NCBI RefSeq assembly: GCF_022865125.1 | Contig: NZ_CP094828.1 | Location: 3,217,219-3,281,218, forward strand | Reading direction: 5' to 3' | DNA length: 64,000 nucleotides | From: Acuticoccus sp. I52.16.1 | GTDB lineage: Bacteria; Pseudomonadota; Alphaproteobacteria; Rhizobiales; Amorphaceae | Shown here: positions 1 to 64,000 of the stretch, in pieces | Position numbering within the stretch: position 1 is the first letter of the stretch | Layout: the number at the start of each line of letters is the position of its first letter | Position numbers and translations under genes: made by a program | Notes under the pieces: generated by a model | Databases searched by the model: none | What the model saw: only the letters and a program-made list of their open reading frames with translations | What the model was told of the DNA's origin: nothing

Positions 1-201
1 CAGACCCCCGTCGTCGGTCTCCTCGATGGTGTCGAGGCCGAGGCCGTTGACGTCGATGAGGTGGGTCGGGGTCTCGATCTCGAGCTTCATGAGGTCGAGG
101 AGGTTGGTGCCTCCGGCGATGAACTTGGCGCCCGGCGTCGCGGCGGCGGCCTGTGCGGCGCCCTCCGGCGAGGTGGCGCGCTCGTAGGAGAAGGCTCTCA
201 C
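1..201 (-). CDS. paoB: Molybdenum hydroxylase FAD-binding subunit (PaoB/CoxM-like), N-terminal fragment
   Basis: This is the first 67 codons of an FAD-binding subunit of a xanthine dehydrogenase/aldehyde oxidoreductase complex; the rest lies beyond the left edge. The visible part contains [11 protein letters not shown], the FAD-pyrophosphate loop typical of this family (PCMH-type FAD domain), followed by a strand ending LIDVNGL. The start is GTG at 199-201, which overlaps the TGA of the upstream [2Fe-2S] subunit gene in a GTGA arrangement, so the two are translationally coupled. Gene order (Fe-S, then FAD subunit) matches paoABC, and a molybdopterin-binding large subunit would be expected next, outside the window. 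In that family the FAD subunit passes electrons from the Fe-S clusters to an acceptor. The exact substrate (aromatic or aliphatic aldehyde, or a heterocycle) cannot be told. Confidence 0.8.
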
Positions 202-851
202 GCGTTGCTCTCCGAAACTTCAGTGATGGCGGCGAGGATGTTGGCGTAGGCGCCGCAGCGGCAGATGTTGCCGCTCATGCGCTCGCGGATCTCGTCGGCG
301 GTGGGCCGCATCTCGGCGGTGATGTCGGCGGTGACGTGGCTGGGGATGCCGGCCTTGATCTCGTCGAGGACGGCCTTGGCCGAGCAGATCTGCCCCGGCG
401 TGCAGTAGCCGCACTGGTAGCCGTCGTGCGCGATGAAGGCCGCCTGCATCGGGTCGAGGTCGTCCGGCGTGCCGATTCCCTCGATGGTTTCGATCTCGTC
501 GCCCTCGTGCATCACGGCGAGCGACAGGCACGAGTTGATGCGCCGGCCGTTGACCATGACGGTGCAGGCGCCGCACTGGCCGTGGTCGCAGCCTTTCTTC
601 GTGCCGGTGAGCTGCAGGCTTTCGCGCAGCGCGTCGAGCAGCGTCAGGCGGTTGTCGGCGGTGAGCTGGCGCTCGGCGCCGTTGACGGTGAAGCCGATGC
701 TGGTGGTGGTCGCCGCGGGGGGTGCCGCCGCGGCCGCGGGGGGCGTCGCCTGCGCCGAGACGCGGAAGGGGACGGCCGTCGCCGCCGCGGTCGCCGCGCC
801 GGCGACGACGACGTCGCGACGTGTGACCGCGAATGCTTTCTCCTGAGCCAT
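198..851 (-). CDS. paoA: Tat-exported [2Fe-2S] subunit of aldehyde oxidoreductase (PaoA-like)
   Basis: A 217-residue iron-sulfur subunit of a molybdenum hydroxylase. Residues 9-30 hold a twin-arginine signal ([10 protein letters not shown] followed by an Ala-rich hydrophobic stretch), and a Pro/Ala-rich linker runs to about residue 50. The N-terminal plant-ferredoxin cluster is bound by C88, C93, C96 and C108. The C-terminal all-helical cluster is bound by C147/C150 (CGYC) and C197/C199 (CRC). All eight ligands are present. The ATG at 849-851 is preferred over one ten codons upstream because a purine-rich GGAAAGAG sits just before it and the Tat motif then falls at the usual place. In PaoABC the signal on this subunit exports the whole folded complex to the periplasm; that role here is inferred. 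The gene overlaps the FAD subunit gene. Confidence 0.85.
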
Positions 852-1206
852 ACACAACTCTTTCCTATTGGTGCGCGGCACATGCGGTCGGCGCGCCGCG
901 GGGCGGGGACCGCATGTCGAGTTTGAATGAGTCTAAGGTCGGAGCCGCGATCGAGTACCGCGCCGGCGCGATAAGACCTATGAGCCATGTCGATCAATCG
1001 CGGCCTTGCGGGCCGGGGCGACCCGGGCGCGTGGACCGGGCGCGCGCCTCGCTGCCACGTGCGCGGTGCCTCGCTCGGGACCGACTTGTCGGCAACGGGG
1101 GAGGGCCGGATCGCGCGACCGGCAGCGTGGGCGGTTGATGCCGGCGCGGCGTCGGTCAATGCTGGGGCCTGTGCGGGTGGACCCCGCGGACGTGAAGACG
1201 GGTGAG
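852..1206. other. Divergent intergenic region, paoA-like / tcuA
   Basis: 355 bases separate the leftward oxidoreductase operon from the rightward tcuAB operon. Apart from the 880-917 inverted repeat I see no gene, RNA or clear -35/-10 pair. An in-frame extension of tcuA upstream to 1006 reads as Arg/Pro/Gly-rich low-complexity protein and is not credible. Confidence 0.5.
880..917. repeat. Perfect 10-bp inverted repeat upstream of the oxidoreductase operon
   Basis: ACATGCGGTC at 880-889 is repeated in inverse orientation as GACCGCATGT at 908-917, with an 18-base GC-rich spacer. It lies 29-66 bases upstream of the paoA-like ATG. It could be an operator or a 5' leader hairpin. No regulator gene sits beside it. 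Confidence 0.5.
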
Positions 1207-2610
1207 ATGGCCGGGATCGACAATCAGCCGCGGTACGACGTCGTCGTCGTAGGCGGCGGCAACGCGGCGCTCTGCGCGGCGATCGCGGCGCGGCGGGAGG
1301 GAGCGCGGGTCCTCGTCCTGGAGCTGGCCGACGCATTCGGCCGCGGCGGCAACACGCGCCACACCCGCAACATGCGCTGCGCCCACGACACCGCGACCGC
1401 GAGTCTGACCGGCCCCTATACGGCGGACGAGTTCTGGGACGACCTGCAGCGCGTCACCAAGGGCGAGACCGACGAGGCGCTGGCCCGCTTCATGATCGAG
1501 GAATCGAAAGAGGTGCTGCACTGGATCGCCGAGCAGGGCGTGCGCTGGCAGCCCTCCCTCGGCGGGACGCTCAGCCTGGGGCGCACCAACTCGTTCTTCC
1601 TCGGCGGCGGCCGGGCGATGCTGAACGCCCTGTACCAGACGGCCGAGCGCCTCGGCGTCGAGATCCGCTACCGCTCGGAGGTGGTGGAGATCGCGCTGGA
1701 GGACGGCGTATTCCGCACCCTCACCGTGCGCGATCCGGATGGCTGCTACGAGGTGGAGGCGGCGGCGCTGGTCGCGGCGGCGGGCGGGTTCGAGTCCAAC
1801 ATCGCCTGGTTGAAGGAATATTGGGGCGAGGCGGCGGAGAATTTCCTCATCCGCGGCACCGCCAACAACCGCGGTACGGTGTTGAAGATGCTGCTCGACC
1901 AGGGCGTCGCTCCCGTCGGCGATCCGACCCAGTGCCACGCGGTGGCGATCGACGCGCGCGCCCCGCGGTACGACGGCGGCATCATCACCCGGCTCGACTG
2001 CGTCGTCTTCGGCATCGTCGTCAATCGCGATGCGGTGCGCTTCTACGACGAGGGCGAGGACCTGTGGCCCAAGCGGTACGCGATCTGGGGCCGGCTCGTC
2101 GCCGCGCAGCCGGGGCAGATCGCCTACATCATCTTCGACGCGCCGTCGCTGGAGCGGTTCATGCCCTCGCTCTACCCGCCGATCCGGGGAGAGACGGTCG
2201 CCGACCTCGCCCACGCGCTCGATCTCGACGCTACCACGCTGGATGCGACCATCGCCGCATTCAACGCCGCGGTGCGCCCCGGCACGTTCGATCACACGAT
2301 CCTCGACGACTGCGCCACGCAGGGTCTGAGCCCGCCCAAGAGTCACTGGGCGCAGCGGATCGAGACGGCACCGTTCTACGCCTACCCGGTGCGGCCTGGG
2401 ATCACGTTCACCTACCTCGGCACGCGGGTGAACCGCCAAGCGCGGGTGATGATGGCGGACGGGCGGCCGGCGCCGAACGTCTTCGCGGCGGGCGAGATCA
2501 TGGCCGGCAACGTCCTGGGGCAGGGGTATGCGGCCGGGATCGGCATGACGATCGGCGCCGTCTTCGGCCGGGTCGCGGGACGGGAGGCGGCACGCCATGT
2601 CCGCAACTGA
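1207..2610 (+). CDS. tcuA: FAD-dependent tricarballylate dehydrogenase TcuA
   Basis: A 467-residue flavoprotein of the succinate dehydrogenase/fumarate reductase flavoprotein family. The dinucleotide-binding motif GGGNAA is at about residues 16-21 and the ribose-binding acidic residue is near E39. RGGNTRHTRNMR follows at about 45-56, and the C-terminal FAD-closing segment AAGEIMAGNVLGQGYAAG is present. TcuA oxidizes tricarballylate to cis-aconitate; electrons leave through TcuB. The ATG at 1207 gives the usual TcuA length and places the Rossmann motif at the N-terminus; upstream in-frame codons are low-complexity. The next gene, tcuB, starts 14 bases before this stop, so the two form an operon. 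The regulator (tcuR) and transporter (tcuC) found next to these genes in enterobacteria are not visible here. Confidence 0.88.
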   Translation: MAGIDNQPRYDVVVVGGGNAALCAAIAARREGARVLVLELADAFGRGGNTRHTRNMRCAHDTATASLTGPYTADEFWDDLQRVTKGETDEALARFMIEESKEVLHWIAEQGVRWQPSLGGTLSLGRTNSFFLGGGRAMLNALYQTAERLGVEIRYRSEVVEIALEDGVFRTLTVRDPDGCYEVEAAALVAAAGGFESNIAWLKEYWGEAAENFLIRGTANNRGTVLKMLLDQGVAPVGDPTQCHAVAIDARAPRYDGGIITRLDCVVFGIVVNRDAVRFYDEGEDLWPKRYAIWGRLVAAQPGQIAYIIFDAPSLERFMPSLYPPIRGETVADLAHALDLDATTLDATIAAFNAAVRPGTFDHTILDDCATQGLSPPKSHWAQRIETAPFYAYPVRPGITFTYLGTRVNRQARVMMADGRPAPNVFAAGEIMAGNVLGQGYAAGIGMTIGAVFGRVAGREAARHVRN

Positions 2611-3733
2611 GATCGGTGTCGCGACGGAGATCGCAGGCTCGGTCGCCACGCACGCGACGCCGGACCTTGCCGAGGCCGACCGGCTGATGACCGTCTGCAA
2701 CGCCTGCCGCTACTGCGAGGGGCTGTGCGCCGTCTTCCCGGCGATGGAGCGGCGGCGCGTGTTCGCCGACGGCGACCTCGATTACCTCGCCAACCTCTGC
2801 CACAATTGCGGGGCCTGCTGGTACGACTGCCAGTTCGCACCGCCGCACCCCTTCGCGGTGCATGTCCCGGCGACGCTCGCGCGCGTGCGCACCGGCTCCT
2901 ATGCGCGCACCGCGTGGCCGGGCGCCTTCGCGGGGGTGTTCGCGCGCAATGGGCTCTTCGTCGCGGTGATGCTGGCGGCGGCGGTGGCGGCGTTCGTCGC
3001 CGGCTTCGTCGCGTGGAGCGACCCCGCGGTGCTGTTCGGTGCGCACAGTGGACCGGGCGCCTTCTACCGGCTGATGCCGCACAACGCGATGGTGGCGCTC
3101 TTCGGCGCGGCGTTCCTCTACGCGCTGGTCGCCATGGTGATGGGGGCGCGCCAGTTCTGGCGATCCTCCGGCGGCGCGGGGGGCGACGGCGCGGCCTTTC
3201 GGCAGGCGGTGCGCGACGCGGTGCGGCTGCGCTACCTCGACGGCGGCGGGGCCGGATGCTCGGACCGGCCACCCGACCGGCGGCGCCTCTTCCATCATCT
3301 CACCTCCGGCGGCTTCCTCCTGTGCTTGGCGTCGACCGCGACGGCGACCCTCTACCACTATGTCCTCGGCCGCGAGGCGCCTTACGGATGGTTCGAGCTG
3401 CCGGTGGTCCTCGGCACCCTCGGCGGGCTCGGGCTGGTGGTGGGGCCGCTGGGGCTCTTCGTCGCCAAGAGCGAACGCGGCGCCGGGCTGAAGGAGGGCA
3501 CGCCGCGCGGGATGGACGCCGCGTTCCTGGCGATGCTGCTGGCGACCGGGCTCACCGGTCTGGCGCTCCTGGTGCTGCGGGCGACGCCGGCGATGGGGCT
3601 CCTCCTGGCGGTCCACCTCGGCGTCGTCTTCGCGCTGTTCGTCACGATGCCGTACGGCAAGTTCGTGCACGGCCTCTACCGTGTGCTCGCCCTGGTCCGC
3701 AGCGCCGCGGAGGAGCGGGCCGACCCGCGGTGA
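2597..3733 (+). CDS. tcuB: Tricarballylate utilization Fe-S membrane protein TcuB (CitB family)
   Basis: A 378-residue partner of TcuA that reoxidizes its flavin and passes electrons to the membrane. Residues 34-44 (C34, C37, C40, C44) and 68-78 (C68, C71, C74, C78) form two ferredoxin-like CxxCxxCxxxC sets, each able to carry a [4Fe-4S] cluster. The remainder is membrane-embedded, with about six hydrophobic segments between residues 110 and 370 and several His residues that could bind heme. The ATG at 2597 overlaps the end of tcuA. Downstream the gene ends 7 bases before the stop of a convergent BKACE gene, with no clear terminator between them. Confidence 0.86.
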   Translation: MSATEIGVATEIAGSVATHATPDLAEADRLMTVCNACRYCEGLCAVFPAMERRRVFADGDLDYLANLCHNCGACWYDCQFAPPHPFAVHVPATLARVRTGSYARTAWPGAFAGVFARNGLFVAVMLAAAVAAFVAGFVAWSDPAVLFGAHSGPGAFYRLMPHNAMVALFGAAFLYALVAMVMGARQFWRSSGGAGGDGAAFRQAVRDAVRLRYLDGGGAGCSDRPPDRRRLFHHLTSGGFLLCLASTATATLYHYVLGREAPYGWFELPVVLGTLGGLGLVVGPLGLFVAKSERGAGLKEGTPRGMDAAFLAMLLATGLTGLALLVLRATPAMGLLLAVHLGVVFALFVTMPYGKFVHGLYRVLALVRSAAEERADPR

Positions 3734-3740
3734 GCGGCCA

Positions 3741-4634
3741 TCACGCCGCCGGGCGAAGGCCGAAGACGCGCCGCGCCTCGCCGGGCGTCGCCGGCTCGTG
3801 GCCGAGGTCGACGAGGATGCGCGCCGCCTTTTCAACCAGCGCCGCGTTGGACGGGGTCAGCTCGCCCTTCGAAAGGTAGAGGTTGTCTTCCATGCCGACG
3901 CGCACGTGGCCGCCCAGCGTCGCCGCGACGGCCACCATCGGGAACTGCATGCGCGAGATGCCGAAGCCGGACCAGACCGCGTTCGGCGGCAGGCGGTCGC
4001 GCATGGCGATCATCGTCTCGGCCAGCGCCGGCGCGGCGTAGGGGATGCCGAGGCAGATCTGGAAGAGCGGCGGCTCGGCGATGCGGCCCTCGGCGATGAG
4101 CCGGCGGGCAAGCTCGATGTGGCCGAGGTCGAACACCTCCAGCTCCGGCCGCACGCCGGCGGCCTGTGCGGCATCCGCCATCGTGCGCAGGTGGCCGGGG
4201 GTGTTGATGAGGACGTTGTCGCCGAAGTTCACGCTGCCGAGGTCGAGCGTGCAGATCTCCGGGCGCAGCGCCTCGATATGGGCGATGCGCCGCTCGGGCG
4301 TCGTCAGCGTGGTGCCGGGGCCGCCGCGGGCGGGGTCCTCGACCGACGGATTGAAGCGCGCGCCGGGGCCGGTGGTGAGGTTGATGACGAGGTCGTCGTT
4401 CTCCTCGCGGATGCGGTCCACCACTTCGCGATAGTGTTCGAGCGCCATGCTGGGCGCACCGGTCGCCGGGTCGCGCACGTGGATGTGGACGACGGCGGCG
4501 CCCGCCTTTGCGGCATCCAGCGCCGCGCGCGCCAGTTCCGCCGGCGTGACGGGGAGGTTGGGGTTCTTGTCGCGGGTGTCCTGCGTGCCGGTCAGCGCGC
4601 AGGTGATGACGACGGGATTGCGGGTTTCAGGCAC
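3741..4634 (-). CDS. BKACE family beta-keto acid cleavage enzyme (DUF849)
   Basis: A 297-residue TIM-barrel enzyme of the beta-keto acid cleavage family (the 3-keto-5-aminohexanoate cleavage enzyme family). These enzymes condense a beta-keto acid with acetyl-CoA and cleave it to acetoacetate plus a new acyl-CoA. Zinc ligands are recognizable as H50 and H52 in the VVHIHVRD strand and E249 in the HVRVGMEDN strand; the GPGARFNPS loop at about 90-97 is also typical. The start is GTG at 4632-4634. The gene runs leftward from a class III aminotransferase gene (161-base gap), so the pair may process an amino-keto acid together. The specific substrate is not predictable from sequence. Confidence 0.85.
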   Translation of the reverse strand: MPETRNPVVITCALTGTQDTRDKNPNLPVTPAELARAALDAAKAGAAVVHIHVRDPATGAPSMALEHYREVVDRIREENDDLVINLTTGPGARFNPSVEDPARGGPGTTLTTPERRIAHIEALRPEICTLDLGSVNFGDNVLINTPGHLRTMADAAQAAGVRPELEVFDLGHIELARRLIAEGRIAEPPLFQICLGIPYAAPALAETMIAMRDRLPPNAVWSGFGISRMQFPMVAVAATLGGHVRVGMEDNLYLSKGELTPSNAALVEKAARILVDLGHEPATPGEARRVFGLRPAA

Positions 4635-4795
4635 GGCGGCGGATCTCTTTCGGCGGGCGGCGCGGCGCGGGGGGCGGGGCAGGCCCGTCCCGGTCGCCGG
4701 CGCAGAGGGTGGGAAGGCGTCGGAGCCGCCATGTTGTCCCGGCGGGGAAGGCCGCGTCCACCTCCTCCTGGACTATGGCCGCGCCGACTGCGCCG

Positions 4796-6142
4796 TCAGG
4801 CCGCCTGCCGCGCGCACTCGGCGAGGGCGTCGCCGATGCCGAGCGCGAGCCGGTCGACGATCTCGTCGATGTCGGCGGCGGTGACGATGTAGGGCGGGGC
4901 GAGGATGACGTGGTCGCCGGCATGCCCGTCGATGGTGCCGTTCATCGGGTAGCAGGCGAGCCCGCGGCGGAAGGCGGCGTACTTGATCCGGTCGGCGAGG
5001 CCGAGTTCCGGATCGAACGGTGCCTTGGTGGCCCGGTCGGCGACCATCTCCACGGCGTAGAAGAGGCCGCGCCCGCGGATCTCGCCGACGTTGGGGTGGT
5101 CGCCGAGCCGCGCCCGGAGCGCCGCGGCGAGGTCGTGCCCGCGCGCGGCGCAGTTGGCGACGAGGTCGTCCTCCGCCATCACCCGCTGCACCGCGAGCGC
5201 GGCGGCGCAGGCGATGGGGTGGGCCGAATAGGTGTGGCCGTGGCGGTGGATGCCGGAGCCGGCCTCCATGGCGGCGACGACGCGCTCGGCGATGAGGAGC
5301 CCGCCGATCGGCTGGTAGCCGCCGCCGAGGCCCTTGGCGACGATCTCGATGTCCGGGGCGATGCCCTCCTGCTCGAAGGCGTGGAGGGTGCCGGTGCGAC
5401 CCATGCCGCACATCACCTCGTCGAGCACCAGGAGGGCGCCGTGCCGGTCGCAGATCTCGCGCAGGCCGGTGAAGTAGCCCGGCGGCGCGGCGACGCAGCC
5501 GAGCGTCGCGCCGACCACCGGCTCGGCGAAGACGGCGGCGACGCGGCCAGGGCCGACGCGCTGGAAGGTCTCCTCGTATTCGGCCAGCAGGCGGGCGACG
5601 TAGGCGGCGTCGTCCTCGCCGTCCGTCTTGCCGCGGTAGGGGTAGCAGGGCGAGACGAGGGCGACCGTCTGCGGCAGGATCGCCTCGTATGGCGGGCGGC
5701 GGATCATGTTGCCGCTGACGCCGAGCGCGCCGAGGGTGTTGCCGTGGTAGCTCTGGCGGCGGGCGATGAAGCGGTCGCGCTGCGGCTCGCCGATCTCCAG
5801 CATGTACTGGCGGGCGAGCTTCAGCGCCGCCTCGGTCGCCTCCGAGCCGGAGGAGACGAAGTAGGCGCGGGCGAGGCCGGCCGGCTTGTGGCCGACGAGG
5901 ATCTCGGCGAGCGCCTCGGCCGGCTCGTTGGAGTAGAGGCCGGTGTGGGCGTAGGCGAGGCGGTCCAGCTGATCGCGCAATGCGGCCAGCACGCGCGGAT
6001 GGCTGTGCCCGATGGACGCGACGGCGGCGCCGCCGGACCCGTCGATCACGGTGTGGCCGCTCGTGTCGGTCAGGCGGATGCCGCGACCGTCGCGGGCGAT
6101 GGCCGGCGCGGATTTCAGGTTGCGGTGTAGGAGTGCGCTCAT
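4796..6142 (-). CDS. Class III PLP-dependent aminotransferase
   Basis: A 448-residue fold-type I aminotransferase of the omega-amino acid/4-aminobutyrate class. Visible landmarks are the phosphate-binding SSGSEATE at about 97-104, the SYHGNT loop at 131-136, the cofactor-pairing Asp of LDEVMCGMGRTG (D241) and the PLP lysine in AKGLGGGYQP (K270). The ATG at 6140-6142 is preceded by GAGG at a normal distance, and codons upstream of it are low-complexity. The substrate is unknown; omega-amino acids, beta-alanine or polyamine-derived amines are typical. The neighbouring BKACE acts on keto acids, which makes joint degradation of an amino acid plausible, but this is inference. Confidence 0.82.
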   Translation of the reverse strand: MSALLHRNLKSAPAIARDGRGIRLTDTSGHTVIDGSGGAAVASIGHSHPRVLAALRDQLDRLAYAHTGLYSNEPAEALAEILVGHKPAGLARAYFVSSGSEATEAALKLARQYMLEIGEPQRDRFIARRQSYHGNTLGALGVSGNMIRRPPYEAILPQTVALVSPCYPYRGKTDGEDDAAYVARLLAEYEETFQRVGPGRVAAVFAEPVVGATLGCVAAPPGYFTGLREICDRHGALLVLDEVMCGMGRTGTLHAFEQEGIAPDIEIVAKGLGGGYQPIGGLLIAERVVAAMEAGSGIHRHGHTYSAHPIACAAALAVQRVMAEDDLVANCAARGHDLAAALRARLGDHPNVGEIRGRGLFYAVEMVADRATKAPFDPELGLADRIKYAAFRRGLACYPMNGTIDGHAGDHVILAPPYIVTAADIDEIVDRLALGIGDALAECARQAA

Positions 6143-6325
6143 GGCGGTGCCTCGTGTCGGCCGCAGGGCGCCAGCGCGCGCGGCGAAGGCGAAAGCCGGG
6201 TGATTCGCGAAAGACGTCCCCCGTCGTACTCCCGCGAGCGGAGTTCCGGCAACCGCCGACGGACGGCTAGGCGCCCACGTCGCGGGCCGAGGCGGCGCTC
6301 GCCCGGCTTGCTGCTCCTGCGCACG

Positions 6326-6433
6326 ATGGCACAGCTTTCCGAGCCCGCCTTCGTCGCCCTCGTCGCCGAAGTCTACGAGCTGCCCGGCGTCCGCGTCGAG
6401 CTGGACATGATCATCGCCGTGCCGGCGAAATAA
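6326..6433 (+). pseudogene. Short 35-codon ORF, possible remnant of a RidA-like gene
   Basis: Within an otherwise empty 310-base gap (6143-6452), one strand carries ATG plus 35 codons with strongly GC-ending codons and a proper TAA stop. The end reads GVRVELDMIIAVPAK, which resembles the last beta-strand of RidA/YjgF enamine deaminases (typically RVEIDxIA-V). No upstream part of such a gene is visible, so this may be a decayed tail or simply a chance ORF. The rest of the gap shows no feature. Confidence 0.25.
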
Positions 6434-6452
6434 CGCGTCACCGGCGCCGGGC

Positions 6453-7883
<1,431 letters not shown>

Positions 7884-8075
7884 CCGCGAGGCGCTCCGAC
7901 ATTGGCATGGCCGGTTCGCACCGGGGGGACGCGAATCATAGCGGAAAACCGGGGCGAAGCGGCAACCCCGATGCGCCCCGGCGGCGGATCCGTCTTGCAC
8001 GCGAGGCCGTCTCGGGCGAGACCCGCAGCCGGGTCCCGTGGCGGCGGTCCGCCGCGCAACAGGTCGAGGGTGACG

Positions 8076-9326
8076 ATGGAAGACCGATCGATCGCGGTGG
8101 TCGGCGGCGGGCTGGTGGGACTGTGCACCGCCTTCCATCTCATGCGCCGCGGCGCGGCGGTGACGGTGATCGACCGGTCCTTCGGCCTGGACGGGGCGTC
8201 GTCCGGCAATGCCGGGTCGCTCAGTCCGGGGGCGGTGCTGCCGGTCGCCTATCGCGGCATGGTGCGGGACATCCCGCGCATGCTGCTCGACCCGGAAGGG
8301 CCGCTGCGGGTGACGCCGGGCGGGCTGGTGCGGCACGCGGGGTGGCTGGCCCGCTTCCTGCGCGAGGGGCGCCAGGAGCGCATCCGCGCCGCCGCCGGCA
8401 CGATGGCCAAGCTGATCCCCGCGAGCCTCGCCAAGCACACCGAGCTGTTGGACGCCATCGGCTCGTCCGATCTCCTGCGGGCCGACGGCCAGCTCCACCT
8501 CTACCCCGACGCCGAGGCCCGCGAGCGGGACCGCTTCGGGTGGGAGCTGCGCCGGGCTCACGGGGTGGTCGCGCACGAACTCACGCGGGACGAGCTGCTG
8601 GAGGTCGAACCCTCAATCGGCCCCGGCTACACGGCGGGCGTCTTCCTGCCGCACCAGGGCATGATCGTCGATCCGGGCGACTATGTCGGGCGGCTGCGCG
8701 GCGTCCTGCGGCAGAGCGGCGCCACCCTGGTCGAGGACGAGGTGCGCACCGTGGAGACCGGCGCGGGCGGCAAGGTGCGGCTCGTCGGCGCGCGGCAGAC
8801 GCTCGAATGCGAGGAGATGGTGCTGTGCGCGGGGGCATGGTCGGCCGACGTCGTGCGGCGGCTGGGGGTGCGTATCCCGCTCGCCAACCAGCGCGGATTC
8901 CACGTTTCCTTCGCCGACAGCGGTGTCGCGCTGCAGCGGGTGGTGGTGATCGCCGACCGCAAAGTCTTCGTCACCCCGATGCGGCGGGGGCTGCGCGCGG
9001 CGGGGACGGTGGAGATCACGCCGCTCTCGGCCAAGGTGGACATGCGCCGGGCGGAGGCGCTGGTGGGTCACGTGCAGCGGGTCTGGCCGCAGGTGCGAAC
9101 CGAGCCGCGCGAGCGGTGGTCCGGCGAGCGGCCTTGCCTCCCCGACTCGCTTCCCGTGATGGGGCCGTGCCAGGGGCATCCGAACGTGTGGTTCAACTTC
9201 GGCCATGGCCACGTCGGGCTCACGCTGTCGGCCGTGTGTGGCGAGGAGATCGCCAAGTCGATGGCCGCGCGCCGGCCGAGCGAACTCGTCCGCCTGTTCG
9301 ACCACACCCGGTTCGCCGACGCCTGA
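8076..9326 (+). CDS. FAD-dependent D-amino acid dehydrogenase-like oxidoreductase (DadA/DAO family)
   Basis: A 416-residue flavoprotein of the DAO family. The N-terminal GGGLVG dinucleotide motif lies at 10-15, and the DGASSGNAGSLSPG segment at about 40-53 is characteristic of DadA-like enzymes. The C-terminal GERPCLPDSLPVMG and FGHGHVGLTLS segments bind FAD. Such enzymes oxidatively deaminate D-amino acids, proline analogues or N-methylated amino acids. The ATG at 8076 has GAGGGTGACG directly upstream. Downstream a GC-rich hairpin separates it from the convergent M20 hydrolase gene. The substrate is unresolved. Confidence 0.82.
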   Translation: MEDRSIAVVGGGLVGLCTAFHLMRRGAAVTVIDRSFGLDGASSGNAGSLSPGAVLPVAYRGMVRDIPRMLLDPEGPLRVTPGGLVRHAGWLARFLREGRQERIRAAAGTMAKLIPASLAKHTELLDAIGSSDLLRADGQLHLYPDAEARERDRFGWELRRAHGVVAHELTRDELLEVEPSIGPGYTAGVFLPHQGMIVDPGDYVGRLRGVLRQSGATLVEDEVRTVETGAGGKVRLVGARQTLECEEMVLCAGAWSADVVRRLGVRIPLANQRGFHVSFADSGVALQRVVVIADRKVFVTPMRRGLRAAGTVEITPLSAKVDMRRAEALVGHVQRVWPQVRTEPRERWSGERPCLPDSLPVMGPCQGHPNVWFNFGHGHVGLTLSAVCGEEIAKSMAARRPSELVRLFDHTRFADA

Positions 9327-9345
9327 CGCCGGCGCCCCGCCGGCG
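9327..9345. terminator. GC-rich hairpin between convergent genes
   Basis: CGCCGGCG at 9327-9334 pairs perfectly with CGCCGGCG at 9338-9345 around a 3-base loop, exactly between two converging stop codons. There is no T-run on either side, so termination activity is uncertain. Confidence 0.35.
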
Positions 9346-9349
9346 GGTC

Positions 9350-10633
9350 TCAGGCCGGGTCGAGCCCGCCCGCGGCGATCTCCAGCATGGTGCGGCCGAT
9401 CGTGGTCACGCCCGCGGCGAAGGGAGCCTTGGCGAGGCGTTCGTCCGGATTGTGGCTGCCGCCCTCGTTCTGCACCAGGACCACGGCCGCCGGGATGCCC
9501 GCCCGCGCGAACATCGCCGCGTCGTGGCCGACGGTGGGGATGTCCGTCGCGGCGATGCCGGCCGCCGCGGCGCTGCGATGCAGCATCGTGCGCAGCACCG
9601 GTGGGATCGGCGTCGGCGGCGTTCCGGTCTCTTCGCCGAGCATGAAGGTGACGCCGCGCCGCTCCTCGATGCCGGCGATCGTTTCCAGGGCCAGCGCGCG
9701 CGCCGCGTCCTGCACCGTGGGCGAGGTGCTGCCGACGTTGAGGCTGAAGGCGACCTCGCCGGCGACCTTCGTCATCGCGTGCGCGGCCGGGTCGGTCGCG
9801 AACTTGCCGACGGTGGCGACGAAATCCTCGTCGCCACCGTCGATGCGCTGCGCCCAGTATCCGTCGATCACCAGCGCCAGCTCGGCGACCGCGAGCACCG
9901 CGTCGCGCCGGAAGCGGCGGGGGAGGGCGGCGGAGTGGGCATACTCGCCCCGGCACAGGGCGTCGGGGAACCGCACGTTGCCACGGATCGACGTGGCGAT
10001 GCCGACGGGGACGCCGGCCTCGAGCAGCAGCGGGCCCTGCTCGATGTGCATCTCGATGAAGGCCGGCGTGTTCTGCCCGGTCAGCGGCGGGGCGACGGCC
10101 TCCCCCGCGCGCGGATAGCCGAGCGCCGCGACGTGCGCGGCCAGCGTCTCGCCGCTGTCGACCCGCACCATCGGCCCCAGCTCGTCGAGGGTGGAGAGGC
10201 CGAGGAGCAAGCGGCTGCCGAGGTAGGCGGTGCCGAACCAGGGGCTCTCTTCGCACCGCATAGCGATCGCCCGCAGCGGCACCCCGGCCCCGGCCGCCTG
10301 TGCGGCGGCGACGACGGCGAGCGCGGCGGCGACGCCGGCGAACCCGTCGAAGTTGCCGCCGTGGGGGACGGTGTCCATGTGCGAGCCGCTGGTGACGGCG
10401 GGCGCCGCCGCGTCCTGCCCGGCGGGGGTGACGACGAGGTTGCCGTAGGGGTCGGACGCGACGTCGAGCCCGGTCTCGGCGGCGAAGCGGCGCACCGCGT
10501 CGGCGGCGATCTCCTCGGCCGGGCTCCAGGCGGGGCGCGTGATGCCGGGCGCATCGGCGGTGCGCGTGCCGACCTGCGCCATCATGGCCCATGCCCGGTC
10601 GATCGCCTCGGGCAGCGCGGTGTCGAAGCTCAT
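9350..10633 (-). CDS. M20 family amidohydrolase (N-carbamoyl amino acid hydrolase / allantoate amidohydrolase type)
   Basis: A 427-residue zinc-dependent hydrolase of the M20 HyuC/AllC group, which cleaves N-carbamoyl or ureido groups. Metal ligands are visible in GSHMDTVPHGGNFDG (H85, D96) with catalytic D87 and E128, and E129 in RCEESPWFG. Later segments VGHDAAMF and SHNPDE are also typical. It is the last leftward gene after the oppF-like gene (30-base gap), so it probably belongs to the transporter operon. This suggests that the imported compound carries a carbamoyl, ureido or amide group. I considered it as a replacement for missing hutG but see no support for that. Confidence 0.82.
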   Translation of the reverse strand: MSFDTALPEAIDRAWAMMAQVGTRTADAPGITRPAWSPAEEIAADAVRRFAAETGLDVASDPYGNLVVTPAGQDAAAPAVTSGSHMDTVPHGGNFDGFAGVAAALAVVAAAQAAGAGVPLRAIAMRCEESPWFGTAYLGSRLLLGLSTLDELGPMVRVDSGETLAAHVAALGYPRAGEAVAPPLTGQNTPAFIEMHIEQGPLLLEAGVPVGIATSIRGNVRFPDALCRGEYAHSAALPRRFRRDAVLAVAELALVIDGYWAQRIDGGDEDFVATVGKFATDPAAHAMTKVAGEVAFSLNVGSTSPTVQDAARALALETIAGIEERRGVTFMLGEETGTPPTPIPPVLRTMLHRSAAAAGIAATDIPTVGHDAAMFARAGIPAAVVLVQNEGGSHNPDERLAKAPFAAGVTTIGRTMLEIAAGGLDPA

Positions 10634-10663
10634 GCGGGTCTCCGGGTTGAGGTCGGCGAGGGG

Positions 10664-11659
10664 CTACACCTCGAACGTGGGTCCGCTCGGCTCGAGGAGG
10701 TGGCAGCTGGCGACGTGGCCGGGGGTCAGCTCACGCATCTGCGGCACCTCGGTTCGGCAGCGGTGGAAGGCGTGGGGGCAGCGGGTGTGGAAGCGGCAGC
10801 CGGCCGGCGGGTTGAGCGGGCTCGGCAGGTCGCCCTCGAGAACGATGCGGTCGCGCTTGCGCCCCGGCTCCGGCCGCGGCACGGCCGACATCAACGCCTT
10901 GGTGTAGGGGTGCTGCGGGCGCGCGTAGAGCGCGGCCTTGTCCGCCAGCTCGACGATCTGGCCCAGGTACATCACCGCCACGCGATGGCTGATGTGCTCC
11001 ACCACCGCCAGATCGTGGGCGATGAAGAGGTAGGAGATCGCGAACTCGGCCTGCAGGTCCATCAGCAGGTTGATGACCTGCGCCTGCACCGAAACGTCGA
11101 GCGCGGAGACCGATTCGTCGCACACGATCACCCGCGGCTCCGGCGCGAGGGCGCGGGCGATGCCGATGCGCTGCCGCTGGCCGCCCGAGAACTCGTACGG
11201 GTAACGCTCCGCGGCGTTCTTCGGCAGGCCGACACGGTCGATCAGCTCGGCCACGCGCCGGGCCTGATCGGCGCGGCTGCCGAGGCCGAAGTTGCGCAAC
11301 GGCTCGGCGATGATCGCGCCCACCGTCATGCGCGGGTTGAGCGACGAATAGGGGTCCTGGAACACCACCTGCAACGATTGGCGCAGCTTGCGCATCGCCC
11401 CGGCGCCCAGCGCGTCGATCCGCGCGCCGTCGAGCCGCACCTCGCCGGCGGTCGGCGGGATCAGGCCGAGGATGGTCTTGCCGGCGGTCGACTTGCCGCA
11501 GCCCGACTCGCCGACGAGACCCAGCGTCTCGCCGGTGCCGAGCGAGAAGTCGATCCCGTCGACCGCGTGGACCGTGGCGCCGGCGCGGGCGAAGAGGCCC
11601 TTGCGTACGGGGAAGTGCTTCTTCAGCCCGCTGACGCCGAGGACTTCGGCCCCGCTCAT
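10664..11659 (-). CDS. Oligopeptide/dipeptide ABC transporter ATP-binding protein (OppF/DppF type)
   Basis: A 331-residue nucleotide-binding subunit. Walker [10 protein letters not shown] is at about 50-58, the signature appears as [10 protein letters not shown], and Walker B reads [12 protein letters not shown] (Ser replaces the usual Pro of DEPVSALD). The C-terminal oligopeptide-transporter domain includes the Cys-rich [14 protein letters not shown] segment, which can hold an iron-sulfur cluster in this family. Its ATG overlaps the TGA of the OppD-type gene by four bases. It powers uptake together with the next three transporter genes. Confidence 0.88.
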
Positions 11660-12657
11660 GCCGGCACCTCCAGCGCGACCCGGTCGCTGTGGAAGCAGGC
11701 GGCGAGGTGGCGCTCGCCCTCGGCGACCAGCGGCGGCACCGTGGTGCGGCAGATGTCGCTCGCCAGCGGGCAGCGCGGGGCGAAGGCGCAGGACATGAGC
11801 GGCTCCTTCAGGGACGGCACGCTGCCCGGCATCTCCTTGAGGCGCGTCGAAGTGCCGAGCGCGGAAGAGCCGAGCTTGGGGATCGAGCCGAACAGGCCGG
11901 CCGTGTAGGGGTGGCGCGGCCGCTCGAACAGCGCCTCCACCGGCGCCTCCTCGATCTTGCGGCCGGCGTACATGACGACGACGTGGTCGGCGATCTCAGC
12001 CACCACGCCGAGGTCGTGGGTGATGAAGAGCATCGCCATGTTGGTCCGCTCCTTCAGCTCGGCCAGCAGATCGAGGATCTGCGCCTGGATGGTGACGTCG
12101 AGCGCGGTGGTCGGCTCGTCGGCGATAAGGAGTTGGGGCGAGCAGGCGATCGCCATCGCGATCATCACCCGCTGGCGCATCCCGCCCGACAGCTCGTGCG
12201 GATATTCCCGCGCGCGCCGGCTCGGCTCGGGGATCTGCACGCTCGCCAGGAGGTCGACCGCCATCATTTCGGCCGCCTTCTTCGAGACGTCCTCGTGCAG
12301 CTCGATCGTCTCGGCGATCTGCCGGCCGACGGTGAGCACGGGGTTCAGCGACGTCATCGGCTCCTGGAAGATCATCGAGATGTCGTTGCCGCGGACCTGA
12401 CGCATGCGCGCCTCCGAGGCGGTGACGAGATCCTCGCCGTTGAAGCGCACGGCGCCGCCGGCGATGCGGCCGATCTTGGCCGGCAGCAGGCGCATCAGCG
12501 ACAGCGAGGTGACGCTCTTGCCGCAGCCCGATTCGCCGACGAGGCCGACGGTCTGCCCCGGTGCGATGTCGAACGAGACGCCGTCGACGGCGCGCACCTC
12601 GCCGCCCTGGGCGCGGAAGTGGGTGCGCAGGTCTTCGACCTGGAGGAGGGGGGTCAT
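11656..12657 (-). CDS. Oligopeptide/dipeptide ABC transporter ATP-binding protein (OppD/DppD type)
   Basis: A 333-residue ATPase subunit with Walker A GESGCGKS at 41-48, signature LSGGMRQRV, Walker [13 protein letters not shown] and the switch His in FITHDLG. The Cys-containing C-terminal extension ([14 protein letters not shown]) is typical of peptide/nickel importers. The ATG at 12655-12657 gives the family start [10 protein letters not shown]; the longer frame upstream overlaps the permease gene and is a shadow. Coupled by overlap to the OppF-type gene downstream and 8 bases after the OppC-type permease stop. Confidence 0.88.
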
Positions 12658-12665
12658 CGCGGCCC

Positions 12666-13535
12666 TCACAGCTGGCGCGACAGGCGCGGGTCGAGGGCGT
12701 CGCGCAGCCCGTCGCCGATGAGGTTCACGGCGAGCACGGTGAGCGACAGGAAGAGGCCGGGAAAGAGGATGATCTGCGGCGCGAGGGTGAAGTAGGCGCG
12801 CCCCTCGGCCATGATGTTGCCCCAGCTCGGCACGTCCGGCGGCGTGCCGGCGCCGATGAAGGAGAGCACCGCCTCGAGGAGCATCGCCGCGGCGCAGACG
12901 TAGCTCCCCTGCACCAGCAGCGGTGCGACGGTATTGGGCACCATGTGGCGCACCAGGATGGTGGTGTAGGTGGCGCCCGAGGCGACCGCGGCCTCGATGA
13001 ACGGCTGCTCGCGCAGGGAGAGGACGACGCCGCGCACCAGGCGGGCGACGCGCGGCGTCTCGGCGACCGTCAGCGCCAGGACGACGTTGCCGATGCCGGC
13101 GCCGTTGACCGCCATCAGCGCGATGGCGAGGAGCACCGGGGGGATCGCCATGAACCCGTCCAGCACGCGCATCAGCAGCGAGTCGGCGAGGCGATTGCTG
13201 CCGGCGACGAGGCCGAAGACGAGCCCCAGCGCCACGCTGCACAGCGCCACCGAGAATCCGATCATCAGCGAGATGCGCGCGCCGTAGATGGTGCGGCTGT
13301 AGATGTCGCGGCCCAGCATGTCGGTCCCGAACCAATGCTCCAGCGACGGGCCCTTGAGCCGGTCGAGCGGGAACACCTGTCGCGGGTCGACGGTGAGCGC
13401 GTAGGGCGCGAAGACGCCGGCGAGCGCGATGGCGAGGAGGATCGCCCCGCCCCACACGATCGTCGGGTGCCGGCGCATGGTGCGGCGCCAGCGCGGTGGC
13501 GCGGGGGCGAGCGCCCCGGTGGCTGCGTCGGCCAT
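12666..13535 (-). CDS. ABC transporter permease (OppC/DppC type)
   Basis: A 289-residue inner-membrane permease with one N-terminal membrane helix (about 27-50) after a cytosolic lead, then the conserved [15 protein letters not shown] segment and five further helices. The EAA-type loop near [22 protein letters not shown] contacts the ATPases. It begins at ATG 13533-13535, sharing one base with the TGA of the OppB-type permease (TGATG), so the two permeases are translated together. Confidence 0.88.
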
Positions 13536-14476
13536 CAGTAGCGGATCCTCGGGTCGAAGAGGCAGTAGCTGAGGTCGACCAGGAGGTTGATCAGCACGTA
13601 GACCGCGGAGAACACGAGGATCACGCCCTGGATGACGGGGAAGTCGCGCCGCAGGATGGCGTCGACCGTGAGGCGCCCCATGCCGGGGATGGCGAACACC
13701 GTCTCGGTGATGACGACGCCGCCGATCAGCATCGCGACGCCCAGCCCGATGACGGTGACGATCGGCACCGCGGCGTTCTTCAGCGCGTGCCGCGTCAGCA
13801 TCGGCCGCTCGGCCATCCCCTTGGCGCGTGCGGTGCGGATATAATCCTGCGACAGGACGTCCAGCATCGAGGCGCGAGTGATGCGCGAGACGAGCGCCAT
13901 CAAGGTCAGCCCCAGCGCCAGAGAGGGGAGCACCATGTGCCGCACCGCGCCGACCGGATCCTCGAACGGGCTGACGTAGCCCTGCACCGGCAGGACGCCC
14001 AGCCATACCGAGAACACCCAGATGAGAATGTAGGCGACCACGAAGACCGGGACCGAGAAGCCCAGCACCGCGAACGCCATCACCGCCCGGTCGGCGAACC
14101 GCCCGGCCTGCCACGCCGCCAGCACGCCCAGCGGCACGGAGACGACGATGACGAGCAGCATGGTGGTGAGCGTCAGCACCGCCGTCGGCTCGACGCGCTG
14201 CAGGATGAGCTGCGTCACCGGCCGGTTGCTGTAGAGCGAGTTGCCGAGGTCGCCCTGCAACGCGGCGAGCACCCAGTCGGCGAAGCGCACCAGGAACGGG
14301 TCGTCGAGACCCATGCGGGCGCGGATCTGGGCGATCTCATCGCCCGTCGCCATGTCGCCGGCGACGATCGCGGCCGGGTCGCCGGCACTGAAGTAGAGCA
14401 GCGAGAAGACGATCAGTGCCACGATCAACATGGTGGGGATCGTCGCGACGAGGCGGCGGGCGATGTAGGCCAGCAT
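13535..14476 (-). CDS. ABC transporter permease (OppB/DppB type)
   Basis: A 313-residue permease beginning [16 protein letters not shown] with six predicted membrane segments. It has the large periplasmic region after helix 1 (GDPAAIVAG to [10 protein letters not shown]) and the family's EAA-like loop [17 protein letters not shown]. It pairs with the OppC-type permease to form the channel. It follows the phosphotriesterase-like gene after 40 bases in the same orientation and is likely cotranscribed with it. Confidence 0.88.
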
Positions 14477-14516
14477 CAGCCCGGCGCCGCCCTGCGGTGG
14501 CGCATCATGACGGCGC

Positions 14517-15551
14517 TCACTGGATCGTCAGGAGGCGGCGCGGGTTACCGACCATGACGGCGTCGATCTCCGCCTCGGTCCAGCCCATCTCGCGCATCAT
14601 GGGGATGACGTTGCGGTAGATGTGCCCGTAGCCGTGGCCGCCGTAGGACTGCAGGCGCGTCGCAAAGCAGATGTCGTGCGAGATGACGATCTGGTCGAGA
14701 TGGCCGCGGTCGATCAGCATGCGGATGTCGCGCAGGCGCTTGGCGTCGTTGGGGAGCTGCACGGTGGGGTTGGGCGCGTAGTAGGCGTTCTCCTGGCCGA
14801 AGAGGTCCCACTCCAGGATGAGACCGGTGTCGGCCAGCTGCTTCAGGCGGTCGTCGTCGTGGATGGTGCGGTCGATGTGGGAGATGATGAGCCGGGTGAG
14901 GTCGCCGTCGTGCTCGCGGAAGAACTCGACCACCTCCATCGGGTGGTCCTCCTGCCGACCGGGGTGGACGTTGACGCAGGCCCCCGTCTCGCGCTGGGCG
15001 ATGATGGCGCCGGCCATGACACGCTTCTCGAGGTCGACCCAGGGCGACTCGCAGCCGATCTCGCCGATCAGCCCGGCCTTCACGTCCGTCCCCCACAGGC
15101 CCTTGGTGACCTGCTCGACCATCTCGGTGGCGAAGCTGTCGATGTCGCGCTCGTAGTTGGCGGCGTCCTGGTAGCCGTGGACGTAGTGGCCGCAACCCAT
15201 GACGATGTGCGTGCCGGTGGCCTTGGCGATGTCGCGCAGGCCCTCCGGATCGGGCTCCAGGCCGCCGATGGTCAGTTCGACGATGGCGTTGCCGCCGGCC
15301 GCCTTCATCCAGTCCACCTCGCGGATGGCGACGTCCTTGTCCTGGATCGGCACCTTGGGCGCGCCGGAGCGGCCGTAGTTGAGGTCGAACGTATTCTCCA
15401 GGGTGACCGCTTCGGGCGGGGTCGGGTTCCCCCGCTTGGCGGGCGGGACGATGTTGCACAGGAGGTGCTCGTGCATCAGCGTCGGGCCGAGCGCTTCGGG
15501 GGCGATGGGGCCGAGGACGGTCTCGATCCGGCCGTGGGACAGGTCAGTCAT
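14517..15551 (-). CDS. Phosphotriesterase-family (PHP) metal-dependent hydrolase
   Basis: A 344-residue TIM-barrel amidohydrolase of the phosphotriesterase homology family. The first metal pair is H27/H29 in LMHEHLL, and the bridging acid is a Glu in GLIGEIGCES rather than the carboxylated Lys of true phosphotriesterases. Further ligands are in NVHPG, SHIDR and SHDIC. Members act as lactonases or amide/ester hydrolases as often as on phosphotriesters. Its place inside an ABC-transporter operon suggests it hydrolyses the imported compound. The ATG lies at 15549-15551. Confidence 0.84.
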   Translation of the reverse strand: MTDLSHGRIETVLGPIAPEALGPTLMHEHLLCNIVPPAKRGNPTPPEAVTLENTFDLNYGRSGAPKVPIQDKDVAIREVDWMKAAGGNAIVELTIGGLEPDPEGLRDIAKATGTHIVMGCGHYVHGYQDAANYERDIDSFATEMVEQVTKGLWGTDVKAGLIGEIGCESPWVDLEKRVMAGAIIAQRETGACVNVHPGRQEDHPMEVVEFFREHDGDLTRLIISHIDRTIHDDDRLKQLADTGLILEWDLFGQENAYYAPNPTVQLPNDAKRLRDIRMLIDRGHLDQIVISHDICFATRLQSYGGHGYGHIYRNVIPMMREMGWTEAEIDAVMVGNPRRLLTIQ

Positions 15552-15605
15552 CTGGGATCTCGGTTCGTATGAGGGACGGGGCGCCCGGCGCGCGGCCGGA
15601 CGGCC

Positions 15606-16913
15606 TCAGGCGAGGAGGCTGCGGCGCGTCTGGACGAAGGACTCGACCGCGGCGGCGAGCTGGTCCTCCTCCGCCTTCCCCATGGGGAGCGAGAGGTTGA
15701 TCATGCCCCGCCGCGCCATCCACACGCCGGCGTCGACCATGTCGAAGAAGAAGAGCGCCTTGAGCCGCTGGTCGCTGGTCGCGGCGGCGGCGGTCGACAC
15801 GATCGGCTCGCGCGTGGTGTGCGCGGTCATCATCGAGCCGATGCCGGAGAACTGGAGGCAGGCGCCGGCGTCGGCGGCGATGGCGTTGAGCCGTTCGCGC
15901 AGGGCGTCGCCGCGGGCGTTGTGCGCCTCGACGACGTCGGGGGTGTAGACCTTCGTCATCGCGGCGACACCGGCGGACATCGTCAGCACGTTGTTGTTGA
16001 AGGTGCCGGCGTGGGCGAGCATGTCGGGCTGGTTGGGATCGAAACGGCGCATCAGGTCCGCCCGGCCGCCGAACGCGCCGAAGGTGAGCCCGCCGCCGAT
16101 ATATTTGCCGAGCGTCATGAGGTCGGGCGTGATGCCGAGGGTCTTCTGCAGGCCGCCGACGGTGAGGCGCGAGGTCATCACCTCGTCGAAGACGAGAAGC
16201 GCGCCGGTGCGGTCGGCGAGGTCGCGCAGGGACATCAGGAACTCGCGAGTGGCGGGGATGCAGCCGCCCGAGCCCATCATCGGCTCGACGACGATGGCGG
16301 CGAGGTCGCCCTCCGCCTCGGCCGCCGCCGCTTCCGCCGAGGCCGCGTCGTTGTAGGTCATCATCACGTAAGGGAAGGGGGCGTTCAGCGGGTTCTCGCC
16401 GGCGAACATCAGCATGCTGCCGTGATAGCCGCCGTTCGCCACCATCACCTTGGAGCGCCCCGTCAGCGTGCGGGCGAGGCCGATCGCGAGGAGGTTCGAT
16501 TCCGTGCCCGAGTTGGTGAAGCGCACCCGCTCCAGCGCCGGGAAGCGCTCGCACAGCACGGCCGCCAGCTCGGCCTCCATGCGGGTGTGACCGCCGAGCG
16601 TGAGACCGCCGTCGAGCGCGGTGTCGATCGCGGCGCGGATCACCGGGTCGGAGTGGCCGAAGAGGCCGGCGGTGTACTCGCCCAGGCCGTCGAGATAGCG
16701 CACGCCGTCGAGCGAGGTGACGTAGCACCCCTCGCCCCCGACCAGCGTCATCGGGAACGGCTCGTGGAAGAGCACGGTGCGGGTGTTGCCGCCGGGCAGG
16801 ACCGCGGACGCGGTCTCATGCTGGGCGAGGCTTTTGGGATTTTTGGCCGCGAAGCGGTCGATCGCGTCGCTGAGGGCGGTGTCGATCGACGCGTTGGAAA
16901 GGGTCGCGTCCAT
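15606..16913 (-). CDS. PLP-dependent aminotransferase/aminomutase of the glutamate-1-semialdehyde aminomutase group
   Basis: A class III aminotransferase-fold enzyme of 435 residues in the HemL-like branch. It shows LPGGNTRTVLF near the start, TNSGTESNLLA for phosphate binding, the cofactor Asp in LVFDEVMTSR, and the PLP Lys in TLGKYIGGG. The ATG at 16911-16913 is chosen over one six codons upstream because a strong GGAGG sits five bases before it and the longer start lacks one. It lies between the substrate-binding protein and the phosphotriesterase-like hydrolase, so it is probably catabolic rather than a heme-biosynthetic HemL. Substrate unknown. Confidence 0.82.
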   Translation of the reverse strand: MDATLSNASIDTALSDAIDRFAAKNPKSLAQHETASAVLPGGNTRTVLFHEPFPMTLVGGEGCYVTSLDGVRYLDGLGEYTAGLFGHSDPVIRAAIDTALDGGLTLGGHTRMEAELAAVLCERFPALERVRFTNSGTESNLLAIGLARTLTGRSKVMVANGGYHGSMLMFAGENPLNAPFPYVMMTYNDAASAEAAAAEAEGDLAAIVVEPMMGSGGCIPATREFLMSLRDLADRTGALLVFDEVMTSRLTVGGLQKTLGITPDLMTLGKYIGGGLTFGAFGGRADLMRRFDPNQPDMLAHAGTFNNNVLTMSAGVAAMTKVYTPDVVEAHNARGDALRERLNAIAADAGACLQFSGIGSMMTAHTTREPIVSTAAAATSDQRLKALFFFDMVDAGVWMARRGMINLSLPMGKAEEDQLAAAVESFVQTRRSLLA

Positions 16914-16982
16914 GGGGCCTCCGGTGGTCACGGGAAAGGACGAGGGGACGATCCCCCCGCCGGGCGTCGCACAATGGCGCCG

Positions 16983-18638
16983 TCAGTCGGTTTTTTCGAT
17001 GTTCCAGAACACCGGGGTGCCGCCGGCGAGCACACCGTCCACACGATCGCTGCGGAAAGCGACGGGGCGGTAGAACTGGCCGACGAAGACGTACGGCACG
17101 ACCTGGAAGAAGCGCTCCTGGATGGCGTCCATCGTCGCCTTGCGCTCGGCCTCGGTGGCGGCGTTGGCGAAGGAGAGGCGCAGCGCCTCCAGCTCCTCGT
17201 CGGCCGCCCAGCCGTACCAGTTCGAGCCGCCGGGAGTGGTGTCGAGCGGGACGTTGGTGATCGGGTTCTGCATCGAGTAGCCGCCCCACCAGGTCGGGAA
17301 AATGTGGTAGCCGTCCGGATCCTCGCTGGGCGGGTTCTTGTTGGTGCGGCGGGTGACGAGGGTGCCCCAGTCGGTCGCCTGAAGGTCCACGTTGATGCCG
17401 AGGTCGCGCAGATGCTGGGCGAAGACGAGCACCATGTTGTGCATCACGCCCTGGTCGGTCGGGTCGAGGACGACGATGGGCGAGCCGTCGTAGCCGGCCT
17501 TGTCCATCAGCTCGTCGACGGTCGCCTGCAGGTCGGCGTCCTTGAACTGGTCGGTGCCGGCCTCGGTCGCGAACGGCGAGCCGCAGATGAACGGCGTCAG
17601 GCAGACCTCATAGTAATCCGGCAGGCCGACCATCGCGGCGAGATACTCCTCCTGCCGCGCCTGGACGATGTGCAGGATGGCGAGGCGCGCCTCGGGCTTG
17701 TCGAACGGCGGGGCGTAGCTGTTGGGCCGCAGCATGCCCTGGTAGCCGACCGGGTCGATGATGATGCTCTCGGTGGTCGGATTGGCGTCGAGCACCGGCA
17801 GCAGGTCGTGCGGCGGGAACTCCAGCATGTCGACCTCGCCGGCGACGAGAGCGTTCACCGCGGTGCCGCTGTCGGGGATGACGGTCCACTCGATGGTGCC
17901 GACCTTGGCGACCTTGCCGCCGGCGAACCCGTCGGCCGGCTCGTCGCGCGGCACGTAGGTGGGGCTGGCGTGGTAGACGATGCGCGAACCGGGCTGCCAG
18001 GCCTCCTCGTCGAACACGAACGGGCCGGAGCCGATAACGGTCTTCACCTGCTCGAACGCGTCGGTGGTCGCCTCTTCCTCGCGCATGACGAAGACGGGGC
18101 GGCTGTTGGAGCCGAACGCCATCTCGACCATGCCGAACGGTTCGTCGAGCGTGAGGGTGAAAGTCTTCGGGTCGACCACCTCGTAGACGGCACCGCGGGC
18201 GTTCATCAGCTTGCCCTCCGGCGAGCGGACCGACCAGCGCTCGATCGAGGCGACGGCGTCGGCCGCTTCCACCGGGCTCCCGTCGCTGAAGGCGAGGCCG
18301 TCGCGCAGGACGAACGTGTAGGTCAGCCCGTCGTCGCTGACGGTATGGCTCTCCAGCATCTGATATTGCGGCACGAACTCGCTATCGAGCGCGAAGAGCG
18401 TGTCGTAGACGAGGAAGGCGTGCTCGGCGGTGATCTGCGCGGTGGTCCACACCGGGTCGAGGATCGCGAGGTCGGCCTGCGGGACCACCGTCAGCGTCGT
18501 GTCGGGCACCGCCTGCTGCGCGGAAAGCGGCGCCGGCAGCGCGCTCGACAGCGTCAGCGCGACGGCGAGCGCGCCGACCCCTCGGAGGAGCGTACGGCGA
18601 AGCGTGCCGCGGCGGTTCGGGTGGGTCTCGGGCGACAT
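16983..18638 (-). CDS. ABC transporter periplasmic substrate-binding protein (SBP family 5)
   Basis: A 551-residue periplasmic receptor for the oligopeptide-type transporter encoded downstream. Residues 1-41 are a signal sequence with an Arg-rich n-region and a hydrophobic core ending at LSAQQA. The mature part starts with the family's LTVVPQADLAILDPVWTT strand and includes LRDGLAFSDGSPVEAADAV, the family-5 signature. It is the first gene of the leftward operon SBP - aminotransferase - PTE-like hydrolase - permease B - permease C - ATPase D - ATPase F - M20 hydrolase. The operon promoter should lie in the 497-base gap to its right. Confidence 0.88.
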   Translation of the reverse strand: MSPETHPNRRGTLRRTLLRGVGALAVALTLSSALPAPLSAQQAVPDTTLTVVPQADLAILDPVWTTAQITAEHAFLVYDTLFALDSEFVPQYQMLESHTVSDDGLTYTFVLRDGLAFSDGSPVEAADAVASIERWSVRSPEGKLMNARGAVYEVVDPKTFTLTLDEPFGMVEMAFGSNSRPVFVMREEEATTDAFEQVKTVIGSGPFVFDEEAWQPGSRIVYHASPTYVPRDEPADGFAGGKVAKVGTIEWTVIPDSGTAVNALVAGEVDMLEFPPHDLLPVLDANPTTESIIIDPVGYQGMLRPNSYAPPFDKPEARLAILHIVQARQEEYLAAMVGLPDYYEVCLTPFICGSPFATEAGTDQFKDADLQATVDELMDKAGYDGSPIVVLDPTDQGVMHNMVLVFAQHLRDLGINVDLQATDWGTLVTRRTNKNPPSEDPDGYHIFPTWWGGYSMQNPITNVPLDTTPGGSNWYGWAADEELEALRLSFANAATEAERKATMDAIQERFFQVVPYVFVGQFYRPVAFRSDRVDGVLAGGTPVFWNIEKTD

Positions 18639-19135
18639 GACCTTCTCCTTGTTGGCGGGCGCGCACCCTGTCGCGACCTCACGGGCGGCGCCTCCGGCCG
18701 ACGGGGATCGGCACGGCGGACGCCGGGTCGCGGCGAGGGCTGGACGGACCGGGGCGATGCTCCGGGCGTAAGAGGTTCGGCCGGGCCGAGGCTCGGCGGG
18801 GCCCGGCGACGGGGGCCGTCGGCGGGCCGGGTATCATGGCAGGGCGGGGCCACGGGGGGCGCGCATGCGCCGGTGCCGGGCGTTTCGGGAGCCGCCGAGT
18901 TGTTCGCAGGCCGCCATGGCGGTACCAGCCCTACCGAGACCGTCCCACTCGTGACCCGCCTGGATCTGCATCGACCGCATGACCGCCATCTTTGCTCCAA
19001 CTCGTCTAAGTCCAATTTGATATAGAGAATAAGACGCCGTGAAAGTCAAAATTTTGTGCGCCGATTGCTTGGGAAAGTGGCACATGTGCGGGTTGCGTTC
19101 GTGTCGATGAGAAACAAACGAGATGCTGTAATGTT
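18639..19135. promoter_or_regulatory. Divergent regulatory gap between the peptide-type ABC operon and its GntR gene
   Basis: The 497 bases are GC-rich next to the SBP gene and become clearly AT-rich from about 18990 to 19135, where promoters for both directions are expected (for example the TTTGATATAGAGAATAAG stretch near 19017). I find no ORF with coding character and no convincing operator palindrome. Confidence 0.45.
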
Positions 19136-19798
19136 ATGAAAACAGGAGAAAATACGTCGAAGAAGGGCCTGACGCAGGCGGCCTATGGGATCATTCGCGA
19201 AGCCATCATGAGTGGCGGCTTCGAGCCCGGACAAAAGCTGTCGACGCGCAAAATTGCTGTATCAATCGATATCGGCATCACGCCGGTGCGCGAGGCTCTG
19301 GTGCGCCTGGTGGCCGAGCGCGCGCTCGAGGCGAACCTCCAGCGCTCGCCGCGGATCCCACTCCTGACGCGTGCGCGGGCGCGCGAGCTGATCGAGCTGC
19401 GCTCGCTGCTGGAAGGGCGTGCGGCCGAATACGCCGCCGCCGAGGCGAGCGCGGAGGAAATCGCGGCGCTACAGCGGATCTCGCTGGAGATCATGGCGGC
19501 GCGCGAGCAGAACGACCGCGCGCGCGACATCCGCAAGATCTACGAGTTCCACTTCACGCTGTACCGCTGCGCGCGGCGGACGGAGCTGATCGGCCTGATC
19601 GAGACGCTGTGGCTGCGCACCGGCCCGTATCTCAACCTGCTCTTCCCCGACTATACGAGGACGCAGTTCGGCGAGGGTCGGGGCCGGATCATCGCGGCCC
19701 TGCGCGCGCGAGACGGCGCCTCCGCCCGCCGCGAGATCGAGGACGACATTTCCGGTGCGCTGACCTTCATCATCGATCATGTGCTGACCGAGGACTGA
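19136..19798 (+). CDS. GntR family transcriptional regulator, FadR/FCD subfamily
   Basis: A 220-residue regulator with an N-terminal winged helix-turn-helix (about 12-80; LTQAAYGIIREAIMSGGF, then ITPVREALVRLVAERAL) and an all-helical FCD ligand-binding domain (about 88-215; RARELIELRSLLEG, then IYEFHFTLYRCA). FCD regulators commonly respond to small carboxylic acids and repress nearby catabolic operons. It diverges from the large transporter/hydrolase operon and is the best candidate to control it. The ATG at 19136 keeps the full HTH. Confidence 0.85.
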   Translation: MKTGENTSKKGLTQAAYGIIREAIMSGGFEPGQKLSTRKIAVSIDIGITPVREALVRLVAERALEANLQRSPRIPLLTRARARELIELRSLLEGRAAEYAAAEASAEEIAALQRISLEIMAAREQNDRARDIRKIYEFHFTLYRCARRTELIGLIETLWLRTGPYLNLLFPDYTRTQFGEGRGRIIAALRARDGASARREIEDDISGALTFIIDHVLTED

Positions 19799-19827
19799 TC
19801 CGCCGGAGCGGCGGCGCGCGGCCGGGG

Positions 19828-20559
19828 CTACAGCGTGCCCTTGAGCGGCTGGAAGTGGCCGGTGAACTGATAGCGGTCGCCGGGGTGGGTGATCTCGACG
19901 TAGGTGACCGTGCGCCCGCCTTGCCAGGTCTGGCGGGACAGGACCAGGCACGGCGCCCCCTTCGGCATGTCGAGTTCGCGGGCGATCGTGGCGTCGGCGG
20001 CGATCGCCCGGATGACATGGCGCGCCTCCGACCAGGGGACGTGCTCCAAGAGCCAGCTTCCGGGCGGCTTGGTCTCGAATGTCTCGAACCGGGCGCGGGG
20101 CACGGCGTCCAGCATGATGAGCCGGCTCTCCAGCGCGTGCGGGCGGCCGCCGACGATGTGCAGGCAGGTGAGGCGGACCACCTCCTGGCGCGCGGCGGTG
20201 TCGATCCGCTCCGCCTCGGCCGGGTCGAGGCGCTCCACCTTCATCGAGCGGATCTTGAAGGCATAGTCGTGGCCGGCCGCCTTGGCGGCGGTCCCGATGT
20301 CCTGGATCTCCATGACCGTGCGCTCGATCTGCGGTTGGGTCACGAACGATCCGGCGCGCCGCTTGCGGATGATCATGCCGCGGTCGGCGAGCTGGCCGAG
20401 CGCCTTGTTCACCGTCATGCGCGAGCAGCCGTACTCCGCTTCGAGCTCATACTCGAACGGGATGCGCTGGCCGGGCTGCCAGCGTCCGTCCATGATCTTC
20501 GCCTCGATATCCTCGCAGATCCGCTGATGGATCGATTTCTGCGGTGCGGGCGGCGTCAT
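19828..20559 (-). CDS. hutC: Histidine utilization repressor HutC (GntR family, UTRA domain)
   Basis: A 243-residue repressor. The N-terminal winged HTH spans about 8-75, with IHQRICEDIEAKIMDGRW, then CSRMTVNKALGQLADRG as recognition region. A UTRA ligand domain occupies about 95-235, with the HIVGGRPHALESRLIML and YVEITHPGDRYQFTGHF segments that mark the HutC branch. HutC binds operators in the absence of urocanate and releases them when urocanate accumulates. The identification is supported by hutU, hutH, hutI and hutF 9-15 kb to the right and by operator-like palindromes, one 67-80 bases upstream of its own ATG, which implies autoregulation. Confidence 0.9.
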   Translation of the reverse strand: MTPPAPQKSIHQRICEDIEAKIMDGRWQPGQRIPFEYELEAEYGCSRMTVNKALGQLADRGMIIRKRRAGSFVTQPQIERTVMEIQDIGTAAKAAGHDYAFKIRSMKVERLDPAEAERIDTAARQEVVRLTCLHIVGGRPHALESRLIMLDAVPRARFETFETKPPGSWLLEHVPWSEARHVIRAIAADATIARELDMPKGAPCLVLSRQTWQGGRTVTYVEITHPGDRYQFTGHFQPLKGTL

Positions 20560-20625
20560 GTCTCAGGCTCGCTTGGCGGCACCCTGTCTCCAATTCTCGG
20601 CCGTTCGGCCGGTATTTTCGCGACC

Positions 20626-20639
20626 ATATGTCTACACAT
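20626..20639. promoter_or_regulatory. HutC operator candidate A (upstream of hutC)
   Basis: ATATGTCTACACAT is an imperfect palindrome related to the ATGTATATACAT core seen at other sites in this locus. It is 67-80 bases upstream of hutC on the opposite side from the aminotransferase gene. It is the weakest match of the set. Confidence 0.45.
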
Positions 20640-20741
20640 CAACAGCGTTCGGGGGTGCGCGCAACGGCGATGGTGGGCGGCCGTACGAGCCATGCACGAG
20701 GTTCGGCAGGAAGGTCGTTGACGGGGCGATTTTTCGCGTAA

Positions 20742-20760
20742 TAAATATATACATATTGAG
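20742..20760. promoter_or_regulatory. HutC operator candidate B (upstream of HisC-like aminotransferase)
   Basis: TAAATATATACATATTGAG shares TATATACATATT with the strong site at 22928-22954 and ends with a GAG like that site's outer arm. It ends only 12 bases before the aminotransferase ATG, so binding there would block transcription or its start. Confidence 0.6.
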
Positions 20761-20772
20761 CCGGGAATCGCC

Positions 20773-21894
20773 ATGTCGTCGTCGCACGCTCGCCTGCGTT
20801 TCAACCCCCACTTCGCCTCCCTCCCACACTACAACGCCGGCATGTCGGACGCCGAGGCCGGCCGCGCAAGCGCGGGGCGGGGCCTCGTCCGCCTCGCGAG
20901 CAACGAGAACCCCTACGGCCCGTCGCCGGCGGCGATCGCCGAAGTGGCGGCGATGGCCGCGGCGGTGTGGCGCTATCCGGAGGGCAAGGCCGACGCCCTG
21001 CGCGCCGCCATCGCCGCGCACGCCGGCCTCGCCATCGACCGCGTCGTCGCCGGAAACGGATCGGAAGCGCTGATCGCGGCCCTCTCGCGCGCGTTCCTGG
21101 AGCCGGGCGCGGAGGTCGTGACGGTGGCGCCGAGCTTCGGCCTCCACGAGATCGAGCCGCTCGCCCAGGGGGCCCGCGTCGTAAAGGTGGCCATGACGCC
21201 GGCGTTGGAGTTCGACGTCGCCGCGCTCCGGGACGCGATCGCCGCCGGCCCGCGCCTGGTCTTCCTCAGCTCGCCCTCGAACCCGGTCGGCTCGACGCTG
21301 TCGCGAGAGGATCTGGCGCGGCTCCTGGCGGCCGTGCCGCGCGGCACCGTCTTCGTCCTGGACGAGGCCTATGCCGAATTCCGGCGCGACGCCGACGCAT
21401 TCGACCCGCTGGCGCTGGCGTTGGCGGCCGAGGTGGATTTCGTCACGCTGCGCACCTTTTCCAAGGCCTACGGGCTGGCCGGGCTGCGCATCGGCTACGC
21501 GCTCGCGTCGAGTGCGCAGGTCGCCGCGCTGATGCAGGCGGCGCTCACGCCGTTCAACGTCAACGCCGCGGCCCAGCGTGCCGCCGTCGCCGCCCTCGCC
21601 GACGAGCCCTTCATGCGCGCCACGGTGGCGACGATCGCCGCCGAGCGGGACCGCCTCGCCGCCGCGCTCGTGGCGCGGGGGTATGCGGTGGCGCGCTCGG
21701 AGGCGAACTTCCTGTTCTTCGACGCGCGTCGGGAGGCGGACGGCATCGCCGCGGCGCTCCTTCGCGAAGGGGTCATCGTCAAGCCGTGGACGGAGGCGGG
21801 CTACACTCGCTTCGTGCGCGTCACCGTCGGCCGGCCCGAACACAGCGAGGCCTTCCTCGCTGCGCTGGACCGGGTGGCGAGGCCGGCGGGCTGA
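20773..21894 (+). CDS. HisC-like aminotransferase in the HutC regulon
   Basis: A 373-residue fold-type I aminotransferase of the histidinol-phosphate aminotransferase family. Landmarks are LASNENPYGPSP at about 41-52, LSSPSNPVGS, the cofactor Asp in VLDEAYAEF, and the PLP lysine K231 in TFSKAYGLAGLRIGY. Biosynthetic HisC converts imidazole-acetol phosphate to histidinol phosphate; relatives act on histidine and aromatic amino acids. Here it has a HutC-type operator just before the start and divergent hutC as neighbour, so a catabolic role is more likely, for example histidine to imidazolepyruvate. That substrate is inference. A second biosynthetic copy elsewhere cannot be checked from this window. 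Confidence 0.82.
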   Translation: MSSSHARLRFNPHFASLPHYNAGMSDAEAGRASAGRGLVRLASNENPYGPSPAAIAEVAAMAAAVWRYPEGKADALRAAIAAHAGLAIDRVVAGNGSEALIAALSRAFLEPGAEVVTVAPSFGLHEIEPLAQGARVVKVAMTPALEFDVAALRDAIAAGPRLVFLSSPSNPVGSTLSREDLARLLAAVPRGTVFVLDEAYAEFRRDADAFDPLALALAAEVDFVTLRTFSKAYGLAGLRIGYALASSAQVAALMQAALTPFNVNAAAQRAAVAALADEPFMRATVATIAAERDRLAAALVARGYAVARSEANFLFFDARREADGIAAALLREGVIVKPWTEAGYTRFVRVTVGRPEHSEAFLAALDRVARPAG

Positions 21895-21911
21895 CCGCGC
21901 CGGCGGGGCGA

Positions 21912-22874
21912 TCACACCGGCGGATCCGTCGGTGCGAGCGTCGCGCGGCGGTGCCCGGCGCGGAAGACCTTGCCCGGCAGGGGGCGCCCGACGAGCCGCT
22001 GCGCCAGGTGCGCCGCGTCCGTCAGCCGGTCGAGGTCGAGCCCCGTTTCGATCCCCATCTCGGCACACACGAAGGCGAAGTCTTCCGTCGCGATGTTGCC
22101 GGCCGCGCCCGTCAGGCCGGCGAAGGGGCAGCCGCCCAGCCCGCCGATCGACCCGTCGAACCGGTCGACGCCGAGCGCCAGCCCGGCGAGCGCGTTGGCG
22201 ATGCCGCAGCCGCGCGTATCGTGCAGATGGAGCTTGACGGGAAGCTCCGGCCAGCGCTCGCGGATCGCGCCGACCACGCGGCTCACGAGCAGCGGATTGC
22301 CCCAGCCGGTGGTATCGGCGAGGTCCACCTCGTCGAGGCGAAAGCCATGGTCGCCGAGCAGATCCTCGACCCGCGCGATCATCGCCACGGTCCGCGCCTC
22401 CGGCACGTGCCCTTCGAACGTGCAGCCGAACGCCGTCATGACGCCGAGCGAGACGTCGCGCAGACCTTCCTCGGCGTAGATCTCGAGCCATTGCGGCATC
22501 GTCGCCAACGTCTCCTCGAACGAGCGGCCGACGTTGCGGCGGCCGAACGTCTCGCTGGTGGCGATGGAGAGCTTGGCGGTGAGGTCGGCGCCGGCGGTAC
22601 GGGCCCGTTCCAGGCCGCGGCGATTGAGCCAGAGCGCGCGATAGGCGACCCCCGGCCGTCGTGCCAGCGCGGCGAAGACGGCGTCCGTGTCGGCCATCTG
22701 CGGCACGCGGCCCGGATGGACGAACGAGCCGACCTCGATCTCGGCGAGACCGCTCTCGGCGAGGGCGTCGACGAGGGCGAGCTTCTCGCCGACGTCGAGC
22801 CGGCGCTCTTCCATCTGCAAGCCGTCACGCGGGCCGACCTCCATAATATGTATACGCTTGGGATGGTCGCTCAT
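21912..22874 (-). CDS. Hydroxymethylglutaryl-CoA lyase family protein
   Basis: A 320-residue TIM-barrel lyase of the HMG-CoA lyase family, which splits 3-hydroxy-3-methylglutaryl-CoA or related 3-hydroxyacyl-CoAs. The catalytic base region EVGPRDGLQ is at 12-20, the metal His pair lies in LHLHDTRG, and the catalytic Cys is in the GGLGGCPFA loop, all intact. The ATG at 22872-22874 gives a normal start; codons 6-11 contain an operator-like palindrome (candidate C). It diverges from the CoA-transferase gene across a 104-base region holding the best HutC operator. It is convergent with the aminotransferase gene, 17 bases away. The natural substrate in this locus is unknown. Confidence 0.85.
   Translation of the reverse strand: MSDHPKRIHIMEVGPRDGLQMEERRLDVGEKLALVDALAESGLAEIEVGSFVHPGRVPQMADTDAVFAALARRPGVAYRALWLNRRGLERARTAGADLTAKLSIATSETFGRRNVGRSFEETLATMPQWLEIYAEEGLRDVSLGVMTAFGCTFEGHVPEARTVAMIARVEDLLGDHGFRLDEVDLADTTGWGNPLLVSRVVGAIRERWPELPVKLHLHDTRGCGIANALAGLALGVDRFDGSIGGLGGCPFAGLTGAAGNIATEDFAFVCAEMGIETGLDLDRLTDAAHLAQRLVGRPLPGKVFRAGHRRATLAPTDPPV
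22844..22859. promoter_or_regulatory. HutC operator candidate C (inside the 5' end of the HMG-CoA-lyase-like gene)
   Basis: The top strand reads TAATATGTATACGCTT around a GTATAC core. It encodes residues of KRIHIM in the lyase but matches the operator motif in its AATATGTATAC half. A downstream operator inside the coding region could support looping with the site at 22928-22954, or it may be coincidence. Confidence 0.35.
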
Positions 22875-22927
22875 GGCATCGCTCCTGCATGGCGTACTGC
22901 AGTCTATTTTTTCCAATAGACACCAAA

Positions 22928-22954
22928 CTCGAATATTGTATATACATATTCGAG
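22928..22954. promoter_or_regulatory. HutC operator candidate D (strongest; lyase / CoA-transferase divergent promoter)
   Basis: Nine-base arms CTCGAATAT (22928-22936) and ATATTCGAG (22946-22954) are perfect inverted repeats flanking TGTATATAC, itself centred on the palindrome GTATATAC (22938-22945). The site is 25-51 bases upstream of the CoA-transferase ATG and 54-80 upstream of the divergent lyase ATG, so it can control both. Confidence 0.7.
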
Positions 22955-22978
22955 CCAGAAATCGAGTATCCCGCCGCT

Positions 22979-24232
22979 ATGTTCGCCTCCAAGTCCTTCA
23001 CCCCCGACGCGACCGGCCCGCTGCACGGCCTGAAGGTTCTGGACCTGTCCCGATTGGTCGCCGGCAACATGCTCAGCCTCCAGCTGGCCGACTTCGGCGC
23101 CGACGTCCTCAAGGTCGAGGGCGTCGCCAACGCCGACCCGCTGCGGGACTGGATGGTGGACGGACAGTCGCTGTTCTGGAAGGTCTACTGCCGCAACAAG
23201 CGCAGCCTCGCGGTGGACCTGCGGCAGGAGGCCGGAATGGCCGTCTTGACGCGCCTGATCGCCGAGGCCGACGTCCTGATCGAGAATTTCCGCCCCGGCA
23301 CGCTGGAGGCGATGGGCCTCGCGCCCGAGGTTCTGCTGTCCCTCAACCCGCGCCTCGTCGTCGTTCGGATCTCGGGCTATGGGCAGACCGGGCCCTACCG
23401 CGGCCGGCCGGGCTACGGCACGCTGGTCGAGGGGCTCTCCGGCCTAGCCACCCGCCTCGGCTTCGAGGATCGGCCGCCGATCCTTCCTCCGCTCGCCCTG
23501 TCGGACCTGGTGTGCGGCATCTACGGCGCCTACGCGACGATGGTCGCCGTCCAGGCCCGCTCGCCCGGCGGTGGCGGCCAGGTGATCGACCTCAGCCTCC
23601 TCGAGACCACGATGACCCTGCTCGGCCCGCAGGCGGAGACCTTCCGGCAGACCGGACGGCTGCCGCGCCGCGACGGCAGCCGCTCCGAAATCGCCTGCCC
23701 CCGGAACGTCTTCCGCACGCGGGACGGGCGCTGGGTGTCGCTGTCGGCGCCGATGCAGTCCATGGTCGAACGCCTGTTCCGGGCGATCGGCCGGGCCGAC
23801 ATGATCGACGACCCCCGCTTCGCCACCAATGCCGCGCGCCTCGACAATGCCGACGCCTGCGAGGGGCCGATCGCCGATTTCATCGCCGCGCGCGACCTCG
23901 ATGACGCCCTCGCCTTCTTCGACGCGGCGAGCGTCACCGTCGCGCCGGTCTACGATGTGGATCAGGTCGTCGCCGATCCGCACGTCCTGGAGCGCGAGGC
24001 GGTCGTCGACCTGCCGGATGCGGACTTGGGGCGGATCGCGATGCACAACATCGTCCCGCGCCTGTCGGATACGGCGGGCACCTTCCGCACGCCCGCGCCG
24101 GGCCATGGCGAGCACAGCCGCGAGGTGCTGACGGCGCTCGGCTTCGACGCCGGCGAGATCGATCGGATGGCGCGGGAGGGCGTCGTCCTCGCGCCGCTCG
24201 CTCCGGATCGCAGCGGGGTCGCGGCGCAATGA
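22979..24232 (+). CDS. Family III CoA-transferase (CaiB/BaiF)
   Basis: A 417-residue CoA-transferase. Family III signatures include HGLKVLDLSRLVAGNMLSL at the start, DVLKVEGVANADPLRDW, NKRSLAVDLRQEAG and VVRISGYGQTGPYRGRPGYG. Such enzymes activate a carboxylic acid by moving CoA from a donor thioester. The ATG at 22979 is preferred because the upstream in-frame ATG at 22889 would place the operator palindrome inside the coding region and adds non-conserved residues. The stop overlaps the start of the CitE-like lyase by four bases, so the two act in one pathway: an acid is activated, then its CoA ester is cleaved. Confidence 0.85.
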   Translation: MFASKSFTPDATGPLHGLKVLDLSRLVAGNMLSLQLADFGADVLKVEGVANADPLRDWMVDGQSLFWKVYCRNKRSLAVDLRQEAGMAVLTRLIAEADVLIENFRPGTLEAMGLAPEVLLSLNPRLVVVRISGYGQTGPYRGRPGYGTLVEGLSGLATRLGFEDRPPILPPLALSDLVCGIYGAYATMVAVQARSPGGGGQVIDLSLLETTMTLLGPQAETFRQTGRLPRRDGSRSEIACPRNVFRTRDGRWVSLSAPMQSMVERLFRAIGRADMIDDPRFATNAARLDNADACEGPIADFIAARDLDDALAFFDAASVTVAPVYDVDQVVADPHVLEREAVVDLPDADLGRIAMHNIVPRLSDTAGTFRTPAPGHGEHSREVLTALGFDAGEIDRMAREGVVLAPLAPDRSGVAAQ

Positions 24233-25128
24233 CCGCCGACGAGCCGCCGCTGTGGCGTTCGCTCCTCTACGTGCCGGTCACGTCGGAGCGCTTCGTCGCC
24301 GGCGCGGGCCGGCGGGGCGCGGACGCCGTCATCCTCGATCTGGAGGATTCCATCCCGCCCGACCGCAAGGCCGCGGCGCGGGCCGCGTTGCCCGGCGCCG
24401 TCGACGCGCTGGCGGGCTGCGGCAGCGACATCGTCGTGCGGGTGAACGCGGAGTTGCGGCACCTGGCGGCGGACATCGAGGCGGCCGTGCGTCCCGGTGT
24501 GGATGCCTTGTGTCTGCCCAAGGTCCGCTCGGCCGACCATGTGCGGCTGATCGCAGAACTGGTGGACGCGCTGGAGCGTGAACGAGAGCTGCCGGCCGGG
24601 CGCATCTCCTTCATCGTCCTGATCGAGACGCTGGACGCGCTGGGCGCGGCGGGCGCCATCGCCGCGGCGCACGCGCGCGTCGCGGCGCTGAGCCTGGGCG
24701 ACGAGGATTTCGCCACCGACGCCGGGATCGCGGCCTGTGAGGCGACGCTCGCCGGACCCAAGCAAGCGGTCGTCTTCGCCGCGCACCGGCACCGCCGGCT
24801 GGCGCTCGGCACGCTCGACACCATCGCCGACTTCGGCGACGTCGACGGGTACGCCGCGCTGGCCGCCCGCTCCCGGCGCTTCGGCTTCGACGGCGCGCCC
24901 TGCATCCACCCCACCCAGGTCGCTCCGCTCAACGCCGCCTTCACGCCGAGCGCGGACGAAGCCGCCGAGGCCGACGCCGTCCTCGCCGCGTTCGCCGCGG
25001 CGGCCCGCGAGGGACGCGGCGCCGTCGCCGCCGGCGGACGCATGATCGACGCGCCCGCGGTGGTCCGCGCCCGCGCCGTCCAGGATCGCCTGAGGCGTAT
25101 CGGCCGGAAGGCCGACGCCCCGCGATGA
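24229..25128 (+). CDS. CitE-like CoA-ester lyase (HpcH/HpaI aldolase/citrate lyase family)
   Basis: A 299-residue TIM-barrel lyase of the CitE/malyl-CoA lyase group. Visible are WRSLLYVPVTSERF, the metal-site strand AVILDLEDSIPPDRK, CLPKV, the catalytic Glu in FIVLIET, SLGDEDFATD and the substrate strand FDGAPCIHPTQV. Family members cleave malyl-CoA, citramalyl-CoA or related beta-hydroxy-acyl-CoAs to acetyl-CoA plus a keto acid. It is translationally coupled (ATGA) to the CoA-transferase. CoA-transferase plus citramalyl-CoA lyase is the arrangement of itaconate degradation, but the hydratase of that pathway is absent and the HutC-type operator points to a histidine-linked substrate. Confidence 0.82.
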   Translation: MTADEPPLWRSLLYVPVTSERFVAGAGRRGADAVILDLEDSIPPDRKAAARAALPGAVDALAGCGSDIVVRVNAELRHLAADIEAAVRPGVDALCLPKVRSADHVRLIAELVDALERERELPAGRISFIVLIETLDALGAAGAIAAAHARVAALSLGDEDFATDAGIAACEATLAGPKQAVVFAAHRHRRLALGTLDTIADFGDVDGYAALAARSRRFGFDGAPCIHPTQVAPLNAAFTPSADEAAEADAVLAAFAAAAREGRGAVAAGGRMIDAPAVVRARAVQDRLRRIGRKADAPR

Positions 25129-25165
25129 CACGCCACCATCGTCCACACCCGATCAGGAGATCACA

Positions 25166-25996
25166 TTGAGGATCGAGACGTTGATGCAGCTGCCGGCCGC
25201 GACGGCCCTAGCCCTGGGCCTGGCCTTCGCCGTGCCCGCCCACGCCGACACGCTTGCCGAGGTCCAGGAGGCCGGCAAGCTCGTGGTCGCCACCGAGATG
25301 CAATTCCCGCCGTTCGACTTCATGGTGAACGGTGAGTACACCGGCGTCGACAAGGATCTGCTCGACGAGGTCGGCAAGGAGCTGGGCGTCGAGATGGAGT
25401 ACGTCGACCTGCCGTGGACCAGCGTTCTGCCGGGTCTGGAAGCGGGCAAGTACGACTTCGTCGGCGCCCCGCTCAACGCCTCCCAGGCGCGCCTGGAGCG
25501 CTACGCCTTCTCGAGCCCGATCGCCTACTCGGGCAACGCCTTCGTGAAGCGCAAAGGCAACGACGAGATCACCGGTCCGGAGAGCCTCGCCGGCAAGACC
25601 GTCGGCGTCATCAAGGCCAGCTCCACGTTGAAGCAGGTCACCGCCTACTCCGAGACCCTCCCGGAGCCGATCGAGGTCCGCGAATATTCCGACATGCTGG
25701 GCGTCTACGCCGACGTCGCCAACGGCCGGATCGATGCCGGCGCCTCCTCGGTGCCCAACGTCTCCTACGCGTCGGTCCAGCGCCCCGACCAGCTGGAGGT
25801 CGTCCAGCCGCCGTTCGGCCAGCCGAACTATTATGGCTGGGTGACGCGCAAGGATCCGGCGGACGCCAGCCTCATCGAGGCGATCTCGGCCGCGCTCGAG
25901 ACCATGAAGGAAGACGGCCGCATGGCCGAGATCCAGATGAAGTGGTTCGGTCAGACCGAGGACCTGCCCGACACGATGCCGGATCCGGGGTTCTGA
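25166..25996 (+). CDS. Amino-acid ABC transporter substrate-binding protein (SBP family 3)
   Basis: A 276-residue periplasmic receptor of the GlnH/HisJ type. The signal peptide ends at about residue 27 (FAVPAHA before DTLAEV). The mature protein shows GKLVVATEMQFPPFDFMVNGEYTG, a family-3 ligand pocket opening, and IASSTLKQ-like hinge residues. The TTG at 25166 is the best start: AGGAGA lies six bases upstream, whereas the ATG at 25184 has only a weaker GAGG farther away. It follows the CitE-like gene by 37 bases and heads a four-gene importer; histidine, urocanate or an imidazole acid would fit the locus. Confidence 0.85.
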   Translation: MRIETLMQLPAATALALGLAFAVPAHADTLAEVQEAGKLVVATEMQFPPFDFMVNGEYTGVDKDLLDEVGKELGVEMEYVDLPWTSVLPGLEAGKYDFVGAPLNASQARLERYAFSSPIAYSGNAFVKRKGNDEITGPESLAGKTVGVIKASSTLKQVTAYSETLPEPIEVREYSDMLGVYADVANGRIDAGASSVPNVSYASVQRPDQLEVVQPPFGQPNYYGWVTRKDPADASLIEAISAALETMKEDGRMAEIQMKWFGQTEDLPDTMPDPGF

Positions 25997-26038
25997 TCCC
26001 CGCGATCCCGTCCTGACCGACCGACAGGTGCCGCGCCG

Positions 26039-26692
26039 ATGAACACACAAGACTGGCAGACCGCGATCCCGTTCCTTCTGGAGGGTCTCGGCGTCACGCT
26101 CTACGTGTCGTTGGCGGGCACGGCGCTCGGCTGCGTCATCGGCCTGGCGGTCGCTGCTATGCGGGGCGGCCCGGTGCTGCCCCTGTCGCTGCTGGCGCGG
26201 GTCTATGTGAGTTTCTTCCGCGGCGTGCCGCTGCTGGTGCAGATGCTCCTGTTCTACAATTTCCTGCCCTTCGTCGGCATCGACCTGTCGGCCCCGGCCT
26301 CGGCCATCGGCGCGCTGGGGCTCGTCGGCGGTGCCTATATCGCCGAGATCCTGCGCGGCGCGCGGGCGGCGATCCCCGGCGGGCAGGTCGAGGCGGCGCG
26401 GGCCTTCGGCTATGCGCCGGTCACGATCTGGCGAACGATCCTGCTGCCGCAGATGGTGCGCATCGCGATGCCGGCCATCACCAGCGAGTTCATCCTGCTG
26501 GTGAAGGCGTCCTCGCTGATCTCCGTGGTGGGGCTGGCGGAGCTGACGCGCGTGGCCCAGGGGTTCGCGGCGTCGACCTTCCGGCCGATGGAGTTCTACC
26601 TCGCCGCCGCGGCGCTCTACCTCGTCACCAATCTCCTCGTCGCCGCCGGTGGGCGCGCGATCGAGCGCAAATTCTCCCGCGGGGCCGCCTGA
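26039..26692 (+). CDS. Amino-acid ABC transporter permease (HisM/GlnP type) 1
   Basis: A 217-residue permease with about five membrane segments. The polar-amino-acid family loop reads AYIAEILRGARAAIPGGQVEAARAFG, followed by TSEFILLVKASSLISVVG. It forms the membrane channel with the next gene, whose ATG begins two bases after this stop. The spacing implies one transcript with the binding protein. Confidence 0.88.
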   Translation: MNTQDWQTAIPFLLEGLGVTLYVSLAGTALGCVIGLAVAAMRGGPVLPLSLLARVYVSFFRGVPLLVQMLLFYNFLPFVGIDLSAPASAIGALGLVGGAYIAEILRGARAAIPGGQVEAARAFGYAPVTIWRTILLPQMVRIAMPAITSEFILLVKASSLISVVGLAELTRVAQGFAASTFRPMEFYLAAAALYLVTNLLVAAGGRAIERKFSRGAA

Positions 26693-26693
26693 G

Positions 26694-27365
26694 ATGAACC
26701 TCGACCCCGGCGTCGTCGTCGCCTACCTGCCGGCAATCGGCCACGGGCTGCTGCTGACCCTCTTCGCGTGGATCGTCTCCTCGGTCCTGGGGATCGCCCT
26801 GGGGTTGGGGCTGGCGCTGGCGGGCGGCTCACGCCTCGCGCCGCTGCGCTGGACCGTCCGCGGCTATATCGAACTCATGCGCTGCACGCCGATCCTGGTG
26901 CAGCTCCTCCTCGTCTACGGCGGCGGCCCGTCCATCGGGCTGTTCCTGGAGCCGATGGAGGCCGGGATCCTGGTGCTCACCGCCCACGGCGCGGCCTACT
27001 TCGCGGAGATCTTCCGTGGCGGCTTCGCGGCCGTGCCGGCGGGGCAGGTCGAGGCGGCGCACAGCCTGGGCATGCATCCGCTGGCGATCCTGCGGCGGGT
27101 GACGCTGCCGATCGCCCTCACGGCGGCCCTGCCGGGGATGATCAACATGATCATCAACGTGTGCAAGGAGACGGCGGTCCTGTCGATCATCACCGTCCCG
27201 GAGCTGACCTTCGAGGTTCAGAAGATGTCGATCGAGACGTTCGCGGCATTCGAGGCCATCTTCATGCTCGCGGTCGGCTACTGGGTGCTGGTCGAGCTGT
27301 TCTCGGTCGTCGGCCGCGCCGTCGAGGTCCGCATCAACCGACACTTGACCCTGAAGGAAGCGTGA
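26694..27365 (+). CDS. Amino-acid ABC transporter permease (HisQ/GlnP type) 2
   Basis: A 223-residue second permease with the same family loop ([26 protein letters not shown]) and [19 protein letters not shown] near the end. The ATG at 26694 follows the previous stop almost immediately; an upstream in-frame start at 26649 would overlap the other permease and is not needed. Its TGA overlaps the ATG of the ATPase gene by one base. Confidence 0.88.
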
Positions 27366-28144
27366 TGAGCGCCTGCGTCGTCGAAATCTCCGGCCTGGCC
27401 AAGAGCTTCGGGCAGACCGAGGTTCTGCGGGACATCGATCTCACGGTGAACCGTTCGGAGGTGGTGTGCCTGATCGGCCCGAGCGGCTCGGGCAAGAGCA
27501 CGCTGCTGCGCTGCATCAACTTCCTCGAGCCGTACAATCGCGGCACGGTGAAGATCAACGGCCGGACCATCGGCTATGTCGACCGCGGCGGGCGGCGCAA
27601 GCCGATGTCCGCGCGCCAGCTGCGGGGCGAGCGGCGCAACATCGGAATGGTGTTCCAGCAGTTCAACCTGTGGCCGCACATGACCGCGACCGAGAACGTC
27701 GCCGAGCCGCTCATCCGCGTCAAAGGCGTGGCGAAGGCGGCGGCGATGGAGAAGGCGGGGGCGCTGCTCGCCCGCGTCGGCCTCGCCGAGCGGGCCGCCG
27801 CCTTTCCGAGCAACCTGTCCGGCGGCCAGCAGCAGCGCGTGGCGATCGCTCGCGCGCTGTCGATGGATCCCGAGCTGATGCTGTTCGACGAGCCGACCTC
27901 CGCGCTCGACCCCGAGCTGGTCGGCGAGGTGCTCGAAGTCATGCGCGACCTGGCGCGCGAGGGCATGACGATGGTGGTCGTCACCCACGAGATGGGCTTC
28001 GCCGCCAACGCGGCCGACCGGGTGGCCTTCCTCGACGGGGGGCGCATCGTCCAGTGCGGCACCCCGCAGGCGGTGTTGAAGGACAGCACGGAGCCGCGGG
28101 TGCGGCAGTTCCTGAAGACCTACCATGCCCGCAACGACTTCTAG
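27365..28144 (+). CDS. Amino-acid ABC transporter ATP-binding protein (HisP/GlnQ type)
   Basis: A 259-residue ATPase. Walker [11 protein letters not shown]-loop [10 protein letters not shown], signature [15 protein letters not shown], Walker [15 protein letters not shown] and switch His in VVTHEMG are all intact. The sequence between Walker A and the Q-loop has the insertion typical of polar amino-acid importers. It completes the importer SBP-permease-permease-ATPase and is followed after 12 bases by the dehydrogenase-like gene. Confidence 0.9.
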
Positions 28145-28156
28145 GACGCCCGCGCC

Positions 28157-29179
28157 GTGACCCCGATCGTCCTGGCGCCGGACGCCACGCCCGCCGACCT
28201 CGACCTGGAGCGTGCGGCCGCCGCCGGTGCGCTCGCTTTCCGCCACTTCAACGAGACCGACCCGGCCGGCATCCCGGACGAGGCGTGGCGCGGCTGCGAC
28301 GCCGTCCTCAAGTGGAAGTCGATGCAGCTGACGGCGGAGGTGATCGCCAAGCTGGAGCGGTGCCGCTTCATCGTGCGCGTCGGCGTCGGGACCGACAATA
28401 TCGATATCGACGCGGCCCGCGCGTGCGGCATCCCGGTGGCCAACGTGCCCAACTACGGCACAACCGAGGTGGCGGACCACGGCATGGCGCTGCTCCTGTC
28501 GCTGGCGCGCGGCATCGAGCCGTATCAGACGCGATTGCGGGCCGACCTGGTGAACGGGTCCGTCTCCACCGGGGTGCCGACGGTGCGGCGCTTGCGGGGG
28601 GCGGTTTTCGGTTGCGTCGGGCTGGGGCGTATCGGCAGTGCCATGGCGCGCCGGGCCCGCGGGTTCGACATGGACGTCGTCTACTTCGATCCGGCGCTGC
28701 CGTCCGGGCACGAGCTGGGCGCCGGCCTCCGGCGTGCACGAGACCTCGACTCGCTGCTGGCGGAGGCGGACGTGGTCAGCCTGCATGCGCCGCTGACCGA
28801 GGCGACGCGCGGGCTCATGAACGCCGCCCGCTTCGCGGCGATGAAGCCGGGGGCGACCCTCGTCAACATCGCCCGCGGCCCGCTCGTCGACCTCGATGCG
28901 CTGGAGGGGGCGCTGCGGTCCGGCCACCTCGCGGCGGCGGGGCTCGACGTGCTTCCGGAGGAGCCGCCCACCGGCGGCCACCCGCTGCTGACGGCGTGGC
29001 AGAACCGCGAGCCGTGGCTCGACGGCCGCCTCGCCGTGACGCCGGATGCGGCCTACTTCTCCGCCGCCAGCTACCGGGACATGCGCACCTTCTCGGTCGA
29101 GACGCTGCGCGCCGGCCTGCTGCACGGCGAGTTCCGCGACGTGGTGAACCCCGGCTGGGAGGCGTACCGCAGGGCCTGA
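28157..29179 (+). CDS. D-2-hydroxyacid dehydrogenase / C-terminal-binding-protein-like protein with altered catalytic His
   Basis: A 340-residue member of the D-isomer-specific 2-hydroxyacid dehydrogenase family, closest in feel to the CtBP-like branch. The NAD motif GLGRIG is at 155-160, the substrate-binding Arg is R240 (NIARGPLVD) and the paired Glu is E269 (VLPEEP). At the position of the catalytic His (usual TPH-A-x-YS) the sequence reads VTPDAAYFS, so Asp297 replaces it. GTG at 28157 is the start. The last gene of the rightward transporter unit, it would fit reduction of imidazolepyruvate to imidazolelactate, but with the His missing the activity is doubtful. Confidence 0.75.
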   Translation: MTPIVLAPDATPADLDLERAAAAGALAFRHFNETDPAGIPDEAWRGCDAVLKWKSMQLTAEVIAKLERCRFIVRVGVGTDNIDIDAARACGIPVANVPNYGTTEVADHGMALLLSLARGIEPYQTRLRADLVNGSVSTGVPTVRRLRGAVFGCVGLGRIGSAMARRARGFDMDVVYFDPALPSGHELGAGLRRARDLDSLLAEADVVSLHAPLTEATRGLMNAARFAAMKPGATLVNIARGPLVDLDALEGALRSGHLAAAGLDVLPEEPPTGGHPLLTAWQNREPWLDGRLAVTPDAAYFSAASYRDMRTFSVETLRAGLLHGEFRDVVNPGWEAYRRA

Positions 29180-29285
29180 CCGAGCACCGGCCGCGCTCGC
29201 CCCGCGGCGACCGGCGGCCCCACTCCGGGGCGGCCGGGTCGCGCACAGCTCACGTCAGGCAGGGGTCACGCCCGCACACGCCGCC

Positions 29286-30959
<1,674 letters not shown>

Positions 30960-31124
30960 CGGCCCTGTCTCTCGCTGTCATGGTGTCTGTCGCCGTCGTC
31001 GTGGTGGGAGCGAGCAGCGCCGGCCGCTCCGGGATGAATGTCACAGGGGCGCGTCGTCGCCCGGCCCCGGCCGGCGCGCCGCCGCATCCGGAGCGGGGCG
31101 GCGCCACGCGGCTCGCGGCCGTGG

Positions 31125-32663
31125 TCACGCGCCGTCCAGCGTGACACGGCACTCGGCGCCGACGCTAGCCACGAGGCGCCCGTCGGCGACGAGCGCGCCG
31201 GCGGCCTCGAGGTCCGGGGCCAGGTAGCGGTCGACGTCGAGCGTGGGAACGCTGGCGCGCAGCACTGCGATCGCCTTGGTCAGCTCCGGGCTGGTGGCGA
31301 GCGGGGCGCGGAACTCGACCCCCTGCGCCGCGGTGACGGCCTCGATCCCGATGATGGCGAAGAGGTTCGCCGTCATCGCCAACAACCGCCGCGCGCCGTG
31401 GCAGGCCATGGATACGTGGTCCTCCTGGTTGGCCGACGTCGGCGTGGAATCCACCGAGGCCGGGTGCGCCATCTGCTTGTTCTCGCTCATCAGCGCCGCC
31501 GACGTGACCTCGGCGATCATCAGGCCGGAGTTCAGCCCCGGCGCCTTGGCCAGGAAGGCCGGCAGCCCGTAGGAGAGGGCCGGGTCGACCAGCAGCGCGA
31601 TGCGCCGCTGCGCGATGGCGCCGATCTCGCAGACCGCCAGGGCGATCTGGTCGGCCGCGAAGGCGACCGGCTCGGCGTGGAAGTTGCCGCCCGAGACGAC
31701 GCTGTCGTCGGACAGGACGAGCGGGTTGTCGGTCACGGCATTCGCCTCGACGACGAGGGTGCGCGCCGCGTTGCGCAGGAGGTCGAGGCAGGCTCCGTCC
31801 ACCTGGGGCTGGCAGCGGATGCAGTAGGGATCCTGCACGCGCTCGTCTCCCTCGATGTGGCTTTCGCGGATGGCGGAGCCGGCGAGCAGGGCCCGCAACG
31901 CGGCGGCGGTGTCGATCTGCCCCTGATGGCCGCGCAGGGTGTGGATCTCGGCGACGAAGGGGGCGGAGGAGCCCATCGCCGCATCGGTCGACATCGCGCC
32001 GGTGACGAGGGCGGCCTGTGCCGCGCGGTGGGCGCGCAACAGCCCTGCCAGCGCCAGCGCGGTGGAGACCTGCGTGCCGTTGATCAGGGCGAGGCCCTCC
32101 TTGGCGGCGAGGACCACCGGTTCGAGGCCGGCGCGCTCCAGCGCCACGCGGCCGGGGAGGCGCTCGGCGTTCACCACCGCCTCGCCCTCGCCCATCATCA
32201 CGGCCGCGAGGTGGGCGAGAGGTGCCAGATCGCCCGACGCGCCGACCGAGCCCTTCTCCGGGATGACGGGGATCACGCCGCGCGCCAGCATGGCCTCGAC
32301 GAGGCGGACGAGTTCCAGCCGCACGCCCGACGCGCCACGGCCGAGCGAGATGAGCTTCAGCGCCATGACGAGCCGCACGACGTCCTCGCCCAGCGGCGCG
32401 CCGACGCCGCAGCAGTGGGAGAGAATGAGATTGCGCTGCAGCGTGGCGGTGTCCGCGGCGTCGATGGTGATGGAGGCGAGCTTGCCGAACCCGGTGTTCA
32501 CCCCGTAGACGGGCGCGTTTCCGGCGGCGATCGCGGCGATCCGCGCGGCGGCCCGCTCGATGCCGGCGTCGAAGGCCGGGTCCAGGCGGGCGGGCACGCC
32601 GTCCCAGTACAGGGTGGCGAGGTCGCGGAGGGTGACGTCGCCGGGGCGCAGGACGAGACTCAT
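31125..32663 (-). CDS. hutH: Histidine ammonia-lyase HutH
   Basis: A 512-residue enzyme that deaminates histidine to urocanate, the inducer of HutC. The MIO prosthetic group forms from A142-S143-G144 in [15 protein letters not shown], and the active-site Tyr is in [12 protein letters not shown] (Y53). The ATG at 32661-32663 overlaps the hutI stop by four bases (ATGA). The in-frame extension upstream overlaps hutI and is rejected. Confidence 0.97.
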
Positions 32664-33898
32664 GGGCGCGGCTCCAGGGTGTTGTCCGCGACGCCACGCA
32701 CGACGCGGGCCGCGAGCGGGTTGTATCCGATGCGGTAGACCAGCTCGGCGGGCTCGGTCACGTCCCAGAGGCAGAAGTCGGCCGCCTTTCCGGCCGTCAG
32801 CGTGCCGACGCTGTCTTGGAGGCCGAGCGCACGGGCCGCCTCGCGGGTGAGGCCGGCGATGCACTCGTCCACTGTCAGGCCGAAGAAGGTCGCCGCCATG
32901 TTCATGGTGAGCAGCGGGGAGGTCAGCGGCGAGGAGCCGGGGTTGTTGTCGGTGGCGATGGCGATGGCTGTGCCGGCCTCGCGCAGGGTCGCGACCGGAG
33001 GCTTGCGCGTCTCGCGCAGGACGTAGAAGGCGCCCGGCAGCAGGACGGCGACGGTGCCGGCCTGCGCCATCGCGGCGGCGCCCGCGGCGTTCAGATATTC
33101 GAGGTGATCCGCCGACAGGGCACCGTAGCGGGCCGCCAGCGCACCGCCCTCCAGGTCGGAGAGCTGGTCGGCGTGCAGTTTGACGGGGAGGCCCAGGCGC
33201 GCCGCGGCGTCGAACACGCGGGCGATCTCGCCCGGCGAAAAGGCGATCCCCTCGCAGAACCCGTCGACGGCGTCGGCGAGCCCCTCGGCGTGGGCGGCCT
33301 CGAGGCCCGGGATCACCACATCGTCGACGAAGGCGCCGGCGCGGCCGCGATAGTCCGCCGGCACCGCGTGGGCGCCGAGGTAGGATGTGACGACGGTGAC
33401 GCCTTCGTCGCCGAGCCGCCGCGCCGCACGCAGCATCTTCAGCTCGTCCGCCACAGTGAGGCCATAGCCCGACTTCACCTCCACGGTGGTCACGCCCTCG
33501 GCCTTCAGCGCCGCGAGGCGGGGGAGGCTCTCGGCGACGAGCTGGTCCTCGCCGGCGGCCCGCACGTCGGTGACGGTGGAGACGATGCCGCCGCCCGCCC
33601 GCGCGATCTCCTCGTAGGAGGCGCCCGCCAGACGCATCTGGAACTCGCGCGCACGGTGGCCGGCGTGGACCAGATGGGTGTGGCAGTCGATGAAGCCGGG
33701 CGTCGCCAGGCGGCCGGCGCAGTCCACCTCCCGCGCATCGGCCGCGAGATCCGGCGGCAGGTCCGCCGCGGCGCCGGCATAGCGGATCCTGCCGCCCCGC
33801 ACCGCGATCGCCCCGTCCGCGACCTCGCCGAGGCCGTCACGGTCCGGGTCGAGAGTGGCGAGGCGCGCGTTGCGCCAGATCCGATCGCCTTGTGCCAT
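32660..33898 (-). CDS. hutI: Imidazolonepropionase HutI
   Basis: A 412-residue amidohydrolase-fold enzyme that opens imidazolonepropionate to N-formimidoyl-glutamate, the third step. Metal ligands H73 and H75 are in [12 protein letters not shown], with HADQLSD and [10 protein letters not shown] later. It is the first gene of the leftward hut unit. Its ATG at 33896-33898 lies 24 bases from an operator-like palindrome shared with divergent hutF. An upstream ATG (33952) would run through that operator and is rejected. Confidence 0.96.
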
Positions 33899-33921
33899 GC
33901 AGGTTGCCTCGCGTTTTGAGG

Positions 33922-33938
33922 TTATGTATATACTTATT
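33922..33938. promoter_or_regulatory. HutC operator candidate E (hutI / hutF divergent promoter)
   Basis: TTATGTATATACTTATT contains the same GTATATAC palindrome (33926-33933) as the site at 22928-22954, with A/T-rich flanks. Only 99 bases separate the divergent ATGs of hutI and hutF, so one bound repressor can control both transcripts. Confidence 0.68.
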
Positions 33939-33997
33939 GGCAGATCGAGCAAGCGTCATGCTGCCCGTTTCGTCCCGTTTCGCGAAGGGGAGACCAA

Positions 33998-35350
33998 ATG
34001 GCCGTCATCCACGCCCGGCACGCGCTTCTGCCGTCCGGACTGGCCTGCAATGTGCGGCTGACGCTGTCCGCGGGCACGATCGCGACGGTCGAAACCGGGG
34101 CGGCGCCGCTCCCCGGCGACGAGCGCCACGAGATGGTGCTCCCGGCGGTCGGCAACGTTCACAGCCACGCCTTTCAGCGGGCCATGGCCGGCCTGACCGA
34201 GCTACGCGGCCCCAGTGCCGACAACTTCTGGAGCTGGCGGCGCGAGATGTACCGCATCGGTCTCAACATGAGCCCCGAGCACGTCGAGGCCGTGGCCGCG
34301 CAGCTCTACATGGAGATGCTGGAGGCCGGGTTCGGCCGCGTCGGCGAGTTCCACTACCTCCACCACGACCCGAGCGGCGTCCCTTACGCCGATCCGGCCG
34401 AAATGGCGCTGCGGATCGCCGAAGCCAGCCGGACGGTCGGGATCGGCCTGACGCTGCTGCCGGTATTCTACGCCCATGCCGACTTCGGCGGCGCGCCGCC
34501 CCTCGCCGGCCAGCGCCGCTACATCCACGACGTCGACGGGTTCGCGTCGCTGGTCGCGCGGTGCGAGGCGATCGTGGCGGAGTTGCCGGGGGGCGTCTGC
34601 GGCGTCGCCCCGCACAGCCTGCGCGCGGTGACGGCGGACGAGCTGGCGGCGGTGGTCGCGCTCAGTGCCGGCCCGGTCCATATCCATGCCGCCGAGCAGG
34701 TGGCGGAGGTCGAGAGGTGCCTGGCGCAGACGGGGGCGCCACCGGTCCAATGGCTGCTCGACAATACCCCCGCGGACGGGCGCTGGTGCTTCATCCACGC
34801 CACGCACATCGACGCGGACGAGGTGCGTGGAATCGCGGCGCGCGGGGTCGTCGCCGGTCTGTGCCCGATCACCGAGTCCAACCTCGGTGACGGCATTTTC
34901 CCCGCCGGCGCCTTCCTCGAGGCCGGCGGCCGTATCGCGATCGGCTCCGACTCCAACGTCGACATCTCGTTGCGGCGCGAGCTTCGGACGCTCGAATATT
35001 CGCAGCGCCTGTCGCAGCGCGCGCGCAACGTGATCGCCCACCCCGGCGGATCGACCGGGCAGCGCCTGTTGCACGAAGCGTCGTGCGGCGGCGCCGCGGC
35101 CATCGGCGGCATGGCCGGCATCGCCCCCGGCGCGCCGGCAGACCTCGCCGCGCTGGACATGGCGTCCGTGCCCTGGTTGCCGGCGGACAAGGCGCTGGAC
35201 CACTTCGTCTTCGCCGGCGGCATCGGCGTCGACACCGTCTGGTGCGGCGGCGTCCGGCGGGTCGAGGGCGGGCGGCACGTCCAGCGCGACGCGATCGAAG
35301 CCCGGTTCGCGGCGGCCAGGCACGACCTGATGCGCCACGACCCGCTCTGA
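33998..35350 (+). CDS. hutF: Formimidoylglutamate deiminase HutF
   Basis: A 450-residue amidohydrolase-superfamily enzyme that removes ammonia from N-formimidoyl-glutamate to give N-formyl-glutamate. Metal ligands H55 and H57 lie in GNVHSHAFQRAMAG; later segments are HIHAAEQ, FIHATHID and the metal Asp in IGSDSNVDIS. AGGGGAGACCAA just before the ATG is a good ribosome site. The HutF route requires HutG (N-formylglutamate deformylase) next, and no such gene is in the window. It diverges from hutI across operator E. Confidence 0.95.
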   Translation: MAVIHARHALLPSGLACNVRLTLSAGTIATVETGAAPLPGDERHEMVLPAVGNVHSHAFQRAMAGLTELRGPSADNFWSWRREMYRIGLNMSPEHVEAVAAQLYMEMLEAGFGRVGEFHYLHHDPSGVPYADPAEMALRIAEASRTVGIGLTLLPVFYAHADFGGAPPLAGQRRYIHDVDGFASLVARCEAIVAELPGGVCGVAPHSLRAVTADELAAVVALSAGPVHIHAAEQVAEVERCLAQTGAPPVQWLLDNTPADGRWCFIHATHIDADEVRGIAARGVVAGLCPITESNLGDGIFPAGAFLEAGGRIAIGSDSNVDISLRRELRTLEYSQRLSQRARNVIAHPGGSTGQRLLHEASCGGAAAIGGMAGIAPGAPADLAALDMASVPWLPADKALDHFVFAGGIGVDTVWCGGVRRVEGGRHVQRDAIEARFAAARHDLMRHDPL

Positions 35351-35362
35351 GGCGGGCCGGCG

Positions 35363-36979
35363 TCACGCGTCGGACGGGACCTCCGACGCGGTCCTGACGC
35401 AGTTCTTGCCGCTGTTCTTCGCCGCGTACATGGCGCGATCGGCCAGCGACACGATCTCCTGCCCGTCGGCCGCATCGTCCGGATAGATCGCGATCCCGAA
35501 GCTGGCGCCGATCCGCAGGGTCCCCTCCTGGATGCGCTGGATGCGCTCCAGCGCCGAGGCCGCGACCCGCTCCGCGCCGCGCGTGTCGGCGATGCCGGAC
35601 AACACGACCGCGAACTCGTCGCCGCCGAGGCGCGCGGCGACGTCGGTGCTGCGGCACTCGCCCTCGAGGACCTCCGCGACGCGCCGCAGGACGCGGTCGC
35701 CGGCCCGGTGGCCCAGGGTGTCGTTGACCGCCTTGAAGCCGTCGAGGTCGGCCATGATGACGGCGAACTTGGTCTGCTGGCGATCGGCCCGCGCCACCTC
35801 CTGGTGCAGCCTGTCCTCGAACGCGGCGCGATTGGCGAGGCCGGTGAGCACGTCGATGACCGCGCGCTGTTCGAGCAGACGGCGGTGGTGGCGGCGCTTG
35901 GCCATCGTGACCGTGGCCCATCGGGTCGTCATCCCCGCCAGCGCGGCGGCGAGAAGGGCCGCGATGACGACCTGCCGGCGGATGCGCCAGGCGGCGTCGC
36001 CGAGCACGTCGGCCGGGACGTGCGAGGCGAGGACCCAGTAGTAGGTCTCCGGCCCGGCGGACACGGCGGTGTCGTCGGTCGCGCACTGCCTGACCTCGTC
36101 GAGCGGGTGATAGGTGACGTAGGTGAAGAGCCCTTCCTCGGTGCGGAAGCTGCCGGCCGGCGCCTCCTGCATCCGCGCCCATTCCTGCGGGTAGACGACC
36201 GGCATCCGCTCGTCCACGAAGGCGGGATAGAGGAACCCCCAGCTGGCGGGCATCGTCGGGTCGACGAGCCAGTATCCGTCTTCGTTGAGCAGCATCGGGT
36301 TGCCGTCGTGCAGGTCGCCCTGCGCGATGATCGCGTCCAGCATGGGCTTGGCCAGGACGTTGACGATGAAGAACCCGCGTTGTTCGCCGGCGTCGTCGAA
36401 GACCGGTGTGCCGAAGCGCATCACCGGCTTGTGCGGCACCTCGATGTTGCCATTCTCGATATTCAGGTCGATGGGCGAAATATAAATGTGCCCTCGCTCG
36501 GTGAGGGCCAGGTCGTCGAAATAGTATCGCCGATTCTTGACCTGAAGATCCTCCTCCGCCACCGGCATGGGGCGACCGTCGACGAAATTGACGCGCACAC
36601 GCTCGGTGCCGTCCCCGTCGATGAAGCGGATGTGGTCATAGGCCCGGCTCAGGCGCATGCGGGTCTCGAACTCGCGCGAGCCGCGGTCGAGGAAGGTCCG
36701 GTCGAAGTTCTCGAGGTATTGGTGAAGCTCGTTCTGCTCGGAGAACGCACAGACGTCGATCGACACCTGGCCGAGATTGTCCGACACGAGGTCGACATAG
36801 TTTTGGACGGCGGACCGCTCGTCCATCATCATGACGTCGAGGGCGCGTTCGAGCCGCCACTGCGCGACGAACCAGGACGCCACGACGATCGCCGCCGCGA
36901 GGACCGGGAACACCAGCCAGAAGGATCTCCAGGACTGGACCTTGAGGCGAGGCACGCCGGCGTCTGAATTGATATCCAA
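35363..36979 (-). CDS. Membrane sensor diguanylate cyclase (Cache-like periplasmic region + GGDEF)
   Basis: A protein of about 538 residues with a membrane helix at about 19-39, a periplasmic region of about 290 residues that reads like a Cache/PAS-type sensor (FIDGDGTERVRVN, then YYFDDLALTERGHIYISPIDLN), and a second helix at about 331-351. The cytosolic GGDEF domain has GGDEF at 452-456 and the inhibitory I-site RSTD five residues before it, so c-di-GMP synthesis with feedback inhibition is expected. The TTG at 36977-36979 has AGGG at a suitable distance and gives a normal N-terminus; an in-frame ATG at 37100-37102 would add 41 residues that are poorly conserved in type. The stop faces hutF's stop across 12 bases. 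Confidence 0.82.
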   Translation of the reverse strand: MDINSDAGVPRLKVQSWRSFWLVFPVLAAAIVVASWFVAQWRLERALDVMMMDERSAVQNYVDLVSDNLGQVSIDVCAFSEQNELHQYLENFDRTFLDRGSREFETRMRLSRAYDHIRFIDGDGTERVRVNFVDGRPMPVAEEDLQVKNRRYYFDDLALTERGHIYISPIDLNIENGNIEVPHKPVMRFGTPVFDDAGEQRGFFIVNVLAKPMLDAIIAQGDLHDGNPMLLNEDGYWLVDPTMPASWGFLYPAFVDERMPVVYPQEWARMQEAPAGSFRTEEGLFTYVTYHPLDEVRQCATDDTAVSAGPETYYWVLASHVPADVLGDAAWRIRRQVVIAALLAAALAGMTTRWATVTMAKRRHHRRLLEQRAVIDVLTGLANRAAFEDRLHQEVARADRQQTKFAVIMADLDGFKAVNDTLGHRAGDRVLRRVAEVLEGECRSTDVAARLGGDEFAVVLSGIADTRGAERVAASALERIQRIQEGTLRIGASFGIAIYPDDAADGQEIVSLADRAMYAAKNSGKNCVRTASEVPSDA

Positions 36980-37220
36980 CGAACTACCCTGTTCTTGGAG
37001 AGCCGCCGGGCCGCAGTGCTCGATCGAGCATTCCCCCCGGCTCTCCCGCTCATCGATATGTCGCGGTCGGTACGCGCGGCGCGCACCTGCAACATAGATC
37101 ATACGTGAGATGGGATCCGCGTTTCCAGCGATGCGCCGCCGGGGGCGGCCTCGGCGGCCGGCGGGTCCACGATTCTCTGATCGGGCGATGACGATCGAGG
37201 CTCTGGAAGGGCGGGCTGGG

Positions 37221-37296
37221 TGGTAGGGGCGGAGGGATTCGAACCCCCATCTGGCCGGTTATGAGCCGGTGGCTTTAACCGTTAAGCTACACCCCC
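37221..37296 (-). tRNA. tRNA with CAT anticodon (Met or Ile2)
   Basis: The minus strand folds into a full 76-nt cloverleaf. It has a 7-bp acceptor (GGGGGTG with CGCCCCT), a 4-bp D stem with an 8-nt loop, anticodon loop CTCATAA with anticodon CAT, a 5-bp T stem with loop TTCGAAT, and an encoded CCA end. The bottom pair of the anticodon stem (27-43) is an A-C mismatch, and the 1-72 pair is G-T. CAT tRNAs can be elongator Met, initiator Met, or Ile2 after lysidine modification. The initiator is unlikely because a 1-72 pair is present and the stem lacks three consecutive G-C pairs at its loop end. Confidence 0.93.
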
Positions 37297-37471
37297 GCGG
37301 CGCGGCGGCGCCGAACGCCTCCTATAGCAAAATGTCTGCGCGGGTGCAGGCCGTGTGCACCGCTATGCCGAATTTCCGGAATCGCGGCGCCGGCCGCGCC
37401 GGACGGTGGCAGCTTGAGCCCAGTTGTCGGGGATACCCTCCGGGTCCTGTGCCCACTGACTGCGAGGTCGC

Positions 37472-37720
37472 ATGCTTCCGTCGTCGATTGGCCAATGCCT
37501 GGCTTTGACCGTGGTTCTCGTCCTTCCCGCGGGCGTCGCCGTGGTCGACTCGAACTCAGCTTCGCTGGCGATTGCGGTCGTCTACGGCCTCGTCGGCGTG
37601 GCGCTGTGCGCTCACCTCACGAGCCGCGCCGTGCGGCGCAGGGCCGAGGCCCTCGTCCTGGCGCGGCGCACCGAACATCGACTGGCCCTCGCGGCCCGGC
37701 GCGCCCACGGCCGTCGTTAG
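37472..37720 (+). CDS. Small hydrophobic protein, unknown
   Basis: An 82-residue ORF with two hydrophobic stretches (about 8-25 and 30-48) followed by an Arg/Ala-rich tail. GAGG five bases before the ATG is a credible ribosome site, and it lies 46 bases upstream of the GGDEF-EAL gene in the same direction, so it may be cotranscribed. I do not recognise the family. The antisense frame over the same region is part of a long shadow ORF. Confidence 0.45.
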   Translation: MLPSSIGQCLALTVVLVLPAGVAVVDSNSASLAIAVVYGLVGVALCAHLTSRAVRRRAEALVLARRTEHRLALAARRAHGRR

Positions 37721-37766
37721 GACCACCCGCGCCCGATCCGCCCCGACATGAGCCGTAGCCACGACC

Positions 37767-40742
37767 ATGACGCCCCACACCTTGCAGCAAAAGCTGACGG
37801 CCGCCTTCCTGGTCCTGGCGCTCGGGACGTTCGCCGTGGGTGTGGTCGGCTATTTCGGCGTCAACCGGATCGGTGGCATGGTGTCGGACTTCTCCGAGGT
37901 GACGGCCTCGATGATGAACGAGACGTTGACGCTGGTGGAGGTCACCCACCAGCTCAAGGCCACCGCCGCGCGCGCGGGCGACCCGGACATGCCCTACGAG
38001 TCCGCCATCGACCGGATCGACGAGCTGCATGCCGACGTGCATCGGCGCATCACCGAGATCCGCCACCTCCTGACCGAGGCCGACGCGCAGCTGAGCCTCG
38101 ACCGGACCGAGGCCAAGGAGCACCGCTTCACGGCCGCGCTGGAGACATTGGTCCGCGACGGGCAACGCGAGGCTGAGGCGTCCGCCGGGCTGCAACGCCT
38201 GCGGCTGCGCCTGTTGGAACTCCTTGAGCGCGCCAACGCCACCGCCAGCCGCATCCGGCGCGACGCCGAGGTGAACACCGACGTGCTCGACGCGCGAGGC
38301 GATGTCGAGCGGGTCGACGAGGCGGCCGGGTTGGAGAGCGTCGCGAAACAGCTGGCACGCCTCACCCAGGAGCGGTTCGACGTCGTCTCCCACACCCAGG
38401 ACATCATCAGCCGCTTCCTCACCATCAACAACGCGATCTACGCCACCGGCGACGACGCATTCGACCTGTCCGAGCAGGAACGTGCGCTGCGGACCGCGCT
38501 GCACGCGGCGCGCCGGGCGGTGGCCCGCATCTCCGCCGGGACCGAGGCCGGCCCGGAGCACACCCACCTCGCCGACCTGGAGCGGGACCTCGCCGCAATC
38601 GGGACCCTGGCGCTGGGTCGGTTCGGGCTGATCTCGGAGGTGCGACGATGGCGCGCGGCACGGGCGCGGCTCGAGGTCGCCCGCGCCGCGGTGCTCAAAA
38701 TCGACCACGACTACCGCGAGGTGCTCGACCAGGTGCAGCGCGCGGTGCTGACCCGCAATTACAGCGCCCGGCACAATACCCGAAGCGTCGTCGACCGCGT
38801 GCTCGCCAGCGTGGCGGCCGCGCTCGTCATCTACTTCGTGCTCGCGGTCATCTTCGGCATCGTCGTCTCGAACCGCATCATCTCGCCGATCGACCGGTTG
38901 ACCGACCACGCCGTGCGGATCAGCCACAACGCCGAGCTGACGCCGCTGTCGGACATCAGGATCATCGGCCGGCTCGACGAGATCGGCGAACTGGCCCGTG
39001 CGTTCAACGCGATGATGGGAGAGCTGATATTCGCCCGGCAGCGCCTGCTTGACCAGTCTCAGGCCGAAATTCAGGCGCACTACGAGCGCCTGCGCGTGGC
39101 GATCGGCAACATGCCGCACGGGCTCATCATGTACGATCAGGAGCGGCGGCTGGTCATCCGCAACGATCGGCTCGCGGAGATCTACCGCATGGATCTCGAA
39201 TTCGCCGTCCCCGGCACGCCGATCAACGAGATGATCCAGGAAGGGGTCCGCCAAGGCGTCGTCGCGCCCGACGACATGACGATGGAGCGGTATCATAACG
39301 CGCGGGCGCTCGAACTCACCAACTATACCATCGACCTCCCGGACGGGCGGACCATCGCCATCTCCCAGAACCCGACGCCCGACGGCGGCTGGGTGTCGAT
39401 GCACGAGGACATCACCGAGCGCCGCGAGATCGACGCGCGGATCGCCTTCCTGGCGCTGCACGACACATTGACCGAGCTGCCCAACCGCGCCTCCTTCCGC
39501 GAGCAGCTGGTGAAGGCGCTGTCGCGCGTCGTGCGGGGCCACGAGCTGGCGGTGCTGACCTTCGATCTCGACCTCTTCAAGCGCGTCAACGACACGCTGG
39601 GACACCCCATCGGCGATGCGCTGTTGCAGCAGGTCGCGGTGCGCGTGCGCGCGTGTGTGCGCCCGGTGGACACGCTGGCGCGGCTGGGCGGCGACGAGTT
39701 CGCCATCGTCCAGGTCGACGTCGACGGGCCGGGCGACGCGGCGGCTCTGTCCGAGCGGCTGATCGCCGAGGTGAGCCGCCCCTACGAGCTGGAGGGGCAC
39801 AAGATCGTCATCGGCGCCAGCGTGGGCATCGCCGTCGCGCCGCAGGACGGCACCGATCCGGACGAGCTGCTGCGCCACGCCGACCTCGCCCTCTACCGCG
39901 CGAAGGACCTGGGCCGGGGCACCTACGCCTTCTTCGAGCCGTCGATGAACGAGAACATGCAGGCGCGGCGGCGGCTCGAGATGGAGCTGCGCCAGGCCCT
40001 GCCCGCCGGGCAGTTCGAGGTCTTCTATCAGCCGTTGGTGCGCGCCGAGACCGGCGAGGTGGGCGGCTTCGAGGCGCTCCTGCGCTGGCATCATCCCGAC
40101 CGGGGGCTGATCTCGGCGATCGACTTCATCCGCACCGCCGAGGATATCGGCGTGATCCAGCCGCTCGGCCGATGGGTGCTCGCCGAGGCGTGCCGCGCCG
40201 CGCGGGCATGGCCGGACGACGTGACGGTCGCGGTCAACCTGTCGCCCACGCAGTTCAAGTCGGAGCAGCTCGTCGACGATGTGCGCGAGGTCCTGGCCGA
40301 TTCCGACATAGCCCCCCACCGGCTGGAACTCGACATCTCCGAGGCAATCCTGCTGAGCGACGCGGGCGCCACCATCAGCACGTTGCAGCGCTTGCGTGAG
40401 CTCGACGTGCGTGTGGCGATGGACGGGTTCGGCACCGGCTATTCGAGCCTGGGCTACCTGCGGATGTTCCCGTTCGACAAGATCAAGATCGACCGCTCGT
40501 TCATGCGCGACTTCGAGTCGACCGAGTCGGCCGCCATCGTGCGCGCCGTCGCCGCGCTCGCCAACACGCTGGGCATCGCGACGGTGGCCGAAGGGATCGA
40601 GACCGAGGACCAGCTCGTGCGCGCCCAGAACGACGGCTACGGCGAGGTGCAGGGCTTCCTCTTCAGCGAGCCGATCTCGCTCTCGGAGGTCGGCGCGCTC
40701 CTCGACCGGACGACGCCGCCACGGTCGAGGGCCGTGGCCTGA
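37767..40742 (+). CDS. Membrane GGDEF-EAL protein with HAMP and PAS regions; EAL site degenerate
   Basis: A 991-residue c-di-GMP protein. A membrane helix at about 9-29 is followed by a long helical periplasmic sensor (30-343), a second helix at 344-368, a HAMP-like linker at 370-425 and a PAS-like domain at about 445-560 (IGNMPHGLIMYDQERRL). In the GGDEF domain, GGDEF is at 641-645 and the I-site RPVD is five residues before it, both intact. The EAL domain begins with EAL at 769-771 and has VAVNLSP, KIKIDRSF and VAEGIE, but the usual DDFGTGYSS reads MDGFGTGYSS, so the second metal-binding Asp is Gly887. This predicts weak or absent phosphodiesterase activity and a mainly cyclase or c-di-GMP-sensing role. 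Confidence 0.88.
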   Translation: MTPHTLQQKLTAAFLVLALGTFAVGVVGYFGVNRIGGMVSDFSEVTASMMNETLTLVEVTHQLKATAARAGDPDMPYESAIDRIDELHADVHRRITEIRHLLTEADAQLSLDRTEAKEHRFTAALETLVRDGQREAEASAGLQRLRLRLLELLERANATASRIRRDAEVNTDVLDARGDVERVDEAAGLESVAKQLARLTQERFDVVSHTQDIISRFLTINNAIYATGDDAFDLSEQERALRTALHAARRAVARISAGTEAGPEHTHLADLERDLAAIGTLALGRFGLISEVRRWRAARARLEVARAAVLKIDHDYREVLDQVQRAVLTRNYSARHNTRSVVDRVLASVAAALVIYFVLAVIFGIVVSNRIISPIDRLTDHAVRISHNAELTPLSDIRIIGRLDEIGELARAFNAMMGELIFARQRLLDQSQAEIQAHYERLRVAIGNMPHGLIMYDQERRLVIRNDRLAEIYRMDLEFAVPGTPINEMIQEGVRQGVVAPDDMTMERYHNARALELTNYTIDLPDGRTIAISQNPTPDGGWVSMHEDITERREIDARIAFLALHDTLTELPNRASFREQLVKALSRVVRGHELAVLTFDLDLFKRVNDTLGHPIGDALLQQVAVRVRACVRPVDTLARLGGDEFAIVQVDVDGPGDAAALSERLIAEVSRPYELEGHKIVIGASVGIAVAPQDGTDPDELLRHADLALYRAKDLGRGTYAFFEPSMNENMQARRRLEMELRQALPAGQFEVFYQPLVRAETGEVGGFEALLRWHHPDRGLISAIDFIRTAEDIGVIQPLGRWVLAEACRAARAWPDDVTVAVNLSPTQFKSEQLVDDVREVLADSDIAPHRLELDISEAILLSDAGATISTLQRLRELDVRVAMDGFGTGYSSLGYLRMFPFDKIKIDRSFMRDFESTESAAIVRAVAALANTLGIATVAEGIETEDQLVRAQNDGYGEVQGFLFSEPISLSEVGALLDRTTPPRSRAVA

Positions 40743-40758
40743 GGGGCCCGCGCGCCGG

Positions 40759-42555
40759 TCAGCTGGCGAGGCGGGCGGCGGTGAAGTCGCGCCAGCTCCC
40801 GTAGGCGGTGACGTCCTGCGCGTCGCGCGTGGCGATCTGCTCGCAGACGAACCCCTTGGGGGCGGTGCCGTCGGCAAGGAGTGTCGTGCCGAGGCCGAGC
40901 GGGGCCGGAATACCGGCCAGGAACCCGCCGACCTCGGCGAGCGGCAGCGCCCACACCTCGACGGTGACGGCGGCCCCCGCGTCGCCGACGCGCACCAGTC
41001 CCGGACGGAACGGCGGGCCGCCCGGCAGTGCGTAGAGCCCGTATTGCGGCACGGTGTCGACGGTGCGCAGGTACCGCCCGCCGCGCGACGTCAGCTCCCC
41101 GTTGAGCGCCATGCCGGACATATGCGCCCCACACACCGCAAGTTCGATTTCGCCCGCCGCGGCGCGGTCGGCGGGGGGCACGGCCGCCGGCACGGGGGCT
41201 CCGGTCGCGCCCAGCGTGCGGGCGCCGCGCCGCTCCACACCCATGGCGACGGCGGCCAAAAGCCCGTCGCGCCCGTGCGCGGCGAGCAGGGTGAGGCTGC
41301 CGGGCCGCCCGTCGCTGCGCGGCGTCGTCGGCACCGCGAGGCCGCACATGTCGAGGAGGTTGACGAAGTTGGTGTAGGTGCCGAGGCGCGAGTTGGGGCC
41401 GATCGGGTCGGCTTCCAGGTCGGCGACCGAGTAGAAGGTCGGGATCGTCGGCACCGCGACGAGGTCGACCGAGGCGATCACCGGCTCCACCTCCCGCCGC
41501 AGCTCGGCGAGGCGGTAGATATCGCGGAAGGCGTCCGTCGCGGTGAAGCCCACGGCCTTCTCCACCACCGCGCGCGTCACCGGGTGGACGGCCTCGGGGT
41601 CGTCGGCGAGGAGCGCCTCGATCACCGTGTGACGCTCGGCGACGAAGGCGCCGAAGTAGAGCATCTCGGCGACCTTGGTGAACGGCGTCAGGTCGATCTC
41701 GCGGATCTCGGCCCCCGCTTCGGCGAGCGCGGCCACGGCGGCCGCGAAGCTCGCCCGCTGCACCTCGTCGCCGAAGAACTCGATGCTGGCGGCATCCGGG
41801 ACCGCGATCCGCGGCCGCGGCGGCGCGCTCGCCGGCGGCGCGGCGACACGGCGGGACCACGCGTCGGCCGGGTCATAGGCCGTGGCGAGGCGGAAGACCG
41901 CGTGCGCCTCGGCGACCGTGAGGGCGAAGATCGAGATCGTGTCGATCGTCCGGCAGGCCGGCATCACGCCCGTCGCCGAGAGGGCGCCCAGCGACGGCTT
42001 GAGGCCGACGATGTTGTTGAGCGCGGCCGGCACGCGCCCCGAGCCCGCCGTATCGGTCCCCAGCGAGAACGGCACGATGCCGTGGCCGACGACCACCGCC
42101 GAGCCCGACGACGAGCCGCCCGGCACGATCGCCGGGTCGACGGCGTTCTTGGGCGGCTTGTAGGGCGAACGCACGCCGACGAGACCGGTCGCGAACTGGT
42201 CGAGGTTGGTCTTGCCGACGACGAGCGCCCCGGCCGCCTTCAAGCGGGCGACCACGAAGGCGTCGGCCTCGGCCACTCGCGCCACCGCCGGGCAGGCGGA
42301 GGTGGTCGGCATGCCGGCGACGTCGATATTGTCCTTCACGGCGAAGGGGATGCCCCACAGCGGGCGGTCGTCGCGCGGTCCCAGCGCCTCGGCGGCGGCG
42401 CGCACCTCGGCCTCGGGCGCCAGGTGGATGAAGATGCCGGGGTCGCCCACCGCGTCGATCCGGCGGTAGACCTCGGCGACGACGTCGGCAGGGGTGGCGC
42501 CGGCGTCGTAGGCGGCGGCGATGTCGGCGATGGTGAAAGGCGTGGTGCTCAGCAT
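40759..42555 (-). CDS. atzF: Allophanate hydrolase AtzF
   Basis: A 598-residue amidase-signature enzyme that releases ammonia from allophanate (and from dicarboxyurea in the cyanurate/biuret route). The Lys-Ser-Ser triad is visible as K74 in FAVKDNID, the GGSSSGSA segment at 146-153 and S172 in TAGSGRVP. A C-terminal domain of about 130 residues (FLAGIPAPLGLGTTLL, then KGFVCE) is specific to allophanate hydrolases. Biotin-carboxylase (urea carboxylase) genes are absent, which favours the biuret/AtzF role over urea amidolyase. The gene starts 3 bases after the dual ATPase gene and ends the transporter operon. Confidence 0.93.
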   Translation of the reverse strand: MLSTTPFTIADIAAAYDAGATPADVVAEVYRRIDAVGDPGIFIHLAPEAEVRAAAEALGPRDDRPLWGIPFAVKDNIDVAGMPTTSACPAVARVAEADAFVVARLKAAGALVVGKTNLDQFATGLVGVRSPYKPPKNAVDPAIVPGGSSSGSAVVVGHGIVPFSLGTDTAGSGRVPAALNNIVGLKPSLGALSATGVMPACRTIDTISIFALTVAEAHAVFRLATAYDPADAWSRRVAAPPASAPPRPRIAVPDAASIEFFGDEVQRASFAAAVAALAEAGAEIREIDLTPFTKVAEMLYFGAFVAERHTVIEALLADDPEAVHPVTRAVVEKAVGFTATDAFRDIYRLAELRREVEPVIASVDLVAVPTIPTFYSVADLEADPIGPNSRLGTYTNFVNLLDMCGLAVPTTPRSDGRPGSLTLLAAHGRDGLLAAVAMGVERRGARTLGATGAPVPAAVPPADRAAAGEIELAVCGAHMSGMALNGELTSRGGRYLRTVDTVPQYGLYALPGGPPFRPGLVRVGDAGAAVTVEVWALPLAEVGGFLAGIPAPLGLGTTLLADGTAPKGFVCEQIATRDAQDVTAYGSWRDFTAARLAS

Positions 42556-42558
42556 CGC

Positions 42559-44190
42559 TCAGGCCGCCAGGTCGCGCACCGGCGGCTGCGGCGCGGCGTC
42601 GATCAGCGACGCGGTGTAGGGGTCGCTCGGCGCGTCCATCACCTTGGCGATGGGGCCGGCTTCCACCACGCTGCCGTCACGCATGACGACGACGTGGTCG
42701 CACAGGAGGCGCACGACGTTGAGGTCGTGGCTGACGAAGAGGTAGCTCATGTTGAGGCGGGCTCGTAGGTCGGCGAGGAGGTTGAGGACGACCGCCTGGA
42801 TGGACACGTCCAGCGCGGCGGTCGGCTCGTCGAGGATGAGGAAGCGCGGGTCGACCGCGATGGCGCGGGCGATGCCGACCCGCGCCTTCTGACCGCCCGA
42901 CAACTGGTGCGGGAAACGGTCGAGGAGGTGGCCCGGCAGGCCCACCAGGTGGGCGAGGTCGCGCACCCGCTCGCCCCGCGCCTTGCGGCCGAGGTCGGAC
43001 ATCCGCCGCAGCGGCTCCTCGATGGCGCGGGCGGCGCTGTGGCGCGGGTTGAGGCTGTCGGTCGCGTCCTGGAAGACCATCTGGATCTTGGCCCGGCGCG
43101 GGTCCTCGGCGAAGGACTTGGCGGGCGCCTGTGCCAGATCCTCGCCGGCGAACAGGATCTGGCCGGACGTCGGGTCGAGCAGCCGCACCACCATCGACGA
43201 GGTGGTCGACTTGCCGCAGCCGGATTCGCCGACGAGGCCCACCGTCTCCCCCTCGCGCACCGTGAAGGAGACGCCCTTCACCGCGTGCACCGGGCCGGAC
43301 TTGCCGTCGAACGTCTTGACGAGGTTCTTCACCTCGAGGAGCGGCGTGTCGCCGTGGGTGTGCGGCAGCTCCGGCGTGCGCGCCTCGGCCGGCAGCAGGC
43401 TGCGGATGGTGGCGCCCCGGCGCGGCGTCGCGTCGACGAGGCGCTGCGTGTAGGCGTGCTTGGGCGCGGAGAAAACCTCCGCCGCGCTTCCGGTCTCGAC
43501 GACGACGCCGTCCTTCATCACCGCGATCCGGTCACAATATTGCGCCGCGAGGCCGAGGTCGTGGGTGATGACGACCGCGCTCATGTTGCGCTCGCGGATC
43601 AGCTCGGCGACGAGGTCCATCACCGCCTTCTGGGTGGTGATGTCGAGCCCGGTGGTGGGCTCGTCGGCGATGAGAAGCCGCGGGTCGCAGGCGAGCGCGA
43701 TGGCGATGACGATGCGCTGGCACATCCCGCCCGACAGCTCGAAGGGGTAGGCTTCGTAGCGCTGGGCGGCGTTCTTGATCTTCACCGCCTCCATCGCCTC
43801 GATCGCCTTCGCCTTGGCGTCCGAGCGGGTGGCCCGATTGTGGCGGCGCAGCACGTCCTCGATCTGGTGGCCGACCTTGCGGATCGGGTTCAGCGCCGCC
43901 CGCGGGTTCTGGAAGATCATCGAGATCTCGCGGCCGCGGATGTCGGCCATCTGCCGCTCGCTCGCCTTGGCGAGGTCGACGCCCTGGTAGGTCATGTCGG
44001 CGGCCTTGATGGTGCCGCCGCCGTCGAGGATGCGCATCAGCGCGTAGGAGGTGACGGATTTGCCCGACCCCGATTCGCCGACGATGCCGAGCGTTTCGCC
44101 CGAGCCGACGTCGAGGTCGATGCCCTTGACGGCGTCGACGATGCCGCGACGGGTGCGGAAGGCGACGTTGAGATCCTTGATGGTCAACAT
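42559..44190 (-). CDS. Dipeptide/nickel-type ABC transporter, fused dual ATPase subunit
   Basis: A 543-residue protein carrying two complete nucleotide-binding domains in tandem, equivalent to DppD fused to DppF. The first has Walker A GESGSGKSV, signature LSGGMCQRI and DEPTTGLD; the second has Walker [20 protein letters not shown] and DEPTAALD. The join lies at about residue 265-285. Fused ATPases are common in this transporter class. It is 4 bases after the permease stop and 3 bases before atzF, so it is in one operon with both. Confidence 0.9.
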   Translation of the reverse strand: MLTIKDLNVAFRTRRGIVDAVKGIDLDVGSGETLGIVGESGSGKSVTSYALMRILDGGGTIKAADMTYQGVDLAKASERQMADIRGREISMIFQNPRAALNPIRKVGHQIEDVLRRHNRATRSDAKAKAIEAMEAVKIKNAAQRYEAYPFELSGGMCQRIVIAIALACDPRLLIADEPTTGLDITTQKAVMDLVAELIRERNMSAVVITHDLGLAAQYCDRIAVMKDGVVVETGSAAEVFSAPKHAYTQRLVDATPRRGATIRSLLPAEARTPELPHTHGDTPLLEVKNLVKTFDGKSGPVHAVKGVSFTVREGETVGLVGESGCGKSTTSSMVVRLLDPTSGQILFAGEDLAQAPAKSFAEDPRRAKIQMVFQDATDSLNPRHSAARAIEEPLRRMSDLGRKARGERVRDLAHLVGLPGHLLDRFPHQLSGGQKARVGIARAIAVDPRFLILDEPTAALDVSIQAVVLNLLADLRARLNMSYLFVSHDLNVVRLLCDHVVVMRDGSVVEAGPIAKVMDAPSDPYTASLIDAAPQPPVRDLAA

Positions 44191-44194
44191 GGCG

Positions 44195-45073
44195 TCACGT
44201 CCTTCGCCGGGGGTCGACCATGTCGCGAAGACCGTCGCCCAGGAGGTTGAAGGTGAAGACGGCGACGACGAGGGCGAGGCCGGGGAAGAAGGCCAGCCAC
44301 CATTCGCCGGAGACGATGAAGTTGGCGCCCTCGGCGACCATGATGCCCCACTCGGGCGTCGGCGGCCGCACGCCGAGGCCGATGAACGAGAGGCCCGCCG
44401 CGTTGAGGATCGCCCAGCCGAGGTTCAGCGAGATCTGCACCATCATCGGCGGCAGCGCGTTGGGGAAGATGTGCAAGGCCAGCACCCGCACGTCCGAGTT
44501 GCCGGAGAGCTTGGCGGCCTGCGCGAAACCGGCGTTGCGGCGGATGTTGACCTCCGCGCGCACCACGCGGGCATAGAAGGGCAGGTTGATGACCGCGGTC
44601 GCGTAGATGATGTTCTCGACCGTGTTGCCCATCGCCGCGACGATGCCCATCGCCAGCACGAAGAGCGGGAAGGCCATGATGATGTCGAGGAAGCGCGACA
44701 GGCCCGCGTCCAGCCACCCGCCCCAGTAGCCCGCCGCCGACCCCAGGACGGAGCCTGCGACGAACGACAGGGCGACCGCCGCGACCGAGATCGTGAGGTC
44801 GAGCCGGGTGGCGACGAGGACGCGGCTGAAGACGTCGCGTCCCAGATTGTCGGTCCCGAACCAGTGGTCCCAGGAGGGGGGCTCCAGCGCGCGGGCCGCG
44901 TGGGAGGCGAGCGGGTCGTAGGGCGCGATCGCCGGACCGAAGACGGCGACGAAGATGATCAGCGCGAACATCGCGAAGGCGAGCATCGTCACCGGGTTGT
45001 CCTTCAGGACGTAGGCGACGTGACCGAGCGTCGATTGACGGGCGGGGGCGGCGGCGGCGGCGACGGTACTCAT
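44195..45073 (-). CDS. ABC transporter permease (DppC type), biuret cluster
   Basis: A 292-residue permease with a cytosolic lead, a helix at about 30-50 and the conserved HWFGTDNLGRDVFSRV segment, followed by five helices and a C-terminal GDGLRDMVDPR. The ATG at 45071-45073 overlaps the TGA of the DppB-type permease by four bases. The longer frame upstream is a shadow of that gene. Confidence 0.88.
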   Translation of the reverse strand: MSTVAAAAAPARQSTLGHVAYVLKDNPVTMLAFAMFALIIFVAVFGPAIAPYDPLASHAARALEPPSWDHWFGTDNLGRDVFSRVLVATRLDLTISVAAVALSFVAGSVLGSAAGYWGGWLDAGLSRFLDIIMAFPLFVLAMGIVAAMGNTVENIIYATAVINLPFYARVVRAEVNIRRNAGFAQAAKLSGNSDVRVLALHIFPNALPPMMVQISLNLGWAILNAAGLSFIGLGVRPPTPEWGIMVAEGANFIVSGEWWLAFFPGLALVVAVFTFNLLGDGLRDMVDPRRRT

Positions 45074-46092
45074 CTGCTTTCGAACCCGATGCGCGGATCG
45101 ATCGCCGCATAGACGATGTCGATCACGAGGTTGAGGGCGACGAAAAGGAGCGCCATGGCGAGGACGAAGCCCTGCACGGCCGCGTAGTCGGACGCGACCA
45201 GCGCCTCGACCGCGTAGGAGCCGATGCCGGGCCAGGCGAACACCTTCTCCACCAGCACGTTGGCGCCGAGCGTGAAGGAGAAGACCATGCCGAGCGTCGT
45301 CACCACCGGCAGCAGCGCGTTGCGCAGCGCATAGCCGTAGAGCACCTTGGTGCGCGTCAGCCCGGCGGCGCGCGCGGTGCGGATGAAGTCGGACGAAAGT
45401 GCCGAGAGCATCGCCGCGCGGGTCATCCGGGCGATCGGCGCCATGGTGAAGAGCGCCAGTGTGAGCGCCGGCAATGCCAGCTGCTTCAGCGCGGCCATGA
45501 AGGTTTCGCCGTCGCGGGCGAGCGCCGCGTCGAACAGGAAGAAGCCGGTCACCTTGTCGGGCTCGAGATACATGAAGTCGAGCCGGCCGAGCGGCGAGGG
45601 TGCCCAGCCGAGGAGATAATAGAAGACGTAGATCAGCAGGATGCCGGTGAAGAAGGTCGGCATCGAGACGCCGGTGGTGACGAGCACGCGGCAGAGGTGG
45701 TCGACCCACGACCCCGGCCGGGTCGCCGCCAGCACGCCGAGCGGCACCGCGACGAGGCACGACACCAGCAGCGCCACGAGCGTCAACTCCAGCGAGGCGG
45801 GCAGCCGCCGCGCCAGATCGGCGGCAACCGGCTGCCCGGTGGACAAGGAGCGACCGAGATCGCCGGTCGCGAGGTCCTGCACGTAGTACAGGAACTGAAC
45901 GGGGAGCGGCTGGTCGAGGCCCAGCTCGGCGCGGACCTCGGCAATCGACGCTTCGTCGGCGGCGGCGCCGGCGAAGTAGACCGCGGGGTCGCCCGGCAGC
46001 GCGCGGGTCAGCACGAAGCTGATCACCACCACGCCGATGACGACCGGGATCGCCTGGGCGACCCGAACCAGTATCGGTCTCAGCCGCTCCAT
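45070..46092 (-). CDS. ABC transporter permease (DppB type), biuret cluster
   Basis: A 340-residue permease starting MERLRPILVRVAQAIPVV with six hydrophobic segments. It carries the family segments RALPGDPAVYF and DLGRSLSTGQPV, and the ATPase-contacting loop SSDFIRTARAAGLTRTKVL. The ATG at 46090-46092 follows the binding-protein stop by 10 bases; the 27-codon extension upstream overlaps that gene and is rejected. Confidence 0.88.
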   Translation of the reverse strand: MERLRPILVRVAQAIPVVIGVVVISFVLTRALPGDPAVYFAGAAADEASIAEVRAELGLDQPLPVQFLYYVQDLATGDLGRSLSTGQPVAADLARRLPASLELTLVALLVSCLVAVPLGVLAATRPGSWVDHLCRVLVTTGVSMPTFFTGILLIYVFYYLLGWAPSPLGRLDFMYLEPDKVTGFFLFDAALARDGETFMAALKQLALPALTLALFTMAPIARMTRAAMLSALSSDFIRTARAAGLTRTKVLYGYALRNALLPVVTTLGMVFSFTLGANVLVEKVFAWPGIGSYAVEALVASDYAAVQGFVLAMALLFVALNLVIDIVYAAIDPRIGFESR

Positions 46093-46102
46093 CACGCGCC
46101 CC

Positions 46103-47719
46103 TTACGAGCTCGCCGGAGACAGGGTGCGCGCGTCGAGCTGGCGGTGGAACCAGAAGGCATAGCCGTCGGCACCGTTCGAGGCGACGTTGAGTGCCGGCT
46201 GCCACAGCGGGATGCGCGGGATGTCCTCGAAGGCGATCTCGAACATGCGCATGATCTTCGGCGCCCACGCCGGGTCGCTGGTCGGGAGGAACAAGGTCTC
46301 CTCGACCAGCGCCTCGATCTCGTCGTTCTTGTAGTTCGACGAGTTGAAGAGGTGCCCGTCCTGGTAGGCCCAGAAGAAGTAGTAGTCCGGGTAGTTCAGC
46401 CAGCCGCCGAACCCTTCGAGGTGCAACGCGAGGCGCTTCTCGACCAGCGACGCGGTGCGCCAATTGGCTCCGGGGATCTTCTCCAGCGTGGAAGTGATGC
46501 CGATCTTGGCGAGGTTCTCGATGATGAGGAGCGCGGTGGGCTCCATCCAGTCGGCCTGGTTGAGGTCGATCGAGAACGGCACCTCGAACCCGTCCGCATA
46601 GCCCGACTGCGCCAGGAACTCGCGCGCCTTGTCGAGGTCGTGGACATAGGGCGAGGGCTGCGGCCACTCGGTGCTGGTGACCTCCTGCGGGCCGCCCCAC
46701 ATGGGGATGCCGCGGCCATAGGCGGCGGTCTGGAAGATCTCGTCGTAGGGGATCGCGTAGGCGATCGCCTTGCGCACGTTCGGGTCGGTGAACGGCTCGA
46801 AGTCGGTGTTGAGGCCGACGACGTGGATCGAGTTCTCGATCGGCGTCGAGTAGACGGCGAGGCCCTTGTCCTCCAGCTCCTTGGCATCCTTGTTGGGGAT
46901 ATTGAAGGAGAGCTGCACGTCGCCCCGCTCGATGAGCGCGCGCCGGGTGGCCTGGCTCGGCACCTCGCGCAGGATCAGCCGCGTCACGCCCGGCAGGTCG
47001 CCGTGCCAATTGTCGTTGCGCTCATAGACGAGCTGCTGGCCCGGATCCCACCGGACCACCGAGAACGCGCCCGAGCCGATGGTGTGATTGTGGACGTATT
47101 CCAGCGCCCACGGGTCGTCCGCGGTGGCGTTGGCCTTGGCGACCTCGGAGTTGAGGATGAACGGCACCGGCACGGCAAGGTCCGGCAGGGTGAGCTTGGA
47201 TGCGCGGTCGAGGGTGATGACGAAGGTGTGGTCGTCCAACGCCTCGAACTGGTCCGGACGGTCCAGGCCGCCGGCCTTCATCTGCACGGTGGGGAAGCCG
47301 CCGACCGTCACCGCACGGTCGAACGACCACTTCACGTCGTGCGCGGTGACCGGCTTGCCGTCCTGGAACGTCACGTCGTCGCGCAGCTTGAACGTGTAGA
47401 CGGTGCCGTCCTCTGACACCTCCCAGCTCTCGGCGATGTCCGGCTTGATGGTGGCGTAGTCGTACGAGAGGCTCCCATCCTCCAGCGTCTTGATGCCGAA
47501 GGCGACGAGGCGGTCGTAGCAGTTCACCGCGATCTGGTAGCTCGGCCGGTTGGTGCCGGTGCGGTGCAGGTCGAGGCTGTTGATGGTCTCGCCATGCACC
47601 GCGACGAGGACACCGCCGGGCGCGGCGTGCGCGGGGAAGAGGGCGGAGAAAGGCAGCGAGGAAGCGGCGATGCCCGCGCCCGCGCCCTTCAGGATGGATC
47701 GTCTCGAAATCGTGGTCAT
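46103..47719 (-). CDS. ABC transporter substrate-binding protein (SBP family 5), Tat-like signal, biuret cluster
   Basis: A 538-residue periplasmic receptor. The start MTTISRRSILKGAG is a twin-arginine-like n-region, with the signal ending near FPAHAAPGG (about 33). Family-5 features include LRDDVTFQDGKPVTAHDV and VGLNTDFEPFTDPNVRKAI. It heads the operon SBP-DppB-DppC-dual ATPase-atzF, which suggests that its ligand is a ureido or biuret-like nitrogen compound, or a larger molecule yielding allophanate. It diverges from a LysR gene across 127 bases. Confidence 0.87.
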   Translation of the reverse strand: MTTISRRSILKGAGAGIAASSLPFSALFPAHAAPGGVLVAVHGETINSLDLHRTGTNRPSYQIAVNCYDRLVAFGIKTLEDGSLSYDYATIKPDIAESWEVSEDGTVYTFKLRDDVTFQDGKPVTAHDVKWSFDRAVTVGGFPTVQMKAGGLDRPDQFEALDDHTFVITLDRASKLTLPDLAVPVPFILNSEVAKANATADDPWALEYVHNHTIGSGAFSVVRWDPGQQLVYERNDNWHGDLPGVTRLILREVPSQATRRALIERGDVQLSFNIPNKDAKELEDKGLAVYSTPIENSIHVVGLNTDFEPFTDPNVRKAIAYAIPYDEIFQTAAYGRGIPMWGGPQEVTSTEWPQPSPYVHDLDKAREFLAQSGYADGFEVPFSIDLNQADWMEPTALLIIENLAKIGITSTLEKIPGANWRTASLVEKRLALHLEGFGGWLNYPDYYFFWAYQDGHLFNSSNYKNDEIEALVEETLFLPTSDPAWAPKIMRMFEIAFEDIPRIPLWQPALNVASNGADGYAFWFHRQLDARTLSPASS

Positions 47720-47789
47720 CGGCGGCTCCTCACCAGGGGTGTGATGTCGTCCCGGTGAGGAGCGTGCACCGAAATACCGCTGCCATCTA

Positions 47790-47803
47790 TTGCTAGTTTT
47801 TCA
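47790..47803. promoter_or_regulatory. Candidate LysR binding element 1
   Basis: TTGCTAGTTTTTCA lies in the AT-rich gap between the binding-protein gene and the first LysR gene, 44-57 bases upstream of the LysR ATG. TTGCTA followed by a T-run recurs in the other LysR divergent promoter at 52856. The match is short and not a textbook T-N11-A palindrome. Confidence 0.3.
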
Positions 47804-47846
47804 CTGTTCCGCTTCATTAAATGCAGCACTCTCGGAGAGGCTCGGA

Positions 47847-48779
47847 ATGGCACGGCATCTGGAGACCTTCCGCCTGATCGAGGACGTCGCGCGGGCGGGC
47901 TCGATCCGTAAGGCGGCGGACGATCTCAACATCACATCGTCGGCGCTGAACCGCCGCATCCAGCGGTTCGAGGACGAGTTCGGCGCCCAGGTGTTCGAGC
48001 GGCTGCCGCGCGGTGTGCGGCTGAATGCGGCGGGCGAGCTCCTGGTGCAGCACTATCGGATGCAGCGATCCGACTTCGACCGTGTGCAGCGCCAGGTGTC
48101 GGATCTGTCGGGCGTGCGGCGGGGGCATGTGTCGATCGCGTGCAGCCAGGCGCTACAGCCCTACTTTCTACCGCGGCAGATCGCGCGCTACCGGGCGGAT
48201 CACCCCGGCGTGACCTTCTCGGTCTATGTGCGCGACCGGATGGCGGCGGAGCGCGAGCTGGTGACCTTCTCGAGCGATCTCGCCTTGGTGTTCGAGCCGC
48301 TTTATCTCGCCGATTTCGAGGTGCTGGCGAGTGTGCCGCAGCCGGTCTACGCGATGATGGCGAAGGACCACCCGCTCGCCGCCAAGCCGGTGGTGCGCCT
48401 GCGCGACTGTCTCGCCCACCCGCACGTGGTGCCGACGGCGCCGATCGGCGTGCGCCACTTGCTCGACCTCGCGACGCAGCGGATGTCCGAAGGGCTGAAG
48501 CCGGTGGTGGAGTGCGACAGCTTCGAGCTGGCGCGGCATTATGTGCTGGAGGAGGGAGCGATCGGGTTCCAGATCCCGATCGGCCTGAAGCCGGAGGACG
48601 CCGGGGACCTCGCCATGCGGCCGGTGAGCGAGCGGGACGTCGCGGCCGGCCACCTGCTGCTGGGCCAGATGCGCCGCCGCGTCCTTCCGGTCGCCTCGGC
48701 CCGCTTCGCGGTGCAGCTGACGACCGCCCTCGCCGAGATGGAGACGATGCTCCTCACGCAAGGAACACCCGCGAGCTGA
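47847..48779 (+). CDS. LysR family regulator 1 of the biuret cluster
   Basis: A 310-residue LysR protein. The HTH spans about 1-62 (VARAGSIRKAADDLNITSSALNRRIQRFE) and an effector domain follows from about 92 (GVRRGHVSIACSQALQPYF). The ATG at 47847 has GGAGAGGCTCG upstream; a TTG 19 codons earlier is in frame but lacks support. It is divergent from the ABC/atzF operon, which it probably controls. It is clearly a paralogue of the LysR protein at 52938-53840, sharing runs such as AGSIRKAA, TSSALNRR, VRRGHV and IACSQAL. Confidence 0.88.
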   Translation: MARHLETFRLIEDVARAGSIRKAADDLNITSSALNRRIQRFEDEFGAQVFERLPRGVRLNAAGELLVQHYRMQRSDFDRVQRQVSDLSGVRRGHVSIACSQALQPYFLPRQIARYRADHPGVTFSVYVRDRMAAERELVTFSSDLALVFEPLYLADFEVLASVPQPVYAMMAKDHPLAAKPVVRLRDCLAHPHVVPTAPIGVRHLLDLATQRMSEGLKPVVECDSFELARHYVLEEGAIGFQIPIGLKPEDAGDLAMRPVSERDVAAGHLLLGQMRRRVLPVASARFAVQLTTALAEMETMLLTQGTPAS

Positions 48780-48797
48780 CGTGCGTCACCGCACGGA

Positions 48798-48823
48798 GGC
48801 GGCGGCGGGGGCAAGCCGCCGCC
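48798..48823. terminator. GC hairpin between convergent LysR and atzE genes
   Basis: GGCGGCGGC (48798-48806) and GCCGCCGCC (48815-48823) form a perfect 9-bp stem with an 8-base loop in the 68-base gap between two converging stop codons. No T-run follows, so it is a candidate bidirectional terminator only. Confidence 0.4.
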
Positions 48824-48847
48824 CGGTCCGGCGCTGCGGCGCAGGCG

Positions 48848-50251
48848 TCAGGCGACCGAACTCAGCCGCGGCGCGGCGATCCGGGGCGGGTGGGCCGTGA
48901 AGCCCGCCGCTTCCAGCCGGGCCGCTGCGCTAAGGACGGCGCCTTCGTCCCAGGGCCGTGCGATCAGCTGCATGCCGAGCGGTAGCTCGCCGGCGCCGAA
49001 GACGGGGACCGTCGCGACCGGCAGGCCGATGCACGAGAACGGCTGGGCGAGGAGGCCGAGGTTGGGCCGCAGCGGCACCTCCCGCCCGGCGAGCGTCAAC
49101 GTCTTCTGGCCGATGGCCGGGGCTGTGAAGGGGGTCGCCGGGGCGAGCATCACGTCGACGTCGCTGGCGGCGAAGGCTCGCAGCACAGCCTCCAGCCACC
49201 AGCGGCGCACGCGCTGGGCCCGGTCGATCCAGGCGGCGGGCAGGAGCGCGCCGGCGAGGAAACGGTCGCGCGTGTCGGGGTCGAAGGCGTCCGGTGCGGC
49301 GCGCAGGCGCGGCAGGTGGAAGGCCGCGCTCTCCGCATTGGTGACGAGATAGGCGGCGGCGCGGCCCGCCTCCGCGCCGTCCAATGCCACGTCGACGTGA
49401 TCGGGGAAGGCGGTGAGCGCACGGTCGCGCCGCTCGTTCGCCTCGGCGGCGGCATTGTCCTCGAACCATCCCCGCATGATGCCGATCCGCTCGGTCCGCC
49501 GCTCCGCCGCCGGCGCCGCGGCCGGTCGGCGAACGAATGCGTGATCGCGGGCGCCGCTCGCGGCGGCGAGGGCGTCGTAGGCGAGGGCGAGATCCTCGGC
49601 GGTGCGGGCGAGGGGGCCGAGGTGATCCAGGCTGTCGACGAAGGGGTAGGTGCCGCCGCGCGGCAGGCGCCCGTAGGTCGGCTTGAGGCTGAAGACGCCG
49701 CACAGCGAGGCGGGGACGCGCAAGGAGCCGTTGGTGTCCGACCCCAGCGAGACGGGGGCGATGCCCGCCGCCGTCGCCGCACCGGATCCGGAGGACGACC
49801 CACCCGACATGCGCGCCGGGTCGTGCGGGTTGCGGCAGGGGCCGTAGTGGGCGTTCTCGCCGGTGAAGTCGTAGGCGAACTCGCCCATGTGCAGCGCGCC
49901 GACGCAGATCGCGCCGGCCGCCTCCAGCGCTTCGACGAGGTCGGCGTCGCGGGTGGCGGGTGGGTCGCTTCGCGTGACGGCGGCGCCGGCGAGGGTGGTG
50001 TGGCCGGCGAGGTCGAAGAGGTTCTTCACCGCGAAGGGAACGCCGGCGAGAGGGCCGTCGCGCGGCCCCGCGTCCACCGCGTCGGCGCGGGCGAGGGCGC
50101 GCTCGGCGGTCACGACGGAGTAGGCGTTCACCACCGGGTCCACCGCCGCGATCCGCGCCAGCATCGCCTCGACGACGGCGCGGGCGGTCGTCTCGCCGCT
50201 GCGCACCGCGCGGGCGATGGCGGCGGCGGAGGTGAATGGGGCGAGGTTCAT
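48848..50251 (-). CDS. atzE: 1-carboxybiuret hydrolase catalytic subunit AtzE-like amidase
   Basis: A 467-residue amidase-signature enzyme. The triad Lys is K76 in FAVKNLFD, the Ser-rich strand GGSSSGSG is at 150-157, and the acyl-accepting Ser is S176 in TNGSLRVP. General amidase sequence alone would not give the substrate. The assignment rests on its 4-base overlap with a tiny upstream gene matching AtzG and on atzF and biuH in the same cluster. AtzE removes ammonia from 1-carboxybiuret to give dicarboxyurea, which AtzF finishes. Last gene of the leftward biuH-permease-atzG-atzE operon. Confidence 0.85.
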   Translation of the reverse strand: MNLAPFTSAAAIARAVRSGETTARAVVEAMLARIAAVDPVVNAYSVVTAERALARADAVDAGPRDGPLAGVPFAVKNLFDLAGHTTLAGAAVTRSDPPATRDADLVEALEAAGAICVGALHMGEFAYDFTGENAHYGPCRNPHDPARMSGGSSSGSGAATAAGIAPVSLGSDTNGSLRVPASLCGVFSLKPTYGRLPRGGTYPFVDSLDHLGPLARTAEDLALAYDALAAASGARDHAFVRRPAAAPAAERRTERIGIMRGWFEDNAAAEANERRDRALTAFPDHVDVALDGAEAGRAAAYLVTNAESAAFHLPRLRAAPDAFDPDTRDRFLAGALLPAAWIDRAQRVRRWWLEAVLRAFAASDVDVMLAPATPFTAPAIGQKTLTLAGREVPLRPNLGLLAQPFSCIGLPVATVPVFGAGELPLGMQLIARPWDEGAVLSAAARLEAAGFTAHPPRIAAPRLSSVA

Positions 50252-50487
50252 GGCCGGGCGCTCCGGCGCGGCGCGGCGCCGGAGGGGCGGTCCGGCATGC
50301 GCGGCGGCGTGTAGACTGGGGCGTGCGCCTGCTCGCGCGGATCGAGCGGCGCGGTCTCGAGCGCGGCGGCCATCTGCGCCGCGAGCGCCAGGAAGCGCAC
50401 GACCCCTGGCCGGTGCGCGTCGGCGATGGTGAGGCCCACCGCGGCGCCGGCGGCGTCGAGATAGGCCTCGGGGTCGAACGCCGTCAT
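50248..50487 (-). CDS. atzG: AtzG-like small subunit of 1-carboxybiuret hydrolase (DUF4089)
   Basis: A 79-residue protein starting MTAFDPEAYLDAAGAAVGL, with IADAHRPGVVRFLALAAQMA, the short helical pattern of DUF4089 proteins that bind amidases of the AtzE type. In the known AtzE-AtzG complex the small subunit is needed for stable, active AtzE. Its ATG overlaps the permease stop by four bases and its own stop overlaps the atzE start by four bases (ATGA both times), giving tight coupling and a likely fixed subunit ratio. The C-terminal 20 residues are Pro/Arg-rich. It sits in a frame that also forms a long shadow of the permease gene and would be easy to miss. Confidence 0.82.
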   Translation of the reverse strand: MTAFDPEAYLDAAGAAVGLTIADAHRPGVVRFLALAAQMAAALETAPLDPREQAHAPVYTPPRMPDRPSGAAPRRSARP

Positions 50488-52064
50488 TCGGCGGCCACCG
50501 GCGCCGTGATGCCGAGCGACTCGCGCCCCGCCTCCAGCCGTGCCACCGCCACGAGGAAGCCGGCGAGCATCGCGTAGGCGAGCGCGATCATCGGCGAGAC
50601 GGCGATCCCGACCGATGCGCCGTGCATGAAGCCGAAGAAGGTCAGCACGGCGCCCGCCCCGGCGAACGCCGCCGCGATGTCGAGCTTCTTCTCGATGATG
50701 AAGACGCCGACGGCGGCCAGCACCAGCCCGGTGAGGATGGCACCGTTGCCCAGCACGCCGAGCCCCTCGTAGAGGACGCCGCCCTGGGCCATGCCGGCGA
50801 TCAGCTCGGGCGTCACCTCGGCCCCGGCCGCGCCCAGCGCACCGTCGATCAGCGTCTTCGCCCAGGCGGCGAGGTGCGGCACGAGGCCCAGGACGATGGC
50901 CGGGGCGTGGGCCATCGGAGTGGTCTGGAACGCCTGCGCGCCGATCAGCATGCCGATGTAGAGGAGGATCGGCGCGATCGCGACCACCGGCACCAGGTTG
51001 AGGAACACCGCCAGGATGCCGAACCAGGTGATCCCCAGCACGAAGAGCCCGGTCGCGGCCGAATAACCGATCCGCCCGCCCATCGACTTCCACCCCGGAT
51101 GGCCGATGTAGACCGCGTTGGCGAACGGCGAGCCGAACAGCGTGCCGACGAGCGAGATGGTGCCCTCCGCGGCGAGTGCCTCGGTGGTGGAGTACTCGTC
51201 GCCCGCCGCCTCCGCACTCTCCACGTTGTCCATCGCCTCGACGAGGTCGTAGACGCCGAACGGGATCGCGGTGACGAGGATGAAGCCAAGGAACTCGAAC
51301 CCGGAGAACACATGGCCGACCGCCGGCAGCGGGATCGAGACGCCGAAGTTCGTGAAGGCGTCGCCCAGCGCCGCCGCGCTCATGCCGCCGATCTCGGGGA
51401 AGCCGAGCGCCGTCGCGCCCCAGGCGATCACCATGCCCACCACGATGGCGACGAGACCCGCCGGCAGCCCCTTGGGGTAGCGCACGCCCCCGAACCACGA
51501 GACGAGGATGATGCCGAGGCAGGTGAGGCCGATGATCGAGGTCATGAAGATCTCGGTCGCCGGCTTCATCGAGATGAATGCGATGGAGACGCCGGCCAGC
51601 GTCCCGAGCAGCGCCGCGCGCGGCGTGATGCGCCGGATCAGCGGGGCGACGAAGCCGCCGCCGATGAGGATGAACCCCTGGATGAACACCCAGGCGAGCC
51701 CCGCCTCCCACGCCTTCACCGGATCCCCGGTCTGCCCCAGGATCGGCATCATGATGACGAACACCACGATGAACATGTGCGGCACCGACGGCCCGGAGGG
51801 CAGCGCACAGACCGTGTCCCGCCCCTCCTTGCGGGCGAGCTTGTAGGCCATCCACGCGTAATAGATGTTGCCGGCGAAGAGCATCAGCCCCACGGCAGGC
51901 AGGATGCGGCCGAAGGTCAGCGCGTCGGGCAGGCCGACGACGAACTTCAAGAGCCCCGTCATGACGAGGAGGTTGACGAGGACGTTGGTGCCGAGGCCGA
52001 AGAGGGCGTTCCAGTCGTCGGGCGTCCACAGACGCGGCGCGGCGGGCGAGGTCGATGAGGCCAT
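50484..52064 (-). CDS. NCS2-family xanthine/uracil-type permease
   Basis: A 526-residue membrane protein of about 12-14 helices of the nucleobase/NCS2 superfamily, in the branch with LFAGNIYYAWMAYKLARKEGR and ALPSGPSVPHMF near the first helices and FGVYDLVEAMDNVESAEAAGDEYSTTEAL in the middle. Family members import purines, pyrimidines, urate or related ring ureides. AGGAGATACGGTC precedes the ATG at 52062-52064. Its place between biuH and atzG suggests import of biuret, cyanurate or a similar compound; this is inferred from context. Confidence 0.82.
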   Translation of the reverse strand: MASSTSPAAPRLWTPDDWNALFGLGTNVLVNLLVMTGLLKFVVGLPDALTFGRILPAVGLMLFAGNIYYAWMAYKLARKEGRDTVCALPSGPSVPHMFIVVFVIMMPILGQTGDPVKAWEAGLAWVFIQGFILIGGGFVAPLIRRITPRAALLGTLAGVSIAFISMKPATEIFMTSIIGLTCLGIILVSWFGGVRYPKGLPAGLVAIVVGMVIAWGATALGFPEIGGMSAAALGDAFTNFGVSIPLPAVGHVFSGFEFLGFILVTAIPFGVYDLVEAMDNVESAEAAGDEYSTTEALAAEGTISLVGTLFGSPFANAVYIGHPGWKSMGGRIGYSAATGLFVLGITWFGILAVFLNLVPVVAIAPILLYIGMLIGAQAFQTTPMAHAPAIVLGLVPHLAAWAKTLIDGALGAAGAEVTPELIAGMAQGGVLYEGLGVLGNGAILTGLVLAAVGVFIIEKKLDIAAAFAGAGAVLTFFGFMHGASVGIAVSPMIALAYAMLAGFLVAVARLEAGRESLGITAPVAAE

Positions 52065-52078
52065 GACCGTATCTCCTG

Positions 52079-52765
52079 TCAGGCGGCGTTGGATCGGGCG
52101 GAGGGGGAGAGCGCGGCGGCGAAGGCGGCCGAGTCGGAGACCCAGCCGAAGATGCCGCCCTGGGCCTTGATCATCTCGAGGCCGACACGGTGGAACTCGG
52201 GAAAGTAGGACGCGCAGGCGTCGCCCAGCGCGACGCAGCGGTAGCCGCGGTCGTTGCCCTCGCGGATGGTGGTGTGGACGCAGACCTCGGTGGTCACGCC
52301 GGCGACGAACAGCGTGTCGATCCCGCGATTGACGAGGATCTGCGCGAGGTCGGTCTGGTGGAAGGCGCCCTTGCCGGGCTTGTCGAGCACGACCTCGCCG
52401 GGCGCCGGCGCCAGCGCGTCGACGATGTCGTGCCCCGGTTCGCCGCGGATGAGGATGCGCCCCATCGGCCCCGAATCGCCGATCCGCTTGGACGGTGCGC
52501 CGCGCTCCACCTTGGCCGGCGGCGCGTCGGAAAGGTCCGGCCGGTGGCCTTCGCGGGTGTGGATCACCAGCATTCCCGCCGCGCGGGCGGCCGTCAGCGC
52601 CGTCCGGCAGGGACCGACGGCGGCGGCGAGCAGCGAGACGTCGTTGCCGAGCGTCTCGCCGAAGCCGCCGGGCTCCAGGAAGTCGCGCTGCATGTCGATG
52701 ACGACGAGGGCGGACCGGGGGGTGTCGAAAGCGAGAGGGGAGGGTTCGGCGACGATGCGGGCCAT
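52079..52765 (-). CDS. biuH: Biuret amidohydrolase BiuH-like (isochorismatase/cysteine hydrolase family)
   Basis: A 228-residue cysteine hydrolase. The catalytic Asp is D24 in [16 protein letters not shown], the Lys is K129 in [10 protein letters not shown], and the nucleophile Cys is C162 in [11 protein letters not shown] preceded by the cis-peptide VTT. Family members include biuret hydrolase, N-carbamoylsarcosine amidase and ureidoacrylate hydrolase. The biuret call rests on atzG, atzE and atzF in the same cluster and on the [14 protein letters not shown] loop. BiuH converts biuret to allophanate plus ammonia. First gene of the leftward operon; GAGGAGATCGACC precedes its ATG. Confidence 0.8.
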
Positions 52766-52855
52766 GGTCGATCTCCTCGGGCGCGGTGCGGGTCGGGCAA
52801 GCGGGAGGCATGCAAGCCTCGTGACGAGGATGCCGCGGGCCGGCGTTTCAGGCTG

Positions 52856-52870
52856 TTGCTATGTTTCGTG
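52856..52870. promoter_or_regulatory. Candidate LysR binding element 2
   Basis: TTGCTATGTTTCGTG lies in the 172-base divergent region between biuH and the second LysR gene, 68-82 bases upstream of the LysR ATG. It shares TTGCTA plus a nearby TTT with the element at 47790, as expected if the two paralogous regulators see related operators. Confidence 0.3.
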
Positions 52871-52937
52871 CGGGGTGATGCCGAGGCGGCAGCAGGTTTG
52901 CTTCCCGTGCTGCATGACGCGCACAGGGAGCCCGGCC

Positions 52938-53840
52938 ATGCGCCACATGCTGACGCTGGATCTGATCGAGGCCGTCGCCAAGGCGGGGTCGATCCGCAAG
53001 GCGGCCGAGGTGATGAACCTCACCTCCTCCGCGCTCAACCGCCGCCTCCAGGCCTTCGAGGAGGAGTTCGGCACACCGATCTTCGAACGGCTGCCCCAGG
53101 GGGTGCGCCCCAACGCGGCGGGCGAATTGATCCTCAAACACATCCGCGCGCAGCGGGCGGACCTCCACATGGTCAGGACGCAGGTGGACGACCTCGTCGG
53201 CGTGCGGCGCGGCCATGTGGCGATCGCGTGCAGCCAGGCGCTGACGCCGTTTTATCTGCCGGACCGCATCGCCGCCTACCGCACGCGCCACCCGGGCGTG
53301 ACCTTCTCGGTCAGCGTGCGCGACCGGGCGGCGGCGGAGGCGGAATTGTCGAACTACACCGCGGACCTGGCGCTGGTGTTCGAGCCGGTGAACATGGCCG
53401 ACTTCGAGATCCTGAGCGCGATCCCGCAGCCGGTCTGCGCGGTGATGGCGCAGGACCATCCGTTGGCGAGCGCGCCCCGGCTGCGCCTGCGCGACTGTCT
53501 CGACGTGCCGCACGTCGTCCCATCGCCGCGGTTCGGCGTGCGCCATCTGCTGGACGTCGCGCTGCGCCGCACGTCGCGCCGGCTGCGGCCGGTGGTGGAG
53601 GCGGACAGCTTCGAGTTCATGCGTCGGTACGTCACCCACGAGCGGGCGGTCGGCTTCGAGATCCCCATCGGCCTCACCGGAGCCGTGGCGCAGGGGCTGG
53701 CGGTGCGCCCGCTCGACCCGGCCGACGTCGCGCCGGGGCATCTGCTGCTGGGCCAGCTTCTCGGGCGCACCCTCCCGGTGGCCGCATCCCGTTTCGCCGA
53801 GGAGCTGACCCAGGCGCTGCGGGCGATGGCGCCGTCCTGA
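52938..53840 (+). CDS. LysR family regulator 2 of the biuret cluster
   Basis: A 300-residue LysR protein with HTH at about 1-60 (AKAGSIRKAAEVMNLTSSALNRRLQAFE) and an effector domain from about 90 (GVRRGHVAIACSQALTPFY). GGGAG seven bases before the ATG at 52938 supports this start. It is divergent from biuH and probably activates that operon. It is paralogous to LysR 1 at 47847, and the two look like products of a local duplication. Confidence 0.88.
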   Translation: MRHMLTLDLIEAVAKAGSIRKAAEVMNLTSSALNRRLQAFEEEFGTPIFERLPQGVRPNAAGELILKHIRAQRADLHMVRTQVDDLVGVRRGHVAIACSQALTPFYLPDRIAAYRTRHPGVTFSVSVRDRAAAEAELSNYTADLALVFEPVNMADFEILSAIPQPVCAVMAQDHPLASAPRLRLRDCLDVPHVVPSPRFGVRHLLDVALRRTSRRLRPVVEADSFEFMRRYVTHERAVGFEIPIGLTGAVAQGLAVRPLDPADVAPGHLLLGQLLGRTLPVAASRFAEELTQALRAMAPS

Positions 53841-53900
53841 ACGCGGGGGCGTGACAGGCGCGGCCCCTTACGCAACAACCGGATGGCGCCGCGTGGCGCG

Positions 53901-53930
53901 ACGAGACGAGTCGAGACGAGACGAGACGAG
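53901..53930. repeat. Pentanucleotide tandem repeat in the leader of an acyl-CoA dehydrogenase gene
   Basis: Six consecutive 5-base units occupy 53901-53930: five ACGAG and one variant TCGAG in third place. The array ends right at the GGAGGG ribosome site of the gene starting at 53946. Unit-number change by strand slippage would alter leader length, not the reading frame. Confidence 0.75.
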
Positions 53931-53945
53931 GGAGGGTGGGGCCCG

Positions 53946-55766
53946 ATGGAGATGATCGCGCGCCGGGAGATCGAGTTCTGGCTCTACGACTGGCTGCAGG
54001 TCGACCGTCTCGCCACGCTGCCCCGGTTCGAGGGCCAGACGCGCGAAGACTGGGACGCCGTGCTCGACCTCGCCGAGCGGATGGCCGCGAGCGATTTCCT
54101 CCCCTGCAACAAGATCGCCGACCGCGAGGAGCCGAGCCTCGACCAGGACGGCGAAGTGCGGGTGCAGCCGGATCTGCGGGACGCGATGCGCACCTGGCTG
54201 GCGTCCGGCCTGCAACTCGCCACGGTCGACGCGGAACGGGGCGGAATGCAACTGCCGGTGGCGGTCGCGAGCGTGGCGCTGGCGAAGATGATGGCGGCCA
54301 ACGTCTCCGCCTCGGCGTTCATGATGCTGACGATCGCCAACGCCCGCGTGATCTCGGACTCCGGCACCCCGGCGCAGGTGGACCACTTCGCCGCCCCGCA
54401 GCATGAGGGCACCTCGCTCGGCACCATGTGCCTGTCCGAGCCCGACGTCGGATCCTCGCTGGGCGACATCACCACCCGGGCCACGTTCGAGACCGACGAC
54501 GCGATCGGCGCGCGCTACCGGTTGGCGGGGCGCAAGATGTGGATCTCCGGCGGCGGGCAGGACGTCACCGCGCAGAACGTCCACCTCGTGCTGGCCAAGA
54601 TCGCCGATCCGGACGGGAGCTTGCCGACCGGCACCAAGGGCATCTCCCTCTTCATTGTCCCGCGGGTGCTGCCGGCGGCGCTCGACGGCGCGCGCAACGA
54701 CGTCGTCGTCGCCGGGCTGAACCACAAGATGGGCTACCGGGGGATTCCCAACTGCCTCATCAACTTCGGCGAGGGGACACACCATCGGCCGCTGGGCACG
54801 GCGGGAGCGGTGGGCTGGCTCCTGGGCGAGCCGGGGCAGGGCCTGGCGATCATGTTCCAGATGATGAACGAGGCGCGGATCAACGTCGGCCTCGGAGCGG
54901 CGTCGCTGGCGTGGCGGGGTTATGTGCTGTCCTGCGAGTATGCGGCCGAGCGCGTCCAGGGCCGGCCGCTGGAGGACCGCAAGGCGCCGCGCCCGGTGCC
55001 GCTGCTGCGCCACCCGGACGTGCGGCGCATGCTGTTGGCGCAGCGGGCGATCGGCGCCGGTTCGCTGGCGCTCTGCCTCTATGCGGCCCGGCTCGCGGAC
55101 GTCGCGCGGGGGGCGACGGACGCGGCCGAGCGGTCTCGCGCCCACGCGCTCCTCGATCTGCTGACGCCGATCGTCAAGTCGTGGCCGTCCGAGCAGGGGC
55201 TCCTCGCCAACCATCACGCGATCCAGGTCCACGGCGGCTACGGCTACACCCGCGACTTCGACGTCGAGCAGCTCTACCGCGACAACCGCCTCAACCCGAT
55301 CCACGAGGGCACCACCGGCATCCAGGGCATCGACCTCCTGGGCCGCAAGGTGCTGGGCGACGGCGGCGCCGGTTTCGCCGGGCTCCGCGCCGAGATCGAG
55401 GCGACGGCCGCGCGCGCGGCCGCCGCCCCCGCGCTGGGCGCGATGGCGGCGGCGCTGCGCGACGCGGCCGGCGAAGTGGCGGGGGTGGTCGATGCGGCGA
55501 TCGCGCGGGACGACCGGGCGGTCGTGCTGGCGGACGCGACGGCCTTCCTGGAGGCGATGGGCCACCTCGTCGTCGGCTGGCTGTGGCTCGACATGACGCT
55601 CGCGGCCGGCGGCCAGGACGTGGACCCGGCGCAGGCCGAGGCGACGACCTGGACCTGCCGCCACTACTACGCCGCCGAGATGCCGCGGATCGCCGGTATG
55701 CTCGCCCCGCTGAAGGCCGGCGGCCTGACGCGTGAGGTGCCGGAGGCGATGTTCCAGCCGGCGTGA
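53946..55766 (+). CDS. Acyl-CoA dehydrogenase, long form with extra C-terminal domain
   Basis: A 606-residue acyl-CoA dehydrogenase with the extended C-terminus seen in the DmdC-like branch. FAD-contact segments are CLSEPDVGSSLGDI (about 160-172) and KMWISGGGQDVT. The catalytic base is E454 in NPIHEGTTGIQG, preceded by HHAIQVHGGYGYTRDFDVEQLYRD. The last 100 residues match the additional C-terminal domain of this group. GGGAGGG precedes the ATG at 53946 by about 10 bases, directly after a tandem repeat. DmdC acts on methylmercaptopropionyl-CoA, but other family members oxidise ordinary acyl-CoAs, so the substrate is open. Confidence 0.86.
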   Translation: MEMIARREIEFWLYDWLQVDRLATLPRFEGQTREDWDAVLDLAERMAASDFLPCNKIADREEPSLDQDGEVRVQPDLRDAMRTWLASGLQLATVDAERGGMQLPVAVASVALAKMMAANVSASAFMMLTIANARVISDSGTPAQVDHFAAPQHEGTSLGTMCLSEPDVGSSLGDITTRATFETDDAIGARYRLAGRKMWISGGGQDVTAQNVHLVLAKIADPDGSLPTGTKGISLFIVPRVLPAALDGARNDVVVAGLNHKMGYRGIPNCLINFGEGTHHRPLGTAGAVGWLLGEPGQGLAIMFQMMNEARINVGLGAASLAWRGYVLSCEYAAERVQGRPLEDRKAPRPVPLLRHPDVRRMLLAQRAIGAGSLALCLYAARLADVARGATDAAERSRAHALLDLLTPIVKSWPSEQGLLANHHAIQVHGGYGYTRDFDVEQLYRDNRLNPIHEGTTGIQGIDLLGRKVLGDGGAGFAGLRAEIEATAARAAAAPALGAMAAALRDAAGEVAGVVDAAIARDDRAVVLADATAFLEAMGHLVVGWLWLDMTLAAGGQDVDPAQAEATTWTCRHYYAAEMPRIAGMLAPLKAGGLTREVPEAMFQPA

Positions 55767-55775
55767 GCGGGCGCC

Positions 55776-56798
55776 TCAGGCGCGGCGCACGCGCATCCTG
55801 TCGCCCTCGGTCTCCCAGGCGATGTCGCCGCGGCCGGCCATGTAGTTGAGGTGGGCGAGGATCTCGCTGAAGGCGAAGCTGGTCTCGTGCGGGCTGAGCG
55901 CGCGATCGAACAGCACCGGGATGAGGTCCGCGGCGGAGACGGGCCGTTCGTCCGCCGCGTCCGCGATGCGCGCGCAGCGCTCCTCATGGTGCGCGGCGAG
56001 GGCGGTCGCGCGGGCGGCGGCGCCGTAGAAGGGCAGGCGGTGGCCGGCCAGCACCAGCGTATCGTCCGGGATCGTCGCCGCGATCTCGCGCTGCGAGGCG
56101 ATGAAGTCGCCCAGCGGGTCGCCGTGGGGCTCCAGCGCGGTGACCGAGACGTTGGGGGAGATCTTCTCGATCACCTGGTCGGCGGCGAGGAAGAGCCCGT
56201 CGGCCGCGGCGTGGAACATCAGCTGCTCCGGACCGTGGCCCTCGCCGCTCATCACGGCGTAGGACCGCCCGCCGAGCGTCAGCCTGTCCCCGGCGCGCAA
56301 GCGCTCAAAGGTGAAGGGCGGCTTGGAGAGCATGCGCATATAATCGTGCCCCATGGTGGACACGAGCGCGGCGAGGTCCTCGGCCATGCCGTGGCGCACG
56401 TAGAAGCGGGTGTAGGCGCTGGCCGCCAGCAGCTCGGGCGAGTTGAACAGCGTCAGGCACGCGAGGTACGCCGTGCGGCTCATCAGCAGCGGGATCTCCA
56501 GCCGCTCGCACAGCCAGCCGGCCATGCCGATGTGGTCCGGGTGGTGATGGGTGACGATCAGGCCGGCGAACCGCGCCCCACGGAAGGGACCGGCCAGCAG
56601 CGCCTCCCAGGCCGCGACGGTCGCCTTGTTGGAGATGCCGGTGTCGACGATCGTCCAGCCGTCGTCCCCCTCCAGGAAGTAGACGTTGACGTGATCGAGC
56701 CGGAAGGGGAGCGCCAGACGGGCCCACAGGAGGCCCGGCGCGACGGTCGTCACGGTGCCGGGGGCGGGCGGCTCGGCGAAGGGAAACGTCAGGTCCAT
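55776..56798 (-). CDS. MBL-fold metallo-hydrolase
   Basis: A 340-residue metallo-beta-lactamase-fold hydrolase. The metal motif THHHPDH is at 83-89 (H84, H86, D88, H89), with further ligands in GEGHGPEQ and AGHRLPFYG. A C-terminal helical part of about 70 residues (AHHEERCARI, then ETSFAFSEILAHLNYM) resembles the winged-helix-like tail of thioester/glyoxalase II-type members near acyl-CoA dehydrogenase genes. Hydrolysis of an acyl-CoA or other thioester is plausible from context only. The ATG is at 56796-56798; the longer frame overlaps the regulator gene and is a shadow. Confidence 0.84.
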   Translation of the reverse strand: MDLTFPFAEPPAPGTVTTVAPGLLWARLALPFRLDHVNVYFLEGDDGWTIVDTGISNKATVAAWEALLAGPFRGARFAGLIVTHHHPDHIGMAGWLCERLEIPLLMSRTAYLACLTLFNSPELLAASAYTRFYVRHGMAEDLAALVSTMGHDYMRMLSKPPFTFERLRAGDRLTLGGRSYAVMSGEGHGPEQLMFHAAADGLFLAADQVIEKISPNVSVTALEPHGDPLGDFIASQREIAATIPDDTLVLAGHRLPFYGAAARATALAAHHEERCARIADAADERPVSAADLIPVLFDRALSPHETSFAFSEILAHLNYMAGRGDIAWETEGDRMRVRRA

Positions 56799-56926
56799 CG
56801 GGGTCTTTCGCAGGCGGGGCTGCCCAGCCGGTAGCACGCTTCGTTCGCATGACGCGAACGGCGGCCGCACGCCGCGCCCGAACGGCAGCCATGCGCCGGC
56901 CCGGCCGCGGCGCTGCCGCCGCGCGC

Positions 56927-57667
56927 TCAGCCGTCTTCGGCGGCGATGGCGGCGGCGATGTTGCGCATATGGGCGCGGGCGGCGTCCTCGGCGGCGGCCG
57001 GCTGGCCGGCGAGGATCGCGTCGGTCATCGCCTTGTAGGAGGCGAAGCGGGCCGGGCCGGCGACCTTGTAGGAGCGGCGGATCATATGGACCTGCAGGCT
57101 CGGCACGATGCGCATCAGCTCCCGGTTCTGCGACAGGCGGGTAATCGCCTGGTAGAAGCGGTTGCGGGCCCGCACGAACTCGAAGCTCTCGTCGGCCGAC
57201 TGGAAGCCCTGGAGGTGCGCCCAGGCGTCCTCGAAGGCGGTGCGGTCGGCGCCGTCGGCGATGCGCTCGGCCGCCTGGCGGGCCGCGAGGCCGACGCACA
57301 GCTCGACCACCGCGAGCGCGTCGCGCGCCTCCTGGCTGGAGAGGCGGCGGATCTGCGCGCCGCGGTAGGGCAGTACCTCGACGACGCCGTCGGCCTCGAG
57401 GCGCTTGATGCTCTCACGCACGGTGCTGCGGCTCACCCCGTACTGGGCCATGAGGTCCGGTTCGACGAGGCGCTGGCCGGGGACGTAGACCCCCTCGTAG
57501 AGCCCGCGCAGCACGGCGCGGACGAGCTTGGTCGACGCGCTGCAGGCCGCGACCGGGGGGGAATCGGCGGCGGACGGTGCGGATGGGGCACGGTCGACCC
57601 CGGTGGGGGTCGCGGCGGCGGATCTGGGCAAGCAGGCGGCTCCTTCGGCCGGGCGACGATGCGCCAT
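56927..57667 (-). CDS. GntR family regulator, FCD subfamily, next to acyl-CoA dehydrogenase
   Basis: A regulator of about 246 residues with an Ala/Pro-rich lead (1-45), a winged HTH (about 46-112; LVRAVLRGLYEGVYVPGQRLVEPDL, then VSRSTVRESIKRLEADGVVEV) and an FCD domain (about 118-240; ALAVVELCVGLAARQAAERI, then FYQAITRLSQNRELMRIV). The start at 57665-57667 has only a weak ribosome site, and an internal start nearer the HTH is possible. It diverges from the 424-residue acyl-CoA dehydrogenase gene over 109 bases containing a palindrome, and probably controls that gene and the MBL hydrolase. Confidence 0.84.
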   Translation of the reverse strand: MAHRRPAEGAACLPRSAAATPTGVDRAPSAPSAADSPPVAACSASTKLVRAVLRGLYEGVYVPGQRLVEPDLMAQYGVSRSTVRESIKRLEADGVVEVLPYRGAQIRRLSSQEARDALAVVELCVGLAARQAAERIADGADRTAFEDAWAHLQGFQSADESFEFVRARNRFYQAITRLSQNRELMRIVPSLQVHMIRRSYKVAGPARFASYKAMTDAILAGQPAAAEDAARAHMRNIAAAIAAEDG

Positions 57668-57701
57668 GAGTTTCAACGTCGTGCGGTTTATGTCAACCGA
57701 A

Positions 57702-57714
57702 ATCGTCAGACGAT
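57702..57714. promoter_or_regulatory. Palindrome, candidate GntR operator
   Basis: ATCGTCAGACGAT has perfect 6-base arms around a single A. It sits 35 bases upstream of the GntR start and 62 bases upstream of the divergent acyl-CoA dehydrogenase start, the usual place for an FCD-regulator site. Confidence 0.4.
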
Positions 57715-57776
57715 ATTGCCAGCCGATCTTCCGGTGCGTATGACCGCATGGAAGCAGCGCCACCAGGAGACCCAGA

Positions 57777-59051
57777 ATGATCCCCGACAAGACGGACCGC
57801 GTGCTCGAGCTGGAGGCCCGGCTCCTCGAGTTCATGGAAGAGCATATCTACCCCAACGAGGCTCGCTACTACCGCGAGACCGAGGAGCTGGGGCCGTTCG
57901 CGGTGCAGCCCATCGTCGAGGAATTGAAGCCGATCGCCAAGGCGGCGGGACTGTGGAACCTCTTCCTGCCCGATTCGGAGATGGGGGCGGGGCTGAAGAA
58001 CGTCGAATATGCGCCGCTGTGCGAGATCATGGGGCGCTCCCACCTCGCTCCGGAGATCTTCAACTGCTCCGCGCCCGACACCGGCAACATGGAAACGCTG
58101 GTGCGCTACGCCACGCCCGAGCAGCAGGAGCGGTGGCTGAAGCCGCTTTTGGCCGGCGAGATCCGATCCTCCTTCGCGATGACCGAGCCGGACGTCGCCT
58201 CGTCCGATGCCAAGAACATCCAGAGCGAGATCCGCCGCGAGGGCGACGAATACGTCATCAACGGGCACAAGTGGTACACCACCGGCGCCACCGATCCGCG
58301 CTGCAAGGTGCTGATCTTCATGGGGAAGACCGACCCCGACGCCGAGACCTACCGCCAGCAGTCGATGATCCTGGTGCCCAAGGATACGCCGGGCGTCACG
58401 GTGAAGCGCTCGCTGCCGGTGTTCGGCTTCTACGCCGTGCCGGACCGCGCCTCGGAAATCACGTTCGAGAACGTGCGCGTGCCGGCCTCGGCGATGCTGC
58501 TGGGCGAGGGGCGCGGCTTCGAGATCGCACAGGGGCGCCTCGGCCCGGGCCGTATCCACCATTGCATGCGCTCGATCGGTCTGGCGGAGCGCACGCTCGC
58601 CAAGATGTGCAAGCGCACGTCCGAGCGGGTCGCCTTCGGCAAGCCGATCTCCGACCAGTCGGTCACGCGCGAGCGGATCGCCGAGGCCCGCATCATGATC
58701 GAGCAGGCGCGCCTCTTGACGCTGATGGCGGCGCACAAGATGGACACCGTCGGCAACAAGGAGGCCAAAGCCGAGATCGCGATGATCAAGGTCGCGGTGC
58801 CGAAGATGGTCTGCCAGGTCGTCGACTGGGCGATCCAGGCGTTCGGCGGCGGCGGGACCGGCAACGACTTCGGCCTCGCCACGGCCTACGCGACGGCGCG
58901 GATCATGCGCCTGGTCGACGGACCGGACGAAGTGCACCGCGACCAGCTCGCCCGCCTGGAGCTGAAGAAGCAGGCGGCGACGAACAACACCGGCGGCGTG
59001 GGGAACTGGGAGCCGGCGCTCTCGAACCGGGCGCTGCCGCCGACGGAGTGA
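57777..59051 (+). CDS. Acyl-CoA dehydrogenase, ACAD10/11-like branch
   Basis: A 424-residue acyl-CoA dehydrogenase. FAD segments are [16 protein letters not shown] (about 134-149) and [14 protein letters not shown]. The catalytic base is E385 in [18 protein letters not shown], which places it in the branch related to ACAD11 and FadE-type enzymes. GAFGKPI-like and [15 protein letters not shown] segments are present. CCAGGAGAC-like purines precede the ATG. The divergent FCD regulator and the nearby MBL hydrolase suggest an inducible acyl-CoA oxidation unit, substrate unknown. Confidence 0.88.
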
Positions 59052-59087
59052 GGCGGGCGCCGCGCGCACGCTCATGCGGCGCGGCGG

Positions 59088-59280
59088 GGGGCGAAGCCGA
59101 GCGAGGGGAGTTCCCCCCTCGCGCTCCCTCCATCTCGCCGATGGGCAGGCGTTCAGTTCAGACAGCCGCGAAGGGCGGCTGACTGAGCCGAACACCAGCA
59201 TCGAGCCTTTGTCGGGCTGCGGCCGCGTCAAGGGTGAAGGCTGCGCCCGCTTCGCGCCCTTGACCCGGCCGCATCCCTCG
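59088..59280. repeat. Palindrome-rich element between acyl-CoA dehydrogenase and bioY
   Basis: This stretch holds at least two large hairpins. 59151-59169 pairs with 59175-59193 (16 of 19 positions, 5-base loop). 59218-59234 pairs with 59257-59273 (16 of 17 positions, 22-base loop). A third, weaker one is the GAGCGAGGGG / CCCCTCGCGCTC pair near 59098-59126. It has no coding character on either strand. Such mosaics of palindromes are typical of dispersed intergenic repeats in alphaproteobacteria, but copy number cannot be judged from one window. Confidence 0.6.
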
Positions 59281-59298
59281 AGCCGTGCCGGGCGGACA

Positions 59299-59330
59299 AG
59301 AAAAAGGCGGCCGCCGTCGGGGCGACCGCC
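59299..59330 (-). terminator. Intrinsic terminator of bioY
   Basis: On the minus strand GGCGGTCGCC and GGCGGCCGCC form a 10-bp stem (one G-U pair) with loop CCGAC, followed by TTTTTC. It starts 42 bases after the bioY stop and is the clearest rho-independent terminator in the window. Confidence 0.88.
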
Positions 59331-59371
59331 ATGGATTGCCTCGGCCGTCGTCGCCAGGGCGGTGCGCCGGG

Positions 59372-59977
59372 TCAGCCCTTGCGGGCGGTGAGGAGGTGGA
59401 CGGCCGGCACCAGCGTCGCGGCGAGCGCCAGCTTCAGGACGTCGCCCGGCAGGAAGTTCACCATGCCGTACTGGAGCACCCACGCCATGCCCTTGTCGGC
59501 GGCGAAGAGGTAGGACATCCACGCCAGGCCCAGCGTGTAGACCACCGCGGTGGACAGGAAGACCGCCACGCCCATGCGCACGATCGACTGGTCCCAGCCA
59601 CGGCGGGCGAAGGCGCCCATGATGCCGGCCGCCACCGCGAAGCCGGCGAGGTAGCCGCCCGTCGGGCCGGCCATGTAGGCGATGCCGTTGCTGGTGGCAC
59701 TGGAGCTGGTGAAGACGTCCGCCCCCAGTGCACCGAGCGCGAGGTAGGCGAGCACGGTGCCGACGCCAAGCCGCGTGCCGTAGGCGGCGCCGATGACGAA
59801 CACGGCGAACGTCTGCATGGTGATCGGGACGGGCCACATCGGCACGCGCATCTTCGCGGTGATCGCCAGCGCGGCGACGCCGGCGACGACGAGCAGCACC
59901 TCTTTCAGCCGGAGCGCCGCGCCGGTATTGGGGCCGAAGGCCTCCGTCAGCACGCTGTTGGGGGTTGGGGAACGCAT
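59372..59977 (-). CDS. bioY: Biotin transporter substrate-binding protein BioY
   Basis: A 201-residue S-component of the energy-coupling-factor family with six hydrophobic segments. The family signatures are visible: MWPVPITMQTFAVFVIGAAYG, then GPTGGYLAGF (biotin-binding loop) and a C-terminal GMVNFLPGDVLKLALAA. BioY imports biotin, alone or with BioMN; bioM and bioN are not adjacent here. It stands alone between a palindromic repeat and a gene-free gap. No BioR-type TTATCTATAA site is seen upstream. Confidence 0.93.
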   Translation of the reverse strand: MRSPTPNSVLTEAFGPNTGAALRLKEVLLVVAGVAALAITAKMRVPMWPVPITMQTFAVFVIGAAYGTRLGVGTVLAYLALGALGADVFTSSSATSNGIAYMAGPTGGYLAGFAVAAGIMGAFARRGWDQSIVRMGVAVFLSTAVVYTLGLAWMSYLFAADKGMAWVLQYGMVNFLPGDVLKLALAATLVPAVHLLTARKG

Positions 59978-60290
59978 TGAGGTCTCCTAGGCGAGGATGT
60001 GATGGCGGCCGGCGCGCGAGGCGAGGCAGGCGCAGGCCCCGGCCCTGGTGCCGCGATCGGGCCGGGCGGGATGCCGTCGTCTGCGCCGTCTCGGAGGCGC
60101 CGCAACGTGTTACCGCGAATCCTAAAGCAAGTTCATGCCCAAGTGGAGGGGCGTTTGCGCAGTCGCGTGCGGATCCCGGTCGGCCGGCTGTGCGACGTCG
60201 TCGCCGCACGGAGGGGCCGGCGGCGCGGGGAGGCCGGGTGCGGGCATATCGAGCCCGCGCACAGAGGGCGGCGGCGCACGGCGGGACGGA
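59978..60290. other. Gene-free gap between bioY and cysE
   Basis: 313 bases separate the bioY start from the cysE stop; both genes read leftward. The region should hold the bioY promoter. I see no ORF with coding character, no tRNA and no convincing palindrome. Confidence 0.5.
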
Positions 60291-61106
60291 TCAGCTGTCG
60301 CTCTCGGCCAGGATCTGGTCCATCGAGCGCGAGGGGTCGGGGCAGTTGCCGGTGCCGACGACCCGAGCCGGCACGCCGGCGACCGTGGCGTTCGGCGGGA
60401 CCGCCGACAGCACGACCGAACCGGCCGCGATCCGAGCGCAGCGGCCGATCTCGAAGTTGCCCAGCACCTTGGCGCCCGCGCCGACGAGCACGCCCGAGCC
60501 GATCTTGGGGTGCCGGTCGCCCCCGGTCTTGCCGGTGCCGCCCAGCGTGACGCCCTGCAACAGCGAGACGTCGTCGCCGAGCGTCGCCGTCTGCCCGATG
60601 ACGACGGCGGTGGCATGGTCGATGAAGATGCCGCGGCCGATCGGCACCTGCGGGTGGATGTCCACCTGGAGCGCGGCGGACACGGCCGACTGCATCATCA
60701 GCGCCAGATCGCGCCGCCCGCGGGTCCACATCGAGTGGGCGATGCGGTGGGCGGTGAGGGCGTGGAAACCCTTGAAGTAGAGCAGCGGCTCGATCAGCCG
60801 CTCGCAGGCGGCATCGCGGTCGAGCACGGCGACGAGGTCGACCCGGAAGATCTCGGCCAGCGTCGGATCGTCGTCGAGCGCATCGCGGAACGCGTGGCGG
60901 ATGTGCGCGGCGCCGAGGGCGCGGTCCTCGATGCGCGTGGAGATGCGCTCGGCGAGGGCGTCTTCCAAGGAAGGCTGGTCCAGCACCGTCGCGCTGACGA
61001 AGCCGGCGAGCGCGGGCTCGCGGTCGGCAATGGCATGGGCATCGCTGCGGATGCGTCGCCACACGGGGTCGTGCTCGACAAGCTTGGCGGCTGCTGCCTC
61101 ACTCAT
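60291..61106 (-). CDS. cysE: Serine O-acetyltransferase CysE
   Basis: A 271-residue enzyme making O-acetylserine, the carbon precursor of cysteine. The helical N-terminal domain (DPVWRRIRSDAHAIADREP, then RVDLVAVLDRDAACERL) leads to a hexapeptide-repeat left-handed beta-helix (IHPQVPIGRGIFIDHATAVVIGQTA, then GVTLGGTGKTGGDRHPKIG). The ATG at 61104-61106 is chosen because AGGAG lies six bases before it, whereas the ATG two codons upstream directly abuts that AGGAG. The protein ends ILAESDS rather than in the C-terminal Ile that docks into CysK in many CysE proteins, so the cysteine-synthase complex may not form in the usual way. Confidence 0.92.
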   Translation of the reverse strand: MSEAAAAKLVEHDPVWRRIRSDAHAIADREPALAGFVSATVLDQPSLEDALAERISTRIEDRALGAAHIRHAFRDALDDDPTLAEIFRVDLVAVLDRDAACERLIEPLLYFKGFHALTAHRIAHSMWTRGRRDLALMMQSAVSAALQVDIHPQVPIGRGIFIDHATAVVIGQTATLGDDVSLLQGVTLGGTGKTGGDRHPKIGSGVLVGAGAKVLGNFEIGRCARIAAGSVVLSAVPPNATVAGVPARVVGTGNCPDPSRSMDQILAESDS

Positions 61107-61321
61107 AGCCATCTCCTGGCGCAGGTTTCGCCCCACCGACATAGACACGCACACGCGCGTGGCAAATTCAATTGCGTGATGGTTCGATCGATCTCAGACG
61201 AATGGACCATGCCGCCCGCGGCCCGCTCCCGCTGGCCCGTGCCCCGTGCCGAAGAGGCGCGTCGGGGCGGCAAAGTCCGTGGTGTGACAATCGGCGCCGC
61301 CGGGCGTGGGGGCGCCGGGCG

Positions 61322-62077
61322 TCAGGCGCCGTGGCGCTCCAGAAAGTCGAGTACCTTGGCTTTGTGCTCGCGGTCGCCCACGGCGGTCATGTGGTCCTTG
61401 CCCTCGAGGGTGACCGCCTCCGCGTCCGGGATGAGCGCCGCCAGCTCCTCCGGAGAACCGGAGACGGTGTCGGCCGAGCCGGCGACGACGAGCGTCGGCA
61501 CGGCGATCCGGGCGACTTCGTCGGCGCCGAGCACCTGGCGCGAGGCCTGGATGCAGGCCGACAGGGCGGCGAGATCGCTGCCCGTCTGCTCGGCGAAGAC
61601 GCGGTAGGTGAGGGCCTGCGGGTCGGTGATCGCGTCGCGCGAGGGCGCCTTTAGCGCACCGGCGATCATGTCGCTCCCCGCGTGACCGTCGACGAGGGCG
61701 CTCGCCATGCCGGAGAGGACCAACGTGGAGACCCGCTCCGGCGCGCCGAGGGCGGCGAACGCGGCGATGCGCGCGCCCATCGAGTAGCCGAACAGGGTGG
61801 CTTTCTCGATGCCCAGATGGTCGAGCAGGCGGATGGCGTCGGCACCCATCAAGTCGGTACGGTAGAGGTCGGCGTCGTAGACCTTTTCGCTGGCGCCGTG
61901 GCCGCGATTGTCGATCCGGATGGCGCGGCGGCCGCTCTGCACGATGGTGCGCACCCAGGACGTGTTGGCCCAGTTCACCGCCTTGTTGGAGGCGAAGCCG
62001 TGGATCATGAGGACGGGCGCACCCTCGCCTTCGTCGGCGTAGTCGAGGGTCAGGCCGTCGCTCGTGAAGGTGGCCAT
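61322..62077 (-). CDS. Alpha/beta-fold hydrolase
   Basis: A 251-residue hydrolase of the esterase/haloperoxidase type. The oxyanion segment MIHGFASNKAVNW is at about 24-36, the nucleophile is S99 in GYSMGAR, and the acid and His lie in AGSADTVS and EGKDHMT near the C-terminus. The substrate is unknown. The ATG at 62075-62077 shares one base with the ferredoxin stop (TGATG), so the two are cotranslated, although a functional link is not obvious. 215 bases without a visible gene separate its stop from cysE. Confidence 0.85.
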   Translation of the reverse strand: MATFTSDGLTLDYADEGEGAPVLMIHGFASNKAVNWANTSWVRTIVQSGRRAIRIDNRGHGASEKVYDADLYRTDLMGADAIRLLDHLGIEKATLFGYSMGARIAAFAALGAPERVSTLVLSGMASALVDGHAGSDMIAGALKAPSRDAITDPQALTYRVFAEQTGSDLAALSACIQASRQVLGADEVARIAVPTLVVAGSADTVSGSPEELAALIPDAEAVTLEGKDHMTAVGDREHKAKVLDFLERHGA

Positions 62078-62397
62078 CAGGCCTGCTCTTCGGGGATCCG
62101 CACGACGAGGCCGTCGAGCGCGTCGGTCACCTTGATCTGGCAGGAAAGGCGCGAGCCGGGCTGCACGTCGATCGCGAAGTCGAGCATGTCTTCTTCCATC
62201 GGGCTGGGCTTTCCGGCGGCGGCCTGCCAGGCATCGTCGACGTAGACGTGGCAGGTTGCGCAGGCACAGGCGCCGCCACACTCCGCTTCGATGCCGGGGA
62301 CCATGTTGCGCACTGCCGCCGACATCACCGTCGCGCCATTTTCGGCGTTCACTTCAAATGTTTGCTCGTCGTGGGTGATGTAGGTGATCTTGGCCAT
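62077..62397 (-). CDS. [2Fe-2S] ferredoxin, adrenodoxin type
   Basis: A 106-residue ferredoxin. The cluster ligands are C40, C46, C49 ([13 protein letters not shown]) and C86 (LSCQIKV), the spacing of adrenodoxin/putidaredoxin-type proteins. Such ferredoxins serve cytochrome P450s, Rieske oxygenases or Fe-S assembly. With no hsc/isc genes or P450 nearby, its partner is unknown. The ATG at 62395-62397 gives the usual [10 protein letters not shown] start. It is cotranslated with the downstream hydrolase. Confidence 0.92.
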
Positions 62398-62749
62398 GAA
62401 CCCTCTCAAGTGCCGCCACAGTACGGCCGATGCTGCGGCGGACATAACGGTTCCGGATGGTCCGTCAAGCAATCGGGTGGGGGAGGCAGGGTTGCCGGGC
62501 GGGCGTGGTGCAAACTTGTGCCGCTCAAGATCTTTTCGATGCAATTTTCAACGAATACCAGAATTAACCAACGTGATGCACAAAAGGCACACTTCCTTGT
62601 ACCCGCTAGGCGAGTGTGGCATTAGCAAACCATTAACGTTTTGACTCGGCCGCACTGGCCGGTTTGTGTCGAAGCGTGGCAAAAAGGCCACTCCGAGGCT
62701 GCGGCGATCCTGCCCGCCTCCGCGTAGCGTACGACCCAAGGCGACGATC
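62398..62749. promoter_or_regulatory. AT-richer divergent promoter region upstream of the RgsE/GPR-like gene
   Basis: 352 bases between divergent genes, notably AT-rich from about 62530 to 62650. It contains a TTAACC half-site at 62564-62569 and the near-complete CtrA-type site described separately at 62622. No gene is visible in it. Confidence 0.5.
62622..62637 (+). promoter_or_regulatory. CtrA-like binding site
   Basis: TTAG-CAAACCA-TTAAC fits the CtrA consensus TTAA-N7-TTAA with one mismatch and the preferred C after the second half. It is 113-128 bases upstream of the RgsE/GPR-like ATG. CtrA is the cell-cycle master regulator of alphaproteobacteria, which suits a polar-growth gene. Confidence 0.5.
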
Positions 62750-64000
62750 ATGGCGATAGACCCGCACCGCAAGGCTTCCTCGGAGTCGGACCCCGCCGAT
62801 GCGGCGCTGTCCGCAGTCGAGGAAGCGCTGAAGTTCGATCTTGGCCCTTCCGACGAGGGGGACGACGCGCCGGGCGACCTCGCCGCGGGGATCGAATCCT
62901 CCTTGTCCGGCCACGCGCCGGAGGACGCCGCGCCCGCGGCGGAGGCGGAAGCCTTCGCCCCGGCCAACGACGCGCCGGAGGAGCAGCCGAGCCGGCCGCG
63001 CCGCCGCCGTCACCGGGCGCTCGCCAAGCAGCAGGCGGCCGCAAACGACGATCGCCGCCGCTTCGAGGAGGCCGAGCGTCAGGGCCGCCGCCGCGGCTTC
63101 ACCGCGGTCTCCTTCGCCGTCGTCGCATCTATCGCATGGGCGGCTGTCGGGGGGCTGATCGCCGCCGGGCAGATCGCCGCCGCCGGGCTGATGCCGTTCC
63201 TCCAGTCGCCGGTCGCCTACGCGATCCTGGGCGCCGTGGTCGGCCCTGTCCTCCTCTTCATGATGGTCGCCTTCCTCGCCCGCCGCTCCGAGGAACTGCG
63301 GGCCACGTCGCTGGCCATGACCGGCATCGCCCAGCGCCTGACAGAGCCGGAGATCAACGCGTCCGAGGGTGTCGCCAACATCGGCCAGGCGATCCGCCGT
63401 GAGGTCGCGGGCATGTCCGCCGGCATCGAGCAGGCGCTGGAACGCGCCTCCGAGCTGGAGGTGCTGGTTCACCGCGAAGTGTCGGCCCTGGAACGCTCCT
63501 ACGGCGACCACGAGGCCAAAATCCGCGCCCTCTTCGAGGAACTGGTCGCCGAGCGCGAGACGCTGATGGCCAATTCCGACCGCATGCGCGACGAGCTGGA
63601 GACCGCCAAGTCCGGCCTCGCGGTGCTGGTCAACGAGCTGCAGGACGTCGTGTCCACCAAGCTCAGCGACACGACGGCGATGATCGGCCAGTCGATCCAG
63701 GGCGAGAGCGCCCGCATCGTCGAGGATCTCAAGTCCTCCGGCAACGAACTGCTGAACGCGCTGACCACCACCGGCGACAGCTACGTCACCCGCCTGTCGG
63801 AGCGTTCCGAGACGCTGTCGCGCACCCTGGTGGAGCGCGGCGACCTCGTGGGCGAGCAGCTCGCCACCGCGTCCGAGACCCAGGCCGCCGCCGTCGAAGG
63901 TTACGTCACGGCGCTGATCGATGCGCTGAACAGCCAGTCGAACGCCACGATCGACGCGGTGAAGTCCGCGTCCGAGGGTCTCGTCGGATCGCTGCATTCC
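62750..64000 (+). CDS. rgsE: RgsE/GPR-like polar growth protein, N-terminal part (continues past window)
   Basis: An open frame of 417 codons with no stop before the edge. Residues 1-115 are acidic then Arg-rich and probably cytosolic. Two membrane segments follow at about 117-145 and 155-176. From about 180 on the protein is a continuous heptad-rich helix (LTEPEINASEGVANIGQAIR, then VHREVSALERSYGDHEAKIR and repeated Ser/Thr-rich SERSETLSRTLVERGD-type segments). This layout fits the giant growth-pole-ring protein GPR of Agrobacterium (RgsE in Sinorhizobium), a coiled-coil, apolipoprotein-like protein needed for unipolar growth. AAGG precedes the ATG at 62750. Full length and identity need sequence beyond the window. 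Confidence 0.68.
   Translation, partial: MAIDPHRKASSESDPADAALSAVEEALKFDLGPSDEGDDAPGDLAAGIESSLSGHAPEDAAPAAEAEAFAPANDAPEEQPSRPRRRRHRALAKQQAAANDDRRRFEEAERQGRRRGFTAVSFAVVASIAWAAVGGLIAAGQIAAAGLMPFLQSPVAYAILGAVVGPVLLFMMVAFLARRSEELRATSLAMTGIAQRLTEPEINASEGVANIGQAIRREVAGMSAGIEQALERASELEVLVHREVSALERSYGDHEAKIRALFEELVAERETLMANSDRMRDELETAKSGLAVLVNELQDVVSTKLSDTTAMIGQSIQGESARIVEDLKSSGNELLNALTTTGDSYVTRLSERSETLSRTLVERGDLVGEQLATASETQAAAVEGYVTALIDALNSQSNATIDAVKSASEGLVGSLHS

What the first reader, a model, noticed from the sequence alone, without database searches (positions are those of the whole stretch)
19828..35350. Extended HutC regulon: CoA-transferase/lyase module embedded between hutC and hutIHUF
Seen: palindromic sites built on GTATATAC or close variants occur at 20626, 20742, 22844, 22928 and 33922. 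All five lie in promoter regions or the extreme 5' end of genes of this locus, and I noticed no other such site in the window. Known: HutC is the GntR/UTRA repressor of histidine genes released by urocanate. Inferred: the HisC-like aminotransferase, HMG-CoA-lyase-like protein, family III CoA-transferase, CitE-like lyase and amino-acid ABC transporter are co-regulated with histidine breakdown, although none belongs to the classical hut pathway.
Basis: partly seen in the sequence, partly recalled or inferred. Interest (0 to 1): 0.82.

Follow-up and report, generated by a model that had tools for sequence, protein, structure and literature searches.

The report
Histidine repressor controlling extra catabolic genes
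A bacterial repressor of histidine breakdown very probably also controls a neighbouring set of uptake and breakdown genes, and its closest relatives elsewhere sit beside such transporters without histidine genes nearby, which hints at an unrecognised route for compounds related to histidine.

Summary
The observation largely holds. A matrix trained on HutC operators of other genera ranks four of the five claimed sites first to fourth in the window: 22932, 33920 and 20739 strongly, 20624 moderately. The fifth (22844) scores near chance, though it holds the only ATA among 209 isoleucine codons of the locus, conserved in a sister genome. Genome-wide, the tight operator patterns cluster at this locus. 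Sister genome G200 has the same 14 genes in the same order (plus hutG), with the three strong operators 80-90% identical against 52-58% for surrounding intergenic DNA. Co-regulation by the adjacent HutC-type repressor is well supported, by sequence only.

The interpretation needs correcting. The repressor is not the usual hut-locus HutC: it groups (100/100) with repressors standing beside this kind of ABC transporter on rhizobial replicons, with no hut genes in the regions fetched. Embedded genes recur elsewhere in part: with HutC-type operators in Mesorhizobium, without one in Agrobacterium vitis. The binding protein lacks the aspartate that normally holds an alpha-amino group, so it probably imports a carboxylic acid. 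I propose an imidazolyl hydroxy-acid or urocanate-like substrate feeding histidine breakdown. The role of the CoA-transferase and lyase genes stays unknown.

The parts
19828..20559 (-). HutC-type repressor (GntR/UTRA), transporter-associated lineage
   Evidence: TIGR02018 277.7 bits, cut-off 220; Pfam GntR and UTRA; tree
20624..20643 (.). moderate HutC operator, 64 bp before hutC
   Evidence: 15.7 bits; exact WTGTNTANACAW; G200 has a 12.4-bit site at the matching place
20739..20758 (.). HutC operator, 14 bp before the HisC-like gene
   Evidence: 28.1 bits; G200 21.7 bits; 16/20 identical
20773..21894 (+). HisC-like aminotransferase (PRK05166 type), second copy in the genome
   Evidence: TIGR01141 294.5 bits; PRK05166 424.9 bits, under its cut-off 540; other hisC elsewhere
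21912..22874 (-). HMG-CoA-lyase-like protein
   Evidence: PRK05692 277.6 bits, cut-off 246
22844..22863 (.). possible half-operator inside codons 4-11 of the HMG-CoA-lyase-like gene
   Evidence: 6.9 bits only; rare ATA codon shared with G200
22932..22951 (.). HutC operator between HMGL-like and CaiB genes
   Evidence: 34.7 bits, best in the window; G200 34.5 bits; 17/20 identical
22979..24232 (+). family III (CaiB-type) CoA-transferase
   Evidence: Pfam CoA_transf_3 367.6 bits; no NCBIfam cut-off met
24229..25128 (+). CitE-like CoA-ester lyase
   Evidence: Pfam HpcH_HpaI; citE model 145.1 bits, under its cut-off
25166..25996 (+). ABC transporter binding protein without the amino-acid Asp
   Evidence: SBP_bac_3; alignments
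26039..26692 (+). ABC permease 1
26694..27365 (+). ABC permease 2
27365..28144 (+). ABC ATPase
28157..29179 (+). D-2-hydroxyacid dehydrogenase with Asp at the catalytic His position
   Evidence: Pfam; alignment
29286..30959 (-). hutU, urocanate hydratase
   Evidence: TIGR01228 966.7 bits
31125..32663 (-). hutH, histidine ammonia-lyase
   Evidence: TIGR01225 704.3 bits
32660..33898 (-). hutI, imidazolonepropionase
   Evidence: TIGR01224 423.3 bits
33920..33939 (.). HutC operator between hutI and hutF
   Evidence: 29.2 bits; G200 31.2, G199 32.7 bits; 18/20 identical to G200
33998..35350 (+). hutF, formimidoylglutamate deiminase
   Evidence: TIGR02022 576.1 bits

Best explanation
One HutC-type repressor controls the whole 15.5 kb locus. 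It binds palindromes of the TGTA-N2-TACA type at its own promoter, before the HisC-like gene, between the HMG-CoA-lyase-like gene and the CaiB-CitE-ABC-dehydrogenase operon, and between hutI-H-U and hutF. Urocanate, or a related imidazolyl acid, releases it (published for other HutCs, not shown here). The repressor belongs to a lineage found beside this type of ABC transporter, so the locus is best read as a transport-and-catabolism module and a hut operon under one repressor. Inferred function: the transporter brings in a carboxylate without a free alpha-amino group, such as imidazolyl-lactate or urocanate; a 2-hydroxyacid dehydrogenase and the HisC-like aminotransferase turn the hydroxy acid through the oxo acid into histidine, which the Hut enzymes degrade. 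The CoA-transferase and the two lyases are a side branch whose substrate I cannot name. Shown by sequence: operators, their conservation, gene order, lineage, residue changes. Not shown: binding, inducer, substrate, enzyme activities. My odds: co-regulation 0.85; regulator derived from the module rather than from hut 0.5 (I first set 0.6 and lowered it on recheck, because the next branch outside the clade includes a hut-locus HutC, L085); imidazolyl hydroxy-acid or urocanate-like substrate 0.35.
For: HutC model met, 277.7 against 220; one such gene in the genome at E<=1e-40. Sites rank 1-4 in the window; tight patterns concentrate here genome-wide. G200 keeps gene order and operators at 16-18 of 20 positions, other intergenic positions 52-58%. 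Tree: 9-row clade, 100/100, of the genus trio plus six transporter-adjacent repressors. In 10 of 13 related transporter loci outside the genus a site of 18.4-28.3 bits lies in the region before the binding-protein gene (L083, L089, L092, L123, L124, L176, L180, L181, L183, L185). Aminotransferase and HutC-type control linked elsewhere: R. gallicum has repressor, transporter, HisC-like and GlcD-like genes within about 10 kb; G099 has a 32.4-bit site before a PRK05166-type gene (cut by the end of the fetched region) about 9 kb from hutC, with hisD and LldD-like genes; Mesorhizobium AR02 has sites of 28.3 and 24.0 bits between binding protein and a CaiB-like gene, HisC-like further on; Gemmobacter has a 23.0-bit site before a CaiB-like gene, with a HisC-like gene upstream. 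Binding protein: Arg kept and no Asp in 14 of 14 aligned. Published operator TGTA-N2-TACA (PMC12977541, passages) and urocanate as effector (PMC4349456, passages).
Against: No binding or expression data. The full module is seen in 2 of the 10 family genomes searched with the repressor, so operator conservation rests on one comparison; at hutC/HisC 34 of 194 twenty-column windows are as conserved as the operator (these counts include overlapping windows). G199 has hut and HMGL without HisC, CaiB, CitE, transporter or dehydrogenase, so hut does not need the module. In 3 of 13 transporter loci (L179 A. vitis, L182, L184) no operator was found, best 9.2, 8.1 and 9.6 bits; L184 holds only 142 bp before the gene. 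Three of the nine transporter-adjacent repressors (L089, L092, L183) fall outside the clade, and the next branch out holds a hut-locus HutC, L085. CaiB-CitE pairs occur without hut in 16 of 16 regions checked, two named ones (L125, L126) have no operator above 9.0 bits, and HisC-like genes in L160-L162 and Shinella L177 have none above 10.1. The window's dehydrogenase has lost its catalytic His, which weakens the hydroxy-acid route in this strain. A 21.2-bit site at C1:3068688 lies before another GntR/UTRA gene, so operator likeness alone does not name the regulator.
Confidence: 0.6

Rival explanations
1. Co-regulation is real, but the embedded genes serve an unrelated pathway, such as activation and cleavage of a branched or hydroxylated dicarboxylic acid (CaiB plus CitE plus HMGL), and simply landed under HutC control because they are useful in the same habitat.
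For: CaiB-CitE pairs recur without hut: CitE adjacent in 12 of 16 regions, hut in 0 of 16; also L125, L126. The best NCBIfam hit of CaiB is succinate-glutarate CoA-transferase (234.8 bits, far under its cut-off 750). HMGL has the HMG-CoA-lyase subfamily cut-off met.
Against: The transporter, aminotransferase and repressor lineage recur together without CaiB-CitE (L180); HMGL stands between hutU and hutC in G199 without CaiB.
Confidence: 0.25
2. The sites before HisC and CaiB are operators of another GntR/UTRA or FCD regulator, not of the adjacent HutC.
For: Another GntR/UTRA gene in the genome has a similar palindrome (21.2 bits); an FCD-type GntR gene lies next door at 19136-19798.
Against: The same sequence type stands at hutI/hutF here and before hut genes in 34 of 40 regions. 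The FCD gene has no relative in the 45 kb around the G200 locus (L050-L052).
Confidence: 0.1
3. The sites outside the hutI/hutF promoter are relics of recent ancestry or chance AT-rich stretches without function.
For: Only one comparison genome has the same module; two of five sites are weak.
Against: 34.7 and 28.1 bits against simulated maxima up to 6.1; 17/20 and 16/20 identity in intergenic regions otherwise 52-58% identical.
Confidence: 0.05

Closest known systems
HutC-controlled hut operons of Pseudomonas and of this order
   Same: Repressor family; operator TGTA-N2-TACA at hut promoters (PMC12977541, passages); operator between hutI and hutF
   Different: Here operators also stand before the HisC-like gene and the CaiB-CitE-ABC-dehydrogenase operon, and the repressor belongs to another group
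HutC-type repressor plus ABC transporter loci on rhizobial plasmids (R. johnstonii pRL10 RL_RS29190-RL_RS29210; R. gallicum pRGM101b; R. etli pRetNXC12e)
   Same: Repressor 60-64% identical, transporter subunits 40-59% identical, aminotransferase nearby
   Different: No hut enzymes in the 20-25 kb fetched; FMN monooxygenase and flavin reductase instead of CoA genes. I saw no described function (searches; listings)
Ergothioneine (thiourocanate) degradation genes of Neorhizobium sp. NCHU2750
   Same: A HutC-type gene and the same transporter type beside thiourocanate hydratase and thiohydantoin desulfurase
   Different: Its repressor lies outside the window's clade; the window's hutU is an ordinary urocanate hydratase (966.7 bits for hutU; 678.3 for thiourocanate hydratase, cut-off 930)
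Agrobacterium vitis T60/94 plasmid run ABC-HMGL-CaiB-HisC
   Same: The same four kinds of genes in one run; transporter 50-65% identical
   Different: HMGL and CaiB distant (35%, 31%), no hutC in the 20.7 kb fetched, no clear operator

Membership tests
HutC (TIGR02018) | Score above the curated cut-off, with GntR and UTRA domains | tested here: met
   277.7 bits against 220; Pfam
HutC (TIGR02018) | Operator of the published type TGTA-N2-TACA at its promoters | tested here: met
   Exact at 22937-22946 by reading the sequence; one mismatch at the hutI/hutF site; matrix; published form
HutC (TIGR02018) | Grouping with hut-locus HutCs of the order (not part of the model's definition) | tested here: not met
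   Groups with six transporter-adjacent repressors, 100/100; next branch out includes hut-locus L085
HutC (TIGR02018) | Release from DNA by urocanate | not testable with these tools
   Needs a binding assay
Histidine utilisation (hut) operon | hutH, hutU, hutI, hutF present | tested here: met
   All above NCBIfam cut-offs
Histidine utilisation (hut) operon | hutG (N-formylglutamate deformylase) in the locus | tested here: not met
   165 bp between hutU and hutH; three FGase-family genes elsewhere; G200 has hutG there (370.1 bits)
HisC, histidinol-phosphate aminotransferase | TIGR01141 cut-off | tested here: met
   294.5 against 276.55; but the genome has another hisC (297 bits), so a biosynthetic role is doubtful (inference)
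HMG-CoA lyase (PRK05692) | Subfamily cut-off | tested here: met
   277.6 against 246; substrate not testable here
Amino-acid-binding protein (SBP family 3) | Arg for the carboxylate and Asp for the alpha-ammonium (roles recalled) | tested here: not met
   Arg kept in 14 of 14; Asp falls on the first or second Ser of the SS pair depending on the PDB chain aligned; in 14 of 14 relatives these two letters are SS, NS or GS, never Asp
D-2-hydroxyacid dehydrogenase | Catalytic Arg, Glu and His (recalled) | tested here: not met
   Arg and Glu present, His is Asp; His in 17 of 17 relatives aligned, of 19 found
Thiourocanate hydratase (NF058530) | Cut-off 930 bits | tested here: not met
   Window hutU 678.3 bits

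The most novel reading that the evidence does not exclude
A separate lineage of HutC-type repressors ('HutC2', my label) governs an undescribed uptake and degradation route for imidazolyl carboxylic acids other than histidine (for example imidazolyl-lactate or an N-methylated relative) in this order. Its kernel would be a binding protein without the amino-acid Asp, a PRK05166-type aminotransferase and a 2-hydroxyacid dehydrogenase, with exchangeable oxygenase or CoA branches. In this genus the route has been fused with hut under one repressor, which reveals its link to histidine.
Probability: 0.35. Interest if true: 0.68.

Novelty: new variant of a known kind. Interest (0 to 1): 0.5.

Why it matters
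It turns a curiosity of gene order into testable predictions. Rhizobial plasmids carry a HutC-like repressor beside a transporter with no substrate that I could find described; here the same group sits inside hut, which points to an imidazolyl acid. Operators, binding protein and aminotransferase can each be tested with purified proteins. It also warns that 'hutC' annotations in this order mix lineages with different gene partners.

Tried and rejected
CaiB in genome contigs: only two weak relatives, 48% and 34%, no use. CaiB neighbourhoods in the order: 16 of the 18 matches outside the own genome were fetched; no hut genes in any. HMGL on plasmids: 6 records; the one opened (L178) has no hut or hutC, the other five were not opened. 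HisC-like genes of another genus (g62; L160-L162): beside genes that look by eye like a Rieske oxygenase, a reductase and a GlcD-like oxidase, no hut, no operator above 10.1 bits. Class-level search with the repressor (385 genomes, E<=1e-75): only the own genome; the draw evidently did not hold G200, G199 or G187, so it says little. Sigma-70 scan of 20500-23050: none. FCD regulator as controller: rejected, no relative around the G200 locus. Ergothioneine degradation by the window itself: rejected by the hutU scores. Structure prediction was not used, because it would not settle the substrate. A whole-genome matrix scan was not possible; patterns were used, and 5 of the 20 places came without a locus and were not scored. 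The motif column is void (the letter N was taken literally) and was repeated correctly. The label 'none' for G200 is an artefact of a 9 kb distance limit. A family scan of L202 found nothing at E<=1e-40; the frame I gave may be wrong. Literature: searches gave nothing usable.
Full report
What is there. Between 19828 and 35350 lie, in order: a HutC-type repressor gene (-), a HisC-like aminotransferase (+), an HMG-CoA-lyase-like gene (-), then on the + strand a tightly packed run of CaiB-type CoA-transferase, CitE-like lyase, binding protein, two permeases, ATPase and D-2-hydroxyacid dehydrogenase, then hutU, hutH, hutI (-) and hutF (+). Gaps inside the run from CaiB to the dehydrogenase are at most 42 bp, or overlaps, so it is probably one operon (inference).

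Sites. The five sites were tested with a matrix built from 39 sites in 34 of 40 hutC regions fetched outside the genus. I chose those sites by their GTNTANAC core near hut gene starts, so the core is built in. Four of the five claimed sites are the four best of the 64 kb window (34.7, 29.2, 28.1, 15.7 bits). The fifth (22844) scores 6.9, rank 7; the best scores of ten simulated windows reached 6.1. It lies in codons 4-11 of the HMG-CoA-lyase-like gene. Of 209 Ile codons in the 14 genes, 205 are ATC, 3 ATT and 1 ATA; the single ATA is in this element and is also ATA in sister genome G200, but GTT in G199, where the gene follows hutU. This suggests selection on the DNA, not a full operator.

Genome-wide. 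GTATATAC occurs four times in 5.53 Mb, twice here (reversed control three); the 3 kb around the other two hold nothing scoring above -2.6 bits. The 16-base pattern is found five times, three here, control zero. Exact WTGTNTANACAW is found twice, both here; with one mismatch it is no commoner than its control, 20 against 26. Of the 15 places that came as loci, the best outside this locus score 21.2 bits at C1:3068688, before another GntR/UTRA gene beside a TRAP-type binding protein (kinds judged by eye), and 16.1 bits at C1:2538613, inside a probable coding sequence. So the 15.7 bits of 20624 are not unique by score.

Conservation. In the family, 3 of 10 genomes have this repressor at E<=1e-40. 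G200 (86% identical) has the same 14 genes in the same order, plus hutG between hutH and hutU, with sites at 3735 (31.2 bits), 15273 (34.5) and 17506 (21.7), a weaker one before hutC (12.4) and one of 11.6 in the HMGL start. The strong operators are 17/20, 16/20 and 18/20 identical, against 44/84 (52%), 112/193 (58%) and 44/79 (56%) for the rest of each intergenic region. Counting all overlapping 20-column windows, 8 of 85, 34 of 194 and 5 of 80 are as conserved, so the contrast is weak at hutC/HisC. G199 (74%) has hutF, operator, hutI, hutH, hutU, HMGL, hutC and none of HisC, CaiB, CitE, transporter or dehydrogenase.

The regulator's lineage. In a tree of 50 HutC-type proteins, the window, G200 and G199 form a clade (100/100) with six repressors that stand beside a related ABC transporter: five on plasmids (two of them near-copies) and one in G187. 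No hut enzyme was found in the 19-25 kb fetched around those six. G187 also has a hut-locus HutC, 44% against 58% for the other. Against a clean story: three more transporter-adjacent repressors (L089, L092, L183) lie outside the clade, and the next branch out holds L085, a hut-locus HutC, and L096_8341. The root is arbitrary. So the grouping is firm, the direction is open: a module regulator that took over hut, or a hut regulator that gained the transporter.

The module elsewhere. R. johnstonii pRL10 has repressor, transporter, LysR, FMN monooxygenase, flavin reductase, an aminotransferase of type PRK07550 and an agmatinase-like gene. R. gallicum has repressor, transporter, NtaA/DmoA-type monooxygenase, HisC-like aminotransferase and a GlcD-like oxidase. 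A. vitis has transporter, HMGL, CaiB and hisC in one run, without hutC in 20.7 kb or clear operator. Mesorhizobium AR02 has the transporter diverging from a CaiB-like gene, sites of 28.3 and 24.0 bits between them and a HisC-like gene further on, without hutC in the 19 kb seen. Gemmobacter has a 23.0-bit site before a CaiB-like gene in a HisC-like cluster. G099 has a 32.4-bit site before a PRK05166-type aminotransferase (cut by the region's end) about 9 kb from hutC, with hisD and LldD-like genes. In Neorhizobium NCHU2750 a HutC-type gene and this transporter type stand beside thiourocanate hydratase and thiohydantoin desulfurase, enzymes of ergothioneine breakdown (pathway recalled). In 10 of 13 related transporter loci outside the genus a site of 18.4-28.3 bits lies before the binding-protein gene; L179, L182 and L184 have none. 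Also against: HisC-like genes in L160-L162 and Shinella L177 lack a site, and CaiB-CitE pairs occur without hut: CitE adjacent in 12 of 16 regions, hut in 0 of 16.

The transporter's ligand. Family 3 binding proteins hold the alpha-carboxylate with an Arg and the alpha-ammonium with an Asp (recalled). The Arg is kept. The Asp of the PDB chains falls on the first or second Ser of the window's SS pair, depending on the chain. In the window and 13 relatives these two letters are SS, NS or GS, never Asp. A ligand without a free alpha-amino group follows as inference.

How it most likely works. Without inducer, HutC blocks its own gene, the HisC-like gene, the HMGL/CaiB promoters and hut. Urocanate made from histidine, or a related acid, releases it. 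Transporter, dehydrogenase and aminotransferase then feed a related acid into histidine, and Hut degrades it to formylglutamate; deformylation would come from one of three FGase-family genes elsewhere, since hutG is missing here. The role of CaiB, CitE and HMGL is unexplained. The window's dehydrogenase has Asp where 17 of 17 aligned relatives (of 19 found), G200 included, have the catalytic His, so that step may be impaired in this strain.

Known background. HutC of Pseudomonas binds TGTA-N2-TACA and acts more widely in P. aeruginosa (PMC12977541, passages); urocanate is listed as HutC effector (PMC4349456, passages); HutC sites in P. aeruginosa can depart from the consensus (PMC12772324, passages). 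Searches for this gene combination listed no paper on it (listings only).

Verdict. A variant of a known kind, of moderate interest, with a sharper open question attached.

Noticed in passing
window 28157-29179 (codon 297): The D-2-hydroxyacid dehydrogenase has TPDAAYFS where 17 of 17 aligned relatives, G200 included, have a His; possibly an altered or inactive enzyme, or a sequence error.
   Followed up: partly
window 30960-31124: hutG is absent between hutU and hutH although G200 has it there (TIGR02017, 370.1 bits); three FGase-family genes lie elsewhere in the genome.
   Followed up: yes
L183 3037-5797 and 9941-13703: Neorhizobium sp. NCHU2750 plasmid: thiourocanate hydratase and thiohydantoin desulfurase near an ABC transporter and a HutC-type repressor, candidate importer and regulator for ergothioneine breakdown.
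   Followed up: partly
L098 13393-19901: G099: HutC operator (32.4 bits) before a PRK05166-type aminotransferase, with hisD and LldD-like genes next to hut; looks like use of histidinol or a related compound under HutC.
   Followed up: partly
L196 593-2797 (G000:C1:3068688): Another GntR/UTRA regulator with its own palindrome TTATTTGTATGAACAAATTT beside a TRAP-type binding protein, judged by eye.
   Followed up: no
L106 769-880 and L122 1799-1886: HutC-type sites (30.6 and 29.9 bits) upstream of ABC ATPase genes about 8-9 kb from hutC, probably further transporters under HutC.
   Followed up: no
L050 15302: G200 has a second operator-like element TGTCTATACA between HMGL and CaiB; the window has only AATAGACACC at the matching place.
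   Followed up: partly
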